DNA of 64,000 nucleotides from Maribacter sp. MMG018 (GTDB taxonomy: Bacteria > Bacteroidota > Bacteroidia > Flavobacteriales > Flavobacteriaceae). The stretch covers positions 1,054,001 through 1,118,000 of the forward strand of contig NZ_JAGJEC010000002.1 in NCBI RefSeq assembly GCF_018100785.1. Reading direction: 5' to 3'. The notes below the pieces were generated by a model, which ran no database searches, was not told the origin of the DNA, and saw only the letters and a program-made list of their open reading frames with translations. Positions 1-64,000 of the stretch are shown here, one piece after another. A program made the position numbers and the translations under genes. Numbering within the stretch: position 1 is the stretch's first letter; every line of letters starts with the position of its first letter.

Positions 1-1162
1 CCGGAACAATGGTATCATTGACCTGATCAGCTCCATTACCGTCATAAAATCGTTTACCCGAGAAGACTTGGAAAGCAAAAAGCACGAGGATATTCAATTT
101 GATATGACCGAAAATCAGCTAAAGACACGCCGACTAAGCTTTTTGTTCAATGGGGTCAAGGTGTTTATAGAGCAATTTGGGGTGGTCATTATTATTGTTT
201 TAACTTCCTATTTTGTATTGAACGGCACCATGAGTATCGGGGCGATCATGTTCCACATCTTATTGTTCAACAATGTTTCAGCCCCGATACGCGAATTGCA
301 TAGAATATACGATGAGGTCAACGATGCCCTGATCTATTCCGAAGCCTTCTTCGATATCATGGACGCCAATGAGACCGAGACAGAGGGCTCTTATATTCCG
401 GAAAAGGTTGTTGGGAAATTTGAGCTGAAAAATGTTGATTTTACCTACCCGAACGACACCAAGGCACTTTTCGACGTTTCCGCCTTGATCAAACCCAATA
501 CGATCAATGCCTTGGTCGGTTTAAGTGGTGCCGGTAAAAGTACGATCATCAACCTTTTGGATAAATTCTTTGAACCAAGTGCGGGAAATATTCTTTTAGA
601 CGGTGTAGACCTAAAGGAATACAACACCCATTGGTTACGGAACCATATTGGCCTGGTGCTACAAAAAAACCATATTTTTAACGGAAGCATAAAGGAAAAT
701 ATCCTGTACGGGCAAGAAGACGCTACCCACGAGGAAGTAGTGGAAGCCGCCAAGAAAGCCCACATTCACGATCAGATCATAGATCTACCCAAAGGATATG
801 ATTCAAAGGCCACCATGCTTTCGGGCGGTCAAAAGCAAAGAGTGGCCATTGCCAGGTTGTTTTTAAAGAATCCCCCGATTATTTTTCTCGATGAGCCTAC
901 CGCCAGTTTGGATGCCATTGCTACCGAACAGATCAAAAAAAGCTTGGATTCCATAAAAAAAGGTCGGACCGTTATTATTATATCGCACAGTATTTCCCAA
1001 ATTATTGATGCGGAAAACGTAATCGTATTGGAAAAAGGTAAGGTCGTGGAAGAAGGCACCCATGAAGAACTGTACGACAATGGAAGTGCCTATTATAACA
1101 TCTTCAACGCCATGGCCAATAGCCTTAACCTTGATAAAATTGCGGATACCCTTCATGAATGA
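1..1162 (+). CDS. ABC exporter, fused membrane/ATPase subunit (5' truncated by window edge)
   Basis: The reading frame is open from base 2. The first possible start codon in the window (TTG at 68) falls inside the membrane domain, so the true start lies upstream. The visible N-terminal part is the end of an ABC_membrane domain with hydrophobic helices around bases 165-260. The nucleotide-binding domain follows: Walker A GLSGAGKST (about 518-545), signature LSGGQKQR (about 818-841), Walker B IIFLDEPTASLD (about 880-915) and the H-loop in ISHS. This is the half-transporter architecture of MsbA/LmrA-type exporters (lipid, peptide or drug export across the inner membrane). The substrate cannot be read from the sequence. 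No terminator is evident after the stop. Confidence 0.93.
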   Translation, partial: RNNGIIDLISSITVIKSFTREDLESKKHEDIQFDMTENQLKTRRLSFLFNGVKVFIEQFGVVIIIVLTSYFVLNGTMSIGAIMFHILLFNNVSAPIRELHRIYDEVNDALIYSEAFFDIMDANETETEGSYIPEKVVGKFELKNVDFTYPNDTKALFDVSALIKPNTINALVGLSGAGKSTIINLLDKFFEPSAGNILLDGVDLKEYNTHWLRNHIGLVLQKNHIFNGSIKENILYGQEDATHEEVVEAAKKAHIHDQIIDLPKGYDSKATMLSGGQKQRVAIARLFLKNPPIIFLDEPTASLDAIATEQIKKSLDSIKKGRTVIIISHSISQIIDAENVIVLEKGKVVEEGTHEELYDNGSAYYNIFNAMANSLNLDKIADTLHE

Positions 1163-1268
1163 CCTACAGACACATAATTACAAATTCACGCATTAAGAAC
1201 TCAAAAAATAACCCTTCATGTAACGAATTTCATAAAGGGAATACCTATAAACTAAACCATACATCAAG

Positions 1269-1457
1269 ATGAAAAGAATATCGAAGACAAAAACAATGCT
1301 AGTAATGTCCGCTGGAACGCTTGTGATTGGGGCTTCGCAGATAATAGCACATTATATGCAACCTAACGATTTAACAAAAGGGCTCTTTTGGGGCATTGGT
1401 ATAGGCCTCTTGCTTACCACTCTAATCTTCGGAAAATTCAAGACCGTACAATTATAG
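1269..1457 (+). CDS. small two-helix membrane protein, unknown function
   Basis: A 62-residue protein starting at ATG with a basic N-terminus (MKRISKTK). Two hydrophobic stretches, roughly residues 10-28 and 38-56, are separated by a short polar loop containing HYMQPNDLTKG. This suggests a hairpin inner-membrane protein with both ends in the cytoplasm. I do not recognise a family. It stands 106 bases after the ABC exporter and 81 bases before the DUF1648 gene on the same strand. It could be a small co-transcribed subunit of either, but nothing in the sequence proves this. Confidence 0.6.
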   Translation: MKRISKTKTMLVMSAGTLVIGASQIIAHYMQPNDLTKGLFWGIGIGLLLTTLIFGKFKTVQL

Positions 1458-1538
1458 GGCACTTAGATAAAGTACTTATGAACAATCTTTACCACCTCCC
1501 TCCTACTTGTATGGTTATGGTTTTATTTTTTTATAAAA

Positions 1539-2048
1539 ATGAATCGTATAAAAATTAGGATAGGAAAAAGTAAACTGGACAGGGGAATCGAAATTCTGAC
1601 ATTTGTCCTAATTTTAATTTCGGTAATACTTATTGCCGTTTATTACAACCAACTTCCAGAAAAACTACCTATTTATTTTAATTGGCCTTCAAAAAATGAA
1701 AACGGATTTGGTGAAAAAGACCTATTATGGATCAGCCCTATCATCTGTACGGCGATTACCATAGTTTTTTATAAACTGAATCAATATCCCTGGATTTTCA
1801 ACTATCCCATAGAAATCAATGAAAAAAATGCCGAATATCACTATACGATAGCGACAAGGGTATTTCGTACGTTGGCCTTTGTGGTCGGCCTAATGGGCTT
1901 GGTATTGACGTTGACCTCTATTTTATACGGTCTCGGATATAATACCGAATATGTAAACTATCTTTTGCCTTTATTTCCAGTTCTCTTGATAGGAATTCCT
2001 ATTTTTTACGTAGTTAAAATGCTAATGCATCAAAGAAATAGTCGTTGA
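1539..2048 (+). CDS. DUF1648 domain membrane protein
   Basis: A 169-residue inner-membrane protein with about four hydrophobic helices (near residues 18-38, 62-80, 104-128 and 136-157). The segment after the first helix, LPEKLPIYFNWPSKNENGFG, matches the DUF1648 signature, in which a helix is followed by LP.++p.Hfn..G. Proteins of this type occur in SdpI-like immunity or sensor contexts, but the function is unproven. Its TGA stop overlaps the TTG start of the AraC regulator, so the two are very probably translationally coupled. A regulator-plus-membrane-sensor pair is a plausible inference. Confidence 0.75.
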   Translation: MNRIKIRIGKSKLDRGIEILTFVLILISVILIAVYYNQLPEKLPIYFNWPSKNENGFGEKDLLWISPIICTAITIVFYKLNQYPWIFNYPIEINEKNAEYHYTIATRVFRTLAFVVGLMGLVLTLTSILYGLGYNTEYVNYLLPLFPVLLIGIPIFYVVKMLMHQRNSR

Positions 2049-2914
2049 ACAACATACCCAACATATCATTTAAAAGCAAAGAAGGGTTCACCGATATAGA
2101 ATTTATTCCTTTAGACGAAATAATGACACGGGTAGAAAAAAACCCAGATCACGATCCCCAAAAACCACATAGAATTTCCTTTTTTGCATTATTGATGGTC
2201 ACAGATGGATCTGGAATACATCAAATAGATTTAAAGAATTACGAAATAAAGAAAGGTTCTGTTCTTAAGATCGCAAAAGGCCAAGTACATGCTTTTCAGA
2301 AAAATTTTCAGTACCGTGGCTATCTGGTTGTATTTACCGAAGATTTTGTATTAAAGTATTTCTCAAAATCATCTATTGATTTTATTTCCCATTTGTACAA
2401 CTATCACATTTCAGAACCATTGGTAAAAAACAGTACGTTCAACCATTTTTTTCTAGAACAGGTGACCAAAGAACTTAAAAGTGAAGAAACGTATGCACAA
2501 AAAGAAATAGTTGCCAAAATTTTGGAGCTATACTTATTACGATTAGAACGCTACGCCCATAAAGAACCACTAAAAAAACTGAACAGAAAGCATCAAACAC
2601 TTTTCATTAAGTTTAAAGACCTGGTCAAAAAAAACTACACCAAGACCAGAAATGTTAAGGATTATGCCGACCTACTCCACATATCTTCAAAGCATCTTAA
2701 CCAAATAGTACGGGCCGTTACCTTAAATACCGCCAAGCATTTTATAGACCAGTATGTGGTCTTAGAAATAAAGAGAATCATATTTAGTAGTAGAAGTAGC
2801 CTTAAAGAAGTAGCGTACCAAAATGGCTTTGACGAAGTAACCAACTTTACCAAGTTCTTTAAAAGGAACACAGGTCTTTCCCCAAAAGAATTTAAATCTA
2901 CTGTACAAGGATAA
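2045..2914 (+). CDS. AraC family transcriptional regulator
   Basis: A 289-residue regulator. The N-terminal half (about 25-140) resembles the AraC cupin-like ligand-binding region. The C-terminal 100 residues hold the double helix-turn-helix: the first helix pair around DYADLLHISSKHLNQIVR, and the second followed by the family hallmark FDEVTNFTKFFKRNTGLSPKEF. The start is TTG at 2045, read through the upstream stop (TTGA overlap). The next in-frame ATG (2123) would remove part of the sensory domain, so the TTG is preferred. It probably controls its own operon or neighbouring genes. The ligand is unknown. Confidence 0.9.
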   Translation: MNNIPNISFKSKEGFTDIEFIPLDEIMTRVEKNPDHDPQKPHRISFFALLMVTDGSGIHQIDLKNYEIKKGSVLKIAKGQVHAFQKNFQYRGYLVVFTEDFVLKYFSKSSIDFISHLYNYHISEPLVKNSTFNHFFLEQVTKELKSEETYAQKEIVAKILELYLLRLERYAHKEPLKKLNRKHQTLFIKFKDLVKKNYTKTRNVKDYADLLHISSKHLNQIVRAVTLNTAKHFIDQYVVLEIKRIIFSSRSSLKEVAYQNGFDEVTNFTKFFKRNTGLSPKEFKSTVQG

Positions 2915-2995
2915 GGTTTCACATTTACCATTTTTAACAACTGATTTACCTTTTATAAAAATGCCCCATGGGCGAAATTTGCCGAAAAACAAATT

Positions 2996-3187
2996 ATGAG
3001 TGCAGTAGCAAAATGCCCTACCTGTGGTAGCACCTGTAAAATAAAAGAAAAAGACGGTGAAACTATATACCAAGCCGTTCAAGACGAAGAACTTATCAAA
3101 AAAATAGGACAACTAAAAAAGGCCATGGATAAGTTCAAGACTAAGGCAGAAGCTTTAGAAAAAGAATTGGAAGAACTAAAATCGTAA
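2996..3187 (+). CDS. small CPTC-motif coiled-coil protein
   Basis: A 63-residue protein. The N-terminus carries CPTCGSTC, a CxxC plus a third Cys, as in a half zinc-ribbon. From about residue 28 onward the sequence is highly charged with heptad spacing (Lys/Glu-rich, ending KELEELKS), predicting a short coiled coil. It could dimerise to complete a metal site. I recognise no named family and assign no function. It sits in its own interval between the AraC gene and the decayed msrQ-like gene. Confidence 0.6.
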   Translation: MSAVAKCPTCGSTCKIKEKDGETIYQAVQDEELIKKIGQLKKAMDKFKTKAEALEKELEELKS

Positions 3188-3224
3188 AGACATAGTGGCA
3201 TTTTTAAAAAGAAATTATGGTTGA

Positions 3225-3622
3225 ATCATAGTAGTGATCTTGGCCTGTTTGCCCTTGATTCCGCTTTTGAATATGTTGCAAATCGATTTTTCGGATAACC
3301 TATCCATTTCTTTAATAGAAAGTGCGGACAATAATAGAAGGACCACTGCAAAAATGATGTACCATATTTCTGGTGAATTTGCCATAAGATGGATGACGGC
3401 AGTATTGACCGAAAGTCAATGAAGCGATTAAGGACAAATTGGAAAAAACTTCAAAGTTTTTCTTATGCCGTTATTTTTCTTAGCTTGTTACATGTTGCAA
3501 TTTTAGAGAAGACCTGGCTGATTTATGCAGTGATCGTTGGTATTGGCTTTATTATTCGACTACCTTTTGTAAAAGATGGAATAATAGCATTTCGAAAAAA
3601 AAGAGACACTTCAAATTCTTGA
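3225..3622 (+). pseudogene. remnant of MsrQ/YedZ-like ferric-reductase-type haem membrane protein
   Basis: Two short frames together read as the two ends of one membrane protein. Bases 3225-3422 give a hydrophobic start and then HISGEFAIRWMTAVL, which corresponds to the TG(E/D)WALRFL...LT segment of MsrQ-type haem subunits. From about 3407, in another frame, the sequence reads DRKSMKRLRTNWKKLQSF followed by two hydrophobic helices, as in the MsrQ C-terminus (TS.KGMMRRLG..W+RLHRL.Y). The middle helices carrying the haem histidines are missing, and the junction changes frame. There is also a stop just before 3225 and no good start. I read this as an internal deletion that killed the gene. The downstream frame alone could encode a 77-residue membrane peptide (start near 3389), but function is unlikely. 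Confidence 0.65.
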
Positions 3623-3627
3623 CAAAG

Positions 3628-4782
3628 ATGAATATCAGTAAAAAGTACAAACAGGTCAGAGAGCAAACGGTTGCGTTCTGCAGTCACCTACATATAGAAG
3701 ATTATGCAGTTCAGGCAGTAAAATTTGCCAGTCCGGCCAAATGGCATTTGGCACATACGACCTGGTTTTTTGAAACATTCATCTTAAAACAATTTGTACC
3801 GGGTTATAAGGAGTTCGATTCTAATTTCAATTTCCTCTTCAACAGCTATTACAACAATGCCGGAGATAGAATTATGCAGGCCGACCGTGGTAATATGTCT
3901 CGGCCAAGTACAGACCAAATATATAAATACAGGGATTATGTGGACGCTAAAATGTCTGAACTTCTAAACCACGTTTCAGATAAACAAATTATGGATCTGG
4001 TTACGCTCGGGCTAAACCATGAACAACAACATCAAGAATTATTGGTGACCGATGTAAAATACATGTTCGGCCATAATCCTATTTTTCCTGTTTTTGACCA
4101 GGAGACCAATCTAGTAAATGATAAAAACACCGGTTCTAAAAGCATCAGCATAAAGGCCGGTGTTTACAACATTGGTTACCAAGGAGACGATTTTTGTTAC
4201 GACAACGAATTGGGCGTGCACAAGGTTTATATAAACGATTTTGAAATCAACGATTACTTGGTCACCAATGGGGAGTTCATTGAATTTATGGAATCGGGTG
4301 CATATTCCGATTTCAACCTTTGGCTGGACGAGGGTTGGGCTTGGGTAAACGCGCACAGCATAAAGGCTCCTCTATACTGGCATAAAAAAGAAGGAGAATG
4401 GCACTACTATACCCTTGCCGGATTACAGAAAGTGGAACCCGATGCCATTTTAAGCCATATTAGTTATTATGAGGCCAATGCCTTTGCCGAATGGAAAGGA
4501 ATGCGATTACCTACCGAATTTGAATGGGAAGTAGCTTCATCGCAATTACATTGGGGCCAACGTTGGGAGTGGACCAACAGTGCTTACCTACCCTACCCGA
4601 ACTTTGAAAAGGAAAATGGGGCCGTAGGCGAATACAACGGTAAGTTCATGAGCAACAAAATGGTACTTCGGGGAGCATCTGTGGCTACTTCAAAAAACCA
4701 TAGCAGACCCACCTACCGAAATTTTTTCGGTCCAACGGAAAGATGGCAATATACAGGAATACGGTTAGTAAAAAAGGTATGA
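3628..4782 (+). CDS. egtB: EgtB-like ergothioneine sulfoxide synthase
   Basis: A 384-residue protein from ATG 3628 (an in-frame TTG at 3619 is less likely). The N-terminal DinB_2 region holds the expected iron ligands: a His in SPAKWHLAHTTWFFETF and the HxxxH of LGLNHEQQHQELL. The segment RGNMSRPSTDQI is typical of EgtB. The C-terminal formylglycine-generating-enzyme (SUMF1) fold includes NDYLVTNGEFIEFME and the EgtB ending RPTYRNFFGPTERWQYTGIR. In the known pathway EgtB is a non-haem iron enzyme that joins a thiol donor and oxygen to trimethylhistidine. No egtA or egtC is nearby, so whether the donor is cysteine or gamma-glutamylcysteine is open. It overlaps egtD by four bases. Confidence 0.9.
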   Translation: MNISKKYKQVREQTVAFCSHLHIEDYAVQAVKFASPAKWHLAHTTWFFETFILKQFVPGYKEFDSNFNFLFNSYYNNAGDRIMQADRGNMSRPSTDQIYKYRDYVDAKMSELLNHVSDKQIMDLVTLGLNHEQQHQELLVTDVKYMFGHNPIFPVFDQETNLVNDKNTGSKSISIKAGVYNIGYQGDDFCYDNELGVHKVYINDFEINDYLVTNGEFIEFMESGAYSDFNLWLDEGWAWVNAHSIKAPLYWHKKEGEWHYYTLAGLQKVEPDAILSHISYYEANAFAEWKGMRLPTEFEWEVASSQLHWGQRWEWTNSAYLPYPNFEKENGAVGEYNGKFMSNKMVLRGASVATSKNHSRPTYRNFFGPTERWQYTGIRLVKKV

Positions 4783-5726
4783 TGGGCTCATTTAAAAAAG
4801 AGGTGGCGCAGGGGCTTGGAACCCATCCGAAAACACTTCCCTCGAAGTATTTTTACAACAAGAAGGGTGATGCCCTTTTTGTGGAAATAATGAACTTGCC
4901 CGAATACTATCTTACCCGAAGCGAAATGGATATTTTTAAAACCAAATCGTTACAATTAATAGATTCCTTCGAGGTTGAGCCTAACATTTATTTTGAGCTT
5001 ATAGAACTTGGTGCGGGCGATGGATCAAAAACCAAAGAGCTATTAAAAAAATTGGATGCCCTTAATTATAGTTTCGACTACTACCCTATCGACATTTCGG
5101 CAAATGCCCTAACGTTATTAAAAAAAGACATCAATACCGTACTGCCCAACGTATCAGTAAAAATCCAACAAGGGGATTATTTTGAAGTGTTGAATTCCTT
5201 AAAAGAAAGTAAGAACCCTAAAGTCATTCTTTTTTTGGGCTCAAATATTGGCAATATGACCGATGAGCAGGCCTCGTTGTTCATCTATAATTTAGGCAAT
5301 AACCTACAAGAAGGAGACAAACTGTTGTTAGGGGTAGATTTAATAAAATCAAAAGAAATCGTATTACCTGCCTATAACGATAGTAAAGGAATCACGGCGG
5401 CCTTCAACCTAAACCTACTACAAAGAATAAACGAAGAACTGGAGGGTGATTTTAATTTGACAAATTTTGAACACTTACCGGAGTATAACGAAAAAGAAGG
5501 AATCGCAAAAAGCTTTATTGTCAGCACTACTGACCAAACGGTAAAAATAAAAGCACTAGACGCATCATATCATTTTGTAAAAGGAGAAAAAATACACACC
5601 GAAATTTCAAGAAAATACAACGATGCCCTGATAGACAAAATAATATCGGATACAGATTTCACCATCGGCGACAAAATAATGGACAGTAAAAAATATTTTG
5701 CCGATTATATTCTAACGAGAAACTGA
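4779..5726 (+). CDS. egtD: EgtD, L-histidine N-alpha-methyltransferase
   Basis: A 315-residue SAM-dependent methyltransferase (about the usual size for EgtD). Near the N-terminus is the family motif LPSKYFYNKKGDALF followed by LPEYYLTRSE. The SAM loop is ELGAGDGSKTKELL and a second motif is FLGSNIGNM. It trimethylates histidine to hercynine, the substrate of EgtB. I chose ATG 4779, which overlaps the egtB stop as ATGA and gives direct coupling. An upstream in-frame ATG at 4743 would add 12 residues lying inside egtB. Together with egtB this is a minimal ergothioneine set. Confidence 0.92.
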   Translation: MMGSFKKEVAQGLGTHPKTLPSKYFYNKKGDALFVEIMNLPEYYLTRSEMDIFKTKSLQLIDSFEVEPNIYFELIELGAGDGSKTKELLKKLDALNYSFDYYPIDISANALTLLKKDINTVLPNVSVKIQQGDYFEVLNSLKESKNPKVILFLGSNIGNMTDEQASLFIYNLGNNLQEGDKLLLGVDLIKSKEIVLPAYNDSKGITAAFNLNLLQRINEELEGDFNLTNFEHLPEYNEKEGIAKSFIVSTTDQTVKIKALDASYHFVKGEKIHTEISRKYNDALIDKIISDTDFTIGDKIMDSKKYFADYILTRN

Positions 5727-5792
5727 AAAATAATAAAACGGGTAAAACAACACATGCCACTTTTGTTGTAAAACATATAATTAGAACATTTC

Positions 5793-6647
5793 ATGAAAAT
5801 AGCGGTTACATCGGCAAGCGGAAAATTAGGAGCTTCCATAGTAAAACACCTTATCAAAGAAATTGGAAAAGACAATGTAATAGGCATAGCCCGTACACCA
5901 GAAAAAGCCACACATTTAGGGATAGAAATAAGAAAAGGCGACTACAACAACAGACAAGAATTCAACAATGCACTGCAAGGTGTCAACGCCGTTCTTTTAG
6001 TATCGGGAATGGATACCCCAGAAAAAAGAATAGAACAACATAGAAATGTCATCGAAGCCGCCAAACATAATAGCCTAAAAAAAATAGTATACACAAGTAT
6101 TATAGGTGCAGAAGAAAACAACGCTTTCAGCCCTATTGTGCAAACGAACAGGCAAACGGAAATAGATGTAAAAAATGCTGGACTGGACTGGGTAATCGGA
6201 AGAAACAGTATCTATATAGAGCCTGATCTAGATTACATAGATACTTATGTACGAGAAGGTGAAATTAGAAATTGTGCAGAAGAAGGTAAATGCACCTATA
6301 CCAGCAGGGAAGAATTAGGTTATGCCTACACAAAAATGCTAGTAGAGGACAAACACAACGGACACACCTATAATTTGGCAGGGGAAGGCATTACCCAAAG
6401 TCAACTTGCCGACTTTATCAATAAAGTATATAACACATCACTTGTTTATAATTCCGTTTCTATAGAAGAGTACAAAAAGGAAAGAACGGCCGCTTTGGGA
6501 GATTTCATGGGAACCATTATAGCAGGTATCTATGAAGGTATTGGAAATGGGGCCTACGATGTTCCTTCCGACTATATAAAGGCAACCGGCAGGCCCCATA
6601 TATCACCAATGGCAATGATCAAAAATTATTATAATAACAAGAACTAA
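5793..6647 (+). CDS. QorB/NmrA-like NAD(P)-binding oxidoreductase
   Basis: A 284-residue atypical short-chain dehydrogenase. The N-terminal Rossmann motif is TSASGKLGASIVKHL (GxxGxxG type), followed by VIGIARTPEKA where the NADP adenosine phosphate is usually recognised. KKIVYTSIIGAEEN and a conserved Asn in GRNSIYIEP resemble the NmrA/QorB quinone reductase group. It is cytosolic, with no signal peptide. The probable role is NADPH-dependent reduction of quinones or related electrophiles; the substrate is not readable. It stands alone 66 bases after egtD, with a poorly defined leader. Confidence 0.82.
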   Translation: MKIAVTSASGKLGASIVKHLIKEIGKDNVIGIARTPEKATHLGIEIRKGDYNNRQEFNNALQGVNAVLLVSGMDTPEKRIEQHRNVIEAAKHNSLKKIVYTSIIGAEENNAFSPIVQTNRQTEIDVKNAGLDWVIGRNSIYIEPDLDYIDTYVREGEIRNCAEEGKCTYTSREELGYAYTKMLVEDKHNGHTYNLAGEGITQSQLADFINKVYNTSLVYNSVSIEEYKKERTAALGDFMGTIIAGIYEGIGNGAYDVPSDYIKATGRPHISPMAMIKNYYNNKN

Positions 6648-6868
6648 ATTTATTGCCGCCATAATCTAGATTAAAAAAAGATGTATCCACATTTCATCCT
6701 TTCATCTATCTAAATAAAAGGTTATCAACCCATTACGACCTACTAACCGTTATTTGCCAACACTACTGTTCTTTAACCAAAATTCTTAACTTTATATTCT
6801 ATAATTATTCTATCTGTGGACTGTGTTTACAACAAGCCCACAAGCTTAATTAACTTAAAATATTATCG

Positions 6869-8485
6869 ATGAGGCATTACTTAAAATTTTTAGCAGTACT
6901 ATTGTTCGCTAGTTGTGGAAACGATCAAAAGAACACGGCCACCGTGGCAGAGGTCGACACAGGTACCATCGCTAAACACATAGAACGTTTGGCTTCTGAC
7001 GAGTTTTTGGGTAGAAAGCCTTTTACAGAAGGAGAAACAAAAACGGTAAATTACCTAAAGGATGAATTTAAAAAACTAGGTCTTTTACCCGGAAATGGGG
7101 ACAGCTACTTTCAAGATGTTCCCATGGTAGAGATTACGGGGAGCCCTTCGGAAAAAATGGTTATTTCCGGATCATCGAAAACCATAGAATTAGACTATTT
7201 AAAAGATTTTGTGGCTACGACCAACAAAGCCGTACCCGAAGTTTCTTTAAAAAACTCAGAATTGGTGTTTGCCGGTTATGGTATTGTTGCCCCAGAATAT
7301 GGGTGGAACGATTACGAAGGTATAGATTGGAAAGGCAAAACGGCAGTGGTTCTCATTAACGACCCAGGTTTTAAATCTGGCGATTCTACCTTGTTCAAGG
7401 GTAATGAAATGACGTATTATGGCCGTTGGACCTACAAATATGAAGAAGCTGCCAGACAAGGTGCGGCCGGACTGATCATTGTTCATGATACCGAACCTGC
7501 CTCTTATGGGTGGAATGTAATCGAATCTGGTTGGACAGGTGCAAGATTGACCATTGCCAGCGACCAGCCTCTTTTAGACGTAGAATCATGGATGAGTGGC
7601 GAAAGCGCCAAAAAAATGTTCGATGCCTCGAACATGATGGGACAAGATTTTAAGGCCTTGGCAAGGAATAAGGATTTTAAACCTGTTCCGTTAGACCTAA
7701 ACGTTTCTGTATCCATTAAAAATGAAATTAAAAAAGATGTTTCTAAAAATGTGATTGCGTTGATCCCTGGTACAGAAAGAAAAGACGAGGTCATTATATA
7801 CTCGGCCCATTGGGATCATTTTGGTATTGGAAAGGCCATTAATGGCGACTCCATATACAATGGAGCGGTGGACAATGCTTCTGGAACAGCCGGTTTATTA
7901 GCTATTGCAGAAGCTTTTAAAAAAAGTAACCCTACAAAACGTTCCATCGCATTTATAGCCGTTACAGGAGAAGAACAAGGCTTGTTGGGGTCTGCATATT
8001 ATGCCGAAAATCCTATTTTCGACCCACAAAAAACAGTAGCGAACATTAATATAGATGCCCTGGAAAGCCCTGGAAAAATGAAAGACCTTACCATTACAGG
8101 GTATGGCCAATCGGAAATGGACGAATATGCCAAAGAAGCCGCACTTGAACAAGGTAGATATATAGTTCCAGATCCCGACGCCGAAAAAGGATATTTCTAT
8201 AGATCCGACCATTTCAATTTCGCTAAAATTGGTATTCCGGCCTTATATGCCAGTGGCTCTTATGAAGGGTTCGATAAAAGTATAGAAGAAATAAAGGCGA
8301 TCAAAGATGATTACCTCACCAATAGGTACCATCAACCTTCCGATGAATACGATCCCAAAAAGACCGAATTAAGTGGTGTGCAATTCGACTTACAACTATT
8401 TTTCAATGTTGGCTTAAAATTGGCCAATGAAGACTATTTTCCGAAATGGTACGATGGTAGCGAATTTAAAGCTGCCAGAGAGTAG
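6869..8485 (+). CDS. M28 family metallopeptidase lipoprotein with PA domain
   Basis: A 538-residue protein with a lipoprotein signal (hydrophobic stretch ending LFASCGN), so it is membrane-anchored in the envelope. A PA (protease-associated) domain lies around residues 125-225. The M28 zinc-dependent peptidase core follows: HWDHFGIG (first metal His and bridging Asp pair), AVDNASGTAGLLAI, the catalytic TGEEQGLLGS, NINIDA and a C-terminal SDHFNF His. All expected metal ligands seem present. Such enzymes are secreted aminopeptidases that trim peptides. It appears monocistronic, with 221 AT-rich bases upstream. Confidence 0.92.
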   Translation: MRHYLKFLAVLLFASCGNDQKNTATVAEVDTGTIAKHIERLASDEFLGRKPFTEGETKTVNYLKDEFKKLGLLPGNGDSYFQDVPMVEITGSPSEKMVISGSSKTIELDYLKDFVATTNKAVPEVSLKNSELVFAGYGIVAPEYGWNDYEGIDWKGKTAVVLINDPGFKSGDSTLFKGNEMTYYGRWTYKYEEAARQGAAGLIIVHDTEPASYGWNVIESGWTGARLTIASDQPLLDVESWMSGESAKKMFDASNMMGQDFKALARNKDFKPVPLDLNVSVSIKNEIKKDVSKNVIALIPGTERKDEVIIYSAHWDHFGIGKAINGDSIYNGAVDNASGTAGLLAIAEAFKKSNPTKRSIAFIAVTGEEQGLLGSAYYAENPIFDPQKTVANINIDALESPGKMKDLTITGYGQSEMDEYAKEAALEQGRYIVPDPDAEKGYFYRSDHFNFAKIGIPALYASGSYEGFDKSIEEIKAIKDDYLTNRYHQPSDEYDPKKTELSGVQFDLQLFFNVGLKLANEDYFPKWYDGSEFKAARE

Positions 8486-8625
8486 TCGTTTCTAACAAAT
8501 ACTGTCTATGTAACTACTATTTTTCATAGTAAAAAAGTATCTAAATTCTATAGGGAGAAACTAGTTAAATCGTAGCCTTTTGATTAATTTCAACCTATAA
8601 AAAACATACTGGAGCCCATATCACA

Positions 8626-9522
8626 ATGAATTTTATTGATTATTATAAAGTACTGGGGTTAACAAAATCGGCAACCGAAAAGGAGATAAAATCCGCTTAC
8701 AGGAAACTTGCCAGAAAACACCATCCAGACCTAAACCCGAACAACAAGGTATCGGAAGAAAAGTTCAAACAAATAAACGAGGCCCACGAAGTATTGAGCG
8801 ACCCCGAAAAGCGTAAAAAATACGATCAATACGGAAAAGACTGGGAACATGCGGAGGAGTTTGAAAAAGCAAAGGCAAGAAGAAAGTCTAGCGGCAGTGG
8901 CTCTAGGCAATATACCTACAGTGGCGGCCAAGAAAGCGATTTCTCCGATTTCTTTGAATCAATGTTCGGTGGGGCCAGTGGTTTTGGAAGACAACAAGGA
9001 CAAGCAAGATTTAGAGGGCAGGATTTTAATGCAGAGCTAAGGTTAAATCTTACCGAAGTAATAGAAACGCATAAAAGGACACTTACCGTTAATGGTAAAA
9101 ATATCAGGATCACCATTCCTGCCGGTATAGAAGACGGACAAACGATCAAGATAAAAGGATATGGGGGCGAAGGCATCAACGGTGGTCCAAAAGGTGACCT
9201 CTATATTACTTTTTCAATAAATAACGACACTCCTTACAAAAGAGATGGTGCCAATCTATACAAGACTGTAGACATACCATTGACCAAGGCAGTTCTAGGA
9301 GGAGATATTATAGTTGAAACCCTAAATGGAAAAGTAAAACTTAAGGTAAAACCCGGAACCCAGAATGGCGCACAGGTAAAACTAAAAGGAAAGGGGTTTC
9401 CTATATACAAAAAGCACGGGCACGGAGACCTATACATTACCTATAAAGTTAAAATTCCCGCAATGCTTAACGATGAACAGGAAAAACTTTTTAGGCAATT
9501 GGAGCAAAGTGGATTAAATTAA
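8626..9522 (+). CDS. cbpA: CbpA-type DnaJ co-chaperone
   Basis: A 298-residue protein. The J domain (residues 1-70) contains the HPD tripeptide in [11 protein letters not shown] Gly/Phe/Ser-rich linker follows (about 88-130), and then two DnaJ C-terminal substrate-binding domains with [17 protein letters not shown] and [17 protein letters not shown]. The Cys-rich zinc finger of true DnaJ is absent, which identifies the CbpA class. It stimulates DnaK ATPase and holds unfolded clients in the cytoplasm. The modulator cbpM follows 8 bases later, forming the classical cbpA-cbpM pair. Confidence 0.93.
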
Positions 9523-9530
9523 TTAGAAAA

Positions 9531-9824
9531 ATGAAAACAGAGACCTATATCCGAATAGAACAAATATGTACGCACTACGGTGTAGAAACATCTTTTCTAC
9601 ATCAATTAAAGGAATTTGAAATCGTAAATATCGAAGAGTCCGAGAACATAGAGGTTATCAAGGATTCAGAATTGCCCAAGCTCGAAAAAATGGTAAGACT
9701 ACATCAAGAGCTTGAGATAAACCCACAAGGCCTACAAGCGATAGATCATCTGTTAAAAAAAGTGGTCGACCTACAGGAAGAAGTTATGACGCTTAGAAGA
9801 AAGCTGGACTTATTTGAGATGTAG
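9531..9824 (+). CDS. cbpM: CbpM chaperone modulator
   Basis: A 97-residue protein of MerR-like fold. It has a helix-turn-helix-like N-terminus (YIRIEQICTHYGVETSFLHQL) and a C-terminal amphipathic helix (VVDLQEEVMTLRRKL) typical of CbpM. In known systems it binds the J domain of CbpA and blocks its action on DnaK. The position directly behind cbpA supports the call. About 590 non-coding bases follow. Confidence 0.88.
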   Translation: MKTETYIRIEQICTHYGVETSFLHQLKEFEIVNIEESENIEVIKDSELPKLEKMVRLHQELEINPQGLQAIDHLLKKVVDLQEEVMTLRRKLDLFEM

Positions 9825-10163
9825 CGCTAAAGAAACACTATTCTTTTTTGTAAGATTAAAAGATAGTTCGCCAATTAAATTATATACTATTTTCCTATCT
9901 GTGACCAAGGTGCCGAATTTAAACACGAACAGTGTTTAGCCGTTACATATTCCCTATAAAAAAAGGACTGGCCAAAGATCGTTCACAAAAACAGCCTATC
10001 AAACAAGCATTCAATTAAGCACCCGTAAATCAACCATTTATACACCCTAGAATTTAGCTGTTTTCCTTTTTCAAATTCATCATATTCTATCCATTTCCTT
10101 TAAGTGAAAGTTGATTCTTACAAAATTTGTTTTCAACAATTAAACTATGCATTTCATCGATAA

Positions 10164-10180
10164 TCCATTGATATAATGGA
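10164..10180. promoter_or_regulatory. small perfect inverted repeat, candidate operator upstream of curlin gene
   Basis: TCCATT and AATGGA are separated by GATAT, a 6-bp dyad about 235 bases before the curlin start. The size fits a dimeric regulator site, but short dyads occur by chance in AT-rich DNA. Confidence 0.25.
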
Positions 10181-10342
10181 GATAAGATTTTAATATTGGG
10201 ACATACATAAAACTAAGGATTGTACTTTGGTTTTTAAACTTCTTCCCCCCCTGTGCAGATTACTACTGTACTACATAAATTTTAATGAACGAGGATTGTC
10301 TTAGCAGGTGCAGTAGCATCTTTTAAGGTTACGTGGATATAC

Positions 10343-10364
10343 TTTTTTTAGAAATCTAAAAAAA
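10343..10364. repeat. 10-bp perfect T/A-rich inverted repeat in csgA leader
   Basis: TTTTTTTAGA at 10343-10352 is the exact reverse complement of TCTAAAAAAA at 10355-10364, with two bases between. It lies 50 bases before the curlin ATG. In RNA the stem would be mostly A-U pairs with a minimal loop, so it is more likely a DNA-level operator or a weak leader structure than a terminator. Confidence 0.4.
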
Positions 10365-10414
10365 CAATAGAAAGGTATGTACTAATCTTTTAATCAATAA
10401 TTAATCTAAATTTT

Positions 10415-11437
10415 ATGAAAAAAGTAGTTTTAAGTGCCTTGGCACTAGCAATGGGATCTTTTGTCATGGCCCAGAACAAAAGTGAGATTACCCAAGAAAG
10501 GGCAACAGCGGCAGCCACTGTCAATGTAAATCAAGATGGAAGCGGCAATAGATCCACTGTTGAACAAATTGGTGTTGACGAACATGACACTACGGCTAGT
10601 AGTGTTAAAGTTAAACAACAAGGGAACGACAATAAATCTACTATAGACCAAGGGGATATTTGGGACAATGGTTCTACCGCTACTGGAGTTGCTACCGATG
10701 TATACCAAAACGGTAGGGAAAACAATTCTATAGTAAGTCAAGGGGGACGCTTAAATGTAGCCGATGTTGATCAAGTTGGAGATAAAAACCTATCTAAAAT
10801 AGATGTACAAGGAGGTTACAAAAACCGTATCAAAATAAAACAAAATGACGACAGTAATAAGTCTACCGTTTGGCAAAGCTGGTCATATAACGAGGTATTC
10901 GTAACACAATCCGGAGACAACGCTTATAACGGAGCCAATGTATCTGATGTAAACCAAACATCAACACACAGTTTGGTCGATATAGATCAGGTAGGTAGAA
11001 GAAATAACTCTATAGTTGACCAATACGGTGTAAACACTTCTGGATATGGAACAGATCTTTCCGCAACCGTTAGCCAAACTGGTAACGATAATAAGTCCGT
11101 AGTTACACAAACAGGAGTCTCAAACCTTGTTTCAGTTGTACAGAACGGTAACGACAACTACGCTTCATCTATACAAGATGGCGAGTCCAATCAAATGTAC
11201 ACCACACAACGTAATGGTAATGGCAACAGAAGTTATGCTTCCCAAAATATTACCACTACCAATAGTGTTATAAAAACAATACAACAAAACGGTAACAACA
11301 ATATTAGTAAAGCCTACCAACAATGCGCAACAGACGCTTTGATCTCGGTAACACAAAGTGGTAACGGAAACAATAGCATAGTTAACCAAACATTGGTAGA
11401 CAGCAATACAAGCGCTATTGTAACCCAAAGCAACTAA
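10415..11437 (+). CDS. csgA: major curlin (CsgA-like) amyloid subunit
   Basis: A 340-residue secreted protein. The signal peptide ends around FVMAQ. The rest consists of about 12 imperfect curlin repeats of roughly 20-25 residues with the pattern V.Q.G..N.S.V.Q, for example VNVNQDGSGNRSTVEQIG, VKVKQQGNDNKSTIDQ, ATVSQTGNDNKSVVTQTG and VSVVQNGNDNYASSIQDG. In curli, each repeat forms one strand-turn-strand rung of the extracellular beta-solenoid amyloid. E. coli CsgA has five repeats, so this subunit is much longer. One Cys occurs late (in AYQQCATD). It heads a six-gene run that includes all core secretion components. Confidence 0.93.
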   Translation: MKKVVLSALALAMGSFVMAQNKSEITQERATAAATVNVNQDGSGNRSTVEQIGVDEHDTTASSVKVKQQGNDNKSTIDQGDIWDNGSTATGVATDVYQNGRENNSIVSQGGRLNVADVDQVGDKNLSKIDVQGGYKNRIKIKQNDDSNKSTVWQSWSYNEVFVTQSGDNAYNGANVSDVNQTSTHSLVDIDQVGRRNNSIVDQYGVNTSGYGTDLSATVSQTGNDNKSVVTQTGVSNLVSVVQNGNDNYASSIQDGESNQMYTTQRNGNGNRSYASQNITTTNSVIKTIQQNGNNNISKAYQQCATDALISVTQSGNGNNSIVNQTLVDSNTSAIVTQSN

Positions 11438-11474
11438 AGATTAACCAATATCTATACTAATTGTAGTTCTTATA

Positions 11475-11510
11475 GGGTACGGGACATTTTAAATGTTCCG
11501 TATCCTTTTA
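11475..11510 (+). terminator. hairpin with T tail between csgA and csgB
   Basis: Left arm 11475-11487 (GGGTACGGGACAT) pairs with right arm 11493-11505 (ATGTTCCGTATCC), with two G-U pairs and a TTTTAAA-type loop region, followed by TTTT. It lies 38 bases after the csgA stop and 24 bases before the csgB start. It could act as a partial terminator inside the operon, or as an mRNA-stabilising 3' end for csgA. Confidence 0.7.
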
Positions 11511-11533
11511 AAAATTATAAAACAAAAGAATAC

Positions 11534-12052
11534 ATGAAATACCGATCGTTTCTCTTTTTGTTTATTCTTTTCAATATGTGTCTATACCAACTAAATGCCC
11601 AGGGTATTATAGATGGTAATACAGATAATGAAAACAGTTTGAACACCAGTGCGCAACAGCTAAATTATTTTATACAACAATTCAATGAAACCAACCAGAT
11701 AAACGTAGACAACACAGGTGTTTTTATCCATCAAATCGGAGACGGTAACACAAGTTCGATTACAACACAATCTCAAGTTACCGATGTTCAAGTGAACCAA
11801 TTAGGAAATGCCAATACCGTAGATCTAAATCTAAAAGCCGACGAAATCGACTATACGGTAACACAAAAAGGAAACAACAATCTCTTATTGGAACATAGTG
11901 CCCAAAGTGGAAAACAATTATTGCAAAGAACAATACAACAAAATGGCAATAACCAAAATCTTGTAATTCAAGGCAGAAACAGTATTGTCGATAAAATGAA
12001 GATTACGATGAATAATGGTAGTCAGAGTATTATCATTAGAAATACCAACTAA
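11534..12052 (+). CDS. csgB: second curlin, CsgB-like (candidate nucleator)
   Basis: A 172-residue secreted protein whose signal peptide ends LYQLNAQ. Curlin-type repeats follow: VFIHQIGDGNTSSITTQ, VQVNQLGNANTVDLNL, YTVTQKGNNNLLLEHS and RTIQQNGNNQNLVIQ, then a terminal segment KMKITMNNGSQSIIIR that departs from the consensus. Five or so rungs and a divergent last repeat resemble CsgB, the surface-bound nucleator in E. coli. Assignment as nucleator rather than minor subunit is by analogy. It is separated from csgA by a hairpin and followed closely by csgE. Confidence 0.82.
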   Translation: MKYRSFLFLFILFNMCLYQLNAQGIIDGNTDNENSLNTSAQQLNYFIQQFNETNQINVDNTGVFIHQIGDGNTSSITTQSQVTDVQVNQLGNANTVDLNLKADEIDYTVTQKGNNNLLLEHSAQSGKQLLQRTIQQNGNNQNLVIQGRNSIVDKMKITMNNGSQSIIIRNTN

Positions 12053-12069
12053 AGTCTTTTTTGATTACT

Positions 12070-12843
12070 ATGGGTATACGCCTTTATATTTCATTTTTCC
12101 TTGCGCTTTTTATGGGGGCAATAGCTGGTGCACAAAACTTTAACAAAGAGGTAGAGGCTAAAATAAATATAGACTCAAAAGGGGTACTTACCGACATTAT
12201 TTTCTCTGCCTACAACAAAACAAGTATAAAAAAGAGTTTAAGGTATAAAGCGTTGATAGTAAAAAACTCAAGTCCTACATCCTCTAAAGAACAATTTGAG
12301 GACGAACAATATTTTGTAATCGAAGCAGGCGAGCGCAAAAATATCAGTAAAACCACACTATCGTTAGAAAATAAAGAGAGAACCATAATTTTTGTTCTCT
12401 TATACGATGAAGATAAGGTTATAGGCAAAGACCGTGTCGTAATCAACGGCTTTGAAGGAGAGGATGCCATACAGCCTAAAGTGGTTCAAAAAGACAATCT
12501 AATAGAACCCGACAAAAGGGAGCAATCTCAGGACATAGATTTAATGAAGGGGCTTGTATTCGAAAACACAAAAACAAAACCTGGTCGAGATTTCTATCAA
12601 ATGTTTTACCTGGCTTACCAAAACAATAACATCAATGGAAACAAAATGGTCAAGGTCGATGAGGTATTAGCTATTGGAGGTAATACCCAAATTAAGATAT
12701 ACGCCGGCAATGAACTGGTGGTTCAGTTCTTTCTTAATCCACGAAGTTCATATATCAAGGAAATGGTAGATCAATCCATTTTAAGAATCAACCAATATTT
12801 CATTCACAATAGAGCTATTAGTCAAAATACTATTCAATATTAA
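12070..12843 (+). CDS. csgE: CsgE with N-terminal CsgH-like domain
   Basis: A 257-residue periplasmic protein from ATG 12070 (a TTG at 12061 would add three residues). The signal peptide ends GAIAGAQ. Residues of about 25-135 form a beta-rich module with YKALIVKNSSPTSSKEQF, FVIEAGERKNIS and IIFVLLYDEDK, which resembles the CsgC/CsgH anti-amyloid chaperone fold. A linker precedes the CsgE domain (about 165-250): GLVFENTKTKPGRDFYQMFY, then VVQFFLNPRSSYIKEMV. E. coli CsgE is only about 129 residues and caps the CsgG pore. The fusion joins two curli chaperone activities in one chain. It sits two bases before csgF. Confidence 0.85.
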   Translation: MGIRLYISFFLALFMGAIAGAQNFNKEVEAKINIDSKGVLTDIIFSAYNKTSIKKSLRYKALIVKNSSPTSSKEQFEDEQYFVIEAGERKNISKTTLSLENKERTIIFVLLYDEDKVIGKDRVVINGFEGEDAIQPKVVQKDNLIEPDKREQSQDIDLMKGLVFENTKTKPGRDFYQMFYLAYQNNNINGNKMVKVDEVLAIGGNTQIKIYAGNELVVQFFLNPRSSYIKEMVDQSILRINQYFIHNRAISQNTIQY

Positions 12844-12844
12844 C

Positions 12845-13237
12845 ATGAAACTACTAACCTTTTTATCATTTTTATTTACCATATCGGTATACTCGCAGCA
12901 ATTGGTTTATACTCCCAAAAACCCAAACTTTGGAGGAGAAACCTTTAATTACCAATGGTTGCTAAGTTCGGCACAGGCACAAAATTCTTTTACCGACAAC
13001 CAAGGTTCCAACGACCAACAGTCTGAACTTGAATATTTTCAAGAAAGTTTGAACAGTCAACTTTTAGGACAACTTACAAGGTCTGTTTACAACTCTGAAC
13101 TTGGTGATGGTCTAGAACCCGGTACTTTTAATGTTGGCGACCTACTGTTGGAAATTTTTGAATCTGGAGAAGGTTTGGTCGTTAATATTCTTGACACGAC
13201 CACTGGAGAGCAAACCCAAATCATAATTCCCAACTAA
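12845..13237 (+). CDS. csgF: CsgF curli assembly factor
   Basis: A 130-residue protein with a signal peptide ending SVYSQQ. The mature N-terminus holds the CsgF hallmark: NPNFGG, then LLSSAQAQNSF. In E. coli this N-terminal peptide inserts in the CsgG channel and forms a second constriction, while the rest links the pore to the nucleator at the surface. The C-terminus is polar and acidic. It is packed between csgE and csgG with gaps of 1 and 6 bases, so it is surely co-translated with them. Confidence 0.93.
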   Translation: MKLLTFLSFLFTISVYSQQLVYTPKNPNFGGETFNYQWLLSSAQAQNSFTDNQGSNDQQSELEYFQESLNSQLLGQLTRSVYNSELGDGLEPGTFNVGDLLLEIFESGEGLVVNILDTTTGEQTQIIIPN

Positions 13238-13243
13238 ACAAAT

Positions 13244-14635
13244 ATGAAACTTTACCGAAGTTCCCTCGTTTTAGGGCTCCTCTTACTGCTATCTGGTTGT
13301 GGCACCTATTTCAACCAACCCTTGGCCCCAACCGAGGCAAGAATAGGGGAAACCACGGCCAAGTCCTATTATCTAAAAAATCTACCCTTGCCCAAAGAAC
13401 CTATTGTTGTAGGCGTTTATAATTTTAAAGACCAAACAGGCCAGTATAAAAGCGTTGAAAATGCCAGCACGTTTAGTACTGCCGTACCACAAGGGGCGAC
13501 CACGATGCTTATAAAAGCTCTTGAAGATTCGAAATGGTTTACTCCTATCGAAAGAGAAAATTTATCCAATCTCTTGAACGAACGAAATATTATACGTTCT
13601 ACTCGCCAAGAATATACTGGAGACCAAAGCGGACAACCAAATCTACCTCCGTTGTTATATGCCGGTATTTTACTTGAAGGGGGGATAATTTCATACGACA
13701 CAAATATCATTACCGGCGGTTACGGCGCGCGCTATTTTGGTACTGGCGGTTCAACACAATATAGACAAGACCGTATAACCATATATCTTAGAGCGGTTTC
13801 TACTTCGAACGGAAAAATATTAAAGACAGTCTACGTGTCGAAGACCATACTATCGCAAGCACTGGATGCCAGCTTATTTAAATATGTAAAATTTCAACGT
13901 CTTTTAGAAGTCGAAACAGGTATCACCAAAAACGAACCTATACAATTGGCAATACAAAATGCCATAGAAAATGCTGTTGAATCATTGATAATAGAAGGCA
14001 TACAAGACAATCTGTGGAGCACCAATGAAGGTTCGGCAGTAAACGACTCTATTGTTTCTTTGTACAATCAAAGAAAACTGGAAGAGGAATCCACTCTTTT
14101 ATACAATAGAAAACAAGCCTCTCATGTACTAAAGAACAGTATAGGTATTTATGGGGGCAGCCCAGTACTAAATGCCGATTTTTCGAAGAAATCTCTGGGC
14201 GCCGGTGGAGGAATAAAATATAGCCGTTTCCTATCCCCTAAAATTGATATAGGCCTAAAAGGTGATTATTTCTACTTTACAGGCGGACAAAATTTCTATA
14301 AAGAATATATGTCCGGCAATATTCAATTGGGATATACCATTCTACCCTTTGATGATTTGACCCCGTATATCTATGGCGGTATAGGCGGTATTTTTGATTT
14401 ACGGTCACCAGACCCCTCGCTAACCGAAGATACCTCAGGCCTGAACCTGCAATATGGCCTGTCTTTAAAATATAATATCAACCCCAGACTCTCGCTTTTC
14501 GTAAACGCAGAAAACAACCACACTACCAGTGATGCCATAGACGATGTGGTAAACGGAAAAAGAGACGATTTCTATTATAATTTCTCCATTGGATTAGAAT
14601 GGAGATTTGGTAAAAACATGAATAAACGTAATTGA
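13244..14635 (+). CDS. csgG: CsgG curli secretion pore with extra C-terminal barrel-like domain
   Basis: A 463-residue outer-membrane lipoprotein (lipobox LSGC, Cys19). Residues 30 to about 285 align with E. coli CsgG: VGVYNFKDQTGQYK, FSTAVPQGATTML, NLLNERNIIR, GGYGARYFGTGGSTQYR and VSKTILSQALDASLFKYVKF (the transmembrane hairpins). CsgG forms the nonameric secretion channel. Unlike the 277-residue E. coli protein, about 178 further residues follow. They have alternating hydrophobic/aromatic strands and end in FSIGLEWRFGK, as in small OmpA/OmpW-like barrels. Of the eyelet residues Tyr51/Asn55/Phe56 of E. coli, only Phe seems kept. Confidence 0.93.
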   Translation: MKLYRSSLVLGLLLLLSGCGTYFNQPLAPTEARIGETTAKSYYLKNLPLPKEPIVVGVYNFKDQTGQYKSVENASTFSTAVPQGATTMLIKALEDSKWFTPIERENLSNLLNERNIIRSTRQEYTGDQSGQPNLPPLLYAGILLEGGIISYDTNIITGGYGARYFGTGGSTQYRQDRITIYLRAVSTSNGKILKTVYVSKTILSQALDASLFKYVKFQRLLEVETGITKNEPIQLAIQNAIENAVESLIIEGIQDNLWSTNEGSAVNDSIVSLYNQRKLEEESTLLYNRKQASHVLKNSIGIYGGSPVLNADFSKKSLGAGGGIKYSRFLSPKIDIGLKGDYFYFTGGQNFYKEYMSGNIQLGYTILPFDDLTPYIYGGIGGIFDLRSPDPSLTEDTSGLNLQYGLSLKYNINPRLSLFVNAENNHTTSDAIDDVVNGKRDDFYYNFSIGLEWRFGKNMNKRN

Positions 14636-14642
14636 AAATATA

Positions 14643-16175
14643 ATGAGCATTTTTAAGAATCAAAATTTTAAGGCAGTACTGCTTATAGTCTTCACATTAC
14701 TTGTATCATGCGAAGAGGATACCATAGGTGATGAAGCTTTTGGAACTTTGGAAGGAAAGGTAGTTTCCAATAGTTTCAACATCCCCTTAGAGAATGTAAA
14801 AATCACCACAAACCCTTCTTCTACTACTGTTTTTACGGATAAAGATGGAAATTTTATAATAGAGGATATAAGTATCGGAGACTATTCAGTACAAGCGGAT
14901 AAAGATGATTTTGAAACTTCTTTTGAGCCATCTACCATTTATAGCAATAAAACCACTACCGTGGTTTTTGAACTGGATAGCGTAGCCTCTAAAAATTTAC
15001 AACCGGCCATACCAACCCTAATTTCCCCACAAGACAAGGCAACGGACATTTCCAATCCGGTACAATTTGTGTGGTCTTCGTCCAAAAACGATTCCGACAC
15101 TATTACCTACACATTCGAATTAAGGGATGGCAATACTGGAGAAATTCAAATTTTTGAAAACTTACAAGATACCACTTTAACCATCGATAATTTATCCGTT
15201 GGTGCAAATTATTTTTGGCAGGTTACCGCTGATGACGCTATCACAGAGTCTACACAAAGTAAAATAAGCAGTTTCCAATTAAGAGGTATCGAAAACAATC
15301 GCTTTTTATATGTAAGAACACTCAATGGAAACAATGTCATCTTTTCTGGGGGTGAACCCGCTGGGTTAAATAATTCTGAGGTGGATCAAAACGAAATTCA
15401 ATTGACCTCTTCAGAATTAAATTGTTATAGACCCAAAGCTAACAGAACAGTGAATAAAATAGCTTATATAAGAAACCAAGGAGGTGAATCGCATTTATTT
15501 ACCATGAATTTGGACGGAAGCGGCAAAACACAATTGACCAAGAGTATTCCGATAGCAGGGTTTAGAAACGATGAAATTGAATTTGCTTGGTCTAACAATG
15601 GCAACGTTATCTACTACCCTAATTTCAATAGTTTATACGCCATAAACATTGATGGATCCGGGCTATCAAAAGTTTACGAAGCTCCTTCCGGAGAATTTAT
15701 TACAGAAGTGGCTACCAACCTGTCTAATAATTTAATCGCGATAAAGACTAACGATGCTGCCGGATACAATGTTAAGATACAGACAATAAACCCGGTCAGC
15801 AAGTCGGTTACAAGAACTATAATTGAAGGAATTCCGGGGGCTTTTGGAGGATTGGACTATTCTATAAACGGAAATAAAATATTATATACCAGAGATATTT
15901 CGGGAATAGAGAACACACAATACAGGCAACTGGACAGCCGTATTTTCGAATACGACATTGCAAATGACAATTCTATAGAGATAGATACCGATAAACCAAC
16001 AGGTTACAACAACCTTGATGTCAGTTACGCCCCCAATGAAGGTTATGTGATGTATATACTAACCTCCAATGATGGTATATCTGAAAAGAAAATTTACAGA
16101 AAGGAAATTAATACAAGTGATGATGCAGATCCAGAATTGTTGTTCACCAATGCTTTTATGCCCAATTGGGAATAA
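14643..16175 (+). CDS. large lipoprotein at the end of the curli operon (CarboxypepD_reg / Fn3-like / TolB-like)
   Basis: A 510-residue lipoprotein (lipobox LLVSCEED, Cys23). Residues of about 33-115 look like a CarboxypepD_reg beta-sandwich (GTLEGKVVSNSFNIPLENVK, TDKDGNFIIEDISIGDYSV). About 120-210 resemble an Fn3-like domain with PTLISPQDKATDISNPVQF and ANYFWQVTADD. The rest (about 225-505) has repeated blades like TolB/WD40 propellers (HLFTMNLDGSGKTQLTKS, NSLYAINIDGSGLSKVYE, NGNKILYTRD). It starts 7 bases after csgG, so it belongs to the operon. I know of no E. coli counterpart. A role in anchoring fibres or gating the pore is inference only. Confidence 0.8.
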   Translation: MSIFKNQNFKAVLLIVFTLLVSCEEDTIGDEAFGTLEGKVVSNSFNIPLENVKITTNPSSTTVFTDKDGNFIIEDISIGDYSVQADKDDFETSFEPSTIYSNKTTTVVFELDSVASKNLQPAIPTLISPQDKATDISNPVQFVWSSSKNDSDTITYTFELRDGNTGEIQIFENLQDTTLTIDNLSVGANYFWQVTADDAITESTQSKISSFQLRGIENNRFLYVRTLNGNNVIFSGGEPAGLNNSEVDQNEIQLTSSELNCYRPKANRTVNKIAYIRNQGGESHLFTMNLDGSGKTQLTKSIPIAGFRNDEIEFAWSNNGNVIYYPNFNSLYAINIDGSGLSKVYEAPSGEFITEVATNLSNNLIAIKTNDAAGYNVKIQTINPVSKSVTRTIIEGIPGAFGGLDYSINGNKILYTRDISGIENTQYRQLDSRIFEYDIANDNSIEIDTDKPTGYNNLDVSYAPNEGYVMYILTSNDGISEKKIYRKEINTSDDADPELLFTNAFMPNWE

Positions 16176-16321
16176 CAATTATTAGGTTCGAACCCAGAAG
16201 CTTTCTTTTACTTGAGGTTTATTTTTAAAGAGTTTAAAATATTGTTCCAATATATAAAAAACATATAACACACTACCTGTAGTTAATTTGCTCACTAGTT
16301 CATGGTTAGCGCTCAAAATCG

Positions 16322-16329
16322 TAGTTTTG
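16322..16329 (+). promoter_or_regulatory. -7 element for uvrA
   Basis: TAGTTTTG matches the Bacteroidota -7 consensus TAnnTTTG and ends 17 bases before the uvrA ATG. No good TTG box at the usual upstream distance was found, so this is a partial match. Confidence 0.4.
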
Positions 16330-16346
16330 CAACTTTGCTATGATTC

Positions 16347-19181
16347 ATGATCGATTACGAAGAAAATATTGAGGTTCAAGGTGCCCGTGTACATAACCTT
16401 AAAAATATAGATGTTACCATACCTAGGGAAAAACTCGTCGTTATTACGGGGCTTTCCGGGAGCGGAAAATCCTCATTGGCATTTGACACTATATATGCCG
16501 AGGGCCAAAGGCGGTATATCGAAACATTTTCCGCCTATGCCAGACAGTTTTTGGGAGGCTTGGAAAGACCCGATGTGGATAAGATAGACGGTCTTTCCCC
16601 TGTAATTGCCATTGAGCAAAAAACGACCTCTAAATCTCCGAGATCTACCGTTGGTACCATAACAGAGGTTTATGACTTTCTTCGTCTTTTATATGCCCGT
16701 GCCGGTGACGCACATAGTTACAATACCGGGGAAAAAATGGTCAGTTATAGTGATGATCAAATAAAAAAACTGATCATCGATTCTTATAGAGATAAGAAAA
16801 TTAATATACTGGCACCGATTATAAAGGCTAGAAAAGGACACTATAGAGAGCTTTTTGAACAAATTGCCAAGCAAGGTTTTGTTAAGGTAAGGGTAGACGG
16901 AGAAATCAAAGACCTTGTAAAAGGGATGAAGGTAGACCGTTACAAGACCCATGATATAGAGATTGTCATAGATCGCCTAAAAGTGGTAGAAAACGACGAT
17001 TTGCACAAGCGCCTTTCAGAAACAATAAATACCGCTATGTATAGTGGTGACAATGTGTTAATGGTCTTGGAAGAAGGTACCGAAGATCCACGTTATTTTA
17101 GTAGGGACCTTATGTGCCCGACAACGGGTATCTCGTACCCCACACCAGAGCCAAACACATTCTCGTTCAACTCCCCAAAAGGTATGTGCCCACATTGTAG
17201 TGGTCTTGGGCATGTATATGAAGTAAACGAGAATAAAATTTTTCCGAATAGAAAACTATCGATAAAAAGCGGAGGTATCGCCCCTCTTGGAGAATACAAA
17301 AAATCATGGGCTTTTAAACAGATCGAGATAATTGCACATCGCTATAATTTTGAACTTACAGATCCCATTAATAAAATACCACAACAGGCTCTAGAGGTTA
17401 TATTGAACGGCAGCAATGAAAGTTTTGAGGTAGACTCTAAATCGCTTGGTGTAAAAAGAACCTATAAAATCGACTACGAAGGCATTTCAAACTTTATAAA
17501 GAGCCAATACGAAGAAGCCGAATCTACTTCTATAAAACGATGGGCAAAGGAATACATGGACAAAACAAGTTGTTCATCGTGCGGTGGTAGTCGCTTAAGA
17601 AAAGAATCCCTTTATTTTAAAATAGACGATAAAAATATTGCCGAGCTCGCAAACATGGATATTGCGGAATTGGCGGACTTTTTTAAAGGGTTGGAAAAAA
17701 AACTAGAAGGCAATCAATTAAAGATTGCCGAAGAGATCATTAAAGAAATCAAAACCAGAATTCAATTCCTTCTAGATGTAGGTCTAGATTACCTTTCGTT
17801 AAACCGTAGCTCCAAATCACTGTCAGGTGGCGAAGCTCAGAGAATTAGGTTGGCCACGCAGATTGGATCGCAATTGGTAGGTGTGCTTTATATATTGGAT
17901 GAACCCAGCATTGGCCTTCATCAGAGAGACAATAGTCGATTAATAAAATCTCTAGAAGCCCTAAGGGACATTGGTAATTCCGTTATTGTGGTAGAGCATG
18001 ACCGCGATATGATAGAGCGTGCCGACCATGTAATAGATATTGGCCCCAAAGCGGGGAAACATGGTGGCGAAATAATTTCGCAAGGAACCCCCTACGAACT
18101 TAAAAACCACCATACCCTTACAGCGGATTATATTACCGGGGTAAAAGAAATAAAAGTACCGGAGACCAGGAGAAAAGGGAACGGAAAAAAAATTGTACTG
18201 TCCGGTTGCACGGGCAACAACCTAAAAAACATAACAGTAGAATTCCCTCTTGGTAAAATGATCGGGGTAACGGGCGTTTCCGGAAGCGGAAAATCTACCC
18301 TCATAAACGAGACGTTATACCCTATCATGAACGCTCATTATTTTAATGGCGTAAAAAAACCGATGCCCTATAAAAAAATCAATGGACTGGAACATATTGA
18401 TAAGGTCATAGATATAAACCAATCTCCCATAGGCAGAACTCCCCGGTCGAATCCTGCTACCTATACGGGTGTTTTTAGCGAAATACGTTCGTTATTCGCC
18501 AAAACCCCAGAAGCTTCCATAAGAGGGTATAAACCCGGAAGGTTCAGTTTTAATGTAAAGGGAGGGCGCTGTGAAACATGTCAAGGCGGAGGCCTGCGTG
18601 TTATTGAAATGAACTTTTTGCCCGATGTTTTTGTAGAATGCGAAACATGCAATGGAAAACGTTTTAATAGGGAAACCCTTGAAATACGCTATAAGGGAAA
18701 ATCTATTTCGGACGTGCTTGAAATGACAATCAATGAAGCCGTGGATTTTTTTGAGCTTATTCCAAAAATCCATCGTAAATTAAAAACGATACAAGATGTT
18801 GGCCTAGGTTATATATCTTTAGGGCAACAATCCACTACCCTATCGGGTGGCGAGGCCCAACGTATCAAATTGGCTACGGAACTATCCAAGAGAGATACGG
18901 GGAACACCTTCTATATATTGGACGAACCCACCACCGGTCTTCATTTTGAAGATATTAGGGTATTAATGGAGGTGCTCAACAAATTAGTCGATAAGGGAAA
19001 TACCGTATTGGTAATAGAACATAATTTGGACGTTATTAAAATGGTAGACCATGTTATTGATATTGGATATGAAGGCGGACGATCTGGAGGTCAATTAGTA
19101 GCATCCGGTACACCGGAAGAAATTTGTAAAGTAAAAAAAAGCTATACGGCAGAGTTTTTGAAGAAAGAATTAAAAATGTGA
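16347..19181 (+). CDS. uvrA: UvrA, excision nuclease subunit A
   Basis: A 944-residue protein, close to E. coli UvrA (940). There are two ABC ATPase modules: Walker [21 protein letters not shown] with signature [14 protein letters not shown], and [13 protein letters not shown] with [15 protein letters not shown]. Zinc-ribbon cysteines appear at [14 protein letters not shown] and the pair [15 protein letters not shown]. UvrA scans DNA for bulky lesions, loads UvrB and then leaves. It starts at ATG 16347 behind a -7 element. The LOG gene follows after 7 bases and may be co-transcribed. Confidence 0.97.
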
Positions 19182-19188
19182 TTTATAT

Positions 19189-19875
19189 ATGAGAAACGAA
19201 AAACACCCTAAAGGATGGAATGAAATAAAGACCAATGATTCATGGGCCATCTTTAAAATTATGGGAGAGTTTGTAAATGGTTTTGAAAAAATGAGCAAAA
19301 TAGGACCCTGTGTTTCTATTTTTGGCTCCGCCAGAACCAAAGAGCATAATAAATATTATCAGTTGGCGGTCAGTATCGCAAAAAAAATATCGGAGGCCGG
19401 TTATGGAGTTATTACAGGTGGTGGCCCCGGTATTATGGAGGCTGGTAACAGAGGTGCAAATCTTGCCGGCGGCACATCGGTAGGTCTTAATATAGATTTA
19501 CCTTTTGAGCAGCACGACAACCCATATATAGATGGTGATAAAAGTCTAGACTTCGATTACTTTTTTGTTAGAAAGGTAATGTTCGTTAAATATTCACAAG
19601 GTTTTGTTGTAATGCCCGGCGGTTTTGGTACGTTGGACGAACTTTTTGAAGCGATAACCCTTATACAAACCCACAAAATAGGTAAATTCCCTATTATTTT
19701 GGTCGGAAGCGATTTCTGGTCAGGTCTTTTTGATTGGATAAAAGATACAATGCTCAGTTTTGGTAATATAAGTCCAGATGATTTGGATCTGATCAAAATT
19801 GTGGATACCGAGGAAGAAGTTGTAAACATTATCGATTCGTTCTATAAAGGTCACACCCTTAGTCCTAATTTTTAG
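19189..19875 (+). CDS. LOG-family (lysine decarboxylase-like) nucleotide phosphoribohydrolase
   Basis: A 228-residue Rossmann-like protein with the LOG signatures GGGPGIMEAGNRGA and PGGFGTLDELFEA (PGGxGTxxE). Characterised LOG proteins release the base from cytokinin or AMP-type nucleoside 5'-monophosphates. They were long mis-annotated as lysine decarboxylases. It is cytosolic. It lies 7 bases after uvrA, and its TAG stop overlaps the GTG start of the next gene, suggesting one transcript. The bacterial substrate is uncertain. Confidence 0.88.
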   Translation: MRNEKHPKGWNEIKTNDSWAIFKIMGEFVNGFEKMSKIGPCVSIFGSARTKEHNKYYQLAVSIAKKISEAGYGVITGGGPGIMEAGNRGANLAGGTSVGLNIDLPFEQHDNPYIDGDKSLDFDYFFVRKVMFVKYSQGFVVMPGGFGTLDELFEAITLIQTHKIGKFPIILVGSDFWSGLFDWIKDTMLSFGNISPDDLDLIKIVDTEEEVVNIIDSFYKGHTLSPNF

Positions 19876-22733
19876 TGTTCATATTGAAAAACGTCCTGCC
19901 CTACAAATTACTTTTGTCAATAGTGCTATGCTACATTGGAAGCAGGACTACCTATGCCCAATATGAAACAAACTTGAACGTTAAGCTCAATCAATTTACC
20001 AAAGAGCTGGACATAAAGCAAGAGTTTACCTATTACAACGACTCTAACTATTCTTTAGGTATTATTTATTTTAATGATTGGGCCCACGCCTACTCCAACA
20101 AAAATACCGGCCTGGCGAAACGATTTGCCCAAGAATTCAAGAAAAGTCTGCACTTGGCAAAAAAAAGTGAGCGAGGCTATACTACAATTATAAGCGTAGT
20201 AGACGACGAATATGAAGGCCTGGAGTGGGAACGAACAAAAGATGAGGACATATTAAAAGTGAGGCTCAACAAGGCTTTGGTGCCCAAAGAGTCTACAAAA
20301 ATAATCATTACCTATAAAGTTAAGTTGCCCCCTAACAAATACACTCCGTACGGATACGACAACAAAGGCAATTACTATTTAAAGGATTGGTATTTAACAC
20401 CCGCCGTTTACGACGGAAAATGGCACTTATATTCAAATAAAAACCTAGAAGACCTATATACCAATATTACAAAGACAACCATTGATTTTACATACCCCGA
20501 TAGTCTACATCTGGTTTCCAATTTCAAAGAAGAGGACAATACCAAATTATCCAATGTCCAGAATGTAAAACTTACATCTAAAAATCAAAAAAGTGCAGAG
20601 ATTATATTAAATCGCGAAAATACTTTTTCTACGCACATTACCCCTTATATTAAGGTAGTGACGAATATAGCCGCACCAAGGTACAACCCAATAGAACAAG
20701 GAATATCAATTAACAAAATAACCGATTTTATATATCGTAACCTTGGGGAATACCCCCACGACAAGCTACTCGTAAGTCAAATAGATTATGATAAAGACCC
20801 ACTATATGGCATAAATCAGTTACCATCGTTCATTCGCCCTTATGACCAAAAATTTCAATTTGAAATGAAATTTTTGAAAACCGCCCTTAACAGTATCCTC
20901 AAAGAAACAATTTTCTTGAACCCAAGAAAAGAGCAATGGCTGAACGATGCAATTGCCAATTATTTAATGATAGAGTATGTCGAGGAAAACTATCCGGACC
21001 AAAAATTATTGGGTAATTTAAGTCGTATATGGGGATTGCGAAGTTTTAACTTGGCAAAAATGGGTTTCAACGAGCAATATCCTTTTCTATACAACCTTAC
21101 CGCCAGAAAAAATTTAGATCAGGCGTTGACCACCCCAAATGATTCTTTGATAAAGTTCAATCAAAAAATTGCCAATAAATACAAAGCAGGTTTGGGCTTG
21201 GCCTATTTGGCCGATTACATAGGCAAAGAAAAGGTAGATGAGAGCATTAAGACCTTTTTTAAGTATTATCAGCTGAACAAAGTAAAAATAATTGATTTCG
21301 AGTCTATTTTAAAAAGGTCTACTAGCAAAGACATTGATTGGTTCTTTAAAGATTATGTTTCTACAGACCGAAGAATAGATTTTAAAATAAGAAAAGTAAA
21401 AAAATACAAAGATTCACTAACGGTTACTATCAAGAACAAGGAAGGTACCAATGTACCCATTAGTATGTTCGGGTTAAAAAACGACTCCGTAGTTTCAAAA
21501 TATTGGTTCAAGAATATAGAGACATATAAGACCTTTACGATACCCAATAATAAAGAGGACAAATTAGTTTTAAACTACGATCAAAAAATTCCGGAGTTTA
21601 ACCAAAGAGACAATTGGAAATCTCTTCGAGGCTTTCTTTCCAGTAACAAAAAACTAAAATTTACTTTTTTCAAAGACTCCGAAAATCCGTATTACAATCA
21701 GGTATTCTATGTTCCGGTTATTAATTTTAATATCTATGATGGTTGGGCACCGGGCCTCAGGTTATACAACAAAACACTTTTAGAACGCCCTTTTATATAT
21801 GACTTTGCCCCCTCATACTCCTTTAGGGAAAAGGCTTTTGTAGGCTATGGCAAATTCAGTTACCGTAAATATTTAAGCAAAAGCGGTCTCTATGTTGCCA
21901 ATTATTCTATAGGGGCGTCTACCTCGCATTTTAATATAAATTCTCGTTATACCTCCATTACCCCGGCCTTAAGTTTCGGGTGGCGGCCAGACGATCTTAG
22001 GTCCGATAAAAGACAATTTCTGTCTTTTAGATATATAAATATCTTTAGAAACTTTGACGAAAGTTTGGGCAGCATGGCAAACGATTCGGAAAACCCTGAC
22101 TATAGTGTGTTCAACGCCAGGTATATAAATAGGGCCAATGGTATTTTAGATTATAATTCCTGGTTTTTGGATTTTCAGTTGGCGGGCAATTTCAGCAAGC
22201 TTTCGTTTGAATATGAGTATCGAAAACTCTTTGAGAACAATAGGCAGTTCAATCTTCGTTTTTTTGCCGGAAAATTTCTGAGCAACAACACTGATTCCAA
22301 CTTCTTTAGCTTTGCCCTTGACCGTCCTACAGACTATCTTTTTGATTACAATTATCTGGGAAGATCAGAGGATTCGGGAATTTATAGTCAACAGATAATT
22401 ATTGCGGAAGGAGGTTTTAAATCTTTTTTGGATGAACGCTATCGCTACTCTGATAATTGGATGGCCACCGTAAATACAAGTTTTAACCTATGGAGATGGA
22501 TAGAGCTATATGGTGACGCCGGTTTGGTAAAAAATAAAGGCTTCGATGAAAAATTTGTTTACGATTCGGGTGTAAGATTAAATCTAGTTACCGATTATTT
22601 TGAATTATATTTTCCCCTATATTCAAACAACGGTTGGGAAATATCTCAACCCGATTATGGCGAAAAAATACGTTTCATAATAACGGTAAGCCCAAAAACT
22701 TTGACGGGATTGTTTACCAGAAAATGGTTTTAA
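19875..22733 (+). CDS. M1-peptidase-like protein without zinc motif, with C-terminal barrel-like region
   Basis: A 952-residue exported protein (signal peptide ending TTYAQ) starting with GTG, which overlaps the LOG stop. The N-terminal half resembles the M1 aminopeptidase layout: a beta domain (about 30-270), then a helical part with QWLNDAIANYLMIEY, the position of the usual WLxEGFATY. The expected HExxH just upstream reads ILKET instead, so catalysis by the M1 mechanism is unlikely. From about residue 600 the sequence alternates aromatic and polar residues (GYGKFSYRKYLSKSGLYVAN and many similar strands) up to a C-terminal Phe, which suggests an outer-membrane barrel. The function is unknown. 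Confidence 0.7.
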   Translation: MFILKNVLPYKLLLSIVLCYIGSRTTYAQYETNLNVKLNQFTKELDIKQEFTYYNDSNYSLGIIYFNDWAHAYSNKNTGLAKRFAQEFKKSLHLAKKSERGYTTIISVVDDEYEGLEWERTKDEDILKVRLNKALVPKESTKIIITYKVKLPPNKYTPYGYDNKGNYYLKDWYLTPAVYDGKWHLYSNKNLEDLYTNITKTTIDFTYPDSLHLVSNFKEEDNTKLSNVQNVKLTSKNQKSAEIILNRENTFSTHITPYIKVVTNIAAPRYNPIEQGISINKITDFIYRNLGEYPHDKLLVSQIDYDKDPLYGINQLPSFIRPYDQKFQFEMKFLKTALNSILKETIFLNPRKEQWLNDAIANYLMIEYVEENYPDQKLLGNLSRIWGLRSFNLAKMGFNEQYPFLYNLTARKNLDQALTTPNDSLIKFNQKIANKYKAGLGLAYLADYIGKEKVDESIKTFFKYYQLNKVKIIDFESILKRSTSKDIDWFFKDYVSTDRRIDFKIRKVKKYKDSLTVTIKNKEGTNVPISMFGLKNDSVVSKYWFKNIETYKTFTIPNNKEDKLVLNYDQKIPEFNQRDNWKSLRGFLSSNKKLKFTFFKDSENPYYNQVFYVPVINFNIYDGWAPGLRLYNKTLLERPFIYDFAPSYSFREKAFVGYGKFSYRKYLSKSGLYVANYSIGASTSHFNINSRYTSITPALSFGWRPDDLRSDKRQFLSFRYINIFRNFDESLGSMANDSENPDYSVFNARYINRANGILDYNSWFLDFQLAGNFSKLSFEYEYRKLFENNRQFNLRFFAGKFLSNNTDSNFFSFALDRPTDYLFDYNYLGRSEDSGIYSQQIIIAEGGFKSFLDERYRYSDNWMATVNTSFNLWRWIELYGDAGLVKNKGFDEKFVYDSGVRLNLVTDYFELYFPLYSNNGWEISQPDYGEKIRFIITVSPKTLTGLFTRKWF

Positions 22734-22736
22734 CTT

Positions 22737-22786
22737 AAATATTCGCAAATAAAAGCTCTATAAAACGAGTCTCATTACGAATATTT
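22737..22786. repeat. 9-bp inverted repeat with 32-base spacer
   Basis: AAATATTCG at 22737-22745 is the reverse complement of CGAATATTT at 22778-22786, with a smaller GCTC/GAGT dyad between them. It begins four bases after the barrel-protein stop and lies upstream of the E1 promoter. There is no T tail, so it is not a standard terminator. Confidence 0.3.
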
Positions 22787-22840
22787 CAAAATATTGATTA
22801 ATAATTTACTTTATCATCAACAAATTAAACATTCCCATCA

Positions 22841-22871
22841 TTGCTAAAACGGTTTCTATTCGGTATTTTTG
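22841..22871 (+). promoter_or_regulatory. Bacteroidota-type promoter for the E1 gene
   Basis: TTG at 22841-22843 and TATTTTTG at 22864-22871 are separated by 20 bases, matching the -33/-7 pattern of the Bacteroidota primary sigma factor. The start codon follows 17 bases after the -7 element, so the leader must be very short. This is the best promoter match in the window. Confidence 0.65.
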
Positions 22872-22888
22872 GTAAAATTTGATAAAAC

Positions 22889-25300
22889 ATGGATGTTTCT
22901 TCTAAAACTAGCAACGATATATCATTTGAAGATTTTAAAGAGCAAATTATTAGTGACTATAAAATTGCATTTTTAAGTAGAACGTGTAGCCTGCTAGGAA
23001 GAAAAGAAGTACTTACCGGTAAAGCCAAATTCGGAATATTTGGTGACGGTAAAGAACTTCCACAATTAGCGATGGCCAAATCTTTTAAAAATGGCGATTT
23101 TAGAAGTGGTTACTATAGAGACCAAACCTTTATGATGGCTACGGGGCTTTTAAAGCCCAAAGATTTCTTTCATGGTCTATACGCCACTACCGATATCAAC
23201 AAAGAACCTATGAGTGCCGGAAGGCAAATGGGAGGGCATTTTGTCACCTATAGTTTAAACGAGGATGGCAGCTGGAAAGATTTAACGAAACAAAAGAATA
23301 GTAGCTCTGACATATCTTGCACAGCCGGACAAATGCCTAGATTATTGGGCTTGGCACAAGCTTCAAAGGTCTATAGGGAACTCAGTGACCTTGATTCCTC
23401 TAAATTTTCGAACAATGGTAATGAAGTAGCTTGGGGAACCATTGGAAACGCCAGTACCAGTGAAGGCATGTTCTGGGAGACCATTAACGCAGCAGGAGTA
23501 TTGCAAGTGCCGTTAATCTTAAGTATCTGGGATGATGAATATGGCATATCGGTACCTGCAAAATATCATACCACCAAAGAAGATATTTCAAAAATTTTAT
23601 CTGGCTTTCAAAGAGACGACAAAAATAAAGGGGTTGAAATTTTAAAGGTAAAAGGTTGGGACTATACGGCCCTAATGCATGCATATGAAAATGCGGCAGA
23701 TATAGCCCGTCAAGAACATGTTCCGGTCATTATACATGTAACAGAGCTCACCCAACCACAAGGCCACTCTACTTCTGGTTCCCATGAAAGATATAAAGAT
23801 GATAAGCGATTGGCCTGGGAAAGGGACAATGATTGCAACAAAAGATTCAAAGAATGGATCTTAGAATCAGGTATCGCCACGGCCAAGGAATTGGAACTTA
23901 TCGAAAAGGATATAAAAAAAACAGTCCGAGAAGCAAAAAAACAAGCTTGGACAGAGTATTTACAGGGGCATTTGACCTTAAAGAAAGACTTGGTACAGGT
24001 AATAAACTCGGCAGCCAATAAAAGTTCCAACAAAAATTTTCTGAACAAAATTAAGAACGACCTAATAGCGATAGAAGAACCTCTTAAAAAAGATTTGGCT
24101 ATTGCAGCAAGAAAATCGTTGCGCTATTTATTGGGCGAAAAATCTGCAGAGAGACAAGCTTTGGTAAATTGGCTATCCAATTTTGAGAAAGAGACACAAC
24201 CTAAATTTAGCTCACATCTCTACAGTGAAAACCAAAACAATGTCAGAAATATAAAAGCCGTACCACCCGAATATAAAAATGATAGCGAAAAGGTAGATGG
24301 ACGTGTCGTACTTCGTGACAATTTTGACAAACTTTTTGAAAAATACCCAAATGCATTAGTCTTTGGAGAAGATACAGGAGCTATCGGTGATGTAAACCAA
24401 GGATTGGAAGGTCTGCAAGAAAAATACGGAAAAATTAGAATTGCAGATACAGGTATTAGGGAAACGACCATTATAGGCCAAGGTATAGGAATGGCCTTAA
24501 GAGGGCTGAGACCTATAGCCGAAATTCAATATCTAGATTATATTTTCTATGCCATTGCCACCATGACAGATGATCTGGCAACTCTTTTATATAGAACATA
24601 TGGCAAACAAAAAGCGCCATTAATTATTCGTACTAGAGGGCATAGATTAGAAGGCATATGGCATTCCGGTTCTGAAATGGGAGGGTTAATACACCTATTA
24701 AGGGGTATTCATATTCTCGCTCCTAGAAATATGACACAAGCCGCAGGTTTCTATAACACCTTAATGAAAAGTGACGAACCTGCATTGATCATAGAAAGTC
24801 TAAATGGTTATAGACTTAAAGAGTACAAACCCAGTAACCTTGGAGAATTCTGTACCCCTATCGGGGTTGTCGAAACAATAAAAAAAGGTACCGATATTAC
24901 CTTAGTCTCATACGGTTCTACCTTAAGAATAGTAGAACAGGCCGCGAAAGAATTACTAGAAGTCGGTATTGATGCCGAGATAATAGACGCACAAACATTG
25001 CTACCTTTTGATATTGCCCATGACACCGTTAAAAGTGTTCAAAAGACAAATAGGTTATTGGTAATAGACGAAGATGTGCCAGGAGGTTGCTCTGCGTATC
25101 TTTTAAATGAGATTATAGAAAAGCAAGGTGCCTACCAATATCTGGACAGCGCACCACAAACATTAACAGCTAAAGCACATAGGCCTGCCTATGGTAGCGA
25201 CGGAGACTATTTTTCTAAACCAAATGCAGAAGATATTTTTGAAAAGGTTTATGAAATTATGAACGAAGCAAACCCTGAAGAGTTTCCTAGCTTAAAATAA
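22889..25300 (+). CDS. fused E1 alpha/beta subunit of a 2-oxoacid dehydrogenase complex
   Basis: An 803-residue fusion. Residues of about 20-380 form the E1-alpha thiamine-diphosphate domain (GYYRDQTFMMATGL, SAGRQMGGHF, GNASTSEGMFWETINAAGV, WDDEYGISVP). About 470-800 form E1-beta and the transketolase C-domain (FGEDTGAIGDVNQGLEGLQ, ADTGIRETTIIGQGIG, PALIIESLNGYR, VIDEDVPGGCSAYL). Such fusions are known in Bacteroidota. They decarboxylate 2-oxoacids, probably branched-chain ones, and pass acyl groups to E2. The substrate is not certain. The cofactor motif reads GN...DD where GDG...NN is usual. The gene is monocistronic, with its own promoter and terminator. Confidence 0.92.
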   Translation: MDVSSKTSNDISFEDFKEQIISDYKIAFLSRTCSLLGRKEVLTGKAKFGIFGDGKELPQLAMAKSFKNGDFRSGYYRDQTFMMATGLLKPKDFFHGLYATTDINKEPMSAGRQMGGHFVTYSLNEDGSWKDLTKQKNSSSDISCTAGQMPRLLGLAQASKVYRELSDLDSSKFSNNGNEVAWGTIGNASTSEGMFWETINAAGVLQVPLILSIWDDEYGISVPAKYHTTKEDISKILSGFQRDDKNKGVEILKVKGWDYTALMHAYENAADIARQEHVPVIIHVTELTQPQGHSTSGSHERYKDDKRLAWERDNDCNKRFKEWILESGIATAKELELIEKDIKKTVREAKKQAWTEYLQGHLTLKKDLVQVINSAANKSSNKNFLNKIKNDLIAIEEPLKKDLAIAARKSLRYLLGEKSAERQALVNWLSNFEKETQPKFSSHLYSENQNNVRNIKAVPPEYKNDSEKVDGRVVLRDNFDKLFEKYPNALVFGEDTGAIGDVNQGLEGLQEKYGKIRIADTGIRETTIIGQGIGMALRGLRPIAEIQYLDYIFYAIATMTDDLATLLYRTYGKQKAPLIIRTRGHRLEGIWHSGSEMGGLIHLLRGIHILAPRNMTQAAGFYNTLMKSDEPALIIESLNGYRLKEYKPSNLGEFCTPIGVVETIKKGTDITLVSYGSTLRIVEQAAKELLEVGIDAEIIDAQTLLPFDIAHDTVKSVQKTNRLLVIDEDVPGGCSAYLLNEIIEKQGAYQYLDSAPQTLTAKAHRPAYGSDGDYFSKPNAEDIFEKVYEIMNEANPEEFPSLK

Positions 25301-25350
25301 AATCGCCCCATATAACGTAATAAGCACAGCGATTACCAAACAAATATTTA

Positions 25351-25379
25351 AAATCCCGCTAATAGCGGGATTTTTTTTA
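25351..25379 (+). terminator. rho-independent terminator after the E1 gene
   Basis: AATCCCGCT and AGCGGGATT form a perfect 9-bp stem with an AAT loop, followed by a T run. It lies about 50 bases after the E1 stop. Confidence 0.92.
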
Positions 25380-25585
25380 ATCTTTCTATCACATTTTTTC
25401 TTTTGTCCCTTCTTACATTAAATACCACCAAAACCCCTGATTTGCAATAAAATACAGACCTCCCGTTGGTCATATATAATAATTGGCTCATACATACGTC
25501 TATTTTTTATTGAAACTAAATAAGCGGAATATTTCAAAAAATCTTAAAAAAATAATACTTTTAAAAAGTAAAAGTAGATTATATA

Positions 25586-25963
25586 ATGAAAAGTCCCCTT
25601 TTAAAAGATATCGGATTGGCATTTTTCAGAATCGCCGTTTCGGTAATGATGATTACACATGGCCTACCTAAATTTCAAAAATTAATTTCTGGTAATTTTG
25701 AGTTCGGAGATCCTATCGGAATCGGTGCCGCACCTTCTCTATTTTTGGCAGTTATAGGTGAATTTATATGCCCTATTCTAATAATTATTGGCTACAGAAC
25801 AAGATTATTATCTATACCTACAGCCATTACTATGGCCGTTGCCGCTTTTATAGCTCATGCAAGCGACCCATTTGGCACCAAAGAAAAAGCATTGTTCTAT
25901 TTGGTAGCGTTTATTACCATCTCGCTTGTTGGACCCGGTAGATACAGTATAGACAGAAAATAG
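25586..25963 (+). CDS. DoxX family membrane protein
   Basis: A 125-residue protein with four hydrophobic helices. It has the DoxX features GLAFFRIAVSVMMITHGLPK in helix 1 and IGEFICPILIIIGYRTRL in helix 2-3. DoxX proteins are small inner-membrane proteins linked to redox balance or quinone metabolism, but the activity of most is unknown. It ends one base before the convergent holA stop, with no room for a terminator, so the two transcripts must overlap. An in-frame alternative start was not needed, as ATG 25586 gives the full first helix. Confidence 0.85.
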   Translation: MKSPLLKDIGLAFFRIAVSVMMITHGLPKFQKLISGNFEFGDPIGIGAAPSLFLAVIGEFICPILIIIGYRTRLLSIPTAITMAVAAFIAHASDPFGTKEKALFYLVAFITISLVGPGRYSIDRK

Positions 25964-25964
25964 A

Positions 25965-26966
25965 CTAAAGAATTTTCATCAACAGTTCTTTCAAAAGATC
26001 TGCCTGTTCTACTTTGCCAGATCCGACTCCTTTGCCTTTCATATCCAGTTCCCTTAAACTAGAAATGATTTGGCTTACCCTTTTCATCGGATAGTTTCTT
26101 GCCGCTGTTTGGTATTCTCCCACGAAGTATGGGTTAATTCTAAGTGAACTGGCAACATTTTTTGGAGAATGATCTCTTAATCCATGATATTGCAGCAGTT
26201 GTGAAAAGAAAGTGTGCAACAAAGTAACCGTAAGTACAAACGGATTGTCTTTAGGGTTCTGCGCAAAATAATTAATGATCTTTGTTGCCTTAAGAACGTT
26301 ACGCTCCCCTATCGCCTTCTTCAATTCAAAATTATTATAATCTTTACTGATTCCGATATTCTGTTCTACATCTAACGGGGTAATTTCTTTTTTTTCGGGC
26401 AACGCCAGCTTTAACTTATCTAGCTCGTTGTTAATTTTACTAAGGTCGGTTCCCAAATATTCTACAAGTAAAATGGCCGCTTTGTGTGAAATTGAATAGC
26501 CACTTGACAACAATGTTTTTCGTAACCACTCGGAAACCTGATTCTCGTATAACTTTTTACTTTCGAACAAAACGCCACACTTCTTAACGGTTTTGTACAG
26601 GGCTTTTCGCTTATCTAGTTTACCATACTTATAACAGATAACCAAAACGGTGGTCATTTGCGGATTTTCTGCATAAGCGGTAAGCTTTTCTATACTTCTG
26701 GACAAGTGTTGGGCCTCTTTGACTATGACCACTTGTTTTTCGGCCATCATAGGATATCTTTTTGCATTCCCTACAATATCATCTATAGTTACATCCTTAC
26801 CATACAATACCATTTGGTTAAAGCCCTTCTCTTCTTCTGAAAGTATATTATCGGCAATGTAGGAAGATATCTTATCTATAAAATAAGTCTCCTCCCCATA
26901 CAGGAAATAAATAGGCTTTACAACCCCTTTTTTAATATCATTAACAATCTTTAGCGCTTCATCCAT
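25965..26966 (-). CDS. holA: HolA, DNA polymerase III delta subunit
   Basis: A 333-residue protein from ATG 26966. A GTG at 27002 would add 12 residues but would run into the divergent gene. The N-terminus PIYFLYGEETYFIDKI is the delta-subunit P-loop-like segment. The middle part has LVEYLGTDLSKINNELDKL, and the C-terminal collar region ends VEQADLLKELLMKIL. Delta opens the beta sliding clamp as part of the clamp loader. Its start faces that of the PD-(D/E)XK gene, with only 26 bases between them. Confidence 0.92.
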   Translation of the reverse strand: MDEALKIVNDIKKGVVKPIYFLYGEETYFIDKISSYIADNILSEEEKGFNQMVLYGKDVTIDDIVGNAKRYPMMAEKQVVIVKEAQHLSRSIEKLTAYAENPQMTTVLVICYKYGKLDKRKALYKTVKKCGVLFESKKLYENQVSEWLRKTLLSSGYSISHKAAILLVEYLGTDLSKINNELDKLKLALPEKKEITPLDVEQNIGISKDYNNFELKKAIGERNVLKATKIINYFAQNPKDNPFVLTVTLLHTFFSQLLQYHGLRDHSPKNVASSLRINPYFVGEYQTAARNYPMKRVSQIISSLRELDMKGKGVGSGKVEQADLLKELLMKIL

Positions 26967-26992
26967 TCGGAAAAAATCATCAAATTTGTACC

Positions 26993-27439
26993 ATGCAACC
27001 ACTTAATTTTCCAGGTTACACCTTCAGGTTCAAAAATAGGCAAAATAAAGAGCTCATTTTTGACATAGTCCGTAAAAAATTTATGGTACTTACACCCGAG
27101 GAATGGGTTCGACAACATGTAGTGCATTATCTACATGTAGACAAACAATACCCTTTAAGCCTTATTAATGTTGAAAAACAGATTATTCTCAACGGATTAA
27201 AAAAAAGGTATGATATCGTTGTTTTTAACAGTGATGGCAGCATACATATATTAGTGGAGTGCAAAGCCCCTCACATACGAATTACCCAAGAAACCTTTGA
27301 CCAAATAGCCAGGTACAATTTTAATCTTAATGCTACACACCTTATGGTGACCAATGGATTGGCGCACTATTCTTGCCAAATGTTGTTCGATGAGGAAAAA
27401 TACAGGTTTTTAAAGGAAATTCCTGAATTTAGCCGTTAA
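26993..27439 (+). CDS. PD-(D/E)XK-type protein (type I restriction HsdR N-terminal-like domain)
   Basis: A 148-residue cytosolic protein. KKRYDIVVFNSDGSIHIL followed by VECKAP gives the D...(D/E)xK pattern of the restriction-endonuclease fold, as in the HSDR_N_2 family. TPEEWVRQHVVHYL near the N-terminus is also typical. No methylase, specificity or translocase subunit is nearby, so this is not a restriction system. A stand-alone nuclease or DNA repair role is possible but unproven. It is divergent from holA and followed after 12 bases by a glycosyltransferase. Confidence 0.8.
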   Translation: MQPLNFPGYTFRFKNRQNKELIFDIVRKKFMVLTPEEWVRQHVVHYLHVDKQYPLSLINVEKQIILNGLKKRYDIVVFNSDGSIHILVECKAPHIRITQETFDQIARYNFNLNATHLMVTNGLAHYSCQMLFDEEKYRFLKEIPEFSR

Positions 27440-27451
27440 TTTGCAGTCGTT

Positions 27452-28456
27452 TTGAAAATCGCTGTTGTCATACTCAATTGGAACGGAGAAGTGCTTTTAG
27501 AGCGCTATCTTCCTTCTGTCCTTAAATTTTCGGAGGACGATGTGGATATATATGTTGCCGACAACGCATCTACTGATGGGTCCATCGAATTTTTGAGAAC
27601 AAACTACCCAACTGTCGGAATAATTCAAAACACCTCCAACGAAGGCTTTGCCAAGGGGTATAACGATGCTTTAAAACATGTTGACGCCGATATATACTGT
27701 TTGCTGAATTCTGATGTAGAGGTTACAGAAAACTGGTTAGGCCCCATAAGAAAAGCCTTTATAGAAATGCCGGAGGCTGCAGTGATCCAGCCAAAAATTC
27801 TAGACCTGTTAAAACAGGATCATTTTGAATATGCAGGTGCTGCCGGAGGTTTTATAGATCAACTAGGGTACCCTTTTTGTAGGGGAAGAATTTTTCAAAG
27901 TCTTGAGAAAGATGAAGGCCAATACAACGACATAAAAGAAATATTTTGGGCAACGGGAGCTTGCATGTTCGTTCGCAGTTCCCTTTTTAAGGAACTAAAC
28001 GGTTTCGACGAAGATTATTTTGCACATCAAGAAGAAGTTGATTTTTGCTGGAGGGCAAAAAACCAAGGACATAAGATCTATTATGTAGGATATTCAAAAG
28101 TATTTCACCTTGGGGGATCGACCTTAAGTAACATGAACCCCAAAAAAACCTACCTAAATTTTAGAAATACACTTTTCTCCATCACCAAAAATTTACCTCG
28201 CAGAAAGGCATTTCTTATTATTGCCATAAGATTGCTATTAGACGGTATTGCTGCGTTGCGCTTTGTAATGCAACTGAGGTTTAGGCATTGTTTTGCTATC
28301 TTGAGAGCGCATTTAAGTTTCTACAGGCAGTTTAATAGAATGTATAAGAAGCGGGAAAAAGCTAAATTTATATTAAAGTACTACACAACGAAGTCCATTG
28401 TGTGGTCTTATTTCGTAAATGGAGTAAGAAATTTTAACATTTTAGTAAAAGATTAA
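27452..28456 (+). CDS. glycosyltransferase family 2
   Basis: A 334-residue GT-A enzyme starting with TTG 27452 (no in-frame ATG covers the N-terminal strand KIAVVILNWNG). Features are VADNASTDGSIEFL, the metal-binding region LNSDVEV, the acceptor-side motif FWATGACMFVRSSLF, DEDYFAHQEEVDFCWRAK, and a C-terminal hydrophobic helix. It resembles rhamnosyltransferases of the WbbL/RfbF group that build cell-surface polysaccharide. No polysaccharide cluster surrounds it, so the acceptor is unknown. Confidence 0.9.
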   Translation: MKIAVVILNWNGEVLLERYLPSVLKFSEDDVDIYVADNASTDGSIEFLRTNYPTVGIIQNTSNEGFAKGYNDALKHVDADIYCLLNSDVEVTENWLGPIRKAFIEMPEAAVIQPKILDLLKQDHFEYAGAAGGFIDQLGYPFCRGRIFQSLEKDEGQYNDIKEIFWATGACMFVRSSLFKELNGFDEDYFAHQEEVDFCWRAKNQGHKIYYVGYSKVFHLGGSTLSNMNPKKTYLNFRNTLFSITKNLPRRKAFLIIAIRLLLDGIAALRFVMQLRFRHCFAILRAHLSFYRQFNRMYKKREKAKFILKYYTTKSIVWSYFVNGVRNFNILVKD

Positions 28457-28489
28457 CTAAGTACCACAATAAACGAATGACAAAATATA

Positions 28490-28497
28490 TAATTTTG
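28490..28497 (+). promoter_or_regulatory. -7 element for the OmpA lipoprotein gene
   Basis: TAATTTTG matches TAnnTTTG. It lies 53 bases before the OmpA start and 31 bases after the glycosyltransferase stop. No upstream TTG box at standard spacing was seen. Confidence 0.4.
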
Positions 28498-28550
28498 GTA
28501 CTAATGTTTAAGAAAAAGTAAACCACAATCAATAAATACAGAATACAACT

Positions 28551-29405
28551 ATGAGAAAAATCATTTTAGGGTGTCTTGGAGTAACTCTTTTATTATCTTC
28601 ATGTGTTTCACAGAAGAAATATTCGGATCTTGAGGCAAAACAAAAGGAAACACAAGATTTATTAAATTCAGCTACTGTTAAGCTTAATGATTGTTTAGAA
28701 GAAAAAGCGACAGCCGCTTCAAGACTTCAAACTTTAGAAGACCAAAATGCTTTCTTGAAAGCGAACAACCAAGAGCTCATCAACAACATGGGCAACTTGA
28801 CTACTTTGACTACAAAAGGGGCTGAAAACTTAGAGAAATCATTGGAGAGTCTTCAAGAAAAAGACTTGACCATTCGTAAGTTGAACGATGCCATTACAAG
28901 AAGAGACTCTGTTAACCTATCATTGGTTCAAAGCTTGAAAGGAGTTTTGGGCAACTTAGACGATGAAGACATAGAGATCAGTGTTGAAAAAGGTGTCGTA
29001 TTCGTTTCAATATCTGACAAATTATTGTTCAGCAGTGGTAGCTACAATGTAACCAGCAGAGCTAAAGAAGTATTAGGCAAAGTTGCCAAAGTTGTTAATA
29101 ACAAACCTGATTTTGAGTTTATGGTAGAAGGCCATACAGATGATGTACCTTACAGAGGTAGAGGTGGTGTATTGTTAGACAACTGGGATTTGAGTGTAAA
29201 ACGTGCAACTGCCGTAGTACGTATTTTACAAAACGATTTCAATGTTGATCCTAAGCGTATGACCGCAGCAGGTAGAGCAGAATATGTTCCTGTATCACAA
29301 ACAGAAAAATCTAAGAACAGAAGAACTAGAATCGTAGTACTTCCAAAAATTGATCAGTTCTATAGCATGATCGAAGAAGGAATGAAAGATCCTGCCATTA
29401 AATAA
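28551..29405 (+). CDS. OmpA family lipoprotein (Pal-like)
   Basis: A 284-residue outer-membrane lipoprotein (lipobox LLSSC). Residues of about 25-130 are a coiled coil rich in Gln/Glu/Leu. The OmpA C-terminal domain (about 150-280) holds the peptidoglycan-binding residues: the Asp in EGHTDDVPY, the Arg in LSVKRATAVVRIL, and KSKNRRTRIVVL. It anchors the outer membrane to peptidoglycan. The run is ended by a strong terminator. A degenerate relative lies at 36927. Confidence 0.93.
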   Translation: MRKIILGCLGVTLLLSSCVSQKKYSDLEAKQKETQDLLNSATVKLNDCLEEKATAASRLQTLEDQNAFLKANNQELINNMGNLTTLTTKGAENLEKSLESLQEKDLTIRKLNDAITRRDSVNLSLVQSLKGVLGNLDDEDIEISVEKGVVFVSISDKLLFSSGSYNVTSRAKEVLGKVAKVVNNKPDFEFMVEGHTDDVPYRGRGGVLLDNWDLSVKRATAVVRILQNDFNVDPKRMTAAGRAEYVPVSQTEKSKNRRTRIVVLPKIDQFYSMIEEGMKDPAIK

Positions 29406-29426
29406 TTTTATATAATGGATTAAATT

Positions 29427-29455
29427 AAAAGCGGCCCATCTGGGCCGCTTTTTTT
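29427..29455 (+). terminator. terminator after the OmpA gene (possibly bidirectional)
   Basis: AAGCGGCCCA and TGGGCCGCTT form a 10-bp stem with a two-base gap (TC), followed by a T run. The A run on the left side would also serve the convergent minus-strand gene ending at 29502. Confidence 0.92.
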
Positions 29456-29501
29456 ATGTTCTAATTTTATAGTTCTATTTAAAACCAAATACAATACAAG
29501 A

Positions 29502-30122
29502 TCAAAAGATATTTAAGCTACCTTTTCCTTCTCGTATTACTTCGGGTTCGCCAGTAGACATATCTATAACCGTAGAGGCTACATTATCGCCATACCCCCC
29601 ATCGATCACTATGTCCACTAAATTTTCCCATTTCTCATATATCAATTCGGGGTCGGTAGTATATTCGAGCACATCGTCATCGTCACGTATAGAAGTAGAA
29701 ACAATGGGATTGCCCAAACCTTCTACCAATGCCTTGGCAATATTATTATCGGGAACACGTATACCCACTGTTTTTTTCTTTTTAAAATCTTTAGGAAGAT
29801 TATTATTTCCCGGGAGTATAAAAGTATAAGGCCCCGGCAGTGCCCGTTTTAGAATTTTAAAAGTGGCCGTATCAATCTGCCTAACATAATCGGAAAGATT
29901 ACTTAGATCAGCACATACAAAAGACCAATTTGCCTTTGCCAACTTAACACCCTTGATCCTAGCAATTTTTTCCAAGGCCCTAGAGTTGGTAATATCGCAC
30001 CCTAACCCATAAACCGTATCGGTAGGGTAAATTACAAGTCCTCCTTTTCTTAAAACCTGCACCACCTTGGCAATTTCTTTGGGGTTTGGGTTTTCTTCGT
30101 ATATTCTTATAAGTTCTGCCAT
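29502..30122 (-). CDS. YciO/Sua5-type L-threonylcarbamoyladenylate synthase-like protein
   Basis: A 206-residue protein with the YrdC fold: KGGLVIYPTDTVYGLGCDI, ALPGPYTFIL, KTVGIRVPD and GNPIVSTS. TsaC/Sua5 make threonylcarbamoyl-AMP for the t6A modification of tRNAs that decode ANN codons. The sequence lacks the C-terminal Sua5 domain and its size is like YciO, a paralogue with weak or uncertain activity. The true t6A enzyme may therefore lie elsewhere in the genome. It is cytosolic. GH16 ends 12 bases upstream. Confidence 0.85.
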   Translation of the reverse strand: MAELIRIYEENPNPKEIAKVVQVLRKGGLVIYPTDTVYGLGCDITNSRALEKIARIKGVKLAKANWSFVCADLSNLSDYVRQIDTATFKILKRALPGPYTFILPGNNNLPKDFKKKKTVGIRVPDNNIAKALVEGLGNPIVSTSIRDDDDVLEYTTDPELIYEKWENLVDIVIDGGYGDNVASTVIDMSTGEPEVIREGKGSLNIF

Positions 30123-30134
30123 ATCATTAAAAAT

Positions 30135-30983
30135 TTACATTTTTTGATAAACCCTAACGTAATCTATTTCCATTGTAGCTGGAAAAGCAGCATCATCGAC
30201 CCCTTCCAAACCTCCCCAGTTTCCGCCAACCGCAATATTCAATAAAAAATAAAACGGCTTTGAGAACGGCCAATTATCGGTATTCGCATCGGTCGGTCTT
30301 AAAAAATTAAGTTTCACATTTTCCTCTTCGTCTATGTAAAACTTCAAATATTCATCGGTCCATAAGAGACCGTATACATGAAACTCCTCTTCGATTGTTT
30401 CCAATGGTACCGGGCCCGAGGTTACCTGTGTTCCTTGTAGGTGGTTATTTGCCGTACTGTGAATAGAAAAATGTGTTTCGTTGGGGCTATAACTAACATA
30501 TTCCATAATATCTATTTCTCCACAAGCAGGCCATCCCACAGAATCTATATTGGATCCCAACATCCAAATAGCGGGCCAAATACCTTTGCCTTTTAAATCA
30601 GGGATCTTAGCGCGTACCTCTATTTTTCCATACGTAAATTCTTGCTTGCTATTGAGCCTAGCAGAGGTATAATCACTACCTCCAACCTTTTCTTTACGCG
30701 CGGTAATCTTAAGGGTACCCCCACTTACCTCTACATTCGAGTTTTCCAGATAATTTTGAAGTTCATTGTTCCCCCACCCATGATTACCTGTTTCAAAACG
30801 CCAGTTCTCAAGAGATAGGGAATCTCCTTCGAACTCATCGCTCCAGATCAACACAGCATCTTTCCAATAATCATTTGAAAAAACATCCTTCTCGTCATTC
30901 TCTGTGTTCAAGGCCTCTTGGCAAGAGGAAATCGATACATAGAGTAAAAAAAATACAACGAAAAACCTGTGTTTACATATCAT
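30135..30983 (-). CDS. GH16 glycoside hydrolase lipoprotein (laminarinase-like)
   Basis: A 282-residue protein with a lipobox (SISSCQE), so it is lipid-anchored. The GH16 catalytic site is present as GEIDIMEYV, with nucleophile and acid/base Glu in ExDxxE. DEFEGDSLSLENWRFETG and WPAIWMLGSN are typical of beta-1,3-glucanase members. The probable substrate is laminarin or a related algal beta-glucan, which would fit a marine host. No SusC/SusD pair is in the window, so this is not a full polysaccharide-utilisation locus. Confidence 0.9.
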   Translation of the reverse strand: MICKHRFFVVFFLLYVSISSCQEALNTENDEKDVFSNDYWKDAVLIWSDEFEGDSLSLENWRFETGNHGWGNNELQNYLENSNVEVSGGTLKITARKEKVGGSDYTSARLNSKQEFTYGKIEVRAKIPDLKGKGIWPAIWMLGSNIDSVGWPACGEIDIMEYVSYSPNETHFSIHSTANNHLQGTQVTSGPVPLETIEEEFHVYGLLWTDEYLKFYIDEEENVKLNFLRPTDANTDNWPFSKPFYFLLNIAVGGNWGGLEGVDDAAFPATMEIDYVRVYQKM

Positions 30984-31027
30984 AACAATCGTTTTAATCG
31001 CTAAAAGAAACTTACATTATCACCTTC

Positions 31028-33352
31028 TCAAAGCACCTCTAATTTAGCAAACCTAAGCAGTAATTTTTTTACATCTCCCTGATCAAATTTAATTTCGGCC
31101 TTTCTATCATTACCTACCCCTTCTATCTTCAAAACCTTACCTCTTCCAAAACGGGTATGGTTTACTACCGAACCTTCTTTTAGATTAGGATCTATAGTGT
31201 TGGAGTTTCCTATGGGCTCGGCCAATTGAGGTTTAATTTTTCTCAGTTTCTTCAATTGGTTCAAATTAGGCTTATCTATAGTCGGGGGTGTACCTCTCTT
31301 AGGTTTATTTTGTCGAAGTTTACTTTTATCGACTTCTCCAAAAATATTGGCATTGATCATCGATTTATAGCGGTATCCACCATCTACCGGGGTTAGGTTT
31401 TCTACATATTTTTCATCAATTTCTTCCAAAAACCTACTAGGCTCGGCATCTATCAATTTACCCCAACGATATCTATTTTGCGTATAAGTCAAATATGCCT
31501 GTTTTTCAGCCCGCGTTAAGGCTACATAAAAAAGTCGGCGTTCCTCCTCTAGTTCACTACGGGTATTCATACTCATTCCAGAAGGAAAAAGATCCTCTTC
31601 CATCCCCACGATATAGACATACGGAAATTCAAGTCCCTTTGCCAAGTGAATGGTCATTAAAGCTACACGGTCGTCATCACCGGTATCTTTGTCCAAATCT
31701 GTCGCCAAGGCTACATCTTCAAGAAACTCGCTTAGTCCACCAGTAGCGTCGGCCACTTCCTTTTGCCCCTCTACAAAATCCTTGATACCGTTAAGAAGTT
31801 CCTCTATATTCTCCATTCTGGCAATTCCTTCCGGTGTACCATCTTTTTTAAACTCCAACAAAAGACCCGTCTTTTTAGATACTTGCTCTGCCAAGGTAAA
31901 GGCATCAGAGGTTTGGTTCATAATCTGAAAACTTTTGATCATTCGCACAAAGTCTTCCAATTTTCTTTTGGTACCGGAGTTTATCTTTAAATCTATTTTA
32001 GAGATGTTTTCCATGACCTCGAACATAGATCGCCCATAATGGTTTGCGGCAACCACCAGTTTATCTATAGTGGTCTGCCCTATTCCCCTTGCAGGGAAAT
32101 TTATGACCCTTTTTAATGCCTCCTCATCTTTAGGATTAATGATCAAGCGTAGATATGACAATACATCCTTGATTTCTTTTCGTTGATAAAACGAGAGCCC
32201 TCCATATATTCTATAAGGAATGTCACGTTTCCTTAGGGCATCTTCTATGGCCCTGGATTGCGAATTGGTACGGTATAGTACCGCAAACTCACCGTTGGAC
32301 ATCTGATGCTGCATTTTATTTTCCCAAATAGAACCGGCCACAAACCTTCCTTCTTCAGCATCTGTAATACTTCTATGTATTTTAATACGCCCTCCTTCAT
32401 CATTATCTGTCCAAACAACCTTTTCCAATTGGTTTTTGTTCTTTTCTATGATAGAATTGGCAGCCTTTACAATATTCTTGGTAGATCGGTAATTCTGTTC
32501 CAAACGGTACATTCCTACATTTTCATAATCTCTTTGAAAATTAAGAATATTGCTAATGTTCGCCCCTCTAAAAGAATAGATACTTTGGGCATCGTCCCCT
32601 ACCACACAGATATTCTGAAAACGATCCGCCAATGCCTTAACTATCAAATACTGGGAATGGTTGGTATCTTGATACTCATCTACCAAGATATATCTAAAAC
32701 GGTCTTGATATTTCATCAAAACATCGGGGTAGCGGGTCAACAATTCGTTGGTACGCAACAGTAGGTCATCAAAATCCATGGCCCCTGCCTTAAAACAACG
32801 ATCTACATAGTTTTGGTAGATATCTCCAATACGCGGTCTCTTTGCCATGGCATCGGCCTCCATAAGTTCCGGATTGTTAAAATATGCCTTTACGGTTATT
32901 AAGCTGTTTTTGAACGAAGAAATTCTGTTCTGTACCTGCTTATACTTGTATATATCCTTATCCAACCCCATCTCTTTAATAATGGAAGCGATAAGACGTT
33001 GAGAGTCTTGGGTATCATAAATGGTGAAATTACTCGGGTACCCGAGTTTATCGCCATCGTACCTGAGCAATTTGGCAAATACCGAGTGAAAGGTACCCAT
33101 CCATAAATTTTTGGCTTCCGAAGCACCAACGATACTGGCAATACGATCTTTCATTTCGCGTGCTGCCTTATTGGTAAATGTCAATGCCAAAATATTAAAG
33201 GAATCCACTCCTTGCTCCATTAGGTAGGCTATCCTATAGGTAAGCACCCTAGTCTTTCCGGATCCAGCCCCGGCTATTACCATCAACGGTCCGTCTTTAT
33301 GCAGTACCGGTGCCCTTTGGGCATCATTCAATTCATCTATAAAAGAACTCAA
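31028..33352 (-). CDS. UvrD/PcrA-type DNA helicase
   Basis: A 774-residue superfamily 1A helicase. Motifs in order: LNDAQRAPV (Q motif), GAGSGKTRVLTYR (Walker A), LTFTNKAAREMKDRI, VDEYQDTN (Walker B), VVGDDAQSIYSFRGA, LEQNYRSTKNI, VALMTIHLAKGLEFPYVYIV and FYVALTRAEKQAYL. The C-terminal segment GSVVNHTRFGRGKVLKIEG is the Tudor-like tail of PcrA. It unwinds DNA 3'-5' in repair and replication-fork clearance. The start is TTG 33352, as no in-frame ATG fits before the Q motif. Confidence 0.95.
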   Translation of the reverse strand: MSSFIDELNDAQRAPVLHKDGPLMVIAGAGSGKTRVLTYRIAYLMEQGVDSFNILALTFTNKAAREMKDRIASIVGASEAKNLWMGTFHSVFAKLLRYDGDKLGYPSNFTIYDTQDSQRLIASIIKEMGLDKDIYKYKQVQNRISSFKNSLITVKAYFNNPELMEADAMAKRPRIGDIYQNYVDRCFKAGAMDFDDLLLRTNELLTRYPDVLMKYQDRFRYILVDEYQDTNHSQYLIVKALADRFQNICVVGDDAQSIYSFRGANISNILNFQRDYENVGMYRLEQNYRSTKNIVKAANSIIEKNKNQLEKVVWTDNDEGGRIKIHRSITDAEEGRFVAGSIWENKMQHQMSNGEFAVLYRTNSQSRAIEDALRKRDIPYRIYGGLSFYQRKEIKDVLSYLRLIINPKDEEALKRVINFPARGIGQTTIDKLVVAANHYGRSMFEVMENISKIDLKINSGTKRKLEDFVRMIKSFQIMNQTSDAFTLAEQVSKKTGLLLEFKKDGTPEGIARMENIEELLNGIKDFVEGQKEVADATGGLSEFLEDVALATDLDKDTGDDDRVALMTIHLAKGLEFPYVYIVGMEEDLFPSGMSMNTRSELEEERRLFYVALTRAEKQAYLTYTQNRYRWGKLIDAEPSRFLEEIDEKYVENLTPVDGGYRYKSMINANIFGEVDKSKLRQNKPKRGTPPTIDKPNLNQLKKLRKIKPQLAEPIGNSNTIDPNLKEGSVVNHTRFGRGKVLKIEGVGNDRKAEIKFDQGDVKKLLLRFAKLEVL

Positions 33353-33486
33353 GATATCATCAGTTTTAAAGTGTGAATTTAGCTAATATTGAGCTATACC
33401 GGAAATGATGTTTTTTAGAATTATAAACAATATGCAATAATATTTTATCGCTTTTGAATATCTTTAACCACACAAACACGATCTTC

Positions 33487-34038
33487 ATGGCAAGCTTCTC
33501 AAAAAAATCGAACCTACTTTTAATTATTATTCTTCTTTTAATGAACGTTACGTTTGCCCAAGAGAAAAAGAGCGGCCCTATAATTGAGAACTACGGCAAG
33601 GTTTGGGCCATAGAAAACCCTGATTACAAAGTTAATAAGGATACTACTTTTAAAGCCGTCTTTGATATCATGAATTCACCCGAAGACAGCTCTCAACTTA
33701 ATACCTCTTTAGAAACCGCTGCGAGATTTTTAAATATGCACGCCCAAAGCGGTGTACCTTTAGAGCAGTTAAAAGTTGCCCTCGTGGTACACAACAAAGC
33801 GTCTAAAGATGTTATCACTTCTAAAGCTTACAAAGCGAAATATGGAGTGGACAACCCTAACGAGGACCTCCTAAAAGCGTTGATCGAAGCTGGTGTACAG
33901 GTTATGTTCTGTGGACAATCTTCGGCATCTAGGGGATATCCAAAAGAAGATCTGTTAGATGGCGTACAACTGTCATTATCTGCTATGACCGCGCTTATAC
34001 AATTACAGAACGACAATTATAGACTGATCAAATTTTAA
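33487..34038 (+). CDS. exported DsrE family protein
   Basis: A 183-residue protein from ATG 33487 (an upstream TTG at 33454 would spoil the signal peptide). A clear signal peptide ends LLMNVTFAQ. The mature part has the DsrE/DsrF-like fold: QLKVALVVHNKASKDVI and a late GVQVMFCGQSS with the single Cys at the usual active position. DsrE proteins relay sulfur in the cytoplasm. An exported version lies outside that role and its job is unknown. Ten bases separate it from the M20 gene. Confidence 0.82.
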   Translation: MASFSKKSNLLLIIILLLMNVTFAQEKKSGPIIENYGKVWAIENPDYKVNKDTTFKAVFDIMNSPEDSSQLNTSLETAARFLNMHAQSGVPLEQLKVALVVHNKASKDVITSKAYKAKYGVDNPNEDLLKALIEAGVQVMFCGQSSASRGYPKEDLLDGVQLSLSAMTALIQLQNDNYRLIKF

Positions 34039-34048
34039 TATATACAAT

Positions 34049-35356
34049 ATGAGAAAATTAGGAATATTGGCCATGCTTCTTTGCGGTGTTGCCATACAGG
34101 CCCAAAGTCGTTTTGACAAAGATTATAAGGCTGTTGAAAGTAAGGTAATCGAATGGAGAAGATATTTTCACGAACACCCAGAACTTTCAAACCGCGAGTT
34201 CAAGACAGCAGAGAAAATAGCGGAGCATCTAAAAAATTTGGGTATAGAAGTTGAAACCGGTGTTGCCCATACAGGCGTTGTTGGTATTCTTAAAGGTAAA
34301 AAACCCGGAAAAGTAGTAGCCTTACGTGCAGATATGGATGCCCTACCTGTCACAGAGCGAAACGACCTTCCTTTTAAGAGCAATGTCACCTCTGAATATA
34401 TGGGAGAAGAAGTCGGGGTAATGCACGCATGCGGGCACGACACGCACGTAGCCATACTTATGGGAGTTGCAGAAGTTTTGTCTAAAAACAAGGACAAGAT
34501 AAAAGGTACTGTCAAATTTATTTTCCAACCTGCCGAAGAAGGTGCACCTCCGGGAGAAGAAGGTGGCGCTGCCTTAATGGTGAAAGAAGGGGTATTAAAA
34601 AACCCTGATGTTGATGCCATATTCGGTCTTCACATTAACTCGCAAACCCCGGTCGGTATGATCAGGTATAAGTCTGGTGGTACCATGGCTGCCGCTCAGG
34701 TATTTGAAATCAAGGTAAAAGGGAAACAAAGTCACGGCTCTCAACCTTGGTCAGGTGTAGATCCTATCTTGATCAGTGCTAAGATTATAGACGGTCTGCA
34801 AACCATTGTAAGTAGAGAAATGAACTTGACCAATGAAGCCGCCGTTATTACCGTAGGTAAAATTTCTGCGGGTGTAAGAAGTAATATTATTCCCGAAAGC
34901 GCAGAAATGATAGGTACCATTAGAACCTTGGATTATGACATGAAAGACAAGTTGAACAAACGTATGATCGAGATGGTGAACACCATTGCCAAAGCATATG
35001 GAGGCGAAGCTACCTGTACCATTACAGAATCTACCGATATCACCTATAACCACCCTGAGCTTGTGGAACAGATGTTGCCAACAATAAAAAGAGTTGCTGG
35101 AGCAGAGAACACCGTACTGCAAAAAGCGGTTACCGGTGCCGAGGATTTCTCTTATTTTCAGCGTGAAGTACCAGGTTTTTTCTTCTTTTTAGGAGGAATG
35201 ACACCTGGTAACACAGAGTCTTTTCCTCACCACACACCTGATTTTAGAATAGACGACAGTGGTCTATTACTAGGTGTAAAAGCTCTTACCGAAATGAGTT
35301 TAGATTATTTAAACAGTAATAAAACCCCAAGATTGGAAGTTAAACCCAAAGGTTAA
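34049..35356 (+). CDS. M20 family amidohydrolase (hippurate/IAA-amino-acid hydrolase type)
   Basis: A 435-residue protein with a signal peptide (ending AIQAQS), so it is exported. M20D signatures: VVALRADMDALPV, HACGHDTHVAILMGVA, FQPAEEGAPPGEEGGA, GLHINSQTPVG and the late TGAEDFSYFQREVPG. The metal ligands Cys/His/Glu seem complete. Relatives cleave N-acyl amino acids. It is in a run with DsrE, a GltB-like protein and an OmpA-like protein, with gaps of 4-12 bases. Confidence 0.92.
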   Translation: MRKLGILAMLLCGVAIQAQSRFDKDYKAVESKVIEWRRYFHEHPELSNREFKTAEKIAEHLKNLGIEVETGVAHTGVVGILKGKKPGKVVALRADMDALPVTERNDLPFKSNVTSEYMGEEVGVMHACGHDTHVAILMGVAEVLSKNKDKIKGTVKFIFQPAEEGAPPGEEGGAALMVKEGVLKNPDVDAIFGLHINSQTPVGMIRYKSGGTMAAAQVFEIKVKGKQSHGSQPWSGVDPILISAKIIDGLQTIVSREMNLTNEAAVITVGKISAGVRSNIIPESAEMIGTIRTLDYDMKDKLNKRMIEMVNTIAKAYGGEATCTITESTDITYNHPELVEQMLPTIKRVAGAENTVLQKAVTGAEDFSYFQREVPGFFFFLGGMTPGNTESFPHHTPDFRIDDSGLLLGVKALTEMSLDYLNSNKTPRLEVKPKG

Positions 35357-35360
35357 ATTC

Positions 35361-36914
35361 ATGATTTATTTTATGGCATTTTTAAACGGTTTTCCGTGGT
35401 GGGCTTGGATTGCCCTTATTCTTGCATTAGTTGCATTTTGGGATATTTTTATCCAAAGAAAACATACTATTAAACATAATTTTCCAATCGTTGGACATCT
35501 TAGGTATTGGTTGGAAAGTATTGGTCCGGAAATGCGTCAGTACTTTGTGGCCAACAACAGGGAAGAACTTCCCTTTAACCGTATTGAAAGAGGATGGATA
35601 TATGCTTCCGCGAAGAAAGAAAACAATTATGAAGGTTTTGGCAGTGACAGGGACCTCTATGCGCACCAGCATGTTTTTATAAAAAATAGAATGATGGCCT
35701 ACAAGGTACCTGCCGGTCACCCAAACGAGTCTGACCCAACCTTTATGCCATGTGCCAAGGTCATAGGCGAATTTAACCAACGAGAACGTCCTTTTAGGCC
35801 GGCCAGTATCATCAATGTTTCCGCAATGAGCTTTGGTTCTTTGTCGGCAGCGGCCGTTGAAGCGATGAACAAAGGTGTTAAAAAAGCAGGGGCCTACCAT
35901 AATACGGGAGAAGGCGGTTTGTCTCCATACCATAAACAAGGAGGGGATGTAATCTTCCATTTTGGAACCGGTTATTTTGGGGTAAGAACTCCCGACGGTA
36001 ATTTCTCTATGGAGAAAATGAAAAAACTGGTTTCCGAAAACCCGTGTATCAAAGCCATAGAAATTAAGCTTTCGCAAGGAGCCAAACCTGGAAAGGGAGG
36101 CGTTTTACCCGGCGCCAAAATAACCCCCGAATTGGCAGAGATCAGAGGTGTAGAAGTTGGCAAAGACGTACTTTCACCTGCTACGCACAAAGCCTTTTCC
36201 TCTGTTTCTGAACTCATGGAACTTATAGAAAACATTGCGAAAGAAACCGGCTTGCCAGTAGGCATCAAAGGAGCCATCGGAAAATTGGACCAATGGGAAG
36301 AACTGGCCGACCTAATGTTGACCACGGGCAAAGGCCCAGACTTTATTACAATAGATGGTGGTGAAGGTGGTACGGGTGCCGCTCCCCCATCATTTGCAGA
36401 CCACGTATCATTACCATGGGTATACGGGTTCTCTCGTTTGTACCGAGTATTCTTAGATAGAAAATTAACCGATAGAATTGTTTTTATAGGAAGTGGAAAA
36501 CTAGGGTTTCCGGCAAAAGCGGCCATGGCCTTTGCCATGGGTGTAGACTGTATAAATGTAGCTCGTGAGGCCATGATGAGCATCGGCTGCATTCAGGCTC
36601 AGGTATGCCATACCAATCGATGCCCGACCGGAATCGCTACACAGAACAAATGGCTTCAGAAAGGAATAGACGTTCCCTTAAAATCAGATCGTCTAGCCCA
36701 ATACTTTAAAACGTTCAAGAAAGAATTTTTAGAGATTACCCATGCCGCAGGCTACGAACACCCATGCCAGTTTACAATGGACGATGTACAGGTAAACGTA
36801 GACGACAACGACCTAAATAAGAGTCTTGCCTCTACTTATGGTTACAATAAGGCAAAAGTTGCTTTTAATGGTGTTCAAGAATTAAAAGACTGTTCGTATA
36901 TTGGCGGCAAATAA
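35361..36914 (+). CDS. membrane-anchored FMN-binding glutamate synthase-like protein
   Basis: A 517-residue protein. One N-terminal helix (WWAWIALILALVAFWDIFI) anchors a cytosolic glutamate-synthase-type TIM barrel (GltS FMN domain): INVSAMSFGSLSAAAVEAMN, GEGGLSPYHKQGGDVIF, LSQGAKPGKGGVLPG, ITIDGGEGGTGAAPPSF and the Fe-S cysteine segment GCIQAQVCHTNRCPTGIATQ (Cx5Cx4C). The glutaminase domain of true GltB is absent. Such proteins are common and uncharacterised; the electron donor and substrate are unknown. Confidence 0.9.
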   Translation: MIYFMAFLNGFPWWAWIALILALVAFWDIFIQRKHTIKHNFPIVGHLRYWLESIGPEMRQYFVANNREELPFNRIERGWIYASAKKENNYEGFGSDRDLYAHQHVFIKNRMMAYKVPAGHPNESDPTFMPCAKVIGEFNQRERPFRPASIINVSAMSFGSLSAAAVEAMNKGVKKAGAYHNTGEGGLSPYHKQGGDVIFHFGTGYFGVRTPDGNFSMEKMKKLVSENPCIKAIEIKLSQGAKPGKGGVLPGAKITPELAEIRGVEVGKDVLSPATHKAFSSVSELMELIENIAKETGLPVGIKGAIGKLDQWEELADLMLTTGKGPDFITIDGGEGGTGAAPPSFADHVSLPWVYGFSRLYRVFLDRKLTDRIVFIGSGKLGFPAKAAMAFAMGVDCINVAREAMMSIGCIQAQVCHTNRCPTGIATQNKWLQKGIDVPLKSDRLAQYFKTFKKEFLEITHAAGYEHPCQFTMDDVQVNVDDNDLNKSLASTYGYNKAKVAFNGVQELKDCSYIGGK

Positions 36915-36926
36915 AAAGAATTAAAT

Positions 36927-37700
36927 ATGAATAAATTTTTATCCCTTTTTATAGTTGTTTTATTAGCGTCCATTAATTTAAATGCGCAGAAAAAGAGTGA
37001 GTTAATAACCCAAAATCAAGAGTTGAAATTCCAATTAGACTCTATTAAACGTTTGGTTTCGGATGCAAAACACAACGAAAAAGTAAGTGTTTTAAAAGCT
37101 GATGAGCTACAAAAACAGGTTACAGAGTTACAAGATGCGAATGCGACCTTGTTAAAAAACCTGAACAGTTTTGCAGCACTTTCTAGTAAAAACACCGAAA
37201 ATATAAACAAGACCCTAGCCACTTTAGAAAGAAAAGAGGCCCAATTAAAGAGCATTGTTGACGGCGTAACCAGTAACGACTCTACCGCAGTGGTCATCGT
37301 AACCAACTCAAAACAGGTTTTAGGTGAAAATGCAAAAGTTCAAGTAAATAATTATGGATCTGTAATTATTTCTGAAAAGTTGGATTTTTATTTTGCCAAT
37401 GGTATAGGAACCAAGCTTCTAGCACCGGCGAAAGCCTATTTAGAAAATGTAGCGAAAGTAATCAACGCCAACCCAAAATCTATGGTCACCGTTTCTGGCC
37501 TAAGTATGACCGGTGAATTGGACATAGCTTTGGGTCAAGCGGCTACCGTAGCACAAGTGCTCATTAAAGATTATGGGGTGCCGGGTGATCGCATAAACGT
37601 AAAAGGCGTAGATGGCGGTTTAAAAGAATCGTTGCAAATAGAAATACATCCAGATTATAAAAGTTTTTATATGACCGCAAAAGATGATGTAAAGAATTAA
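36927..37700 (+). CDS. degenerate OmpA-like periplasmic protein
   Basis: A 257-residue exported protein (signal peptide ending INLNAQ, no lipobox Cys). A coiled-coil region (about 20-115) precedes a C-terminal domain that follows the OmpA order, for example ISEKLDFYFANGIGTKLLAP and TVAQVLIKDYGVPGDRINVK. The peptidoglycan-binding signature is lost: the position of GHTD reads VSGLSMTGE and the NRR near the end is absent. The layout parallels the OmpA lipoprotein at 28551, so it may be a diverged paralogue with a changed ligand. It ends at a strong terminator. Confidence 0.75.
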   Translation: MNKFLSLFIVVLLASINLNAQKKSELITQNQELKFQLDSIKRLVSDAKHNEKVSVLKADELQKQVTELQDANATLLKNLNSFAALSSKNTENINKTLATLERKEAQLKSIVDGVTSNDSTAVVIVTNSKQVLGENAKVQVNNYGSVIISEKLDFYFANGIGTKLLAPAKAYLENVAKVINANPKSMVTVSGLSMTGELDIALGQAATVAQVLIKDYGVPGDRINVKGVDGGLKESLQIEIHPDYKSFYMTAKDDVKN

Positions 37701-37727
37701 AAAAACCGCCAAATGGCGGTTTTTTTA
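37699..37727. terminator. bidirectional terminator between the OmpA-like gene and the minus-strand lipoprotein
   Basis: AAAAACCGCCA and TGGCGGTTTTT form an 11-bp stem with an AA loop and T runs on either strand. It serves the convergent genes ending at 37700 and 37772. Confidence 0.92.
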
Positions 37728-37771
37728 ATTTTATGCTATGATACATAGTGTCATATATTCTTTCGATCATA

Positions 37772-39451
37772 TTAACGGTTCTTAAAAGAACTATATCTTT
37801 CCCAAGAAAAACGTTGTAACGTAGATTTACCTTCTTGACTTACAAGGGGAAAAAGTAACATTCTATATTTTTCCACATCGGTATAAGGGAAATAATCAAA
37901 AGAAACGTTCTTGTTTATAATTTCGAAATAAGAATCATAAGCCTCATAATCCGTAGCCGAAATGGCCGTTAATTCAAAATTGCTAAAAGTTTTAAAAAAA
38001 TTATCGGTCATCTGTTCTTTAATCTCTTCCGGAATCTCTAATTTAGGAAAACTCATATAATCTTCCCCTTCTTCAAAAGTCTCAATATACCAAGATTTTA
38101 CATTAAATTTATTCCCCTCAGATTCTATTTTTTCCAAATATAGAGCGTACAAATCAACTTCAGGATTATTTGCAATTATTTCATATCCAAGGTCTGTTTC
38201 GTTTACACTAGCTTGCCAATTGGGCATATTTATATCCAAATTATCGTCAGAGCCTTTGCTATAATAGACCAAACCATTTTTGCGATAATTAATTTCATTT
38301 ACATAATACTCGAACATTGGCAATACCGGTAAATCTATATAATCTAATTGCTTCGTTTTATCAAAATTAGATACATTATAGACATCAAAATACTCATTGT
38401 TTTCAAAGTCCTGTGTTTTTATATATCCTTTTCTATAGAAACTAATATCCCCTTGATCAGTTTCTGGTAGGGTCAGTTGAATATTGTCCTCTGCACGAAC
38501 CAATTCATTTGCTTCTATTTGCAGTTCAGTTTCATTGGCCTTAGGGCTAATAACCGTGTACTTATAATTTTCTTTCTTACCATCAAAAAAAGGATTTCTT
38601 GATGCCAAAGCATTTGTTCTTATAAGAATAGGTGAATCCGATTCATGTTTTATAGATAATGTAGTTTGTTGATCATCTCCACTTACCTCAGTTATTCCGT
38701 AGTTATATCCTTTCGCGTCATAGCCAGAGGAACTGTTTTCAAAAGGCACCCCGTTAAGCTTAACCTCAATTTCATATCCTGGTTCTGTAATATTGCTAGT
38801 GTTAAAACCAGGTTTTAAAATACCTAATGGCATTCTTGTGGTGTGTAAAGTCATTTGTTTATTATCAAAATCGCTCGATGAAGAACCATCTTCGTAGATT
38901 ACCTCGGTGAACATGGCCTCTTCTTCCTCTACAATCTCATCGGTATATATTTTATTGACCCCCAAAACTAATTGCTTAACTGCAAGTTGTTGTCCATCTC
39001 CGGAATTAACGAACACCCATTTACTATTATTAAAAACCTTTCTACCTTCGGTAACATCATAGATACTTAGTAAATGCTTTATTTCAACAGAGAAAGTCCG
39101 GGATGTTTCATTACCGAATTCATCTACCGAAGTAATTACAAACTCTGTAGCCCCGATTTCAATTTCATATGGATTGATCGTCACATTAAATTGTTTTTCT
39201 GCACTAGTGACCAATTCTATTCCATTGTGCAATATTTTAGTACTTACACTTGATTCGTCTTCTATTTCTACCGATACTTCAGTAAAGGTTTCGATAACAT
39301 CTAAAAAACCATTGGCTTTTATTGCAGGAGCAGCCTCATCGACGACTATAGTATCATCTTCATGTTGATTTTCGTTATTGGAATCATCATTTTTACTACA
39401 CGAGCCGATAGTGATCAAAAGAAATAAAAAAGGGAACAATCTTGTTTTCAT
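37772..39451 (-). CDS. orphan lipoprotein, unknown function
   Basis: A 559-residue protein with a lipobox (TIGSCSKND) followed by an acidic, Asn-rich linker, common for surface-exposed lipoproteins in Bacteroidota. Residues of about 45-125 look like an Ig-like beta-sandwich (VEIEDESSVSTKILHNGIEL, TSVDEFGNETSRTFSVE). The rest (about 130-559) has many predicted beta strands and no motif I recognise. It is monocistronic, with divergent DUF-type gene 39705 upstream. I assign no function. Confidence 0.75.
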   Translation of the reverse strand: MKTRLFPFLFLLITIGSCSKNDDSNNENQHEDDTIVVDEAAPAIKANGFLDVIETFTEVSVEIEDESSVSTKILHNGIELVTSAEKQFNVTINPYEIEIGATEFVITSVDEFGNETSRTFSVEIKHLLSIYDVTEGRKVFNNSKWVFVNSGDGQQLAVKQLVLGVNKIYTDEIVEEEEAMFTEVIYEDGSSSSDFDNKQMTLHTTRMPLGILKPGFNTSNITEPGYEIEVKLNGVPFENSSSGYDAKGYNYGITEVSGDDQQTTLSIKHESDSPILIRTNALASRNPFFDGKKENYKYTVISPKANETELQIEANELVRAEDNIQLTLPETDQGDISFYRKGYIKTQDFENNEYFDVYNVSNFDKTKQLDYIDLPVLPMFEYYVNEINYRKNGLVYYSKGSDDNLDINMPNWQASVNETDLGYEIIANNPEVDLYALYLEKIESEGNKFNVKSWYIETFEEGEDYMSFPKLEIPEEIKEQMTDNFFKTFSNFELTAISATDYEAYDSYFEIINKNVSFDYFPYTDVEKYRMLLFPLVSQEGKSTLQRFSWERYSSFKNR

Positions 39452-39704
39452 ATAATTGAACTTGTATTAAATTTTACAATGGTCATGGATCTAAAAAACA
39501 ACAAAAATAAAACAAAACTAATCCCCTATTGCAAAGAGGATTAGGTTGTTAAAATAACAAATATTTTGATATTACAGGCAGATTTGCCCCGATCTCGAAT
39601 AACCACATCCGATAAAAATCCAGTTTTAAGTATTTCATCGATAAAATACTATACTAATTGAAAAAATTGCACGTTCTTATTTCGTAAATTATAAATTAAC
39701 ATAA

Positions 39705-40223
39705 ATGACTTCTGACCAAATTTTTCAATTATTTGCTTATTTATTGCCATCTATCGTTACCGGTGTGATCGCGTTTTACTTTTTTAGGCTACATACAAAA
39801 AATGAAGAAGGTAGAAGGCGTTTTCTTTTACATAAAGATTCGCAAAAAGACACTTTGCCAATTAGACTTCAGGCATACGAACGTATGGCCTTATTTTTAG
39901 AGCGTATCTCTATACCAAGTTTGGTGGTTAGGGTAGCCCCTACCAACCAAGACAAAAATGCATACGAAGCATTGTTGACAAAGAGTATAGAAACTGAATT
40001 TGAGCACAATCTCTCTCAACAGATCTATATGTCCGACGAGTGTTGGAACATTATAAAGGCGGCTAAAAACGCCACGGTACAGATGATTCGAAAAGCAGCT
40101 ATGAGCGAGGCGGAAACTGCCGATAAATTACGTGAGGACATCTTGAACGAATCAATGGAAAAATCATCCCCATCTACCACTGCACTATCTTTTGTAAAGA
40201 AAGAGCTTGGGGAATTATGGTAA
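39705..40223 (+). CDS. conserved single-helix membrane protein, unknown function
   Basis: A 172-residue protein. One N-terminal helix (LFAYLLPSIVTGVIAFYFF) is followed by a charged cytosolic part: LPIRLQAYERMALFLERI, then FEHNLSQQIYMSDECWNIIK and a helical C-terminus. The sequence feels like a conserved Bacteroidota family of unknown function, but I have no named function for it. Upstream, 253 bases are shared with the divergent lipoprotein and hold a CTAATCC/GGATTAG dyad at 39518-39544. Confidence 0.75.
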   Translation: MTSDQIFQLFAYLLPSIVTGVIAFYFFRLHTKNEEGRRRFLLHKDSQKDTLPIRLQAYERMALFLERISIPSLVVRVAPTNQDKNAYEALLTKSIETEFEHNLSQQIYMSDECWNIIKAAKNATVQMIRKAAMSEAETADKLREDILNESMEKSSPSTTALSFVKKELGELW

Positions 40224-40256
40224 AGAACCTATCCTATAAAAATTAATTTATAAAAA

Positions 40257-40297
40257 TAAAAAGGGCAACAGAAATTGTTTTTGTTGCCTTTTTTTAT
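40257..40297. terminator. terminator between convergent genes at 40223 and 40294
   Basis: GGCAACA (40264-40270) pairs with TGTTGCC (40282-40288), extended by A/T pairs on the outside, with an 11-base loop and T runs on both strands. The right T run overlaps the patatin stop codon. Confidence 0.8.
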
Positions 40298-41208
40298 TCT
40301 TGTGCATTTGGCTCAATGGGGTTTGTTTCCTCATTTTTGTTCTTGGCATACAAATACCCTCTTTTCCACCATTGTGTCATTTTTTTCTTATCAAAGATCA
40401 ACGAGTTGGTAGTTAATATAGTCGGTGTATAATACAGATTGATAATCGCATTTTTCTGATTGGCAGCAAATTTGCCTATTCTTATATTCTGTGTTTCTAT
40501 ACGATCTAGAATAAAACTCATCATCGTGGTCAAAAGCTCAAAAGGATTTCTAGACGGCAGTCTATTTAAATAATTGACCTCTGTGTGTAAGACTACGACA
40601 TCTACTTCCGTTGCCCCTCTTCTAATCGCTTCTTCTATTGGCACTATGCTTCCTAGTCCCCCATCTGCATATTCACACCCATTTTTTCTGGCCAAGCTCA
40701 TAAAAGGCGTGTAGTTTGCCGAAATCCATATCCAATCACAAAACTCCTCATAAGTGCAATCTTTAATGGATTTATATTCGACTTGATTCAGAGACAGGTT
40801 GCTTACGGTAATTACAACATCTGCCATTCCTTCTTTTAGTTTATAGAACTCATCTTCCGTTAAGCTCTCCCCTATAAGGCGCCTAAGGTTCTCACTCTCC
40901 CCAAATGTTTTTTTTCCGGCGATGAAGTTTTTAATAACGTTCCAATGGTTAATGGAAATTTCATCATTACCATGTTTTCTTTTTACAACAAAAGGGCAAT
41001 TGTTAAAAATACTTTTCTGGTTTACATTGGAATAGATCTCTTTTATCTTATCCAATTCACCCAAGGCCAAATGTGATATTAAAAGGCTTCCCGTAGATGT
41101 GCCCACGAATAGATCGTAGGTTTTACCTGCTTCCTGTATTAGAAATTGGGCCACACCTCCCGCAAATGCACCTTTACTTCCACCGCCTGAAATGACCAAA
41201 GCTCTCAT
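40294..41208 (-). CDS. patatin-like phospholipase
   Basis: A 304-residue protein with the patatin glycine-rich oxyanion loop SGGGSKGAFAGG at the N-terminus, nucleophile motif GTSTG and catalytic Asp in YADGGLGS. It is a Ser-Asp dyad acyl hydrolase that acts on lipids. There is no signal peptide, so it is probably cytosolic or membrane-associated. Its ATG overlaps the M1 aminopeptidase stop by four bases, so the two are translated together. Confidence 0.9.
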   Translation of the reverse strand: MRALVISGGGSKGAFAGGVAQFLIQEAGKTYDLFVGTSTGSLLISHLALGELDKIKEIYSNVNQKSIFNNCPFVVKRKHGNDEISINHWNVIKNFIAGKKTFGESENLRRLIGESLTEDEFYKLKEGMADVVITVSNLSLNQVEYKSIKDCTYEEFCDWIWISANYTPFMSLARKNGCEYADGGLGSIVPIEEAIRRGATEVDVVVLHTEVNYLNRLPSRNPFELLTTMMSFILDRIETQNIRIGKFAANQKNAIINLYYTPTILTTNSLIFDKKKMTQWWKRGYLYAKNKNEETNPIEPNAQE

Positions 41209-43298
41209 GGTAATTCTATTTTAGTCTTAAGATAACGTAAATCGGACGGTTTTAGTTGCCCGGCAATCTTTTCAATTTGATTTTTCATAGATACGTCCAC
41301 CAGTTGTTGATCCAGCAAATTTCTCGCATAACTTCTAAATTGCCAAGAATGATGATTGGTAGCCATAATCAATTGTTTTAAAACTTCGTTGTTAACGGCC
41401 CTTATCTCAAATAAGTATTGAAAAGCAGCTTGTCTAATTTCGGTATTATAATAGGGTTTTGTATAACCTATTAACTCGTTCAAATAATCAATCTTTTCAT
41501 TTGGGTCATATTCCGGTGTTACCAAAGCCAATGTTAACCATAACAACCTAACATTTTTGTTGGGCAACCCCACAACACCTTTTAATTTATCCAAATATAC
41601 CTCTCTATTTTCCGGAAACGACATCCACAACTTATAAAGCATTGTTTCTTTGGTAATATAGCTATCATCTAACAGTAAGGTTTCATACTCGTTTTTTAGT
41701 GAAGGTGGAACTCTGGTAGTCGCCAAGGCTATACTTTGTCTAATTTCTAAAGAGGATTCGTTCTTAAATATTTTTTTTAATGAAGTATCGGGTATTTGCC
41801 CCAAATAGTTCATCAATAATTGCTTTTTATAAGGTGTTGGCGATTCTCGATTCCATAACCACATAAGTTTTTCATCACCCAAAACAGTAGTTGAATCCAC
41901 TTTCATTTGCACCTCAAAATACAGTTTTAACGAATCGTTCTTACTTTTTAAAAACCTCTTGACCTCTTCCGACGGAAAGTCTTTACCCCGTAACCATGTT
42001 TCCTCAAAACCATCTAAATCGTTATTTGATACTTTCTTTATTTCATCCAAAAAATTGGGAATCGTAACGTTTTTGAATCGGTATTTATTTAGATAATTTT
42101 GCACCCCTTTCCTAAAAGCCTCGTCCCCTACTTCTTCCCTAAGCATTATTAATGCCCAAGCCCCTTTCTCATAAAAGGTAAGACTGTTGGCCTTGGGATC
42201 CAAAAGGCTTTGCCCCTGTCCCATTTTCGAAAGCTCCATTAGTTCTTTTGCGGACCTGTATAATTCCCAATAAAAATAATCCTCGCCAAAAATTTGCTTC
42301 TCGCACAAATAGGCATAATAAGTTGCAAAACCTTCATGTAACCAATGGTGCCCGCCATCTTTCTCGGTTACCAGATTGCCAAACCATTGATGCGCCATTT
42401 CATGGGCATTTATCTTTACATAATTTCTGTCTATAAAAGACGTACTATCCACTACATAGGCATCTGAAAAAATGGTTGCGGTCGTATTTTCCATTCCAGC
42501 ATATAAGAAATCGTGTACGGGAATTTGTTTGTAGTTCTGCCATGGGTAAGGCACTCCGATCTCATTTTCCAAAAAATCAAAAATCCTTTTAGTATACCTA
42601 TACGTTGGTTCTACCTTGGCGCTATCTTTTGGGTAAAAGTAATTGTAAATGGGTGTACCACTTGATGAAACAAGATTTTGTGCTGTATATTCTCCTATGG
42701 CAAAAGCGAGCAAATAACTGCTCATAGGTTGTTTCATATCAAAAACCCATATCCTGCTATTATCCGTTTCATTTGTAGTCTTGACCAAGTTTCCGTTAGC
42801 CACTACCGTATACTTTTTATCGGCCTCTATTTTTAGGTCAAACTCAAGCTTTTCTTGCATATCATCAAAACTTGGCAACCAATGGCTTGTATATTTTCCT
42901 TGCCCTTGGGTCCAAATCTGTTCATTGCCCGCCACTTGATCGTCCCAACCTATAAAATAAACAGTTTGCTTTGGTACTGCCTCATACGCAATCTTAAGTT
43001 CGTACGAACCTCCTTTTTTGAATCTATTATAAATGGTAACCCTCTTGTCCGATACTGTAAATTTTACTTTTTTTCCATTAAGCAAAACCTTATCAAAGGT
43101 TATATTCTTGGCATCCAAAAAAATAGAATCCACTCTTTGCTTTACTTTAAAGTTGTAAACCACATCACCTATGATACTTTTGGTAGTGGACATTGGTTTA
43201 ACGAATACGTCGGCATGAACAAAATCAACCTTATCTTGGTGCTGCCCATATGTAGAACACAAGGCACAAAAAATAATAATGCTAAATAATTTCTTCAT
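41205..43298 (-). CDS. M1 family aminopeptidase
   Basis: A 697-residue exported protein (signal peptide ending STYGQ). The M1 motifs are complete: an aminopeptidase motif near FLYAGMENTTATIF (GxMEN), and HEMAHQWFGNLVTEKDGGHH with the third ligand in WLHEGFATYYAYL. A C-terminal helical repeat region (about 480-690) is typical of M1 enzymes with an ARM/HEAT-like domain. It removes N-terminal residues from peptides, probably in the periplasm. It is the active counterpart to the degenerate M1-like protein at 19875. Confidence 0.94.
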   Translation of the reverse strand: MKKLFSIIIFCALCSTYGQHQDKVDFVHADVFVKPMSTTKSIIGDVVYNFKVKQRVDSIFLDAKNITFDKVLLNGKKVKFTVSDKRVTIYNRFKKGGSYELKIAYEAVPKQTVYFIGWDDQVAGNEQIWTQGQGKYTSHWLPSFDDMQEKLEFDLKIEADKKYTVVANGNLVKTTNETDNSRIWVFDMKQPMSSYLLAFAIGEYTAQNLVSSSGTPIYNYFYPKDSAKVEPTYRYTKRIFDFLENEIGVPYPWQNYKQIPVHDFLYAGMENTTATIFSDAYVVDSTSFIDRNYVKINAHEMAHQWFGNLVTEKDGGHHWLHEGFATYYAYLCEKQIFGEDYFYWELYRSAKELMELSKMGQGQSLLDPKANSLTFYEKGAWALIMLREEVGDEAFRKGVQNYLNKYRFKNVTIPNFLDEIKKVSNNDLDGFEETWLRGKDFPSEEVKRFLKSKNDSLKLYFEVQMKVDSTTVLGDEKLMWLWNRESPTPYKKQLLMNYLGQIPDTSLKKIFKNESSLEIRQSIALATTRVPPSLKNEYETLLLDDSYITKETMLYKLWMSFPENREVYLDKLKGVVGLPNKNVRLLWLTLALVTPEYDPNEKIDYLNELIGYTKPYYNTEIRQAAFQYLFEIRAVNNEVLKQLIMATNHHSWQFRSYARNLLDQQLVDVSMKNQIEKIAGQLKPSDLRYLKTKIELP

Positions 43299-43324
43299 AA
43301 AAGCCGGGAAAACGGATAGTGGAC

Positions 43325-43332
43325 CAAATTTA
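43325..43332 (-). promoter_or_regulatory. -7 element for the M1 aminopeptidase gene
   Basis: On the minus strand the bases read TAAATTTG, a match to TAnnTTTG, 26 bases before the start. A TTG lies 16 bases further upstream, closer than the usual spacing. Confidence 0.4.
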
Positions 43333-43377
43333 ATATTTTAGTTTGTTGCAATTGTAGCTATAGCCTATTTTAGTCCT

Positions 43378-45483
43378 ATGAATGCTAATTTTCTACAGAC
43401 CCCTATTGTTTATTTAAAAGGTGTAGGACCCAATAGGGCCGAAACCTTACAGTCTGAACTAGGCATTCATGTTTATCAAGATTTACTGAATCTTTTTCCG
43501 AACAGATATATCGACAAGACCCAGTATTATAAAATCTCCCAACTTCAAAAAAGTAATGCCGATGTACAGATCGCAGGTAAGATCGTGCACATAAAAACGG
43601 TAGAGCAAAAAAGGGGAAAACGTCTTGTCGCCAAATTCATAGACGATACCGGCGAAATGGAGCTGGTGTGGTTTAGGGGACAAAAATGGATCCGTGATAA
43701 CTTAAAACTAAATACACCCTATGTAATTTTTGGAAAGTGCAATTGGTTCAACGGAGTTTTTTCTATGCCGCATCCGGAAATGGAGTTGTTGTCGGACCAC
43801 AAAAAAGGCTTACGGCTACACATGCAACCAGTGTATCCTTCTACAGAAAAATTAAGCAATAAAGGAATATCTAATCGTGTCATCAGTAAATTGATCCAAC
43901 AATTGTTTGTTGAGACAAAAGGTAAATTTTCAGAATCGTTATCAGAAGGGTTACGAAACGAACTAAAACTGATCTCTAAAAGCGAAGCACTGTTCAACAT
44001 TCATTTTCCTAAAAACCAAGAATTACTGGCGAAAGCTCAATTCCGGTTAAAGTTCGAAGAACTTTTTTATCTACAAATGCAGCTTATCGCTAAGAATATG
44101 CTGCACAAACAAAAGATCAAAGGGTTCAATTTTGATCAGGTCGGGGTACGTTTCAATGATTTTTATGCCAACAAACTACCTTTTGAACTGACCAATGCCC
44201 AAAAAAGGGTCATCAAAGAAATTAGGGCCGATTTGGGAAGCAATGCCCAAATGAACAGGTTGTTACAGGGCGATGTCGGCTCTGGAAAGACCATTGTAGC
44301 GGTAATGACGATGTTATTGGCAATCGACAACGGATTTCAGGCATGCTTAATGGCTCCTACTGAAATTTTGGCAAATCAACATTACAATGGTATTTCGGCA
44401 CTTTTAAAAGATACAGGTATTACCTGTGAGCTTCTTACCGGATCGGTAAAGAAATCGGCAAGAAAACCTATTCATGAAAAGCTTGAAAATGGAGAACTGC
44501 ACATATTGATAGGCACACATGCCATATTGGAGGACAAGGTCAAATTTAAGAACCTCGGATTGGCCATTATAGACGAACAACACCGCTTTGGCGTGGCCCA
44601 ACGCTCTAAACTATGGCATAAAAACGAATATCCACCACATATTCTGGTAATGACCGCAACACCGATTCCCAGAACCTTGGCCATGAGTTTATATGGTGAT
44701 TTGGATATATCGGTCATAGACGAGCTACCCCCTGGCAGAAAACCAATTAAAACAGTACATAGATATGACACCAATCGTTTAAAGGTATTTCAATTTATCA
44801 GGGATGAAATTAAAAAAGGGCGTCAGGTTTACGTGGTATATCCTTTAATTCAAGAATCTGAGGCACTGGACTATAAAGATTTAATGGATGGTTACGAAAG
44901 TATTGTCCGCGATTTTCCCCAACCAGAATTTCAGATTTCAATCGTACACGGCAAGATGAAACCTGCTGACAAAGATTACGAAATGGAACGTTTTGTAAAA
45001 GGAGAAACACAGATCATGGTTGCCACTACCGTAATAGAAGTGGGTGTAAACGTCCCCAATGCGTCTGTAATGATCATTGAGAGCGCCGAACGCTTCGGAC
45101 TTTCGCAGTTACATCAACTTCGCGGTCGTGTAGGCCGTGGTGCAGATCAAAGTTATTGTATTCTAATGACCGGCCATAAGTTGTCTTCCGAGGCAAAAAC
45201 AAGAATGGAAACCATGGTCGCTACCAACGACGGGTTTGAAATCGCAGAAGTTGATTTAAAATTAAGGGGACCGGGAGACCTTATGGGAACCCAACAGAGT
45301 GGAATGTTGAATCTGAAAATTGCCGATATCGTAAAAGACAACAACATACTAAAATCTGCGAGATACTATGCCCTAAAGCTTTTAAAGGACGACCCCTCCC
45401 TTAAAAAGCCCGAGAATCAAATTATCAGGCATTCGTATGCCCAATTGACCAAGTACAAGAACATCTGGAACTATATAAGTTAG
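43378..45483 (+). CDS. recG: RecG, ATP-dependent DNA helicase
   Basis: A 701-residue superfamily 2 helicase. The N-terminal wedge/OB region (about 1-160) precedes helicase motifs: GDVGSGKTIVAVMTM (Walker A), LMAPTEILANQHY, LIGTHAI, the DEQHRFGVAQR box, MTATPIPRTLAM, VATTVIEVGVNVPNAS and QLHQLRGRVGRG. The length agrees with E. coli RecG (693). It remodels stalled replication forks and branched DNA. It is divergent from the M1 gene across 79 bases. Confidence 0.97.
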   Translation: MNANFLQTPIVYLKGVGPNRAETLQSELGIHVYQDLLNLFPNRYIDKTQYYKISQLQKSNADVQIAGKIVHIKTVEQKRGKRLVAKFIDDTGEMELVWFRGQKWIRDNLKLNTPYVIFGKCNWFNGVFSMPHPEMELLSDHKKGLRLHMQPVYPSTEKLSNKGISNRVISKLIQQLFVETKGKFSESLSEGLRNELKLISKSEALFNIHFPKNQELLAKAQFRLKFEELFYLQMQLIAKNMLHKQKIKGFNFDQVGVRFNDFYANKLPFELTNAQKRVIKEIRADLGSNAQMNRLLQGDVGSGKTIVAVMTMLLAIDNGFQACLMAPTEILANQHYNGISALLKDTGITCELLTGSVKKSARKPIHEKLENGELHILIGTHAILEDKVKFKNLGLAIIDEQHRFGVAQRSKLWHKNEYPPHILVMTATPIPRTLAMSLYGDLDISVIDELPPGRKPIKTVHRYDTNRLKVFQFIRDEIKKGRQVYVVYPLIQESEALDYKDLMDGYESIVRDFPQPEFQISIVHGKMKPADKDYEMERFVKGETQIMVATTVIEVGVNVPNASVMIIESAERFGLSQLHQLRGRVGRGADQSYCILMTGHKLSSEAKTRMETMVATNDGFEIAEVDLKLRGPGDLMGTQQSGMLNLKIADIVKDNNILKSARYYALKLLKDDPSLKKPENQIIRHSYAQLTKYKNIWNYIS

Positions 45484-45507
45484 ACTATACACGTAGCATT
45501 CACAGTC

Positions 45508-46290
45508 TTAACCTTCATAAGGTATAACATCCAATAAGTGACGAATAGCGGTAATACGTGCTGTAGGTTTATGATTTCCTTCTATAACTATCCAAGGGGC
45601 TATTTCAGTATTTGTCTCTTTAAACATTCTCTTTTTATAACGGGTATACTCATCCCACAGTTCTTGTGCCTTACGATCAACATCCGTCATTTTCCAACGT
45701 TTTAACGGACTCTTTTTTATGTCTTCAAATCGCCTTTTTTGCTCTTCTTTGGTTATCGAAAAATAGAATTTGACCAAGTAAGTTCCCGATTGTAAGAGCA
45801 TTTTTTCAAAGTCGTTTACCTGAGACATAAATATCTCATACTCTTCTTGGGTACAAAAGTTGTTTACAGGTTCAACACCCGCCCTATTGTACCAACTACG
45901 GTCAAAAAAAACTATTTCGCCAGGTTTTGGCAGATGGTTTATATAACGTTGAAAAAACCATTGTTCCTTTTCATCGCTATTGGGCTTGTTTAAAGCCACT
46001 ATCTTAAAATGTCGAGGATTGATATATTCTGTTATTCGTCTAATGGCACCACCTTTACCTGCTGCATCCCTACCTTCAAAAAGAACGACCACTTTTTGAT
46101 TTGTATTTATTACCCAATTGTGCAGCTTTATGAGTTCTTCTTGAGCCTTTTTTAATTCAATGGTATGTTTAGTACTTTCTAGCGCTTTATCTACATTTAC
46201 TTTTTTGTTCTTCAACAAAGCATAAAGGCCAAGTTTACTGTTTAATAGATCTATCTCTTCCGTTGTGGGTATGTTTTTTTTCTTCTCCAT
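45508..46290 (-). CDS. PPK2-type polyphosphate kinase (second of tandem pair)
   Basis: A 260-residue single-domain PPK2. The P-loop is FEGRDAAGKGGAIRR. The lid and Walker B motifs are KEQWFFQRYINHLP and VFFDRSWYNRAGVEP. PPK2 enzymes transfer phosphate between polyphosphate and nucleotides. The class (mono- or dinucleotide phosphorylation) cannot be set from motifs alone. Three bases separate it from its paralogue upstream. Confidence 0.92.
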   Translation of the reverse strand: MEKKKNIPTTEEIDLLNSKLGLYALLKNKKVNVDKALESTKHTIELKKAQEELIKLHNWVINTNQKVVVLFEGRDAAGKGGAIRRITEYINPRHFKIVALNKPNSDEKEQWFFQRYINHLPKPGEIVFFDRSWYNRAGVEPVNNFCTQEEYEIFMSQVNDFEKMLLQSGTYLVKFYFSITKEEQKRRFEDIKKSPLKRWKMTDVDRKAQELWDEYTRYKKRMFKETNTEIAPWIVIEGNHKPTARITAIRHLLDVIPYEG

Positions 46291-46293
46291 TTT

Positions 46294-47142
46294 TTAAATA
46301 TCAATTTGAACGGCACTTCGGTGATAACGCGCAACTACATCTGGATCTGGCAATAAATTTATACCCGACTCCCCTTTGCGATCATAATCGAACTGAGATA
46401 GTACATAACGCATACTTTCCAATCTTGCCTGTTTTTTATTGTTTGCCTTTACAATTATCCACGGACAAAAATTTGTATGCGTTTTACTGAACATCTGTTC
46501 TTTATAATAGGTATAATCGTCCCATAATTGTTGTCCCTTCATATCGACGGGACTAAACTTCCATCTTTTTAACGGATTGCCCAACCGCTCATCAAATCTT
46601 TTCTTCTGTTCTTCTTTTGATATTGAAAACCAAAATTTAATTATTTTCAAATCGTCCTCATATAAAAGGTGCTCAAATTCTGGAACCTGAACCATAAACT
46701 TCTTGTATTGTTTTTGCGTGCAAAAACCCATTACAGGTTCAACAACCGCCCTGTTATACCAACTACGGTCAAAAAAGACTATTTCTTTCGGATTTGGCAA
46801 AACCTTTATATATCGTCTAAAATACCATTGTCCTTTTTCTTCATCGGTAGGTTTGGTGAGTGCCACCACCCTAGACGTACGAGGATTTAAATGCTCTTTA
46901 AAACGTTTTATGGAACCGCCCTTGCCCGCTGCGTCCCTACCTTCAAAAATGATGGCAACTCGCATTTCGTTTTTTGCTATCCATTTTTGTAAGTTGACAA
47001 ATTCTGACTGTAATTTTTCTAATTCACTTTCGTACTTAATCTTCTTTATAACCTTGGATACAGATACTTTTTTCTTCTTTGCCAACTTTATCAGTTCGCT
47101 TCTTGTTTTTATATTTTTTAAATCCTCATACTCTAATCTCAT
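46294..47142 (-). CDS. PPK2-type polyphosphate kinase (first of tandem pair)
   Basis: A 282-residue paralogue of the preceding gene product with the same order of motifs: FEGRDAAGKGGSIKRFKEHL, KGQWYFRRYIKVLP, VFFDRSWYNRAVVEPVMGFC and LKRWKFSPVDMKGQ. It has an extra basic N-terminus and a C-terminal tail (SGINLLPDPDVVARYH) missing from the sister. The tandem arose by duplication, followed by clear divergence. It is transcribed first, divergent from leuC. Confidence 0.92.
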   Translation of the reverse strand: MRLEYEDLKNIKTRSELIKLAKKKKVSVSKVIKKIKYESELEKLQSEFVNLQKWIAKNEMRVAIIFEGRDAAGKGGSIKRFKEHLNPRTSRVVALTKPTDEEKGQWYFRRYIKVLPNPKEIVFFDRSWYNRAVVEPVMGFCTQKQYKKFMVQVPEFEHLLYEDDLKIIKFWFSISKEEQKKRFDERLGNPLKRWKFSPVDMKGQQLWDDYTYYKEQMFSKTHTNFCPWIIVKANNKKQARLESMRYVLSQFDYDRKGESGINLLPDPDVVARYHRSAVQIDI

Positions 47143-47254
47143 ATATAAGTAGTTTTAATTCTAAGCAACAAACAATGTATGCAGATTTAATTATTTACCC
47201 GTTAGGTATATCAAAATCAAATTGCCCGGCAACAATAAAAATAATTTAAACCTA

Positions 47255-47281
47255 TAGAACAACAATGTGATAGTTGTTCTA
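47255..47281. promoter_or_regulatory. 9-bp inverted repeat, candidate operator between ppk2 and leuC
   Basis: TAGAACAAC (47255-47263) and GTTGTTCTA (47273-47281) form a perfect dyad with a nine-base spacer, about 70 bases before the leuC -7 element. No T tail follows, so it is more like a protein-binding site than a terminator. Confidence 0.4.
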
Positions 47282-47351
47282 AATTCGATTTTAGTGTTTT
47301 GAACATCGTAATTTAAAAAGGTGTACATTTCCTAAAAAGGGGTGTTTTTAA

Positions 47352-47359
47352 TAGATTTG
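47352..47359 (+). promoter_or_regulatory. -7 element for the leuCDAB operon
   Basis: TAGATTTG matches TAnnTTTG and ends 21 bases before the leuC ATG. The -33 TTG is not obvious at standard distance, so an activator may be needed. Confidence 0.5.
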
Positions 47360-47380
47360 TTACCTTAGATAAGAAAGAAT

Positions 47381-48793
47381 ATGAGCGCAAAGAAAACTTT
47401 ATTTGACAAAGTGTGGGATTCCCACGTAGTACATAAAATACAAGATGGGCCAGACGTCTTGTTTATTGACAGGCACATGGTACACGAAGTTACCAGCCCG
47501 GTAGCATTCTTAGGGTTGAAAAACAGAAATATTCCTGTGATGCACCCTGAAAAAACATTTGCGACCGCAGACCATAATACACCTACCATAAACCAACATT
47601 TACCCGTAAAAGACCCTCTTTCCGCCAACCAGTTGAAAATGCTCGAGGAAAATGCCAATGAATATGGTATTTCTTATTGGGGCTTGGGTCACGAAAAAAA
47701 TGGAATCGTACATGTTGTAGGTCCTGAATATGGTATTACACAACCAGGTGCCACTATTGTTTGTGGAGACTCGCACACCTCTACCCATGGTGCTTTTGGT
47801 GCCATCGCTTTTGGTATAGGTACTTCTGAGGTTGAAATGGTTTTGGCCACCCAATGTATTATGCAGCCGAAACCTAAAAAAATGCGTATCAATATTAATG
47901 GCTCACTAAGCAAAGGTGTGACCCCTAAAGATGTGGCATTGTTCATTATTTCTCAACTGACTACCTCGGGTGCTACGGGATATTTCGTAGAATATGCCGG
48001 TGAAATCTTTAGAAATATGAGTATGGAAGGCCGTATGACCGTTTGTAACCTAAGTATTGAAATGGGTGCTCGTGGTGGTATGATAGCTCCCGATGAAAAA
48101 ACATTTGAATATGTAAAAGGCCGTGAATTTACGCCCAAAGGTGCTGATTGGGACAAGGCTATGGCGTACTGGGAAACCTTGTACACAGATGAAGGTGCCG
48201 AATTCGATAAAGAATTGACTTTCGACGGTTCTAAGATAGAGCCAATGATCACCTACGGTACAAACCCAGGAATGGGGATGGGAATTTCCAATGACATTCC
48301 AAAGGCCAGTGAAATACAAGGAGGTGCATCTTCTTATCAAAAATCTTTGAAATACATGGATTTTAACGAAGGTGAAAGTATGATGGGCAAACCTATCGAT
48401 TTTGTTTTCTTGGGAAGTTGTACCAATGGTCGTATTGAAGACTTTAGAGCTTTTGCCTCTATCGTAAAAGGAAGAAAAAAAGCGGACAATGTTACGGCAT
48501 GGTTGGTTCCTGGTTCTCATAAAGTAGAGGCCGCAATTAAAGAAGAAGGCATTTTGGATATTTTGACAGAAGCAGGGTTTGAGTTGCGCGAACCCGGATG
48601 TTCAGCTTGTTTGGCAATGAACGATGATAAGGTTCCTGCCGGAAAATTGGCCGTTAGTACCTCTAATAGAAACTTTGAAGGAAGACAAGGCCCGGGATCC
48701 AGAACCATTTTGGCAAGTCCGTTAGTGGCAGCAGCGGCGGCAGTTACAGGAAAAGTGACAGACCCAAGAGAACTAATGGTAGAATTGGTATAG
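47381..48793 (+). CDS. leuC: LeuC, 3-isopropylmalate dehydratase large subunit
   Basis: A 470-residue aconitase-family protein. Substrate loop [19 protein letters not shown], and 4Fe-4S ligands in [13 protein letters not shown] and [12 protein letters not shown]. With LeuD it converts 2-isopropylmalate to 3-isopropylmalate in leucine synthesis. It heads the operon leuC-leuD-leuA-leuB. Ninety bases separate it from leuD, with a small AGCTATT/AATAGCT dyad (48846-48864) between them. Confidence 0.97.
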
Positions 48794-48883
48794 GCGAACA
48801 TCGACAGAAAGAAACTTTGCCTAAAGCATAACATTAAACCCAAAAAGCTATTCAACCAATAGCTACACGTAAAAAAGATAAAA

Positions 48884-49480
48884 ATGGCATACGATAAATT
48901 CAACATATTAACATCTACAGCAGTTCCATTACCGATCGAGAACGTTGATACCGATCAAATAATACCGGCACGTTTTCTTAAAGCCACCGAAAGAAAAGGT
49001 TTTGGAGATAACCTGTTTAGGGACTGGAGATACAACCAGGACAATACCTTAAAAGAAGACTTTGTTCTTAATCAGGAAAAATACACGGGCAAAATATTGG
49101 TCGGTGGAAAAAACTTTGGTTCCGGATCTTCTCGTGAACATGCGGCATGGGCCATATACGATTACGGATTTAGATGTGTAGTTTCCAGTTTTTTTGCCGA
49201 TATATTCAGAAATAATTGCTTAAACATTGGAGTACTTCCCGTACAGGTAAGTGCCGAATTTTTACAAAAAATATTCGATGCTGTAGAGGCAGACCCCGAA
49301 ACAGCTTTAGAAGTTAACCTACCGGAACAAAAAATAACATTATTGGCAACGGGAGAATCTGAATCTTTTGACATCAACAGTTACAAGAAGAACAACATGC
49401 TGAACGGTTTTGACGATATCGACTATCTATTGAACATTAAAAAAGATATCGAAACCTTTGCATCGAACACTCCTCTATAA
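48884..49480 (+). CDS. leuD: LeuD, 3-isopropylmalate dehydratase small subunit
   Basis: A 198-residue swivel-domain subunit. Features are VDTDQIIPARFLK, the substrate-recognition loop GKNFGSGSSREHAAWA and FADIFRNNCLNIG. It forms the heterodimer with LeuC. The length matches E. coli LeuD (201). Twenty-six bases separate it from leuA. Confidence 0.96.
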   Translation: MAYDKFNILTSTAVPLPIENVDTDQIIPARFLKATERKGFGDNLFRDWRYNQDNTLKEDFVLNQEKYTGKILVGGKNFGSGSSREHAAWAIYDYGFRCVVSSFFADIFRNNCLNIGVLPVQVSAEFLQKIFDAVEADPETALEVNLPEQKITLLATGESESFDINSYKKNNMLNGFDDIDYLLNIKKDIETFASNTPL

Positions 49481-49506
49481 TCCTATTTCCGGTTTACGGC
49501 TATAAA

Positions 49507-51018
49507 ATGAAAAGAAAGTTGGAAATAATGGATACCACCCTTAGGGATGGTGAACAAACTTCTGGGGTATCGTTTTCAGCATCTGAAAAATTGACGCTGG
49601 CCAAGCTTCTTCTAGAAGAACTAAAAGTGGATCGCATAGAAGTTGCTTCTGCCAGGGTATCTGAAGGAGAACTACTTGCTGTGCAACAGATTACCCAGTG
49701 GGCAAAGGCAAACAACTACTTAGACAAGATAGAGGTATTGACCTTTGTGGATGGTGGTGTTTCTTTGGAATGGATGGCCAAGGCCGGTGCCATTTCGCAA
49801 AATTTGCTTACAAAAGGTTCTTTAAACCATTTAACCCATCAATTAAAGAAAACACCGCAACAACATTTTAAGGAAATCTCGGAAACTTTTAACGCCGCCG
49901 ATAAACAAGGTATCATTAACAATATATATCTTGAGGATTGGAGTAACGGTATGCGCAACTCAAAAAGTTATGTTTTTGATTTCTTGGAATTTCTTGCCAC
50001 CCAACCTGTAAAGAGAATACTTTTACCGGATACACTCGGGGTACTCACCTACAAAGAGACTTATGATTTCATATCCGAAATCGTAGAAAAATATCCCCAT
50101 TTACATTTCGATTTTCATGGTCATAACGATTATGATCTCGGGGTCGCCAATATTATGGAAGCCGTAAAAGCCGGTTGCCACGGATTGCACCTAACGGTAA
50201 ACGGTATGGGAGAACGCGCCGGTAACGCCCCAATGGCCAGTGCCATTGCCGTTATCAACGACTTTTTACCGGAAGTAGAAATAAACCTTAACGAAAAAGC
50301 ACTCTACAAAGTCAGTAAATTGGTCTCCGCTTTTACCGGAATAAGCATCCCAGCGAACAAACCCATTGTAGGTGAAAATGTGTTTACCCAAACAGCTGGT
50401 ATACATGCCGACGGAGACAACAAGAACAATCTTTATTTTAGTGACCTAATGCCCGAACGCTTTGGCAGAAAACGTAAATATGCGCTTGGCAAGATGTCCG
50501 GTAAAGCCAACATTCAAAAGAACCTTCAAGAGCTGGGACTTACTTTAAACGATGATGAACTTAAAAAAGTAACCGCTAGGATCATTGAACTTGGAGATAA
50601 AAAGGAAAGGGTGACCAAAGATGACCTCCCTTATATTATTTCCGATGTTCTAGATACCGATTTTCAACAGAAGGTTTTTGTAAAATCGTATGTGCTGACA
50701 CATTCAAAAGGATTAAAGCCTTCCACTACCCTATCTTTAGAAATAGAAGGTAAAACATATGAGGAAAACGCTTCTGGCGACGGCCAATATGATGCCTTTA
50801 TGAATGCCTTGAGAAAAATATACAAATCCCAAAATATGACATTGCCCCGTTTAACGGATTATGCCGTAAGAATTCCTCCCGGAAGTGCTTCCGATGCATT
50901 ATGTGAAACAGTAATTACTTGGGATATAGATGGAAAGGAATTTACTTCCCGCGGATTGGATTCTGACCAAACGGTATCGGCCATAAAGGCCACCGAAAAA
51001 ATGCTTAATATTATTTAG
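49507..51018 (+). CDS. leuA: LeuA-type 2-isopropylmalate synthase
   Basis: A 503-residue DRE-TIM enzyme. MDTTLRDGEQTSGVSFS, HFDFHGHNDYDLG (metal His-x-His), NGMGERAGNAPMA and a C-terminal LeuA allosteric domain (about 380-500, ending GLDSDQTVSAIKATEKML). It condenses 2-oxoisovalerate with acetyl-CoA. The family also includes citramalate and homocitrate synthases, and sequences of this Bacteroidota subgroup are sometimes called only an isopropylmalate-synthase-like protein. The place inside leuCDAB argues for LeuA. The regulatory domain predicts leucine feedback. Confidence 0.9.
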   Translation: MKRKLEIMDTTLRDGEQTSGVSFSASEKLTLAKLLLEELKVDRIEVASARVSEGELLAVQQITQWAKANNYLDKIEVLTFVDGGVSLEWMAKAGAISQNLLTKGSLNHLTHQLKKTPQQHFKEISETFNAADKQGIINNIYLEDWSNGMRNSKSYVFDFLEFLATQPVKRILLPDTLGVLTYKETYDFISEIVEKYPHLHFDFHGHNDYDLGVANIMEAVKAGCHGLHLTVNGMGERAGNAPMASAIAVINDFLPEVEINLNEKALYKVSKLVSAFTGISIPANKPIVGENVFTQTAGIHADGDNKNNLYFSDLMPERFGRKRKYALGKMSGKANIQKNLQELGLTLNDDELKKVTARIIELGDKKERVTKDDLPYIISDVLDTDFQQKVFVKSYVLTHSKGLKPSTTLSLEIEGKTYEENASGDGQYDAFMNALRKIYKSQNMTLPRLTDYAVRIPPGSASDALCETVITWDIDGKEFTSRGLDSDQTVSAIKATEKMLNII

Positions 51019-51034
51019 AAAATATAATACTATA

Positions 51035-52090
51035 ATGAAACTAAACATTGCACTTTTAGCAGGAGACGGAATAGGACCCGAAGTAATTGATCAAGCAGTT
51101 AAGGTCTGTGATGCAATTGCCAATAAATACAATCATGATATAACTTGGAAACCTGCTTTAACAGGTGCGGCTGCCATTGATGCCGTTGGCGAACCATACC
51201 CAGATGAAACACATGAAATTTGTGTAAATGCCGATGCCGTTCTTTTCGGGGCCATTGGTCACCCAAGGTTCGATAACGATCCTTCAGCAAAAGTACGCCC
51301 AGAACAAGGCCTACTGAAAATGAGACAAAAATTAGGTCTTTTCGCTAATGTGAGACCTACATTTACCTTTCCTTCCCTAATAGATAAATCGCCTTTAAAA
51401 CGTGAACGTATCGAAGGAACAGACCTTATTATTCTTAGAGAATTGACAGGTGGGGTATATTTTGGGGAACGTGGAAGAAAAGATGATGGTAATACAGCTT
51501 TTGACACCATGACCTATACCCGTGCAGAAATACAACGTTTGGCAAAAAAAGGTTTTGAAATGGCCATGAGCCGTTCTAAACGTCTTTGCTGTGTAGATAA
51601 GGCCAATGTATTGGAATCTTCCCGTTTATGGAGAGAAACGGTACAGGCCATGGAAAAAGAATACCCAGAGGTAGAAGTTACGTATGAATTTGTAGATGCC
51701 GTGGCCATGAGATTGGTACAATGGCCAAAAGGATATGACGTAATCATCACCGAAAACCTTTTTGGAGATATCCTGACCGACGAAGCCTCGGTTATTTCTG
51801 GATCTATGGGATTAATGCCTTCAGCTTCTATAGGTGAAAAAGCAAAATTATACGAACCTATTCACGGTTCGTACCCACAGGCGGCAGGAAAAGACATTGC
51901 CAATCCACTGGCCACCGTACTTTCCGCTGCTATGCTTTTTGAGGATTTTGGACTACAGAAAGAAGCCGACGATATTCGCCGAGTAGTAAATAAATCTTTA
52001 GCGGAAGGTGTAGTTACAGAAGACCTTTCTGAAGATGCCAAATCATATAAGACCAGTGAGGTAGGTGATTGGTTGGCAAAAAATGTATAA
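51035..52090 (+). CDS. leuB: LeuB, 3-isopropylmalate dehydrogenase
   Basis: A 351-residue NAD-dependent decarboxylating dehydrogenase. LAGDGIGPEV at the N-terminus, LRELTGGVYFGERG, VDKANVLESSRLWRE, the metal site FGDILTDEASVISGSMGLMPSASIG split around Asp, and EPIHGS. It forms 2-oxoisocaproate, the last step before transamination to leucine. It is the final gene of leuCDAB and is followed by a strong terminator. Confidence 0.96.
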   Translation: MKLNIALLAGDGIGPEVIDQAVKVCDAIANKYNHDITWKPALTGAAAIDAVGEPYPDETHEICVNADAVLFGAIGHPRFDNDPSAKVRPEQGLLKMRQKLGLFANVRPTFTFPSLIDKSPLKRERIEGTDLIILRELTGGVYFGERGRKDDGNTAFDTMTYTRAEIQRLAKKGFEMAMSRSKRLCCVDKANVLESSRLWRETVQAMEKEYPEVEVTYEFVDAVAMRLVQWPKGYDVIITENLFGDILTDEASVISGSMGLMPSASIGEKAKLYEPIHGSYPQAAGKDIANPLATVLSAAMLFEDFGLQKEADDIRRVVNKSLAEGVVTEDLSEDAKSYKTSEVGDWLAKNV

Positions 52091-52106
52091 GGAAACCTAT
52101 CTATAT

Positions 52107-52141
52107 AAAAGCCCGATGTAAAAAACATCGGGCTTTTTTAT
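52107..52141. terminator. bidirectional terminator between leuB and the MFS gene
   Basis: AAAGCCCGATGT and ACATCGGGCTTT form a 12-bp stem with a five-A loop, T runs on both strands. It closes the leu operon and the convergent MFS transcript. Confidence 0.93.
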
Positions 52142-52157
52142 TCGTATGTATTTTAAA

Positions 52158-53369
52158 CTAAAGTGCTAACTTTCTGCACTTTGCAGCCTTTTGTCTTCTG
52201 TATACCAAAATAGATATTGCAAGAACAACTCCACAGCTTGCCAATATGGCTCCCGCCAAACTAGAGTACACCACATCGTACCCAAAAACCATTGGCAACC
52301 CTGCCAAATAAGCTCCTGAAGCATTCCCCATATTAAATGCGCTTTGGTTCATTGACGAACCTAGCATTTCTGATCCCTTTGCCGTATTTATAATGGCCAT
52401 TTGAATAGGTGTTGAAACGGTAAACGAAACCACACCGATCACAAAGGTAAACGCCAATAATAAATAGGGGTTGGTTGCAATTACAACGTTTAGCACCAAA
52501 ATGATGGACATAACCGACAAGCTAATGATCACGGCCTTTAGCGGAGAAAAGATTTCTGCCATCTTAGCACCGATAAAATTACCTACTACCATCCCCAGAC
52601 CGGCAAGCATCATGGCATAACTCACAAAATTCTCACTTAATCCGGCGACATCGGTAATTAATGGCGATATATAACTGTACCAAGCAAAAAATCCGCCCGT
52701 ACCAATCGTCGTCAAAGCTATCATGGCCCATAGTTCTTTGTTCTTAAGTCCTTCTAGTATTTTAATTTGCGGGGTTTCTTTAGAGGCCTCTATTTTGGGC
52801 ATCCACAAGTATACTGTCGTCATAGCCAATAAGCCTACGACCCCGACCATAAAAAAGGATGTTCCCCAACTAAATTGTTGTCCAATGTAAGTTCCGATCG
52901 GCACCCCTATAACATTTGCTATTGTTAAACCAGAAAACATAATGGCAATCGCTCGCGCCGATTTTCCTTTTTTTGCAAGTTTCATAGCTACTACGGCCCC
53001 AATTCCAAAAAAGGCACCGTGCGGAATTCCCGAAAAGAAACGTAATACCAATAAGCTGGTATAATTGGTCGCCAACCCAGAAAGGGTATTAAAAACGGTA
53101 AACCATACCATTAACAAGAACAACATTTTCTTTGGCGATAGTTTAGACCCTATACTTGTCAATAAAGGAGCTCCTACAACCACTCCACAAGCATAGGCGG
53201 CAATAAAGTGCCCTGCTTCAGATATACTAATTTGCAAGGCATTTGAAACTTCGCTCAAGATTCCCATTATCACAAATTCAGTGAGACCGATTCCAAAGCC
53301 TCCTATGGCCAAGGCCAGTAATGCTTTTTTATTTGATGGTTCTATATTCATAACTTCTTTTTTTATCAT
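52158..53369 (-). CDS. MFS exporter of the AraJ/YdhP type
   Basis: A 403-residue protein with 12 hydrophobic helices, from ATG 53369 (an internal ATG at 53351 or TTG at 53381 are alternatives). LAIGGFGIGLTEFVIMGIL is the first-helix signature of the AraJ/YdhP/NepI drug-and-sugar efflux group. GIPHGAFFGIGAVVAMKLA and the loop KKGKSARAIAIMFSGLTIAN are also typical. It is probably a proton antiporter. Its place between the leu and ilv blocks might suggest amino-acid export, but that is speculation. Confidence 0.88.
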   Translation of the reverse strand: MIKKEVMNIEPSNKKALLALAIGGFGIGLTEFVIMGILSEVSNALQISISEAGHFIAAYACGVVVGAPLLTSIGSKLSPKKMLFLLMVWFTVFNTLSGLATNYTSLLVLRFFSGIPHGAFFGIGAVVAMKLAKKGKSARAIAIMFSGLTIANVIGVPIGTYIGQQFSWGTSFFMVGVVGLLAMTTVYLWMPKIEASKETPQIKILEGLKNKELWAMIALTTIGTGGFFAWYSYISPLITDVAGLSENFVSYAMMLAGLGMVVGNFIGAKMAEIFSPLKAVIISLSVMSIILVLNVVIATNPYLLLAFTFVIGVVSFTVSTPIQMAIINTAKGSEMLGSSMNQSAFNMGNASGAYLAGLPMVFGYDVVYSSLAGAILASCGVVLAISILVYRRQKAAKCRKLAL

Positions 53370-53520
53370 GGCACTATGCAACCATGCTTACACAGGGCAA
53401 AGTTATAGACGAAAAATTGGAAGTATCGTTCGTCAATTAACTAATTTCTATGGAATATTAACCTTCAGTATTAGTTTTAGGTTAATTTTGGTTAAAATCA
53501 CATATATTACTGAAAATCAA

Positions 53521-53550
53521 ATAAAAAGACCGAAACTGATCAGTTTCGGC
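53521..53550 (-). terminator. terminator after gapN
   Basis: A perfect 20-bp palindrome (arm CCGAAACTGA, 53530-53549). On the minus strand it is followed by a T-rich tail (53521-53528), 26 bases after the gapN stop. No T run exists on the plus side, so it serves the minus strand. Confidence 0.88.
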
Positions 53551-53574
53551 CTCTGTATATGAATTGGATATCTA

Positions 53575-55155
53575 TTATAAAATATAATCGGTACTTACGA
53601 AGTTGGACAATTTTGATTCCAATAACTGCTGTATTGTTTCGGTATTTAGGTCATTGTCCTTAAATGCAACAAAAGTTCGTATAGAAAATGATCTTAAGGC
53701 ATCATGTACACTTAAAGTAGATTGCGCAGAGTCTTTTCTACCGGTAAAAGGATACACATCTGGACCACGTTGACATGAGCTGTTAAGATTAACACGACAA
53801 ACAAGGTTCACCAACGTATCTATCAATGGAGACAATGTATATACATCTTTTCCAAAAAGACTCACCTGTTGGCCATAGTTACTTTCTGCCATATCGTCCA
53901 ATGGCTCTTCTATATCAGAAAAGGAAACTATAGGCACCACAGGTCCGAACTGTTCTTCTTGATATACCCGCATCTCTTTGTTCACGGGGTATAGTACCGC
54001 AGGCCATATATAATTATCGTAACGCTGTCCACCCTTTTTATTCTTGATTTTTGCTCCTTTTTCCAATGCATCATCTATAAGCTCTTGAATATAATCTGGT
54101 TTTCCAGGTTCTGGAAGCGGCGTTAATTTTACCCCATCATCCCATGGATTACCAAATTTGAGCTCGTCTACCCGTTTTGTATATCGCTTAACAAACTCAT
54201 CTTTAATATCTTCATGTACATAGATTACTTTTAGAGCGGTACATCGCTGCCCATTAAAAGACAAGGTACCAGCAATACATTCATCTATGGTTAGATCTAA
54301 ATCCGCATCGGGAAGTACAATAGCCGGATTTTTTGCTTCCAAGCCCAAGACCAATCGTAATCTATTGCTTTTAGGATGCTGTTCTTGTAGGGCATTGGCC
54401 GACTTACTGTTTCCGATAAGCGCAAGTACATCTACCTTACCTGTTTGCATAATAGGGGCCGCCACGGCTCTTCCCCTACCAAAAAGAATATTTACCACAC
54501 CTTTTGGAAAACTACTTTTAAAAGCTTCCAACAACGGAGTAATTAATAGAACACCATGTTTTGCTGGTTTAAAAATGGTAGTATTTCCCATAATAATGGC
54601 GGGAATAAGCAATGCAAACGTTTCGTTCAGCGGGTAATTATATGGCCCAAGACAAAGTACCACCCCTAAAGGACCTCTCTTTATATGGGCATAAACACCA
54701 TCGTTCTTTTGAAAGTTGGCAGAATTTCTATCCAACTGCTTGTACTCCTCAATAGTATCGTTTATGTAATCTACGGTACGATCAAATTCTTTTTCACTAT
54801 CGGGTAATGATTTTCCAATTTCCCACATCAAAAGTTTTACGATTTCCTCACGCTTGGTCTTCATTTGACGCACAAAATTCTCCATACACTCGATACGGTC
54901 CTTTACGTGCATGGTAGGCCACAGCCCCTGCCCTCTGTTGTATGCGTTCATGGCCGCGTCCAACGCCTCTAGAGCTTCTGGCTCTCCCATATCGGGAATA
55001 CTGCCCAACAACGTAGGCTGGTACTTTTCCGTAGAGGATATCGTAGAAAATACTTCTGTGGTCTTCCCTTCCCATGCCTTTAATTCTCCATTTACCAAAT
55101 ACTGCCTCTGATCTATAGTTTCTTTTATTTGATATTCTTCAGGTATTGTCTTCAT
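53575..55155 (-). CDS. gapN: GapN-like NADP-dependent aldehyde dehydrogenase
   Basis: A 526-residue aldehyde dehydrogenase. The catalytic Cys is in [10 protein letters not shown], the general base Glu in [11 protein letters not shown], and the NADP fold has FKPAKHGVL and [11 protein letters not shown]. The GQRCTA context and [15 protein letters not shown] are typical of non-phosphorylating glyceraldehyde-3-phosphate dehydrogenase, which makes 3-phosphoglycerate and NADPH directly. It follows ilvA on the same strand after 149 bases. NADPH supply to IlvC is an attractive but unproven link. Confidence 0.85.
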
Positions 55156-55304
55156 TTTTAAAATGGTTTAATCTCTTAGTTTACCCCTTATCGCTCATGT
55201 AACTATAACGAAAATACGTAATTATCGAATTAGTGTAGGTTATGAAAAAATTAAATAAAAGCAGTACATCTATTTCTCATAAAAGAGATGAAAATTGTTA
55301 AGCA

Positions 55305-56555
55305 TTACACCAAATATTGAAAAAGGTCTGGTTTATCGTTCAGATAGTCCCCGTAAAAATTATTGGTTTTCATCCGCTGGATCAATGGTCCAAGATCATC
55401 GGGCGTCTTTAATTCTACCCCAACAATGGCCGGGGCATTCTCCCTACTGGATTTTTTGGAGTACTCAAAATGGGTAATATCATCATCGGGCCCTAAAATT
55501 TCGGCTACAAATTGCTTTAACGCTCCAGGTCGTTGTGGAAAACGAACAATAAAATAATGTTTCAGTTTACCATAAAGTAATGCCCTTTCCTTTATTTCTG
55601 CAGTTCTGGTAATATCATTGTTACTACCACTAAGCACACAAACAACGTTCTTTCCCTTAATTTCCTCAGAAAACATATCCAACGCCGTAATGGTCAATGC
55701 ACCTGCAGGTTCTACCACGATAGCATCTCTGTTATAAAGATCTAAAATCGTTTGGCACACTTTTCCTTCGGCCACCGTTACCATATCATGAAGCCCGTTT
55801 TTACAGATTTCAAAAGTAAGGTCTCCTACTTTTTGTACAGCTGCACCATCTATAAACTTGTCTATTTTAGAAAGTTCGGTATTCTTATCGTTATCAATAG
55901 AAGTTTTCATGGATGGCGCCCCTGCTGGCTCTACCCCAATAATTTTTGTATTTGGTGACAGTTCTTTTATAACACCTATAAGGCCAGAGGCCAATCCACC
56001 TCCTCCAATAGCGACGAATATATAATCTATAGGTTCTTTAAACTGGCTCAACAGTTCTAAACCTACCGTACCCTGCCCTTGTATTACCTTGGGATCGTCA
56101 AAAGGATGAATAAAGGTTTTATGGTTGTCTTCGCAAAACTTTTTTGCACTCTTAGAGGAATCATCGAAGGTATCGCCGTCCAATACCACGGTCACCCATT
56201 CACCGCCAAACATTTTTGTCTGTTCTACTTTCTGTTTTGGAGTAACGGAAGGCATGTATACCGTACCTTCTATCTTTAAATGGTTGCAAGCGAAAGCAAC
56301 ACCTTGGGCATGGTTGCCGGCACTCGCACAAACAATTCCTTTTTTACGCTCTTCATCTGAAAGTGAGCTTATTTTATTAAAAGCTCCCCTAATTTTATAG
56401 GAGCGTACCCTATGTAGATCTTCCCTTTTAAGGAGCACATTGGCATCATAGGCCTTAGAAAGCCTAATACTGGGCATAAGCGGAGTTTCCTCAGCTACTT
56501 GAGCTATGGTTGCCGCCGCCTTTTTTATATCTTCAATGTTCGGAAAATAATTCAT
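55305..56555 (-). CDS. ilvA: IlvA, threonine dehydratase
   Basis: A 416-residue PLP enzyme. The PLP lysine is in RSYKIRGAFN, the Gly-rich phosphate site is AIGGGGLASGLIG, and ASAGNHAQGVAFAC is typical. One ACT-like regulatory domain (about 325-416) starts at YFIVRFPQRPGALKQF. It deaminates threonine to 2-oxobutyrate, the entry to isoleucine; the ACT-like domain predicts feedback control. Its ATG lies only seven bases from a terminator-like hairpin. Confidence 0.95.
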   Translation of the reverse strand: MNYFPNIEDIKKAAATIAQVAEETPLMPSIRLSKAYDANVLLKREDLHRVRSYKIRGAFNKISSLSDEERKKGIVCASAGNHAQGVAFACNHLKIEGTVYMPSVTPKQKVEQTKMFGGEWVTVVLDGDTFDDSSKSAKKFCEDNHKTFIHPFDDPKVIQGQGTVGLELLSQFKEPIDYIFVAIGGGGLASGLIGVIKELSPNTKIIGVEPAGAPSMKTSIDNDKNTELSKIDKFIDGAAVQKVGDLTFEICKNGLHDMVTVAEGKVCQTILDLYNRDAIVVEPAGALTITALDMFSEEIKGKNVVCVLSGSNNDITRTAEIKERALLYGKLKHYFIVRFPQRPGALKQFVAEILGPDDDITHFEYSKKSSRENAPAIVGVELKTPDDLGPLIQRMKTNNFYGDYLNDKPDLFQYLV

Positions 56556-56562
56556 AACAAAA

Positions 56563-56619
56563 GCCCTGTCGTATATTTAGTGTTTTTCGTTTAAGAACGT
56601 TCTAAAAACCCGACAGGGC
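56563..56619 (-). promoter_or_regulatory. long-loop hairpin directly before ilvA (attenuator or terminator)
   Basis: On the minus strand GCCCTGTCG (56619-56611) pairs with CGACAGGGC (56571-56563) and is followed by TTTTGTT and then the ilvA ATG. The 39-base loop holds a smaller GTTTTT/AAAAAC stem and the palindrome AGAACGTTCT. It can stop transcription between ilvC and ilvA or hide the ilvA ribosome site. Confidence 0.65.
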
Positions 56620-56635
56620 CAAATTTCTATAATAT

Positions 56636-58111
56636 TTATACAATAGGCTTCATCGCCGTCATAGAAGCACGCAGTCTTGCTCCTACTATTTCTACTGGGT
56701 GATCGCGAAGCACTTTGTTCACCGCTATAAGTTTAGCATTGTCAACGCCATTGTCTTCTCCTTCTCCATATTTTTTGCCTATAACGTCCGTATCTATTTT
56801 CTTCATAAAATCGGCCAATAAAGGCTTACAAGCATGATCGAACAAATAACAACCGTACTCTGCCGTATCGGAAATTACACGGTTCATTTCGAACAATTTC
56901 TTTCTTGCGATCGTATTGGCGATCAATGGAGTCTCGTGCAATGATTCGTAGTAAGCCGACTCACCGATGATACCGGATTCCGTCATACTTTCATACGCTA
57001 GTTCTACACCTGCCCTAACCATGGCGATCATTAAAACACCGTTATCATAAAATTCCTGTTCTGATATTTCAACGTCACCGGCCGGAGTTTTTTCAAAAGC
57101 CGTTTCTCCGGTAGCTGCTCGCCAGGTCAATAGATTTTTATCATCATTGGCCCAGTCTTCCATCATTGTTTTAGAAAAATGACCGGTCATAATATCGTCC
57201 ATATGTTTTTGAAAAAGTGGACGCATAATGTCCTTCAATTCTTCAGAAAGCTCAAATGCCTTTATTTTGGCCGGATTCGACAAACGATCCATCATGTTGG
57301 TAATACCACCATATTTCATTCCTTCGGTAATGGTTTCCCATCCGTATTGGATCAATTTTGAAGCATAGCCGGGATCAATACCCTTTTCGATCATTTTATC
57401 GAAACAAAGAATACTTCCCGTTTGCAACAATCCACAAAGAATGGTTTGCTCTCCCATTAAATCCGATTTTACCTCGGCCACGAAAGAAGATTCCAACACA
57501 CCTGCTTTATGTCCACCAGTACCTGCTGCATATGCTTTGGCCTGCTCCAATCCCTTACCTTCAGGATCGTTCTCTGGGTGTACGGCAATCAATGTTGGTA
57601 CTCCAAATCCTCTTTTATACTCCTCACGTACTTCAGAACCGGGACTTTTTGGTGCTACCATGATTACGGTAAGATCTTTACGGATCTGCGTACCTTCTTC
57701 TACAATATTAAAACCATGCGAGTAAGACAAGGTTGCTCCTTTTTTCATTAATGGCATAACCGCACCTACTACAGCGGTATGCTGCTTGTCTGGCGTAAGG
57801 TTAATTACTAAATCGGCACTTGGGATCAATTCGTCGTATGTACCCACAGTAAACCCGTTCTCGGTAGCATTTATATAAGACTGCCTTTTTTCCTTAATTG
57901 CCGCATCTCGCAAGGCATATGAAATATCAAGACCGGAATCTCTCATGTTCAAACCTTGGTTTAAACCTTGAGCTCCACACCCTACGATAACAATCTTCTT
58001 TCCTTTTAAGGCAGTCACACCATCAGAGAACTCAGAAGGATCCATAAACCTACATTGTCCCAGTTGCTTCAGTTTGTCTCTTAATGATAGCGTATTAAAA
58101 TAATTTGCCAT
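56636..58111 (-). CDS. ilvC: IlvC, ketol-acid reductoisomerase (long class II form)
   Basis: A 491-residue protein, equal in size to the class II enzyme of E. coli and about 150 residues longer than class I. NADPH loop [18 protein letters not shown], phosphate recognition [28 protein letters not shown] and metal-binding [11 protein letters not shown]. It converts acetolactate and acetohydroxybutyrate to the dihydroxy acids. ilvN is 57 bases upstream and ilvA 80 bases downstream. Confidence 0.97.
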
Positions 58112-58168
58112 TTTAAATTGTTTTTAAATGTTCTTTCCCGAAAGGGAATTGATTTAGTTATTTATTAA

Positions 58169-58696
58169 TTAATTATGTTGAAACTCCTCTAGCAATGCGG
58201 ATATCTGCATTACCTCCTTACTTACCGATATACGCCCCGATCTAACAAACTGCATAATTCCGAAAGGTTTTAGCATTTCGTACATCTCATCGATCTCGTA
58301 CCTTCTACCGCTCTTCGCTAGCACAAAAAAGTCACGTGATACGGTCACGATCTGTGAATTGCTCTCTTTTATAATATTCTGGATCTGACGTTCATCGAAC
58401 AATAAATTAGAGGCGATTTTGAACAAGGCCGATTCTTGATAGATGGTTTCGTCATCTATGTGATAAAAGGCCTTTATCACTTCAATTTGCTTCTCTATCT
58501 GCCCTACAATATTACGGACCCATTTCTCGGTCGTATGTACCACGATCGTAAATTTCGAAACATTATCTATTTCCGATTTTGATACATTTAAACTCTCTAT
58601 ATTGATATGTCTTTTTAAAAATATTCCCGAAATCCTATTTAACAACCCCACGTTGTTCTCAGAATAGACCGAAATAGTAAACCATTCTTTTTTCAT
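58169..58696 (-). CDS. ilvN: IlvN/IlvH, acetolactate synthase regulatory subunit
   Basis: A 175-residue protein. An ACT domain (about 1-80) with FTISVYSENNVGLLNRISGI and RHINIESLNVSKSE binds valine in relatives, and an ALS_ss_C domain follows (about 95-160). It activates IlvB and confers feedback inhibition. Uncommonly, it is separated from ilvB by a methyltransferase gene, 89 bases away. Confidence 0.94.
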   Translation of the reverse strand: MKKEWFTISVYSENNVGLLNRISGIFLKRHINIESLNVSKSEIDNVSKFTIVVHTTEKWVRNIVGQIEKQIEVIKAFYHIDDETIYQESALFKIASNLLFDERQIQNIIKESNSQIVTVSRDFFVLAKSGRRYEIDEMYEMLKPFGIMQFVRSGRISVSKEVMQISALLEEFQHN

Positions 58697-58785
58697 AATT
58701 CAATTTCTAAAAATACGCCACTTATCATCGTAGCTATAACCTATACTTATTTTATTTTATCTATGATACCGAAAAACAATGGTCC

Positions 58786-59364
58786 TTATTTTTTAACAAC
58801 CACCACTACACCAGTAGACCAATCTAATTTGGTCAACACCAGATCTTCTCTTTTTTCCAGATACTTTATTAAACCATCCACATTTTCTTGATGCCCCTCT
58901 GGCCAATTAGGTTGTTCGGACATATCATCGATCACATAAAAACCACCTGTTTTCAATAGATTTAATATCTCTTCTATCTGTCCATATTTACCCGGCCACG
59001 CATCTGCAAAAATTAAATCGAACTTGTCGCCCGTATACCCATGGATCCATTGTTCACCATCTTCACATACAATGTCGACCCTATTGTCGTTTCCAAAATA
59101 AGACCCTGCTATTTCTGTTAATCGGAAATCATTGTCTACGGTCGTTAACCTGGATTTTTCGTCCATACCATCGATCATCCAAGATAAACTTAAACCAATA
59201 CCCGTACCCAATTCTAGAATGTTGGCACTTGGCTTAGAACTTACCAAAGTCTTCAACAACGTACCGGTGTACAAATCGGACGGCATATTAAAACCCACCT
59301 CTTTGGACTTACGTTGCAAGTCTCCATAAATTTTAGGGATATCCTGAATGTTGGTATCGTTCAT
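58786..59364 (-). CDS. class I SAM-dependent O-methyltransferase inside the ilv operon
   Basis: A 192-residue protein. SAM-binding motif I NILELGTGIGLSLSWMIDG, motif II in LTTVDNDFRLTE, and DLIFADAWPGKYGQIEEIL followed by GGFYVIDDM as in the COG4122 catechol/caffeoyl-CoA O-methyltransferase type. The substrate is unknown. It starts only three bases after the ilvB stop and is therefore probably translated with it, between the catalytic and regulatory subunits of acetolactate synthase. Confidence 0.85.
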   Translation of the reverse strand: MNDTNIQDIPKIYGDLQRKSKEVGFNMPSDLYTGTLLKTLVSSKPSANILELGTGIGLSLSWMIDGMDEKSRLTTVDNDFRLTEIAGSYFGNDNRVDIVCEDGEQWIHGYTGDKFDLIFADAWPGKYGQIEEILNLLKTGGFYVIDDMSEQPNWPEGHQENVDGLIKYLEKREDLVLTKLDWSTGVVVVVKK

Positions 59365-59367
59365 CGA

Positions 59368-61101
59368 TTATTTTAATCTAATTTCTGAAACGGCCGCACC
59401 AGAAGGAATCATAGGAAACACATTATCTTCTTTCTCTACTTTTACCTCAAGGAAATATGGATTCTCAGAAGCTATCATTTCTTGAATGGTCTTTTTCAAA
59501 TCTTTTCGTTCGCTCACCCTTTTGGATTCTATATGATACCCTTCGGCTATTTTTACAAAATCTGGATTGGTCATAACCGTTGATGCATAACGGCGGTCAA
59601 AGAACAGCTCTTGCCATTGTCTTACCATCCCCAAATGATCATTATTAAGCACCACGATCTTAACCGGAACATTGTGTTGGAAAATAACCCCTAATTCTTG
59701 GATGGTCATCTGGTAACCACCATCACCTATTATCGCAACCACTTCCCTATCCATAGCGCCCATTTTGGCACCAATGGCCGCAGGTAAAGCAAATCCCATA
59801 GTTCCCAATCCTCCAGAAGTAATATTACTTTTAGATTCCTTGAACTTGGCATATCTACAACCGATCATTTGATGCTGCCCCACATCTGTAACGATAACAG
59901 CTTTTTGGTCGGATGCCAAATTAATTTCTTCTATGACCTCTCCCATAGTCAACCCTTCCTTAGTAGGATGGATGTCATTCTTAATGACCGTATCGTACTC
60001 TATCTGATACTTTTCTTTAAAAATATTGTGCCAATCTACGTGCGAATTTGATTCTACCAACGGTAACAATAATTCTAAAGTCTCTTTGGCATTCCCTAAA
60101 ACGGGTACATCTGCGTGTACGTTTTTATTGATTTCTGCCGGGTCTATTTCAAAATGGATGACTTTTGCCTGTTTTGCATAATCTTCCAACCTACCCGTAA
60201 CACGGTCATCAAATCGCATTCCGATAGCTACTAGTACGTCGCACTCATTGGTAAGCAAATTAGGTCCATAGTTACCGTGCATACCAACCATACCTACATT
60301 TAAAGGATGATCGGAATCTAAGGCAGAGGCCCCCATTATGGTCCATGCCGCAGGTATGCCCGTCTTTTCCACCAAGGTTTTAAGCTCTTCTTCCGCTTTG
60401 CCAAGTATAACGCCCTGCCCCCAAACAATAAAAGGTTTTTTTGCGTTATTAATAAGTTCCGCAGCTGCTTCTATCGCTTTTATATCCGGTTTAGGAGTTG
60501 CTACGTAACTTCTGACAGCGGTACATTTTGTATAACTAAAATCGAACTCCTCGAACTGAGCATTTTTTGTAATATCTACCAATACAGGACCTGGGCGACC
60601 CGATTTTGCGATATAAAAGGCCTTGGCCATAATCTCAGGAATCTCGGCAGCACTGGTTATTTGATAGTTCCATTTGGTCACAGGGGTAGAAATTCCGATA
60701 ATATCCGTTTCTTGAAATGCATCGGACCCTAACAACTCCCTTGTTACCTGCCCCGTAATACATACCATTGGGGTAGAGTCTATTTGGGCATCTGCAAGCC
60801 CAGTTACCAAATTGGTAGCGCCAGGACCAGAGGTTGCCATGGCCACCCCTACTTTACCCGATACCCTTGCATACCCTTGGGCAGCATGGGCCGCACCTTG
60901 TTCATGTCTTGTAAGTATATGGGTAAGTTTATCTTGAAACTTATATAATTCATCATATACAGGCATAATGGCACCCCCGGGGTAACCATATAATATATCT
61001 ACACCTTCTGCCAGCAAACAATGTATAATCGCTTCTGCTCCACTTATCTTAATGGTTTGTTGGGTCGACTCTTTTGCCTTCTTTTCTTTCAATGTTTCCA
61101 T
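59368..61101 (-). CDS. ilvB: IlvB, acetolactate synthase catalytic subunit
   Basis: A 577-residue thiamine-diphosphate enzyme. LYGYPGGAIMPVYDELY, the activating Glu in RHEQGAAHAAQGYARVSG, MATSGPGATNLVTGLADA, ThDP loop IGDGGYQMTIQELG with VVLNNDHLGMVRQWQELF. It makes acetolactate (valine, leucine) and acetohydroxybutyrate (isoleucine). ilvD lies 27 bases upstream. Confidence 0.97.
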   Translation of the reverse strand: METLKEKKAKESTQQTIKISGAEAIIHCLLAEGVDILYGYPGGAIMPVYDELYKFQDKLTHILTRHEQGAAHAAQGYARVSGKVGVAMATSGPGATNLVTGLADAQIDSTPMVCITGQVTRELLGSDAFQETDIIGISTPVTKWNYQITSAAEIPEIMAKAFYIAKSGRPGPVLVDITKNAQFEEFDFSYTKCTAVRSYVATPKPDIKAIEAAAELINNAKKPFIVWGQGVILGKAEEELKTLVEKTGIPAAWTIMGASALDSDHPLNVGMVGMHGNYGPNLLTNECDVLVAIGMRFDDRVTGRLEDYAKQAKVIHFEIDPAEINKNVHADVPVLGNAKETLELLLPLVESNSHVDWHNIFKEKYQIEYDTVIKNDIHPTKEGLTMGEVIEEINLASDQKAVIVTDVGQHQMIGCRYAKFKESKSNITSGGLGTMGFALPAAIGAKMGAMDREVVAIIGDGGYQMTIQELGVIFQHNVPVKIVVLNNDHLGMVRQWQELFFDRRYASTVMTNPDFVKIAEGYHIESKRVSERKDLKKTIQEMIASENPYFLEVKVEKEDNVFPMIPSGAAVSEIRLK

Positions 61102-61128
61102 ATCAAAGTATTAATAATATGCTCGAAC

Positions 61129-62811
61129 CTAAAATTCATCGGTTACACAACCTTTGGAGGCCGATGATACGGTTTTGGCATATTTGTATAAAATTCCTCT
61201 TTCAGCTTTTAATTTAGGAGCCACCCATTTCTCTCTTCTTTTTGACAGTTCTTCTTCAGAGATTTCAATATTGATGGTATTGTTGACCGCATCGATAGAG
61301 ATAATATCGCCGTTTTCGACCAAGGCAATATTACCACCTACTTGAGCTTCGGGCGCTACGTGCCCCACAACAAAACCATGAGAACCACCAGAAAAACGCC
61401 CATCGGTAATCAATGCAACGTCTTTACCTAGCCCGGCCCCCATAATAGAAGATGTAGGTTTCAGCATTTCTGGCATACCCGGCGCCCCTTTAGGGCCTTC
61501 GTATCTAATGATGACAACGTCCCCTTTTTTAACCTTACCGTTTTTAATACCCTCGTTTACGGCTGTTTCGCTATCAAAAACATTGGCGGTACCCTTAAAC
61601 GAAAGACCTTCTTTACCGGTGATTTTAGCAACGGCCCCTTCTGTAGCAAGGTTACCGAACAATATTCTAATATGCCCGGTTTCCTTTACCGGATTATCAA
61701 GTGTCTTAATAATTTCCTGTCCGTCTATTAGGTTCGGAACGTCTTTTAAATTTTCGGCCAAGGTCTTACCTGTAACCGTTAGACAGTCGCCGTGAAGCAT
61801 GCCATTGTCCAACATATATTTTAATACCCCTGGTATACCTCCTACCCCATGCAAATCTTCCATAGAATATTTTCCACTAGGCTTTAAATCTGCCAATAAA
61901 GGAGTATTATCACTTATTCTTTTAAAATCTTCTAATGTAAAATCCAATTTTGCAGCTTTGGCTATTGCCAAAAAGTGAAGTACGGCATTTGTTGAGCCAC
62001 CCAATACCGTTACCAATCTAAAGGCATTTTCTAAAGATTCTTTTGTGACGATATCTAAAGGTTTAAGGTCTTTTTCTAAAAGAAAACGCAAGGCCTCCCC
62101 GGCTTTTTTACTTTCTTCTTCCTTAATATTTCCATTACTCACTGCGGGGTTGGATGAATTGAACGGCAACGACATGCCCAAAGCTTCTATAGCAGAAGCC
62201 ATGGTATTTGCCGTGTACATACCACCACAGGCTCCTGCTCCCGGGCATGCTTTATGCACAACTTCTTTATATTCCGCTTCATCTATGGTTCCGGCAACCT
62301 TTTGTCCATACGCCTCAAAAGCAGAAATTATATCCAATTTTTTACCATTATGGCAACCAGAAGCAATAGTACCTCCATACACCAAGATAGAAGGCCTGTT
62401 CAACCTCAACATTGCCATTAGGGCCCCTGGCATATTTTTATCACAACCTACAACGGTAATTAAACCATCATAACTCATGGCTTCCACAACAGTTTCCATA
62501 GAATCGGCGATAATATCTCTTGATGGTAAGGAAAAACGCATACCAGGAGTACCATTTGATATACCATCACTGACCCCTATCGTGTTAAAAATCAGTCCGA
62601 CCATATTAGCTTTTTCAGCACCTTTTTTTACATGAAGCGCCAAATCGTTTAAGTGCATATTACAAGGATTGCCCTCATAACCCGTACTAGCTATACCGAT
62701 CAATGGCTTTTGCAAATCTTCGTCTGTTAAACCAATGGCATGCAACATTGCTTGCGCTGCCGGTAATGTAGGATCTTGGGTTACACTTTTACTGTATTTA
62801 TTTAATTCCAT
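61129..62811 (-). CDS. ilvD: IlvD, dihydroxy-acid dehydratase
   Basis: A 560-residue Fe-S dehydratase. [34 protein letters not shown] and [19 protein letters not shown] are all family signatures, with three Cys ligands. It forms the 2-oxo acids in valine/leucine and isoleucine synthesis. It is the first gene of the ilv operon, behind a -7 element with a leader of about 40 bases. I found no leader peptide rich in Ile/Val/Leu. Confidence 0.97.
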
Positions 62812-62855
62812 ATTAATTCTAGTATGCTTATATCAATTTTATAATAGGTCTTAAT

Positions 62856-62863
62856 CAAAGATA
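62856..62863 (-). promoter_or_regulatory. -7 element for the ilv operon
   Basis: On the minus strand the bases read TATCTTTG, a match to TAnnTTTG, 44 bases before the ilvD ATG. No TTG at the right distance was found. The remaining leader up to the terminator at 63011 holds no open frame I can support. Confidence 0.5.
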
Positions 62864-63010
62864 AAAGTTTAAAATGCGCCGTTTTTTTATCCATTACGAC
62901 AGATCCAAATTCAATTTTGCTAAAATACACCTAAACAACTAACAATCAAGTTATTAGGTATTCTTTTTATATCATATCCAATAAATCAAGATATTGAACA
63001 TTGCACAAAA

Positions 63011-63046
63011 AAAAACCTGTATCGGAGTTTTCTGATACAGGTTTTT
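63011..63046 (-). terminator. terminator after the PxpC-like gene
   Basis: AAAAACCTGTATC and GATACAGGTTTTT form a 13-bp stem with a 10-base loop, T/A runs on both sides. It lies about 160 bases past the stop of the minus-strand gene at 63205 and insulates the ilv promoter. The interval 63047-63204 shows no further gene. Confidence 0.88.
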
Positions 63047-63204
63047 AAATCAATAAAAAATCTATATCATTCCTGTTCAGGAATAATAATGACCACATTG
63101 ATTAATATTTTGTTCATATTCATGAAACAATAGTACATCAAAATTTTGAAAACACCGACACCATATCAATATTAATTTTTAAAATTTTGTTTAAAACATA
63201 ACAA

Positions 63205-64000
63205 TTATATCAGTTTAAAGGATACATTGTTTCCTTCTCTTTTTTGGGCCAAAATGGAGATGGCCTTATCGGACAATTGCAGTATTCTTGGATACCCACC
63301 CGTTGTCTGCCCATCTTTCATAAGCACGATCAATCTACCCGATGGTGTTAATTGCACGGTTCCCGGCAAGGTAGCAGAGGTCAACATACTATACTCCAAC
63401 CCTACTATATTTTCTTTTAATTGATAGGCCATTCTATTGTTCTGTTTAGATATGGAAAAATCTTTAGAGAACAAACTTTCTAGCTGTCTATCGTCTAACA
63501 GATCAAATTCTGGAGCTTTATATACCTCTAAAATTGTTTCCTCTAGAAAACTATCTGTTTTTATCTCAGAGATCTTTGGTGTAAAATCATTGTTTCCATC
63601 ATAAGGTATGTTATCACCGTCTTTCAGCCTATTTACCTGGTTTATAGGAACATAAAACGATCTACTTGATAGCACTGGATCCGTCATGAAACCTCCCTTG
63701 ATGGCCAGATAGGCCCTAAACCCCTTGTTTAACTTACCGTAAGAAAGAATATCGCCTTCATGAACTTCATATATTTTATAGTTACGAACCGGTTCATTGT
63801 TCAACGTTACCGACATAGATGCCCCTGCCAAAACTATAAACGTGCTTTTTTCAAAAATCAATGTAGGTCCGGTCATCGTAATTTCTAGTACGGCATCCGT
63901 ATCTTTATTTTCCAAAAGCGAATTTGCTTTTTTTACCGAAATATGATCCATGACCCCAGACACAGGAACGCCTTTGTTTCTGTAACCAAACCTTCCCAAA
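63205..64000 (-). CDS. pxpC: PxpC-like biotin-dependent carboxyltransferase family protein (5' truncated by window edge)
   Basis: The visible 265 residues run off the right edge: the frame continues past 64000 and the usual N-terminus (V..PG..TTIQDLGR) is missing. GRFGYRNKGVPVSGVMDHIS, LEITMTGPTLIF, IKGGF and QTTGGYPRILQLS are hallmarks of 5-oxoprolinase subunit C/KipA. With PxpB and PxpA it hydrolyses 5-oxoproline to glutamate. The partner genes would lie beyond the window. Confidence 0.9.
   Translation of the reverse strand, partial: LGRFGYRNKGVPVSGVMDHISVKKANSLLENKDTDAVLEITMTGPTLIFEKSTFIVLAGASMSVTLNNEPVRNYKIYEVHEGDILSYGKLNKGFRAYLAIKGGFMTDPVLSSRSFYVPINQVNRLKDGDNIPYDGNNDFTPKISEIKTDSFLEETILEVYKAPEFDLLDDRQLESLFSKDFSISKQNNRMAYQLKENIVGLEYSMLTSATLPGTVQLTPSGRLIVLMKDGQTTGGYPRILQLSDKAISILAQKREGNNVSFKLI

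Follow-up and report, generated by a model that had tools for sequence, protein, structure and literature searches.

Curli are sticky amyloid fibres, and their biogenesis is known mainly from Escherichia coli and Salmonella. In E. coli, CsgF acts on the outer side of CsgG and the nucleator CsgB depends on it for anchoring, and both CsgF and the last repeats of CsgB are required for the nucleator to stay on the outer membrane (PMC10133297, PMC4551309). Curli were reported in Bacteroidetes by Dueholm et al. in 2012, where csgH appears as an extra gene of Alphaproteobacteria (PMC3521004). Sub-families of CsgH are, however, mentioned in Bacteroidetes elsewhere (PMC4838910), so that a Bacteroidetes CsgH is already known. 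In Armatimonadetes, a CsgG-like cluster encodes a protein that is secreted and contains four CarboxypepD_reg domains (CRDs), for which an amyloid has been proposed, the authors pointing to the amyloid tendency of this class of domain (PMC4737851).

The locus described here is found in a window of 64,000 nucleotides, which is the whole stretch of DNA that was analysed, from a Maribacter-like flavobacterium. It harbors a curli gene cluster in the order csgA, csgB, csgE, csgF and csgG, followed by a gene for a lipoprotein, all on the forward strand and separated by gaps of 96, 8, 1, 6 and 7 nt when the listed starts are used. CsgG, CsgF, CsgE and the curlin repeats of csgA all pass their Pfam cut-offs and are encoded together. 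The csgA-like gene (10415..11437) specifies a major curlin of 340 amino acids with eight stretches of Curlin_rpt (89.9 bits). The following gene (11534..12052; 172 aa), for a putative minor curlin, has no Pfam match to Curlin_rpt and reaches the NCBIfam CsgA model at E 7e-4, below the cut-off; it is called csgB-like on the basis of its position, the length and C-terminal tail (..SQSIIIRNTN) that are common to the family, and this sub-threshold match. In csgE (12061..12843, with a likely ATG start at 12070), the CsgE domain (residues 162-252, 12544-12816; Pfam 41.2 bits) is fused to a CsgH-like domain at approximately 12148-12495. This N-terminal part has no Pfam CsgH match by itself in the window, and its label rests on stand-alone CsgH-like proteins, which are matched by its profile. 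No mention of a CsgH-CsgE fusion was found in those portions of PMC4838910 that were available. The cluster continues with csgF (12845..13237; Pfam CsgF 120.7 bits) and csgG (13244..14635), the latter extended by an extra C-terminal eight-stranded barrel (strands at approximately 14123-14623).

The lipoprotein gene (14643..16175; 510 aa) is kept 3' of csgG. Its ATG lies 7 nt beyond the end of csgG at 14635, and the open reading frame coordinates thus bear out the spacing given in an earlier note on this DNA. The protein begins with a signal peptide and lipobox (residues 1-22, 14643..14708), recognized in the sequence and modeled as a helix at residues 7-21, and this is followed by the putative lipid-bearing Cys23 and an export-signal-like E-E-D at residues 24-26 (14709..14720). 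The lipid cysteine is invariant in the alignment of the lipoproteins. The remainder is made up of a transthyretin-like CarboxypepD_reg domain (residues 33-111, 14739..14975), which is common to the full and short forms discussed below, an Fn3-like domain (residues 120-213, 15000..15281), and a six-bladed TolB-type beta-propeller (residues 219-510, 15297..16172). The same combination of folds had been proposed in the earlier note, and it is confirmed by Pfam, by an AF2 model and by a homologue. In Pfam, CarboxypepD_reg (PF13620) matches residues 35-111 with 39.9 bits against a cut-off of 32.3, whereas fn3 (PF00041; 18.0 versus a gathering cut-off of 25) and PD40 (16.3 versus 20.9) remain below theirs in the window protein. 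The fn3 model does, however, exceed its cut-off in the short homologue at locus L238 (26.1 versus 25), which supports the Fn3 assignment for the window protein. The AF2 model, built from 80 homologues (pLDDT 89.8, pTM 0.71), has strand-rich regions at residues 33-111 and 125-213 and a third region at 221-510. This third region aligns with the TolB propeller (1crz) with a Z of 26.1 and an rmsd of 2.7 over 254 residues at 16% identity, and the strand order and the TolB alignment together give six blades. The full-length TolB model TIGR02800 is far below its cut-off (17.7 versus 343.15). Sequence searches of the PDB returned single-domain matches only, and a viral structure library gave only generic propeller and Fn3 matches. 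No catalytic domain was found with Pfam or NCBIfam, and a reading of the protein as an enzyme, a Dpp5 peptidase, was rejected, as the match spans only the propeller part and scores 27.3 against 900 bits.

The distribution of the lipoprotein was followed in a sample of 299 Flavobacteriaceae genomes, in which strong CsgG was defined as E < 1e-40 and the lipoprotein as E < 1e-30; 12 genomes with CsgG matches weaker than E 1e-40 were counted as not having true curli. The lipoprotein is present in all 68 genomes with strong CsgG and is missing from 230 of the 231 genomes without it, such that neither csgG nor the lipoprotein occurs in 230 of the 299. The exception is a relic (genome G263), in which the lipoprotein occurs without a csgG match and a 204-aa csgG remnant lies directly upstream (locus L277). 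Curli are patchy here: the sample includes two further genomes from the genus, and these have neither csgG nor the lipoprotein. At the 67 fetched loci, which represent 68 units, the lipoprotein is full length with 39-67% identity. The earlier note had made its proposal depend on conservation beside csg in related genomes, and this is what is seen: each of the 68 family units has the lipoprotein as the next gene downstream of csgG and in the same orientation, the window adds one more case, and csgG is directly upstream at all 80 of the named loci found via the lipoprotein (the best 80 of 284 relatives, the closest named one being Maribacter thermophilus at 94% identity). The neighbour of csgG at the corresponding position in E. 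coli K-12 MG1655 is ycdZ, on the opposite strand, so the claim that enterobacterial csg operons have nothing of the kind holds for the single genome examined.

Position can persist for reasons other than function. In 50 of 66 units the gene beyond the lipoprotein is of a single family, taken to be purM by its sequence. This leaves room for a reading in which the lipoprotein is a surface protein of unrelated function and only a passenger in the cluster, and position alone is the weaker evidence and, because synteny is partly shared, weight was put on presence and absence, on plasmids, and on units with other neighbours. Against such a reading, presence and absence track csg almost perfectly, and the linkage persists on plasmids, as it does in those 16 of 66 units that have a different downstream gene. 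The window is a further case, as the next gene 3' of the lipoprotein, after a gap of 171 nt, is read as uvrA. Of all the explanations that we considered, an unrelated passenger is the least credible. Chance adjacency is itself ruled out by the presence/absence tracking in the family and phylum samples.

In the phylum sample of 395 genomes, strong CsgF was defined as E < 1e-25, and nine genomes with weaker CsgF matches were counted as not having true curli. Strong CsgF is found in 41 genomes, of which 24 have the full-length lipoprotein and 17 a shorter CRD form, and no full-length lipoprotein occurs in the other 354. The short forms are 127-272 aa as called, are built on the CRD and are without the propeller. 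Either form lies within 10 kb of csg, on the same strand, in 39 of the 41 genomes, with proximity taken from match coordinates only in nine of these; in genome G411 the lipoprotein is on a separate contig from csgF, and in G499 csgEFG is found approximately 177 kb from a cluster of curlins plus the lipoprotein. The weakest short form, in G338 (E 3e-11), is no stronger than the CRD matches in csg-free genomes and was counted because it is placed after curlins. As the short forms have no propeller, the propeller is not essential to a shared role, and their sequences show the CRD as the apparent common core, with the propeller a presumed addition or loss. Seven plasmid records also match, and all five of those examined (two from Hymenobacter, two from Spirosoma and one from Salinibacter) carry csgF, csgG and the lipoprotein, with csgE annotated on four. 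Annotators refer to these proteins as 'carboxypeptidase regulatory-like domain-containing protein' or 'carboxypeptidase-like regulatory domain-containing protein'. The lipoprotein is, on firm grounds, a dedicated component of the Bacteroidota curli gene cluster, and its gene is nearly always carried by curli-making Bacteroidota.

We consider the chances to be about even that the lipoprotein acts as a surface dock on the CsgG barrel, capturing the minor curlin so that fibres nucleate and are anchored on the producer cell. It would then belong, as a dedicated subunit, to the machine that secretes and assembles curli (type VIII) in Bacteroidota. The protein would be lipidated at Cys23, and the acidic residues after the cysteine would direct its transfer across the outer membrane to the cell surface. 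With the extra C-terminal barrel of CsgG holding it next to the CsgG-CsgF pore, it would receive the CsgB-like minor curlin as this emerges; with the minor curlin received in this way, amyloid growth would start on the producing cell and stay fixed there. A difficulty for the docking proposal is that CsgF already anchors CsgB in E. coli and is present here.

The predicted surface location comes from the residues that follow the lipid cysteine. In the family the pattern is C-S-E-D/E, and the broader form C-[SNETKDG]-[EDN]-[EDN] fits 68 of 68 units. Among the best 80 of 284 relatives, an acid is found at Cys+2 in all 80 and at Cys+3 in 77. Two or more acids occur within Cys+1 to +4 in 77 of these 80 lipoproteins versus 5 of 20 other lipobox ORFs, a small and crude control in which Cys+2 and Cys+3 are both acidic only once. 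CsgG at the same 80 loci mostly reads C-G-A/T-Y-F-N-Q-P, with an acid at Cys+1 to +3 in none. The surface-export consensus of SusD in F. johnsoniae is SDDFE, and export to the surface requires a polar or basic residue and then acidic ones (PMC5080379). With an acidic motif after its lipid cysteine that is absent from CsgG, the lipoprotein is predicted to be surface exposed, on the outer face of the outer membrane. By our own count the motif appears weaker outside Flavobacteriales, where 5 of 18 N-termini have at least two acids between Cys+1 and Cys+4 and the other 13 have one, often as C-S/A-K-E/D-T with the acid after Lys.

This weakness of the motif in most non-flavobacterial forms would suit a lipoprotein that instead faces the periplasm and links the pore to peptidoglycan, as has been proposed for PorE/PG1058 in type IX secretion, and PG1058 is likewise a lipoprotein that joins a TolB-like propeller to a CRD (PMC5053529). 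The curli lipoprotein has no Pfam match to TPR or OmpA_C up to E 1, however, and the family has the acidic export-like motif, so that a periplasmic linker by analogy with PorE seems highly improbable. The earlier note had listed fibre anchoring, recognition of carbohydrate or peptidoglycan, and gating of the pore as possible functions. Of these, anchoring is the best fit, whereas recognition of peptidoglycan is disfavored by the surface-export-like motif and the lack of an OmpA_C-type domain.

A surface location would also be in keeping with an adaptor to the matrix, in which the Fn3 and propeller domains recognize a polysaccharide of the cell surface and so link curli with capsule, exopolysaccharide or lipopolysaccharide. 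Relatives of approximately 430 aa do occur in CsgF-negative genomes (G500, G485, G450, G446, G402 and G673), at loci where no csg genes were found. One of them, at locus L269, shares the CRD and Fn3-like parts and has a concanavalin-like domain (Laminin_G_3, 101.5 bits in Pfam), and those at L270, L271, L273, L274 and L276 resemble it by eye. The curli form, however, has no known carbohydrate-binding domain in Pfam, and a glycan adaptor would be expected outside curli too, yet the full form is found in 0 of 354 genomes without strong CsgF. We regard such a role as unlikely.

The docking proposal draws further on CsgG itself, which is 463 aa in the window versus 277 aa in E. coli. Both CsgG (222 bits) and OMP_b-brl (31.4 bits) pass their Pfam cut-offs in the window protein. 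In the AF2 model, residues 294-460 form eight strands, mostly with high confidence although the pLDDT of the whole model is only 71.6, and with Foldseek the core matches CsgG structures (4uv2) at 36-44% identity and the barrel matches OmpA and NspA. The barrel was modeled for the window CsgG, and at other loci the length of CsgG was taken: it is 449-564 aa at all measured csgG loci except L069, where a contig end truncates the gene, and the L277 relic. Among the 41 CsgF-bearing genomes of the phylum sample, CsgG is at least 450 aa in 32 of the 32 measured, and all 32 have the lipoprotein.

At the 47 of 67 family loci with all genes, and with purM-like and CsgG-core divergence removed, the divergence of the barrel correlates with that of the lipoprotein (0.32, bootstrap 0.14-0.47, 0 of 2000 permutations), and the barrel does not track csgB (-0.06), csgE (-0.18) or csgF (-0.05). 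At the same loci there is no correlation between the lipoprotein and csgB (0.05, interval -0.09 to 0.18), which gives no support for direct contact with CsgB in Flavobacteriaceae. A second comparison covered 18 loci at which the genes are not adjacent, with the CsgG core alone removed, and the CRD and barrel correlate again (0.47, 0 of 2000). In this set the CRD also correlates with csgF (0.27, 38 of 2000; csgE, 0.13) and the barrel with csgE (0.34, 7 of 2000; csgF, 0.07), which counts against the docking proposal. Since relatedness inflates such correlations, co-divergence is a lead to physical contact and not a proof of it.

The genes that surround the lipoprotein bear on two other possible roles. 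Clusters of Flavobacteriales are arranged as curlins, short CsgB-like curlin, csgE, csgF, csgG and lipoprotein; in other lineages a frequent arrangement is csgE, csgF, csgG, curlins, a short curlin of approximately 170-200 aa, an optional CsgH-like gene and then the lipoprotein. At 30 non-flavobacterial loci, comprising 25 genome loci and 5 plasmids, the ORF directly upstream of the lipoprotein is csgG in 7, a curlin in 16 (including L243, with weak repeats, and L246, a 271-aa curlin), a CsgH-like gene in 5, and another ORF in 2 (L249, and L253 with a 148-aa ORF between the CsgH-like gene and the lipoprotein). The lipoprotein could be an assembly or stabilizing factor for the extra-barrel CsgG, without contact with the fibre, as the constant pairing of long CsgG with the lipoprotein in 32 of 32 measured genomes and the co-divergence with the barrel would allow. 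Its gene, however, adjoins a curlin or CsgH-like gene, not csgG, in 21 of the 30 non-flavobacterial loci, and we rate this idea slightly below the glycan adaptor. Alternatively, the propeller may cap the outer mouth of CsgG-CsgF as a lid or gate and regulate release, by analogy with BtuG on BtuB: BtuG is a seven-bladed surface propeller lipoprotein, and such pairs are likened to pedal-bin lids (PMC10404256). Barrel co-divergence and the position of the gene directly after csgG in the family are also compatible with gating. Against it, the short-form proteins are themselves without a propeller in 17 of the 41 CsgF-bearing genomes, and in G499 the gene is found with the curlins, some 177 kb from csgEFG, so that a lid is about as improbable as the glycan adaptor. 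The curlin and CsgH-like neighbours, together with the linkage to curlins in G499, favor a role at the fibre end, as the docking proposal would have it. Most CsgB-like proteins of the family have a hydrophobic C-terminal tail, often with an arginine (for example ..SIIIRNFN), and many CsgA-like proteins end in ..TVTQSN. The export signal, the extra CsgG barrel and the curlin and CsgH-like neighbours outside Flavobacteriales are observations that go beyond the earlier note.

The lipoprotein gene is presumed to be co-transcribed with the csg genes. A terminator-like hairpin in the gap between csgA and csgB (11462..11520, forward strand; -24.9 kcal/mol, z -7.65) is perhaps an attenuator, and a similar hairpin with a T tract is found at 55 of 61 family loci, as counted without a shuffle control. 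A regex scan of 9800-16400, which includes the 7-nt gap and the region upstream of csgA, found no site of the form TTG-N17-23-TANNTTTG, which we take to be the flavobacterial-type promoter. This says little, because the region 5' of csgA, which necessarily bears a promoter, was also scanned empty. A TANNTTTG box at 16322..16329 (forward strand), before the uvrA-like gene and outside the cluster, has no -33 partner at the scanned spacing. Sigma-70-like sites are not commoner than chance (24 versus 22.8 in shuffles), and one such chance-level match (14632-14660) spans the gap between csgG and the lipoprotein. For the docking proposal, it is a drawback that the hairpin parts csgA from the rest and that the promoter scan is blank upstream of csgA too.

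A bolder version of the dock is a second extracellular ring, in which each CsgG barrel holds one lipoprotein, up to nine of them forming a crown whose CRDs template or clamp the minor curlin. We put this forward tentatively, as distinctly less probable than the dock itself. If the crown were true, the amyloid would be attached to it from birth, and E. coli is not known to have an amyloid anchor of this class.

The curli system is known, and what sets its Bacteroidota variant apart is the lipoprotein, the barrel on CsgG and the fusion in CsgE. A literature search, mainly of openly licensed papers, found no description of the lipoprotein, and the parts of the text of Dueholm et al. 2012 (PMC3521004) covered here have no mention of it. 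The protein does not seem to have been described previously. The suggestion in the earlier note of an undescribed system component is supported by this search and by the dedicated membership of the curli cluster. If a phylum common in the sea, in soils and in the gut has a further conserved surface subunit, the parts list drawn up for E. coli would not hold in general, and the lipoprotein, barrel and fusion together provide a second and very different lineage in which to test how curli are fixed to their producer. A commercial nanopore is based on CsgG as well, which gives practical interest to natural variants of CsgG that have additional barrels and a partner on the surface.

Several known proteins resemble the lipoprotein in part. 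The Armatimonadetes protein differs in its four CRDs, a nearby subtilase and its phylum, and CsgE and CsgF are not mentioned in the available portions of that account (PMC4737851). TolB has the same six-bladed propeller fold (Z 26.1) at only 16% identity, whereas the curli lipoprotein is predicted to be lipidated and has CRD and Fn3-like parts ahead of its propeller. PorE/PG1058, too, is an outer-membrane lipoprotein from Bacteroidota that combines a propeller with a CRD and works for a secretion machine, but it is periplasmic, has TPR and OmpA_C domains and carries its CRD after the propeller (PMC5053529); in the curli lipoprotein the CRD precedes the propeller, there is no TPR or OmpA_C domain, and the export-like motif suggests an outward orientation. 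BtuG is a surface propeller lipoprotein on a Bacteroidota outer-membrane channel, with seven blades, cobalamin as ligand and a TonB-dependent transporter as partner (PMC10404256), whereas here there are six blades and csgG is the neighbour. In its proposed role at the outer face of CsgG, the lipoprotein resembles CsgF. CsgF, however, is small and is itself present, and the lipoprotein would be an additional, lipidated component of approximately 500 aa in its full form, constructed from other domains.

The csgE gene (12061-12843) encodes a protein with a CsgH-like domain at its N-terminus. The CsgH-like part is found as a gene of its own in eight Flavobacterium loci (L205, L206, L209, L213, L216, L217, L225 and L234), and stand-alone relatives are matched by the Pfam CsgH family, with that of locus L261 scoring above the cut-off. 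On a Salinibacter plasmid, the gene adjoining the lipoprotein gene is annotated as csgH.

The short CsgB-like curlin (11534-12052) carries a hydrophobic C-terminal tail, and such a tail, for example ..SIIIRNFN, ends most of the short CsgB-like curlins of the window and the Flavobacteriaceae loci; it is a candidate docking or nucleation strand. A strong terminator-like hairpin (11462-11520) lies between csgA and csgB, and comparable hairpins occur in 55 of 61 family loci, as counted without a shuffle control. The hairpin may hold csgA transcripts in excess.

Within the csgG product (13244-14635), residues 294-460 form an additional C-terminal eight-stranded OmpA-type barrel, modelled from the CsgG of the window alone. 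The CsgG proteins of other loci were compared by length, which is 449-564 amino acids at every measured locus apart from a relic and one protein that is cut short where its contig ends.

Plasmids from Hymenobacter, Spirosoma and Salinibacter (L278-L281 and L283) also carry curli genes together with the lipoprotein, and on some of them transposase or recombinase genes lie close by. A single genome (L031) has two csg units, each with one lipoprotein, and csgE was found in one of them; the start of a second csg unit is present at L198.

Lipoproteins of about 430 amino acids in CsgF-negative genomes (L269-L276) start with the same CarboxypepD_reg and Fn3-like parts as the curli lipoprotein, followed, in those that were checked, by a LamG-type domain. 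Seven genomes of one family (f18) give very weak CsgF matches (E-values of 1.9e-6 to 4.3e-4), perhaps reflecting a distant curli-like system.

Upstream of the curli genes, a DnaJ-like gene is followed by a small gene for a protein of 97 amino acids (8626-9824), an arrangement similar to that of a CbpA-CbpM pair.
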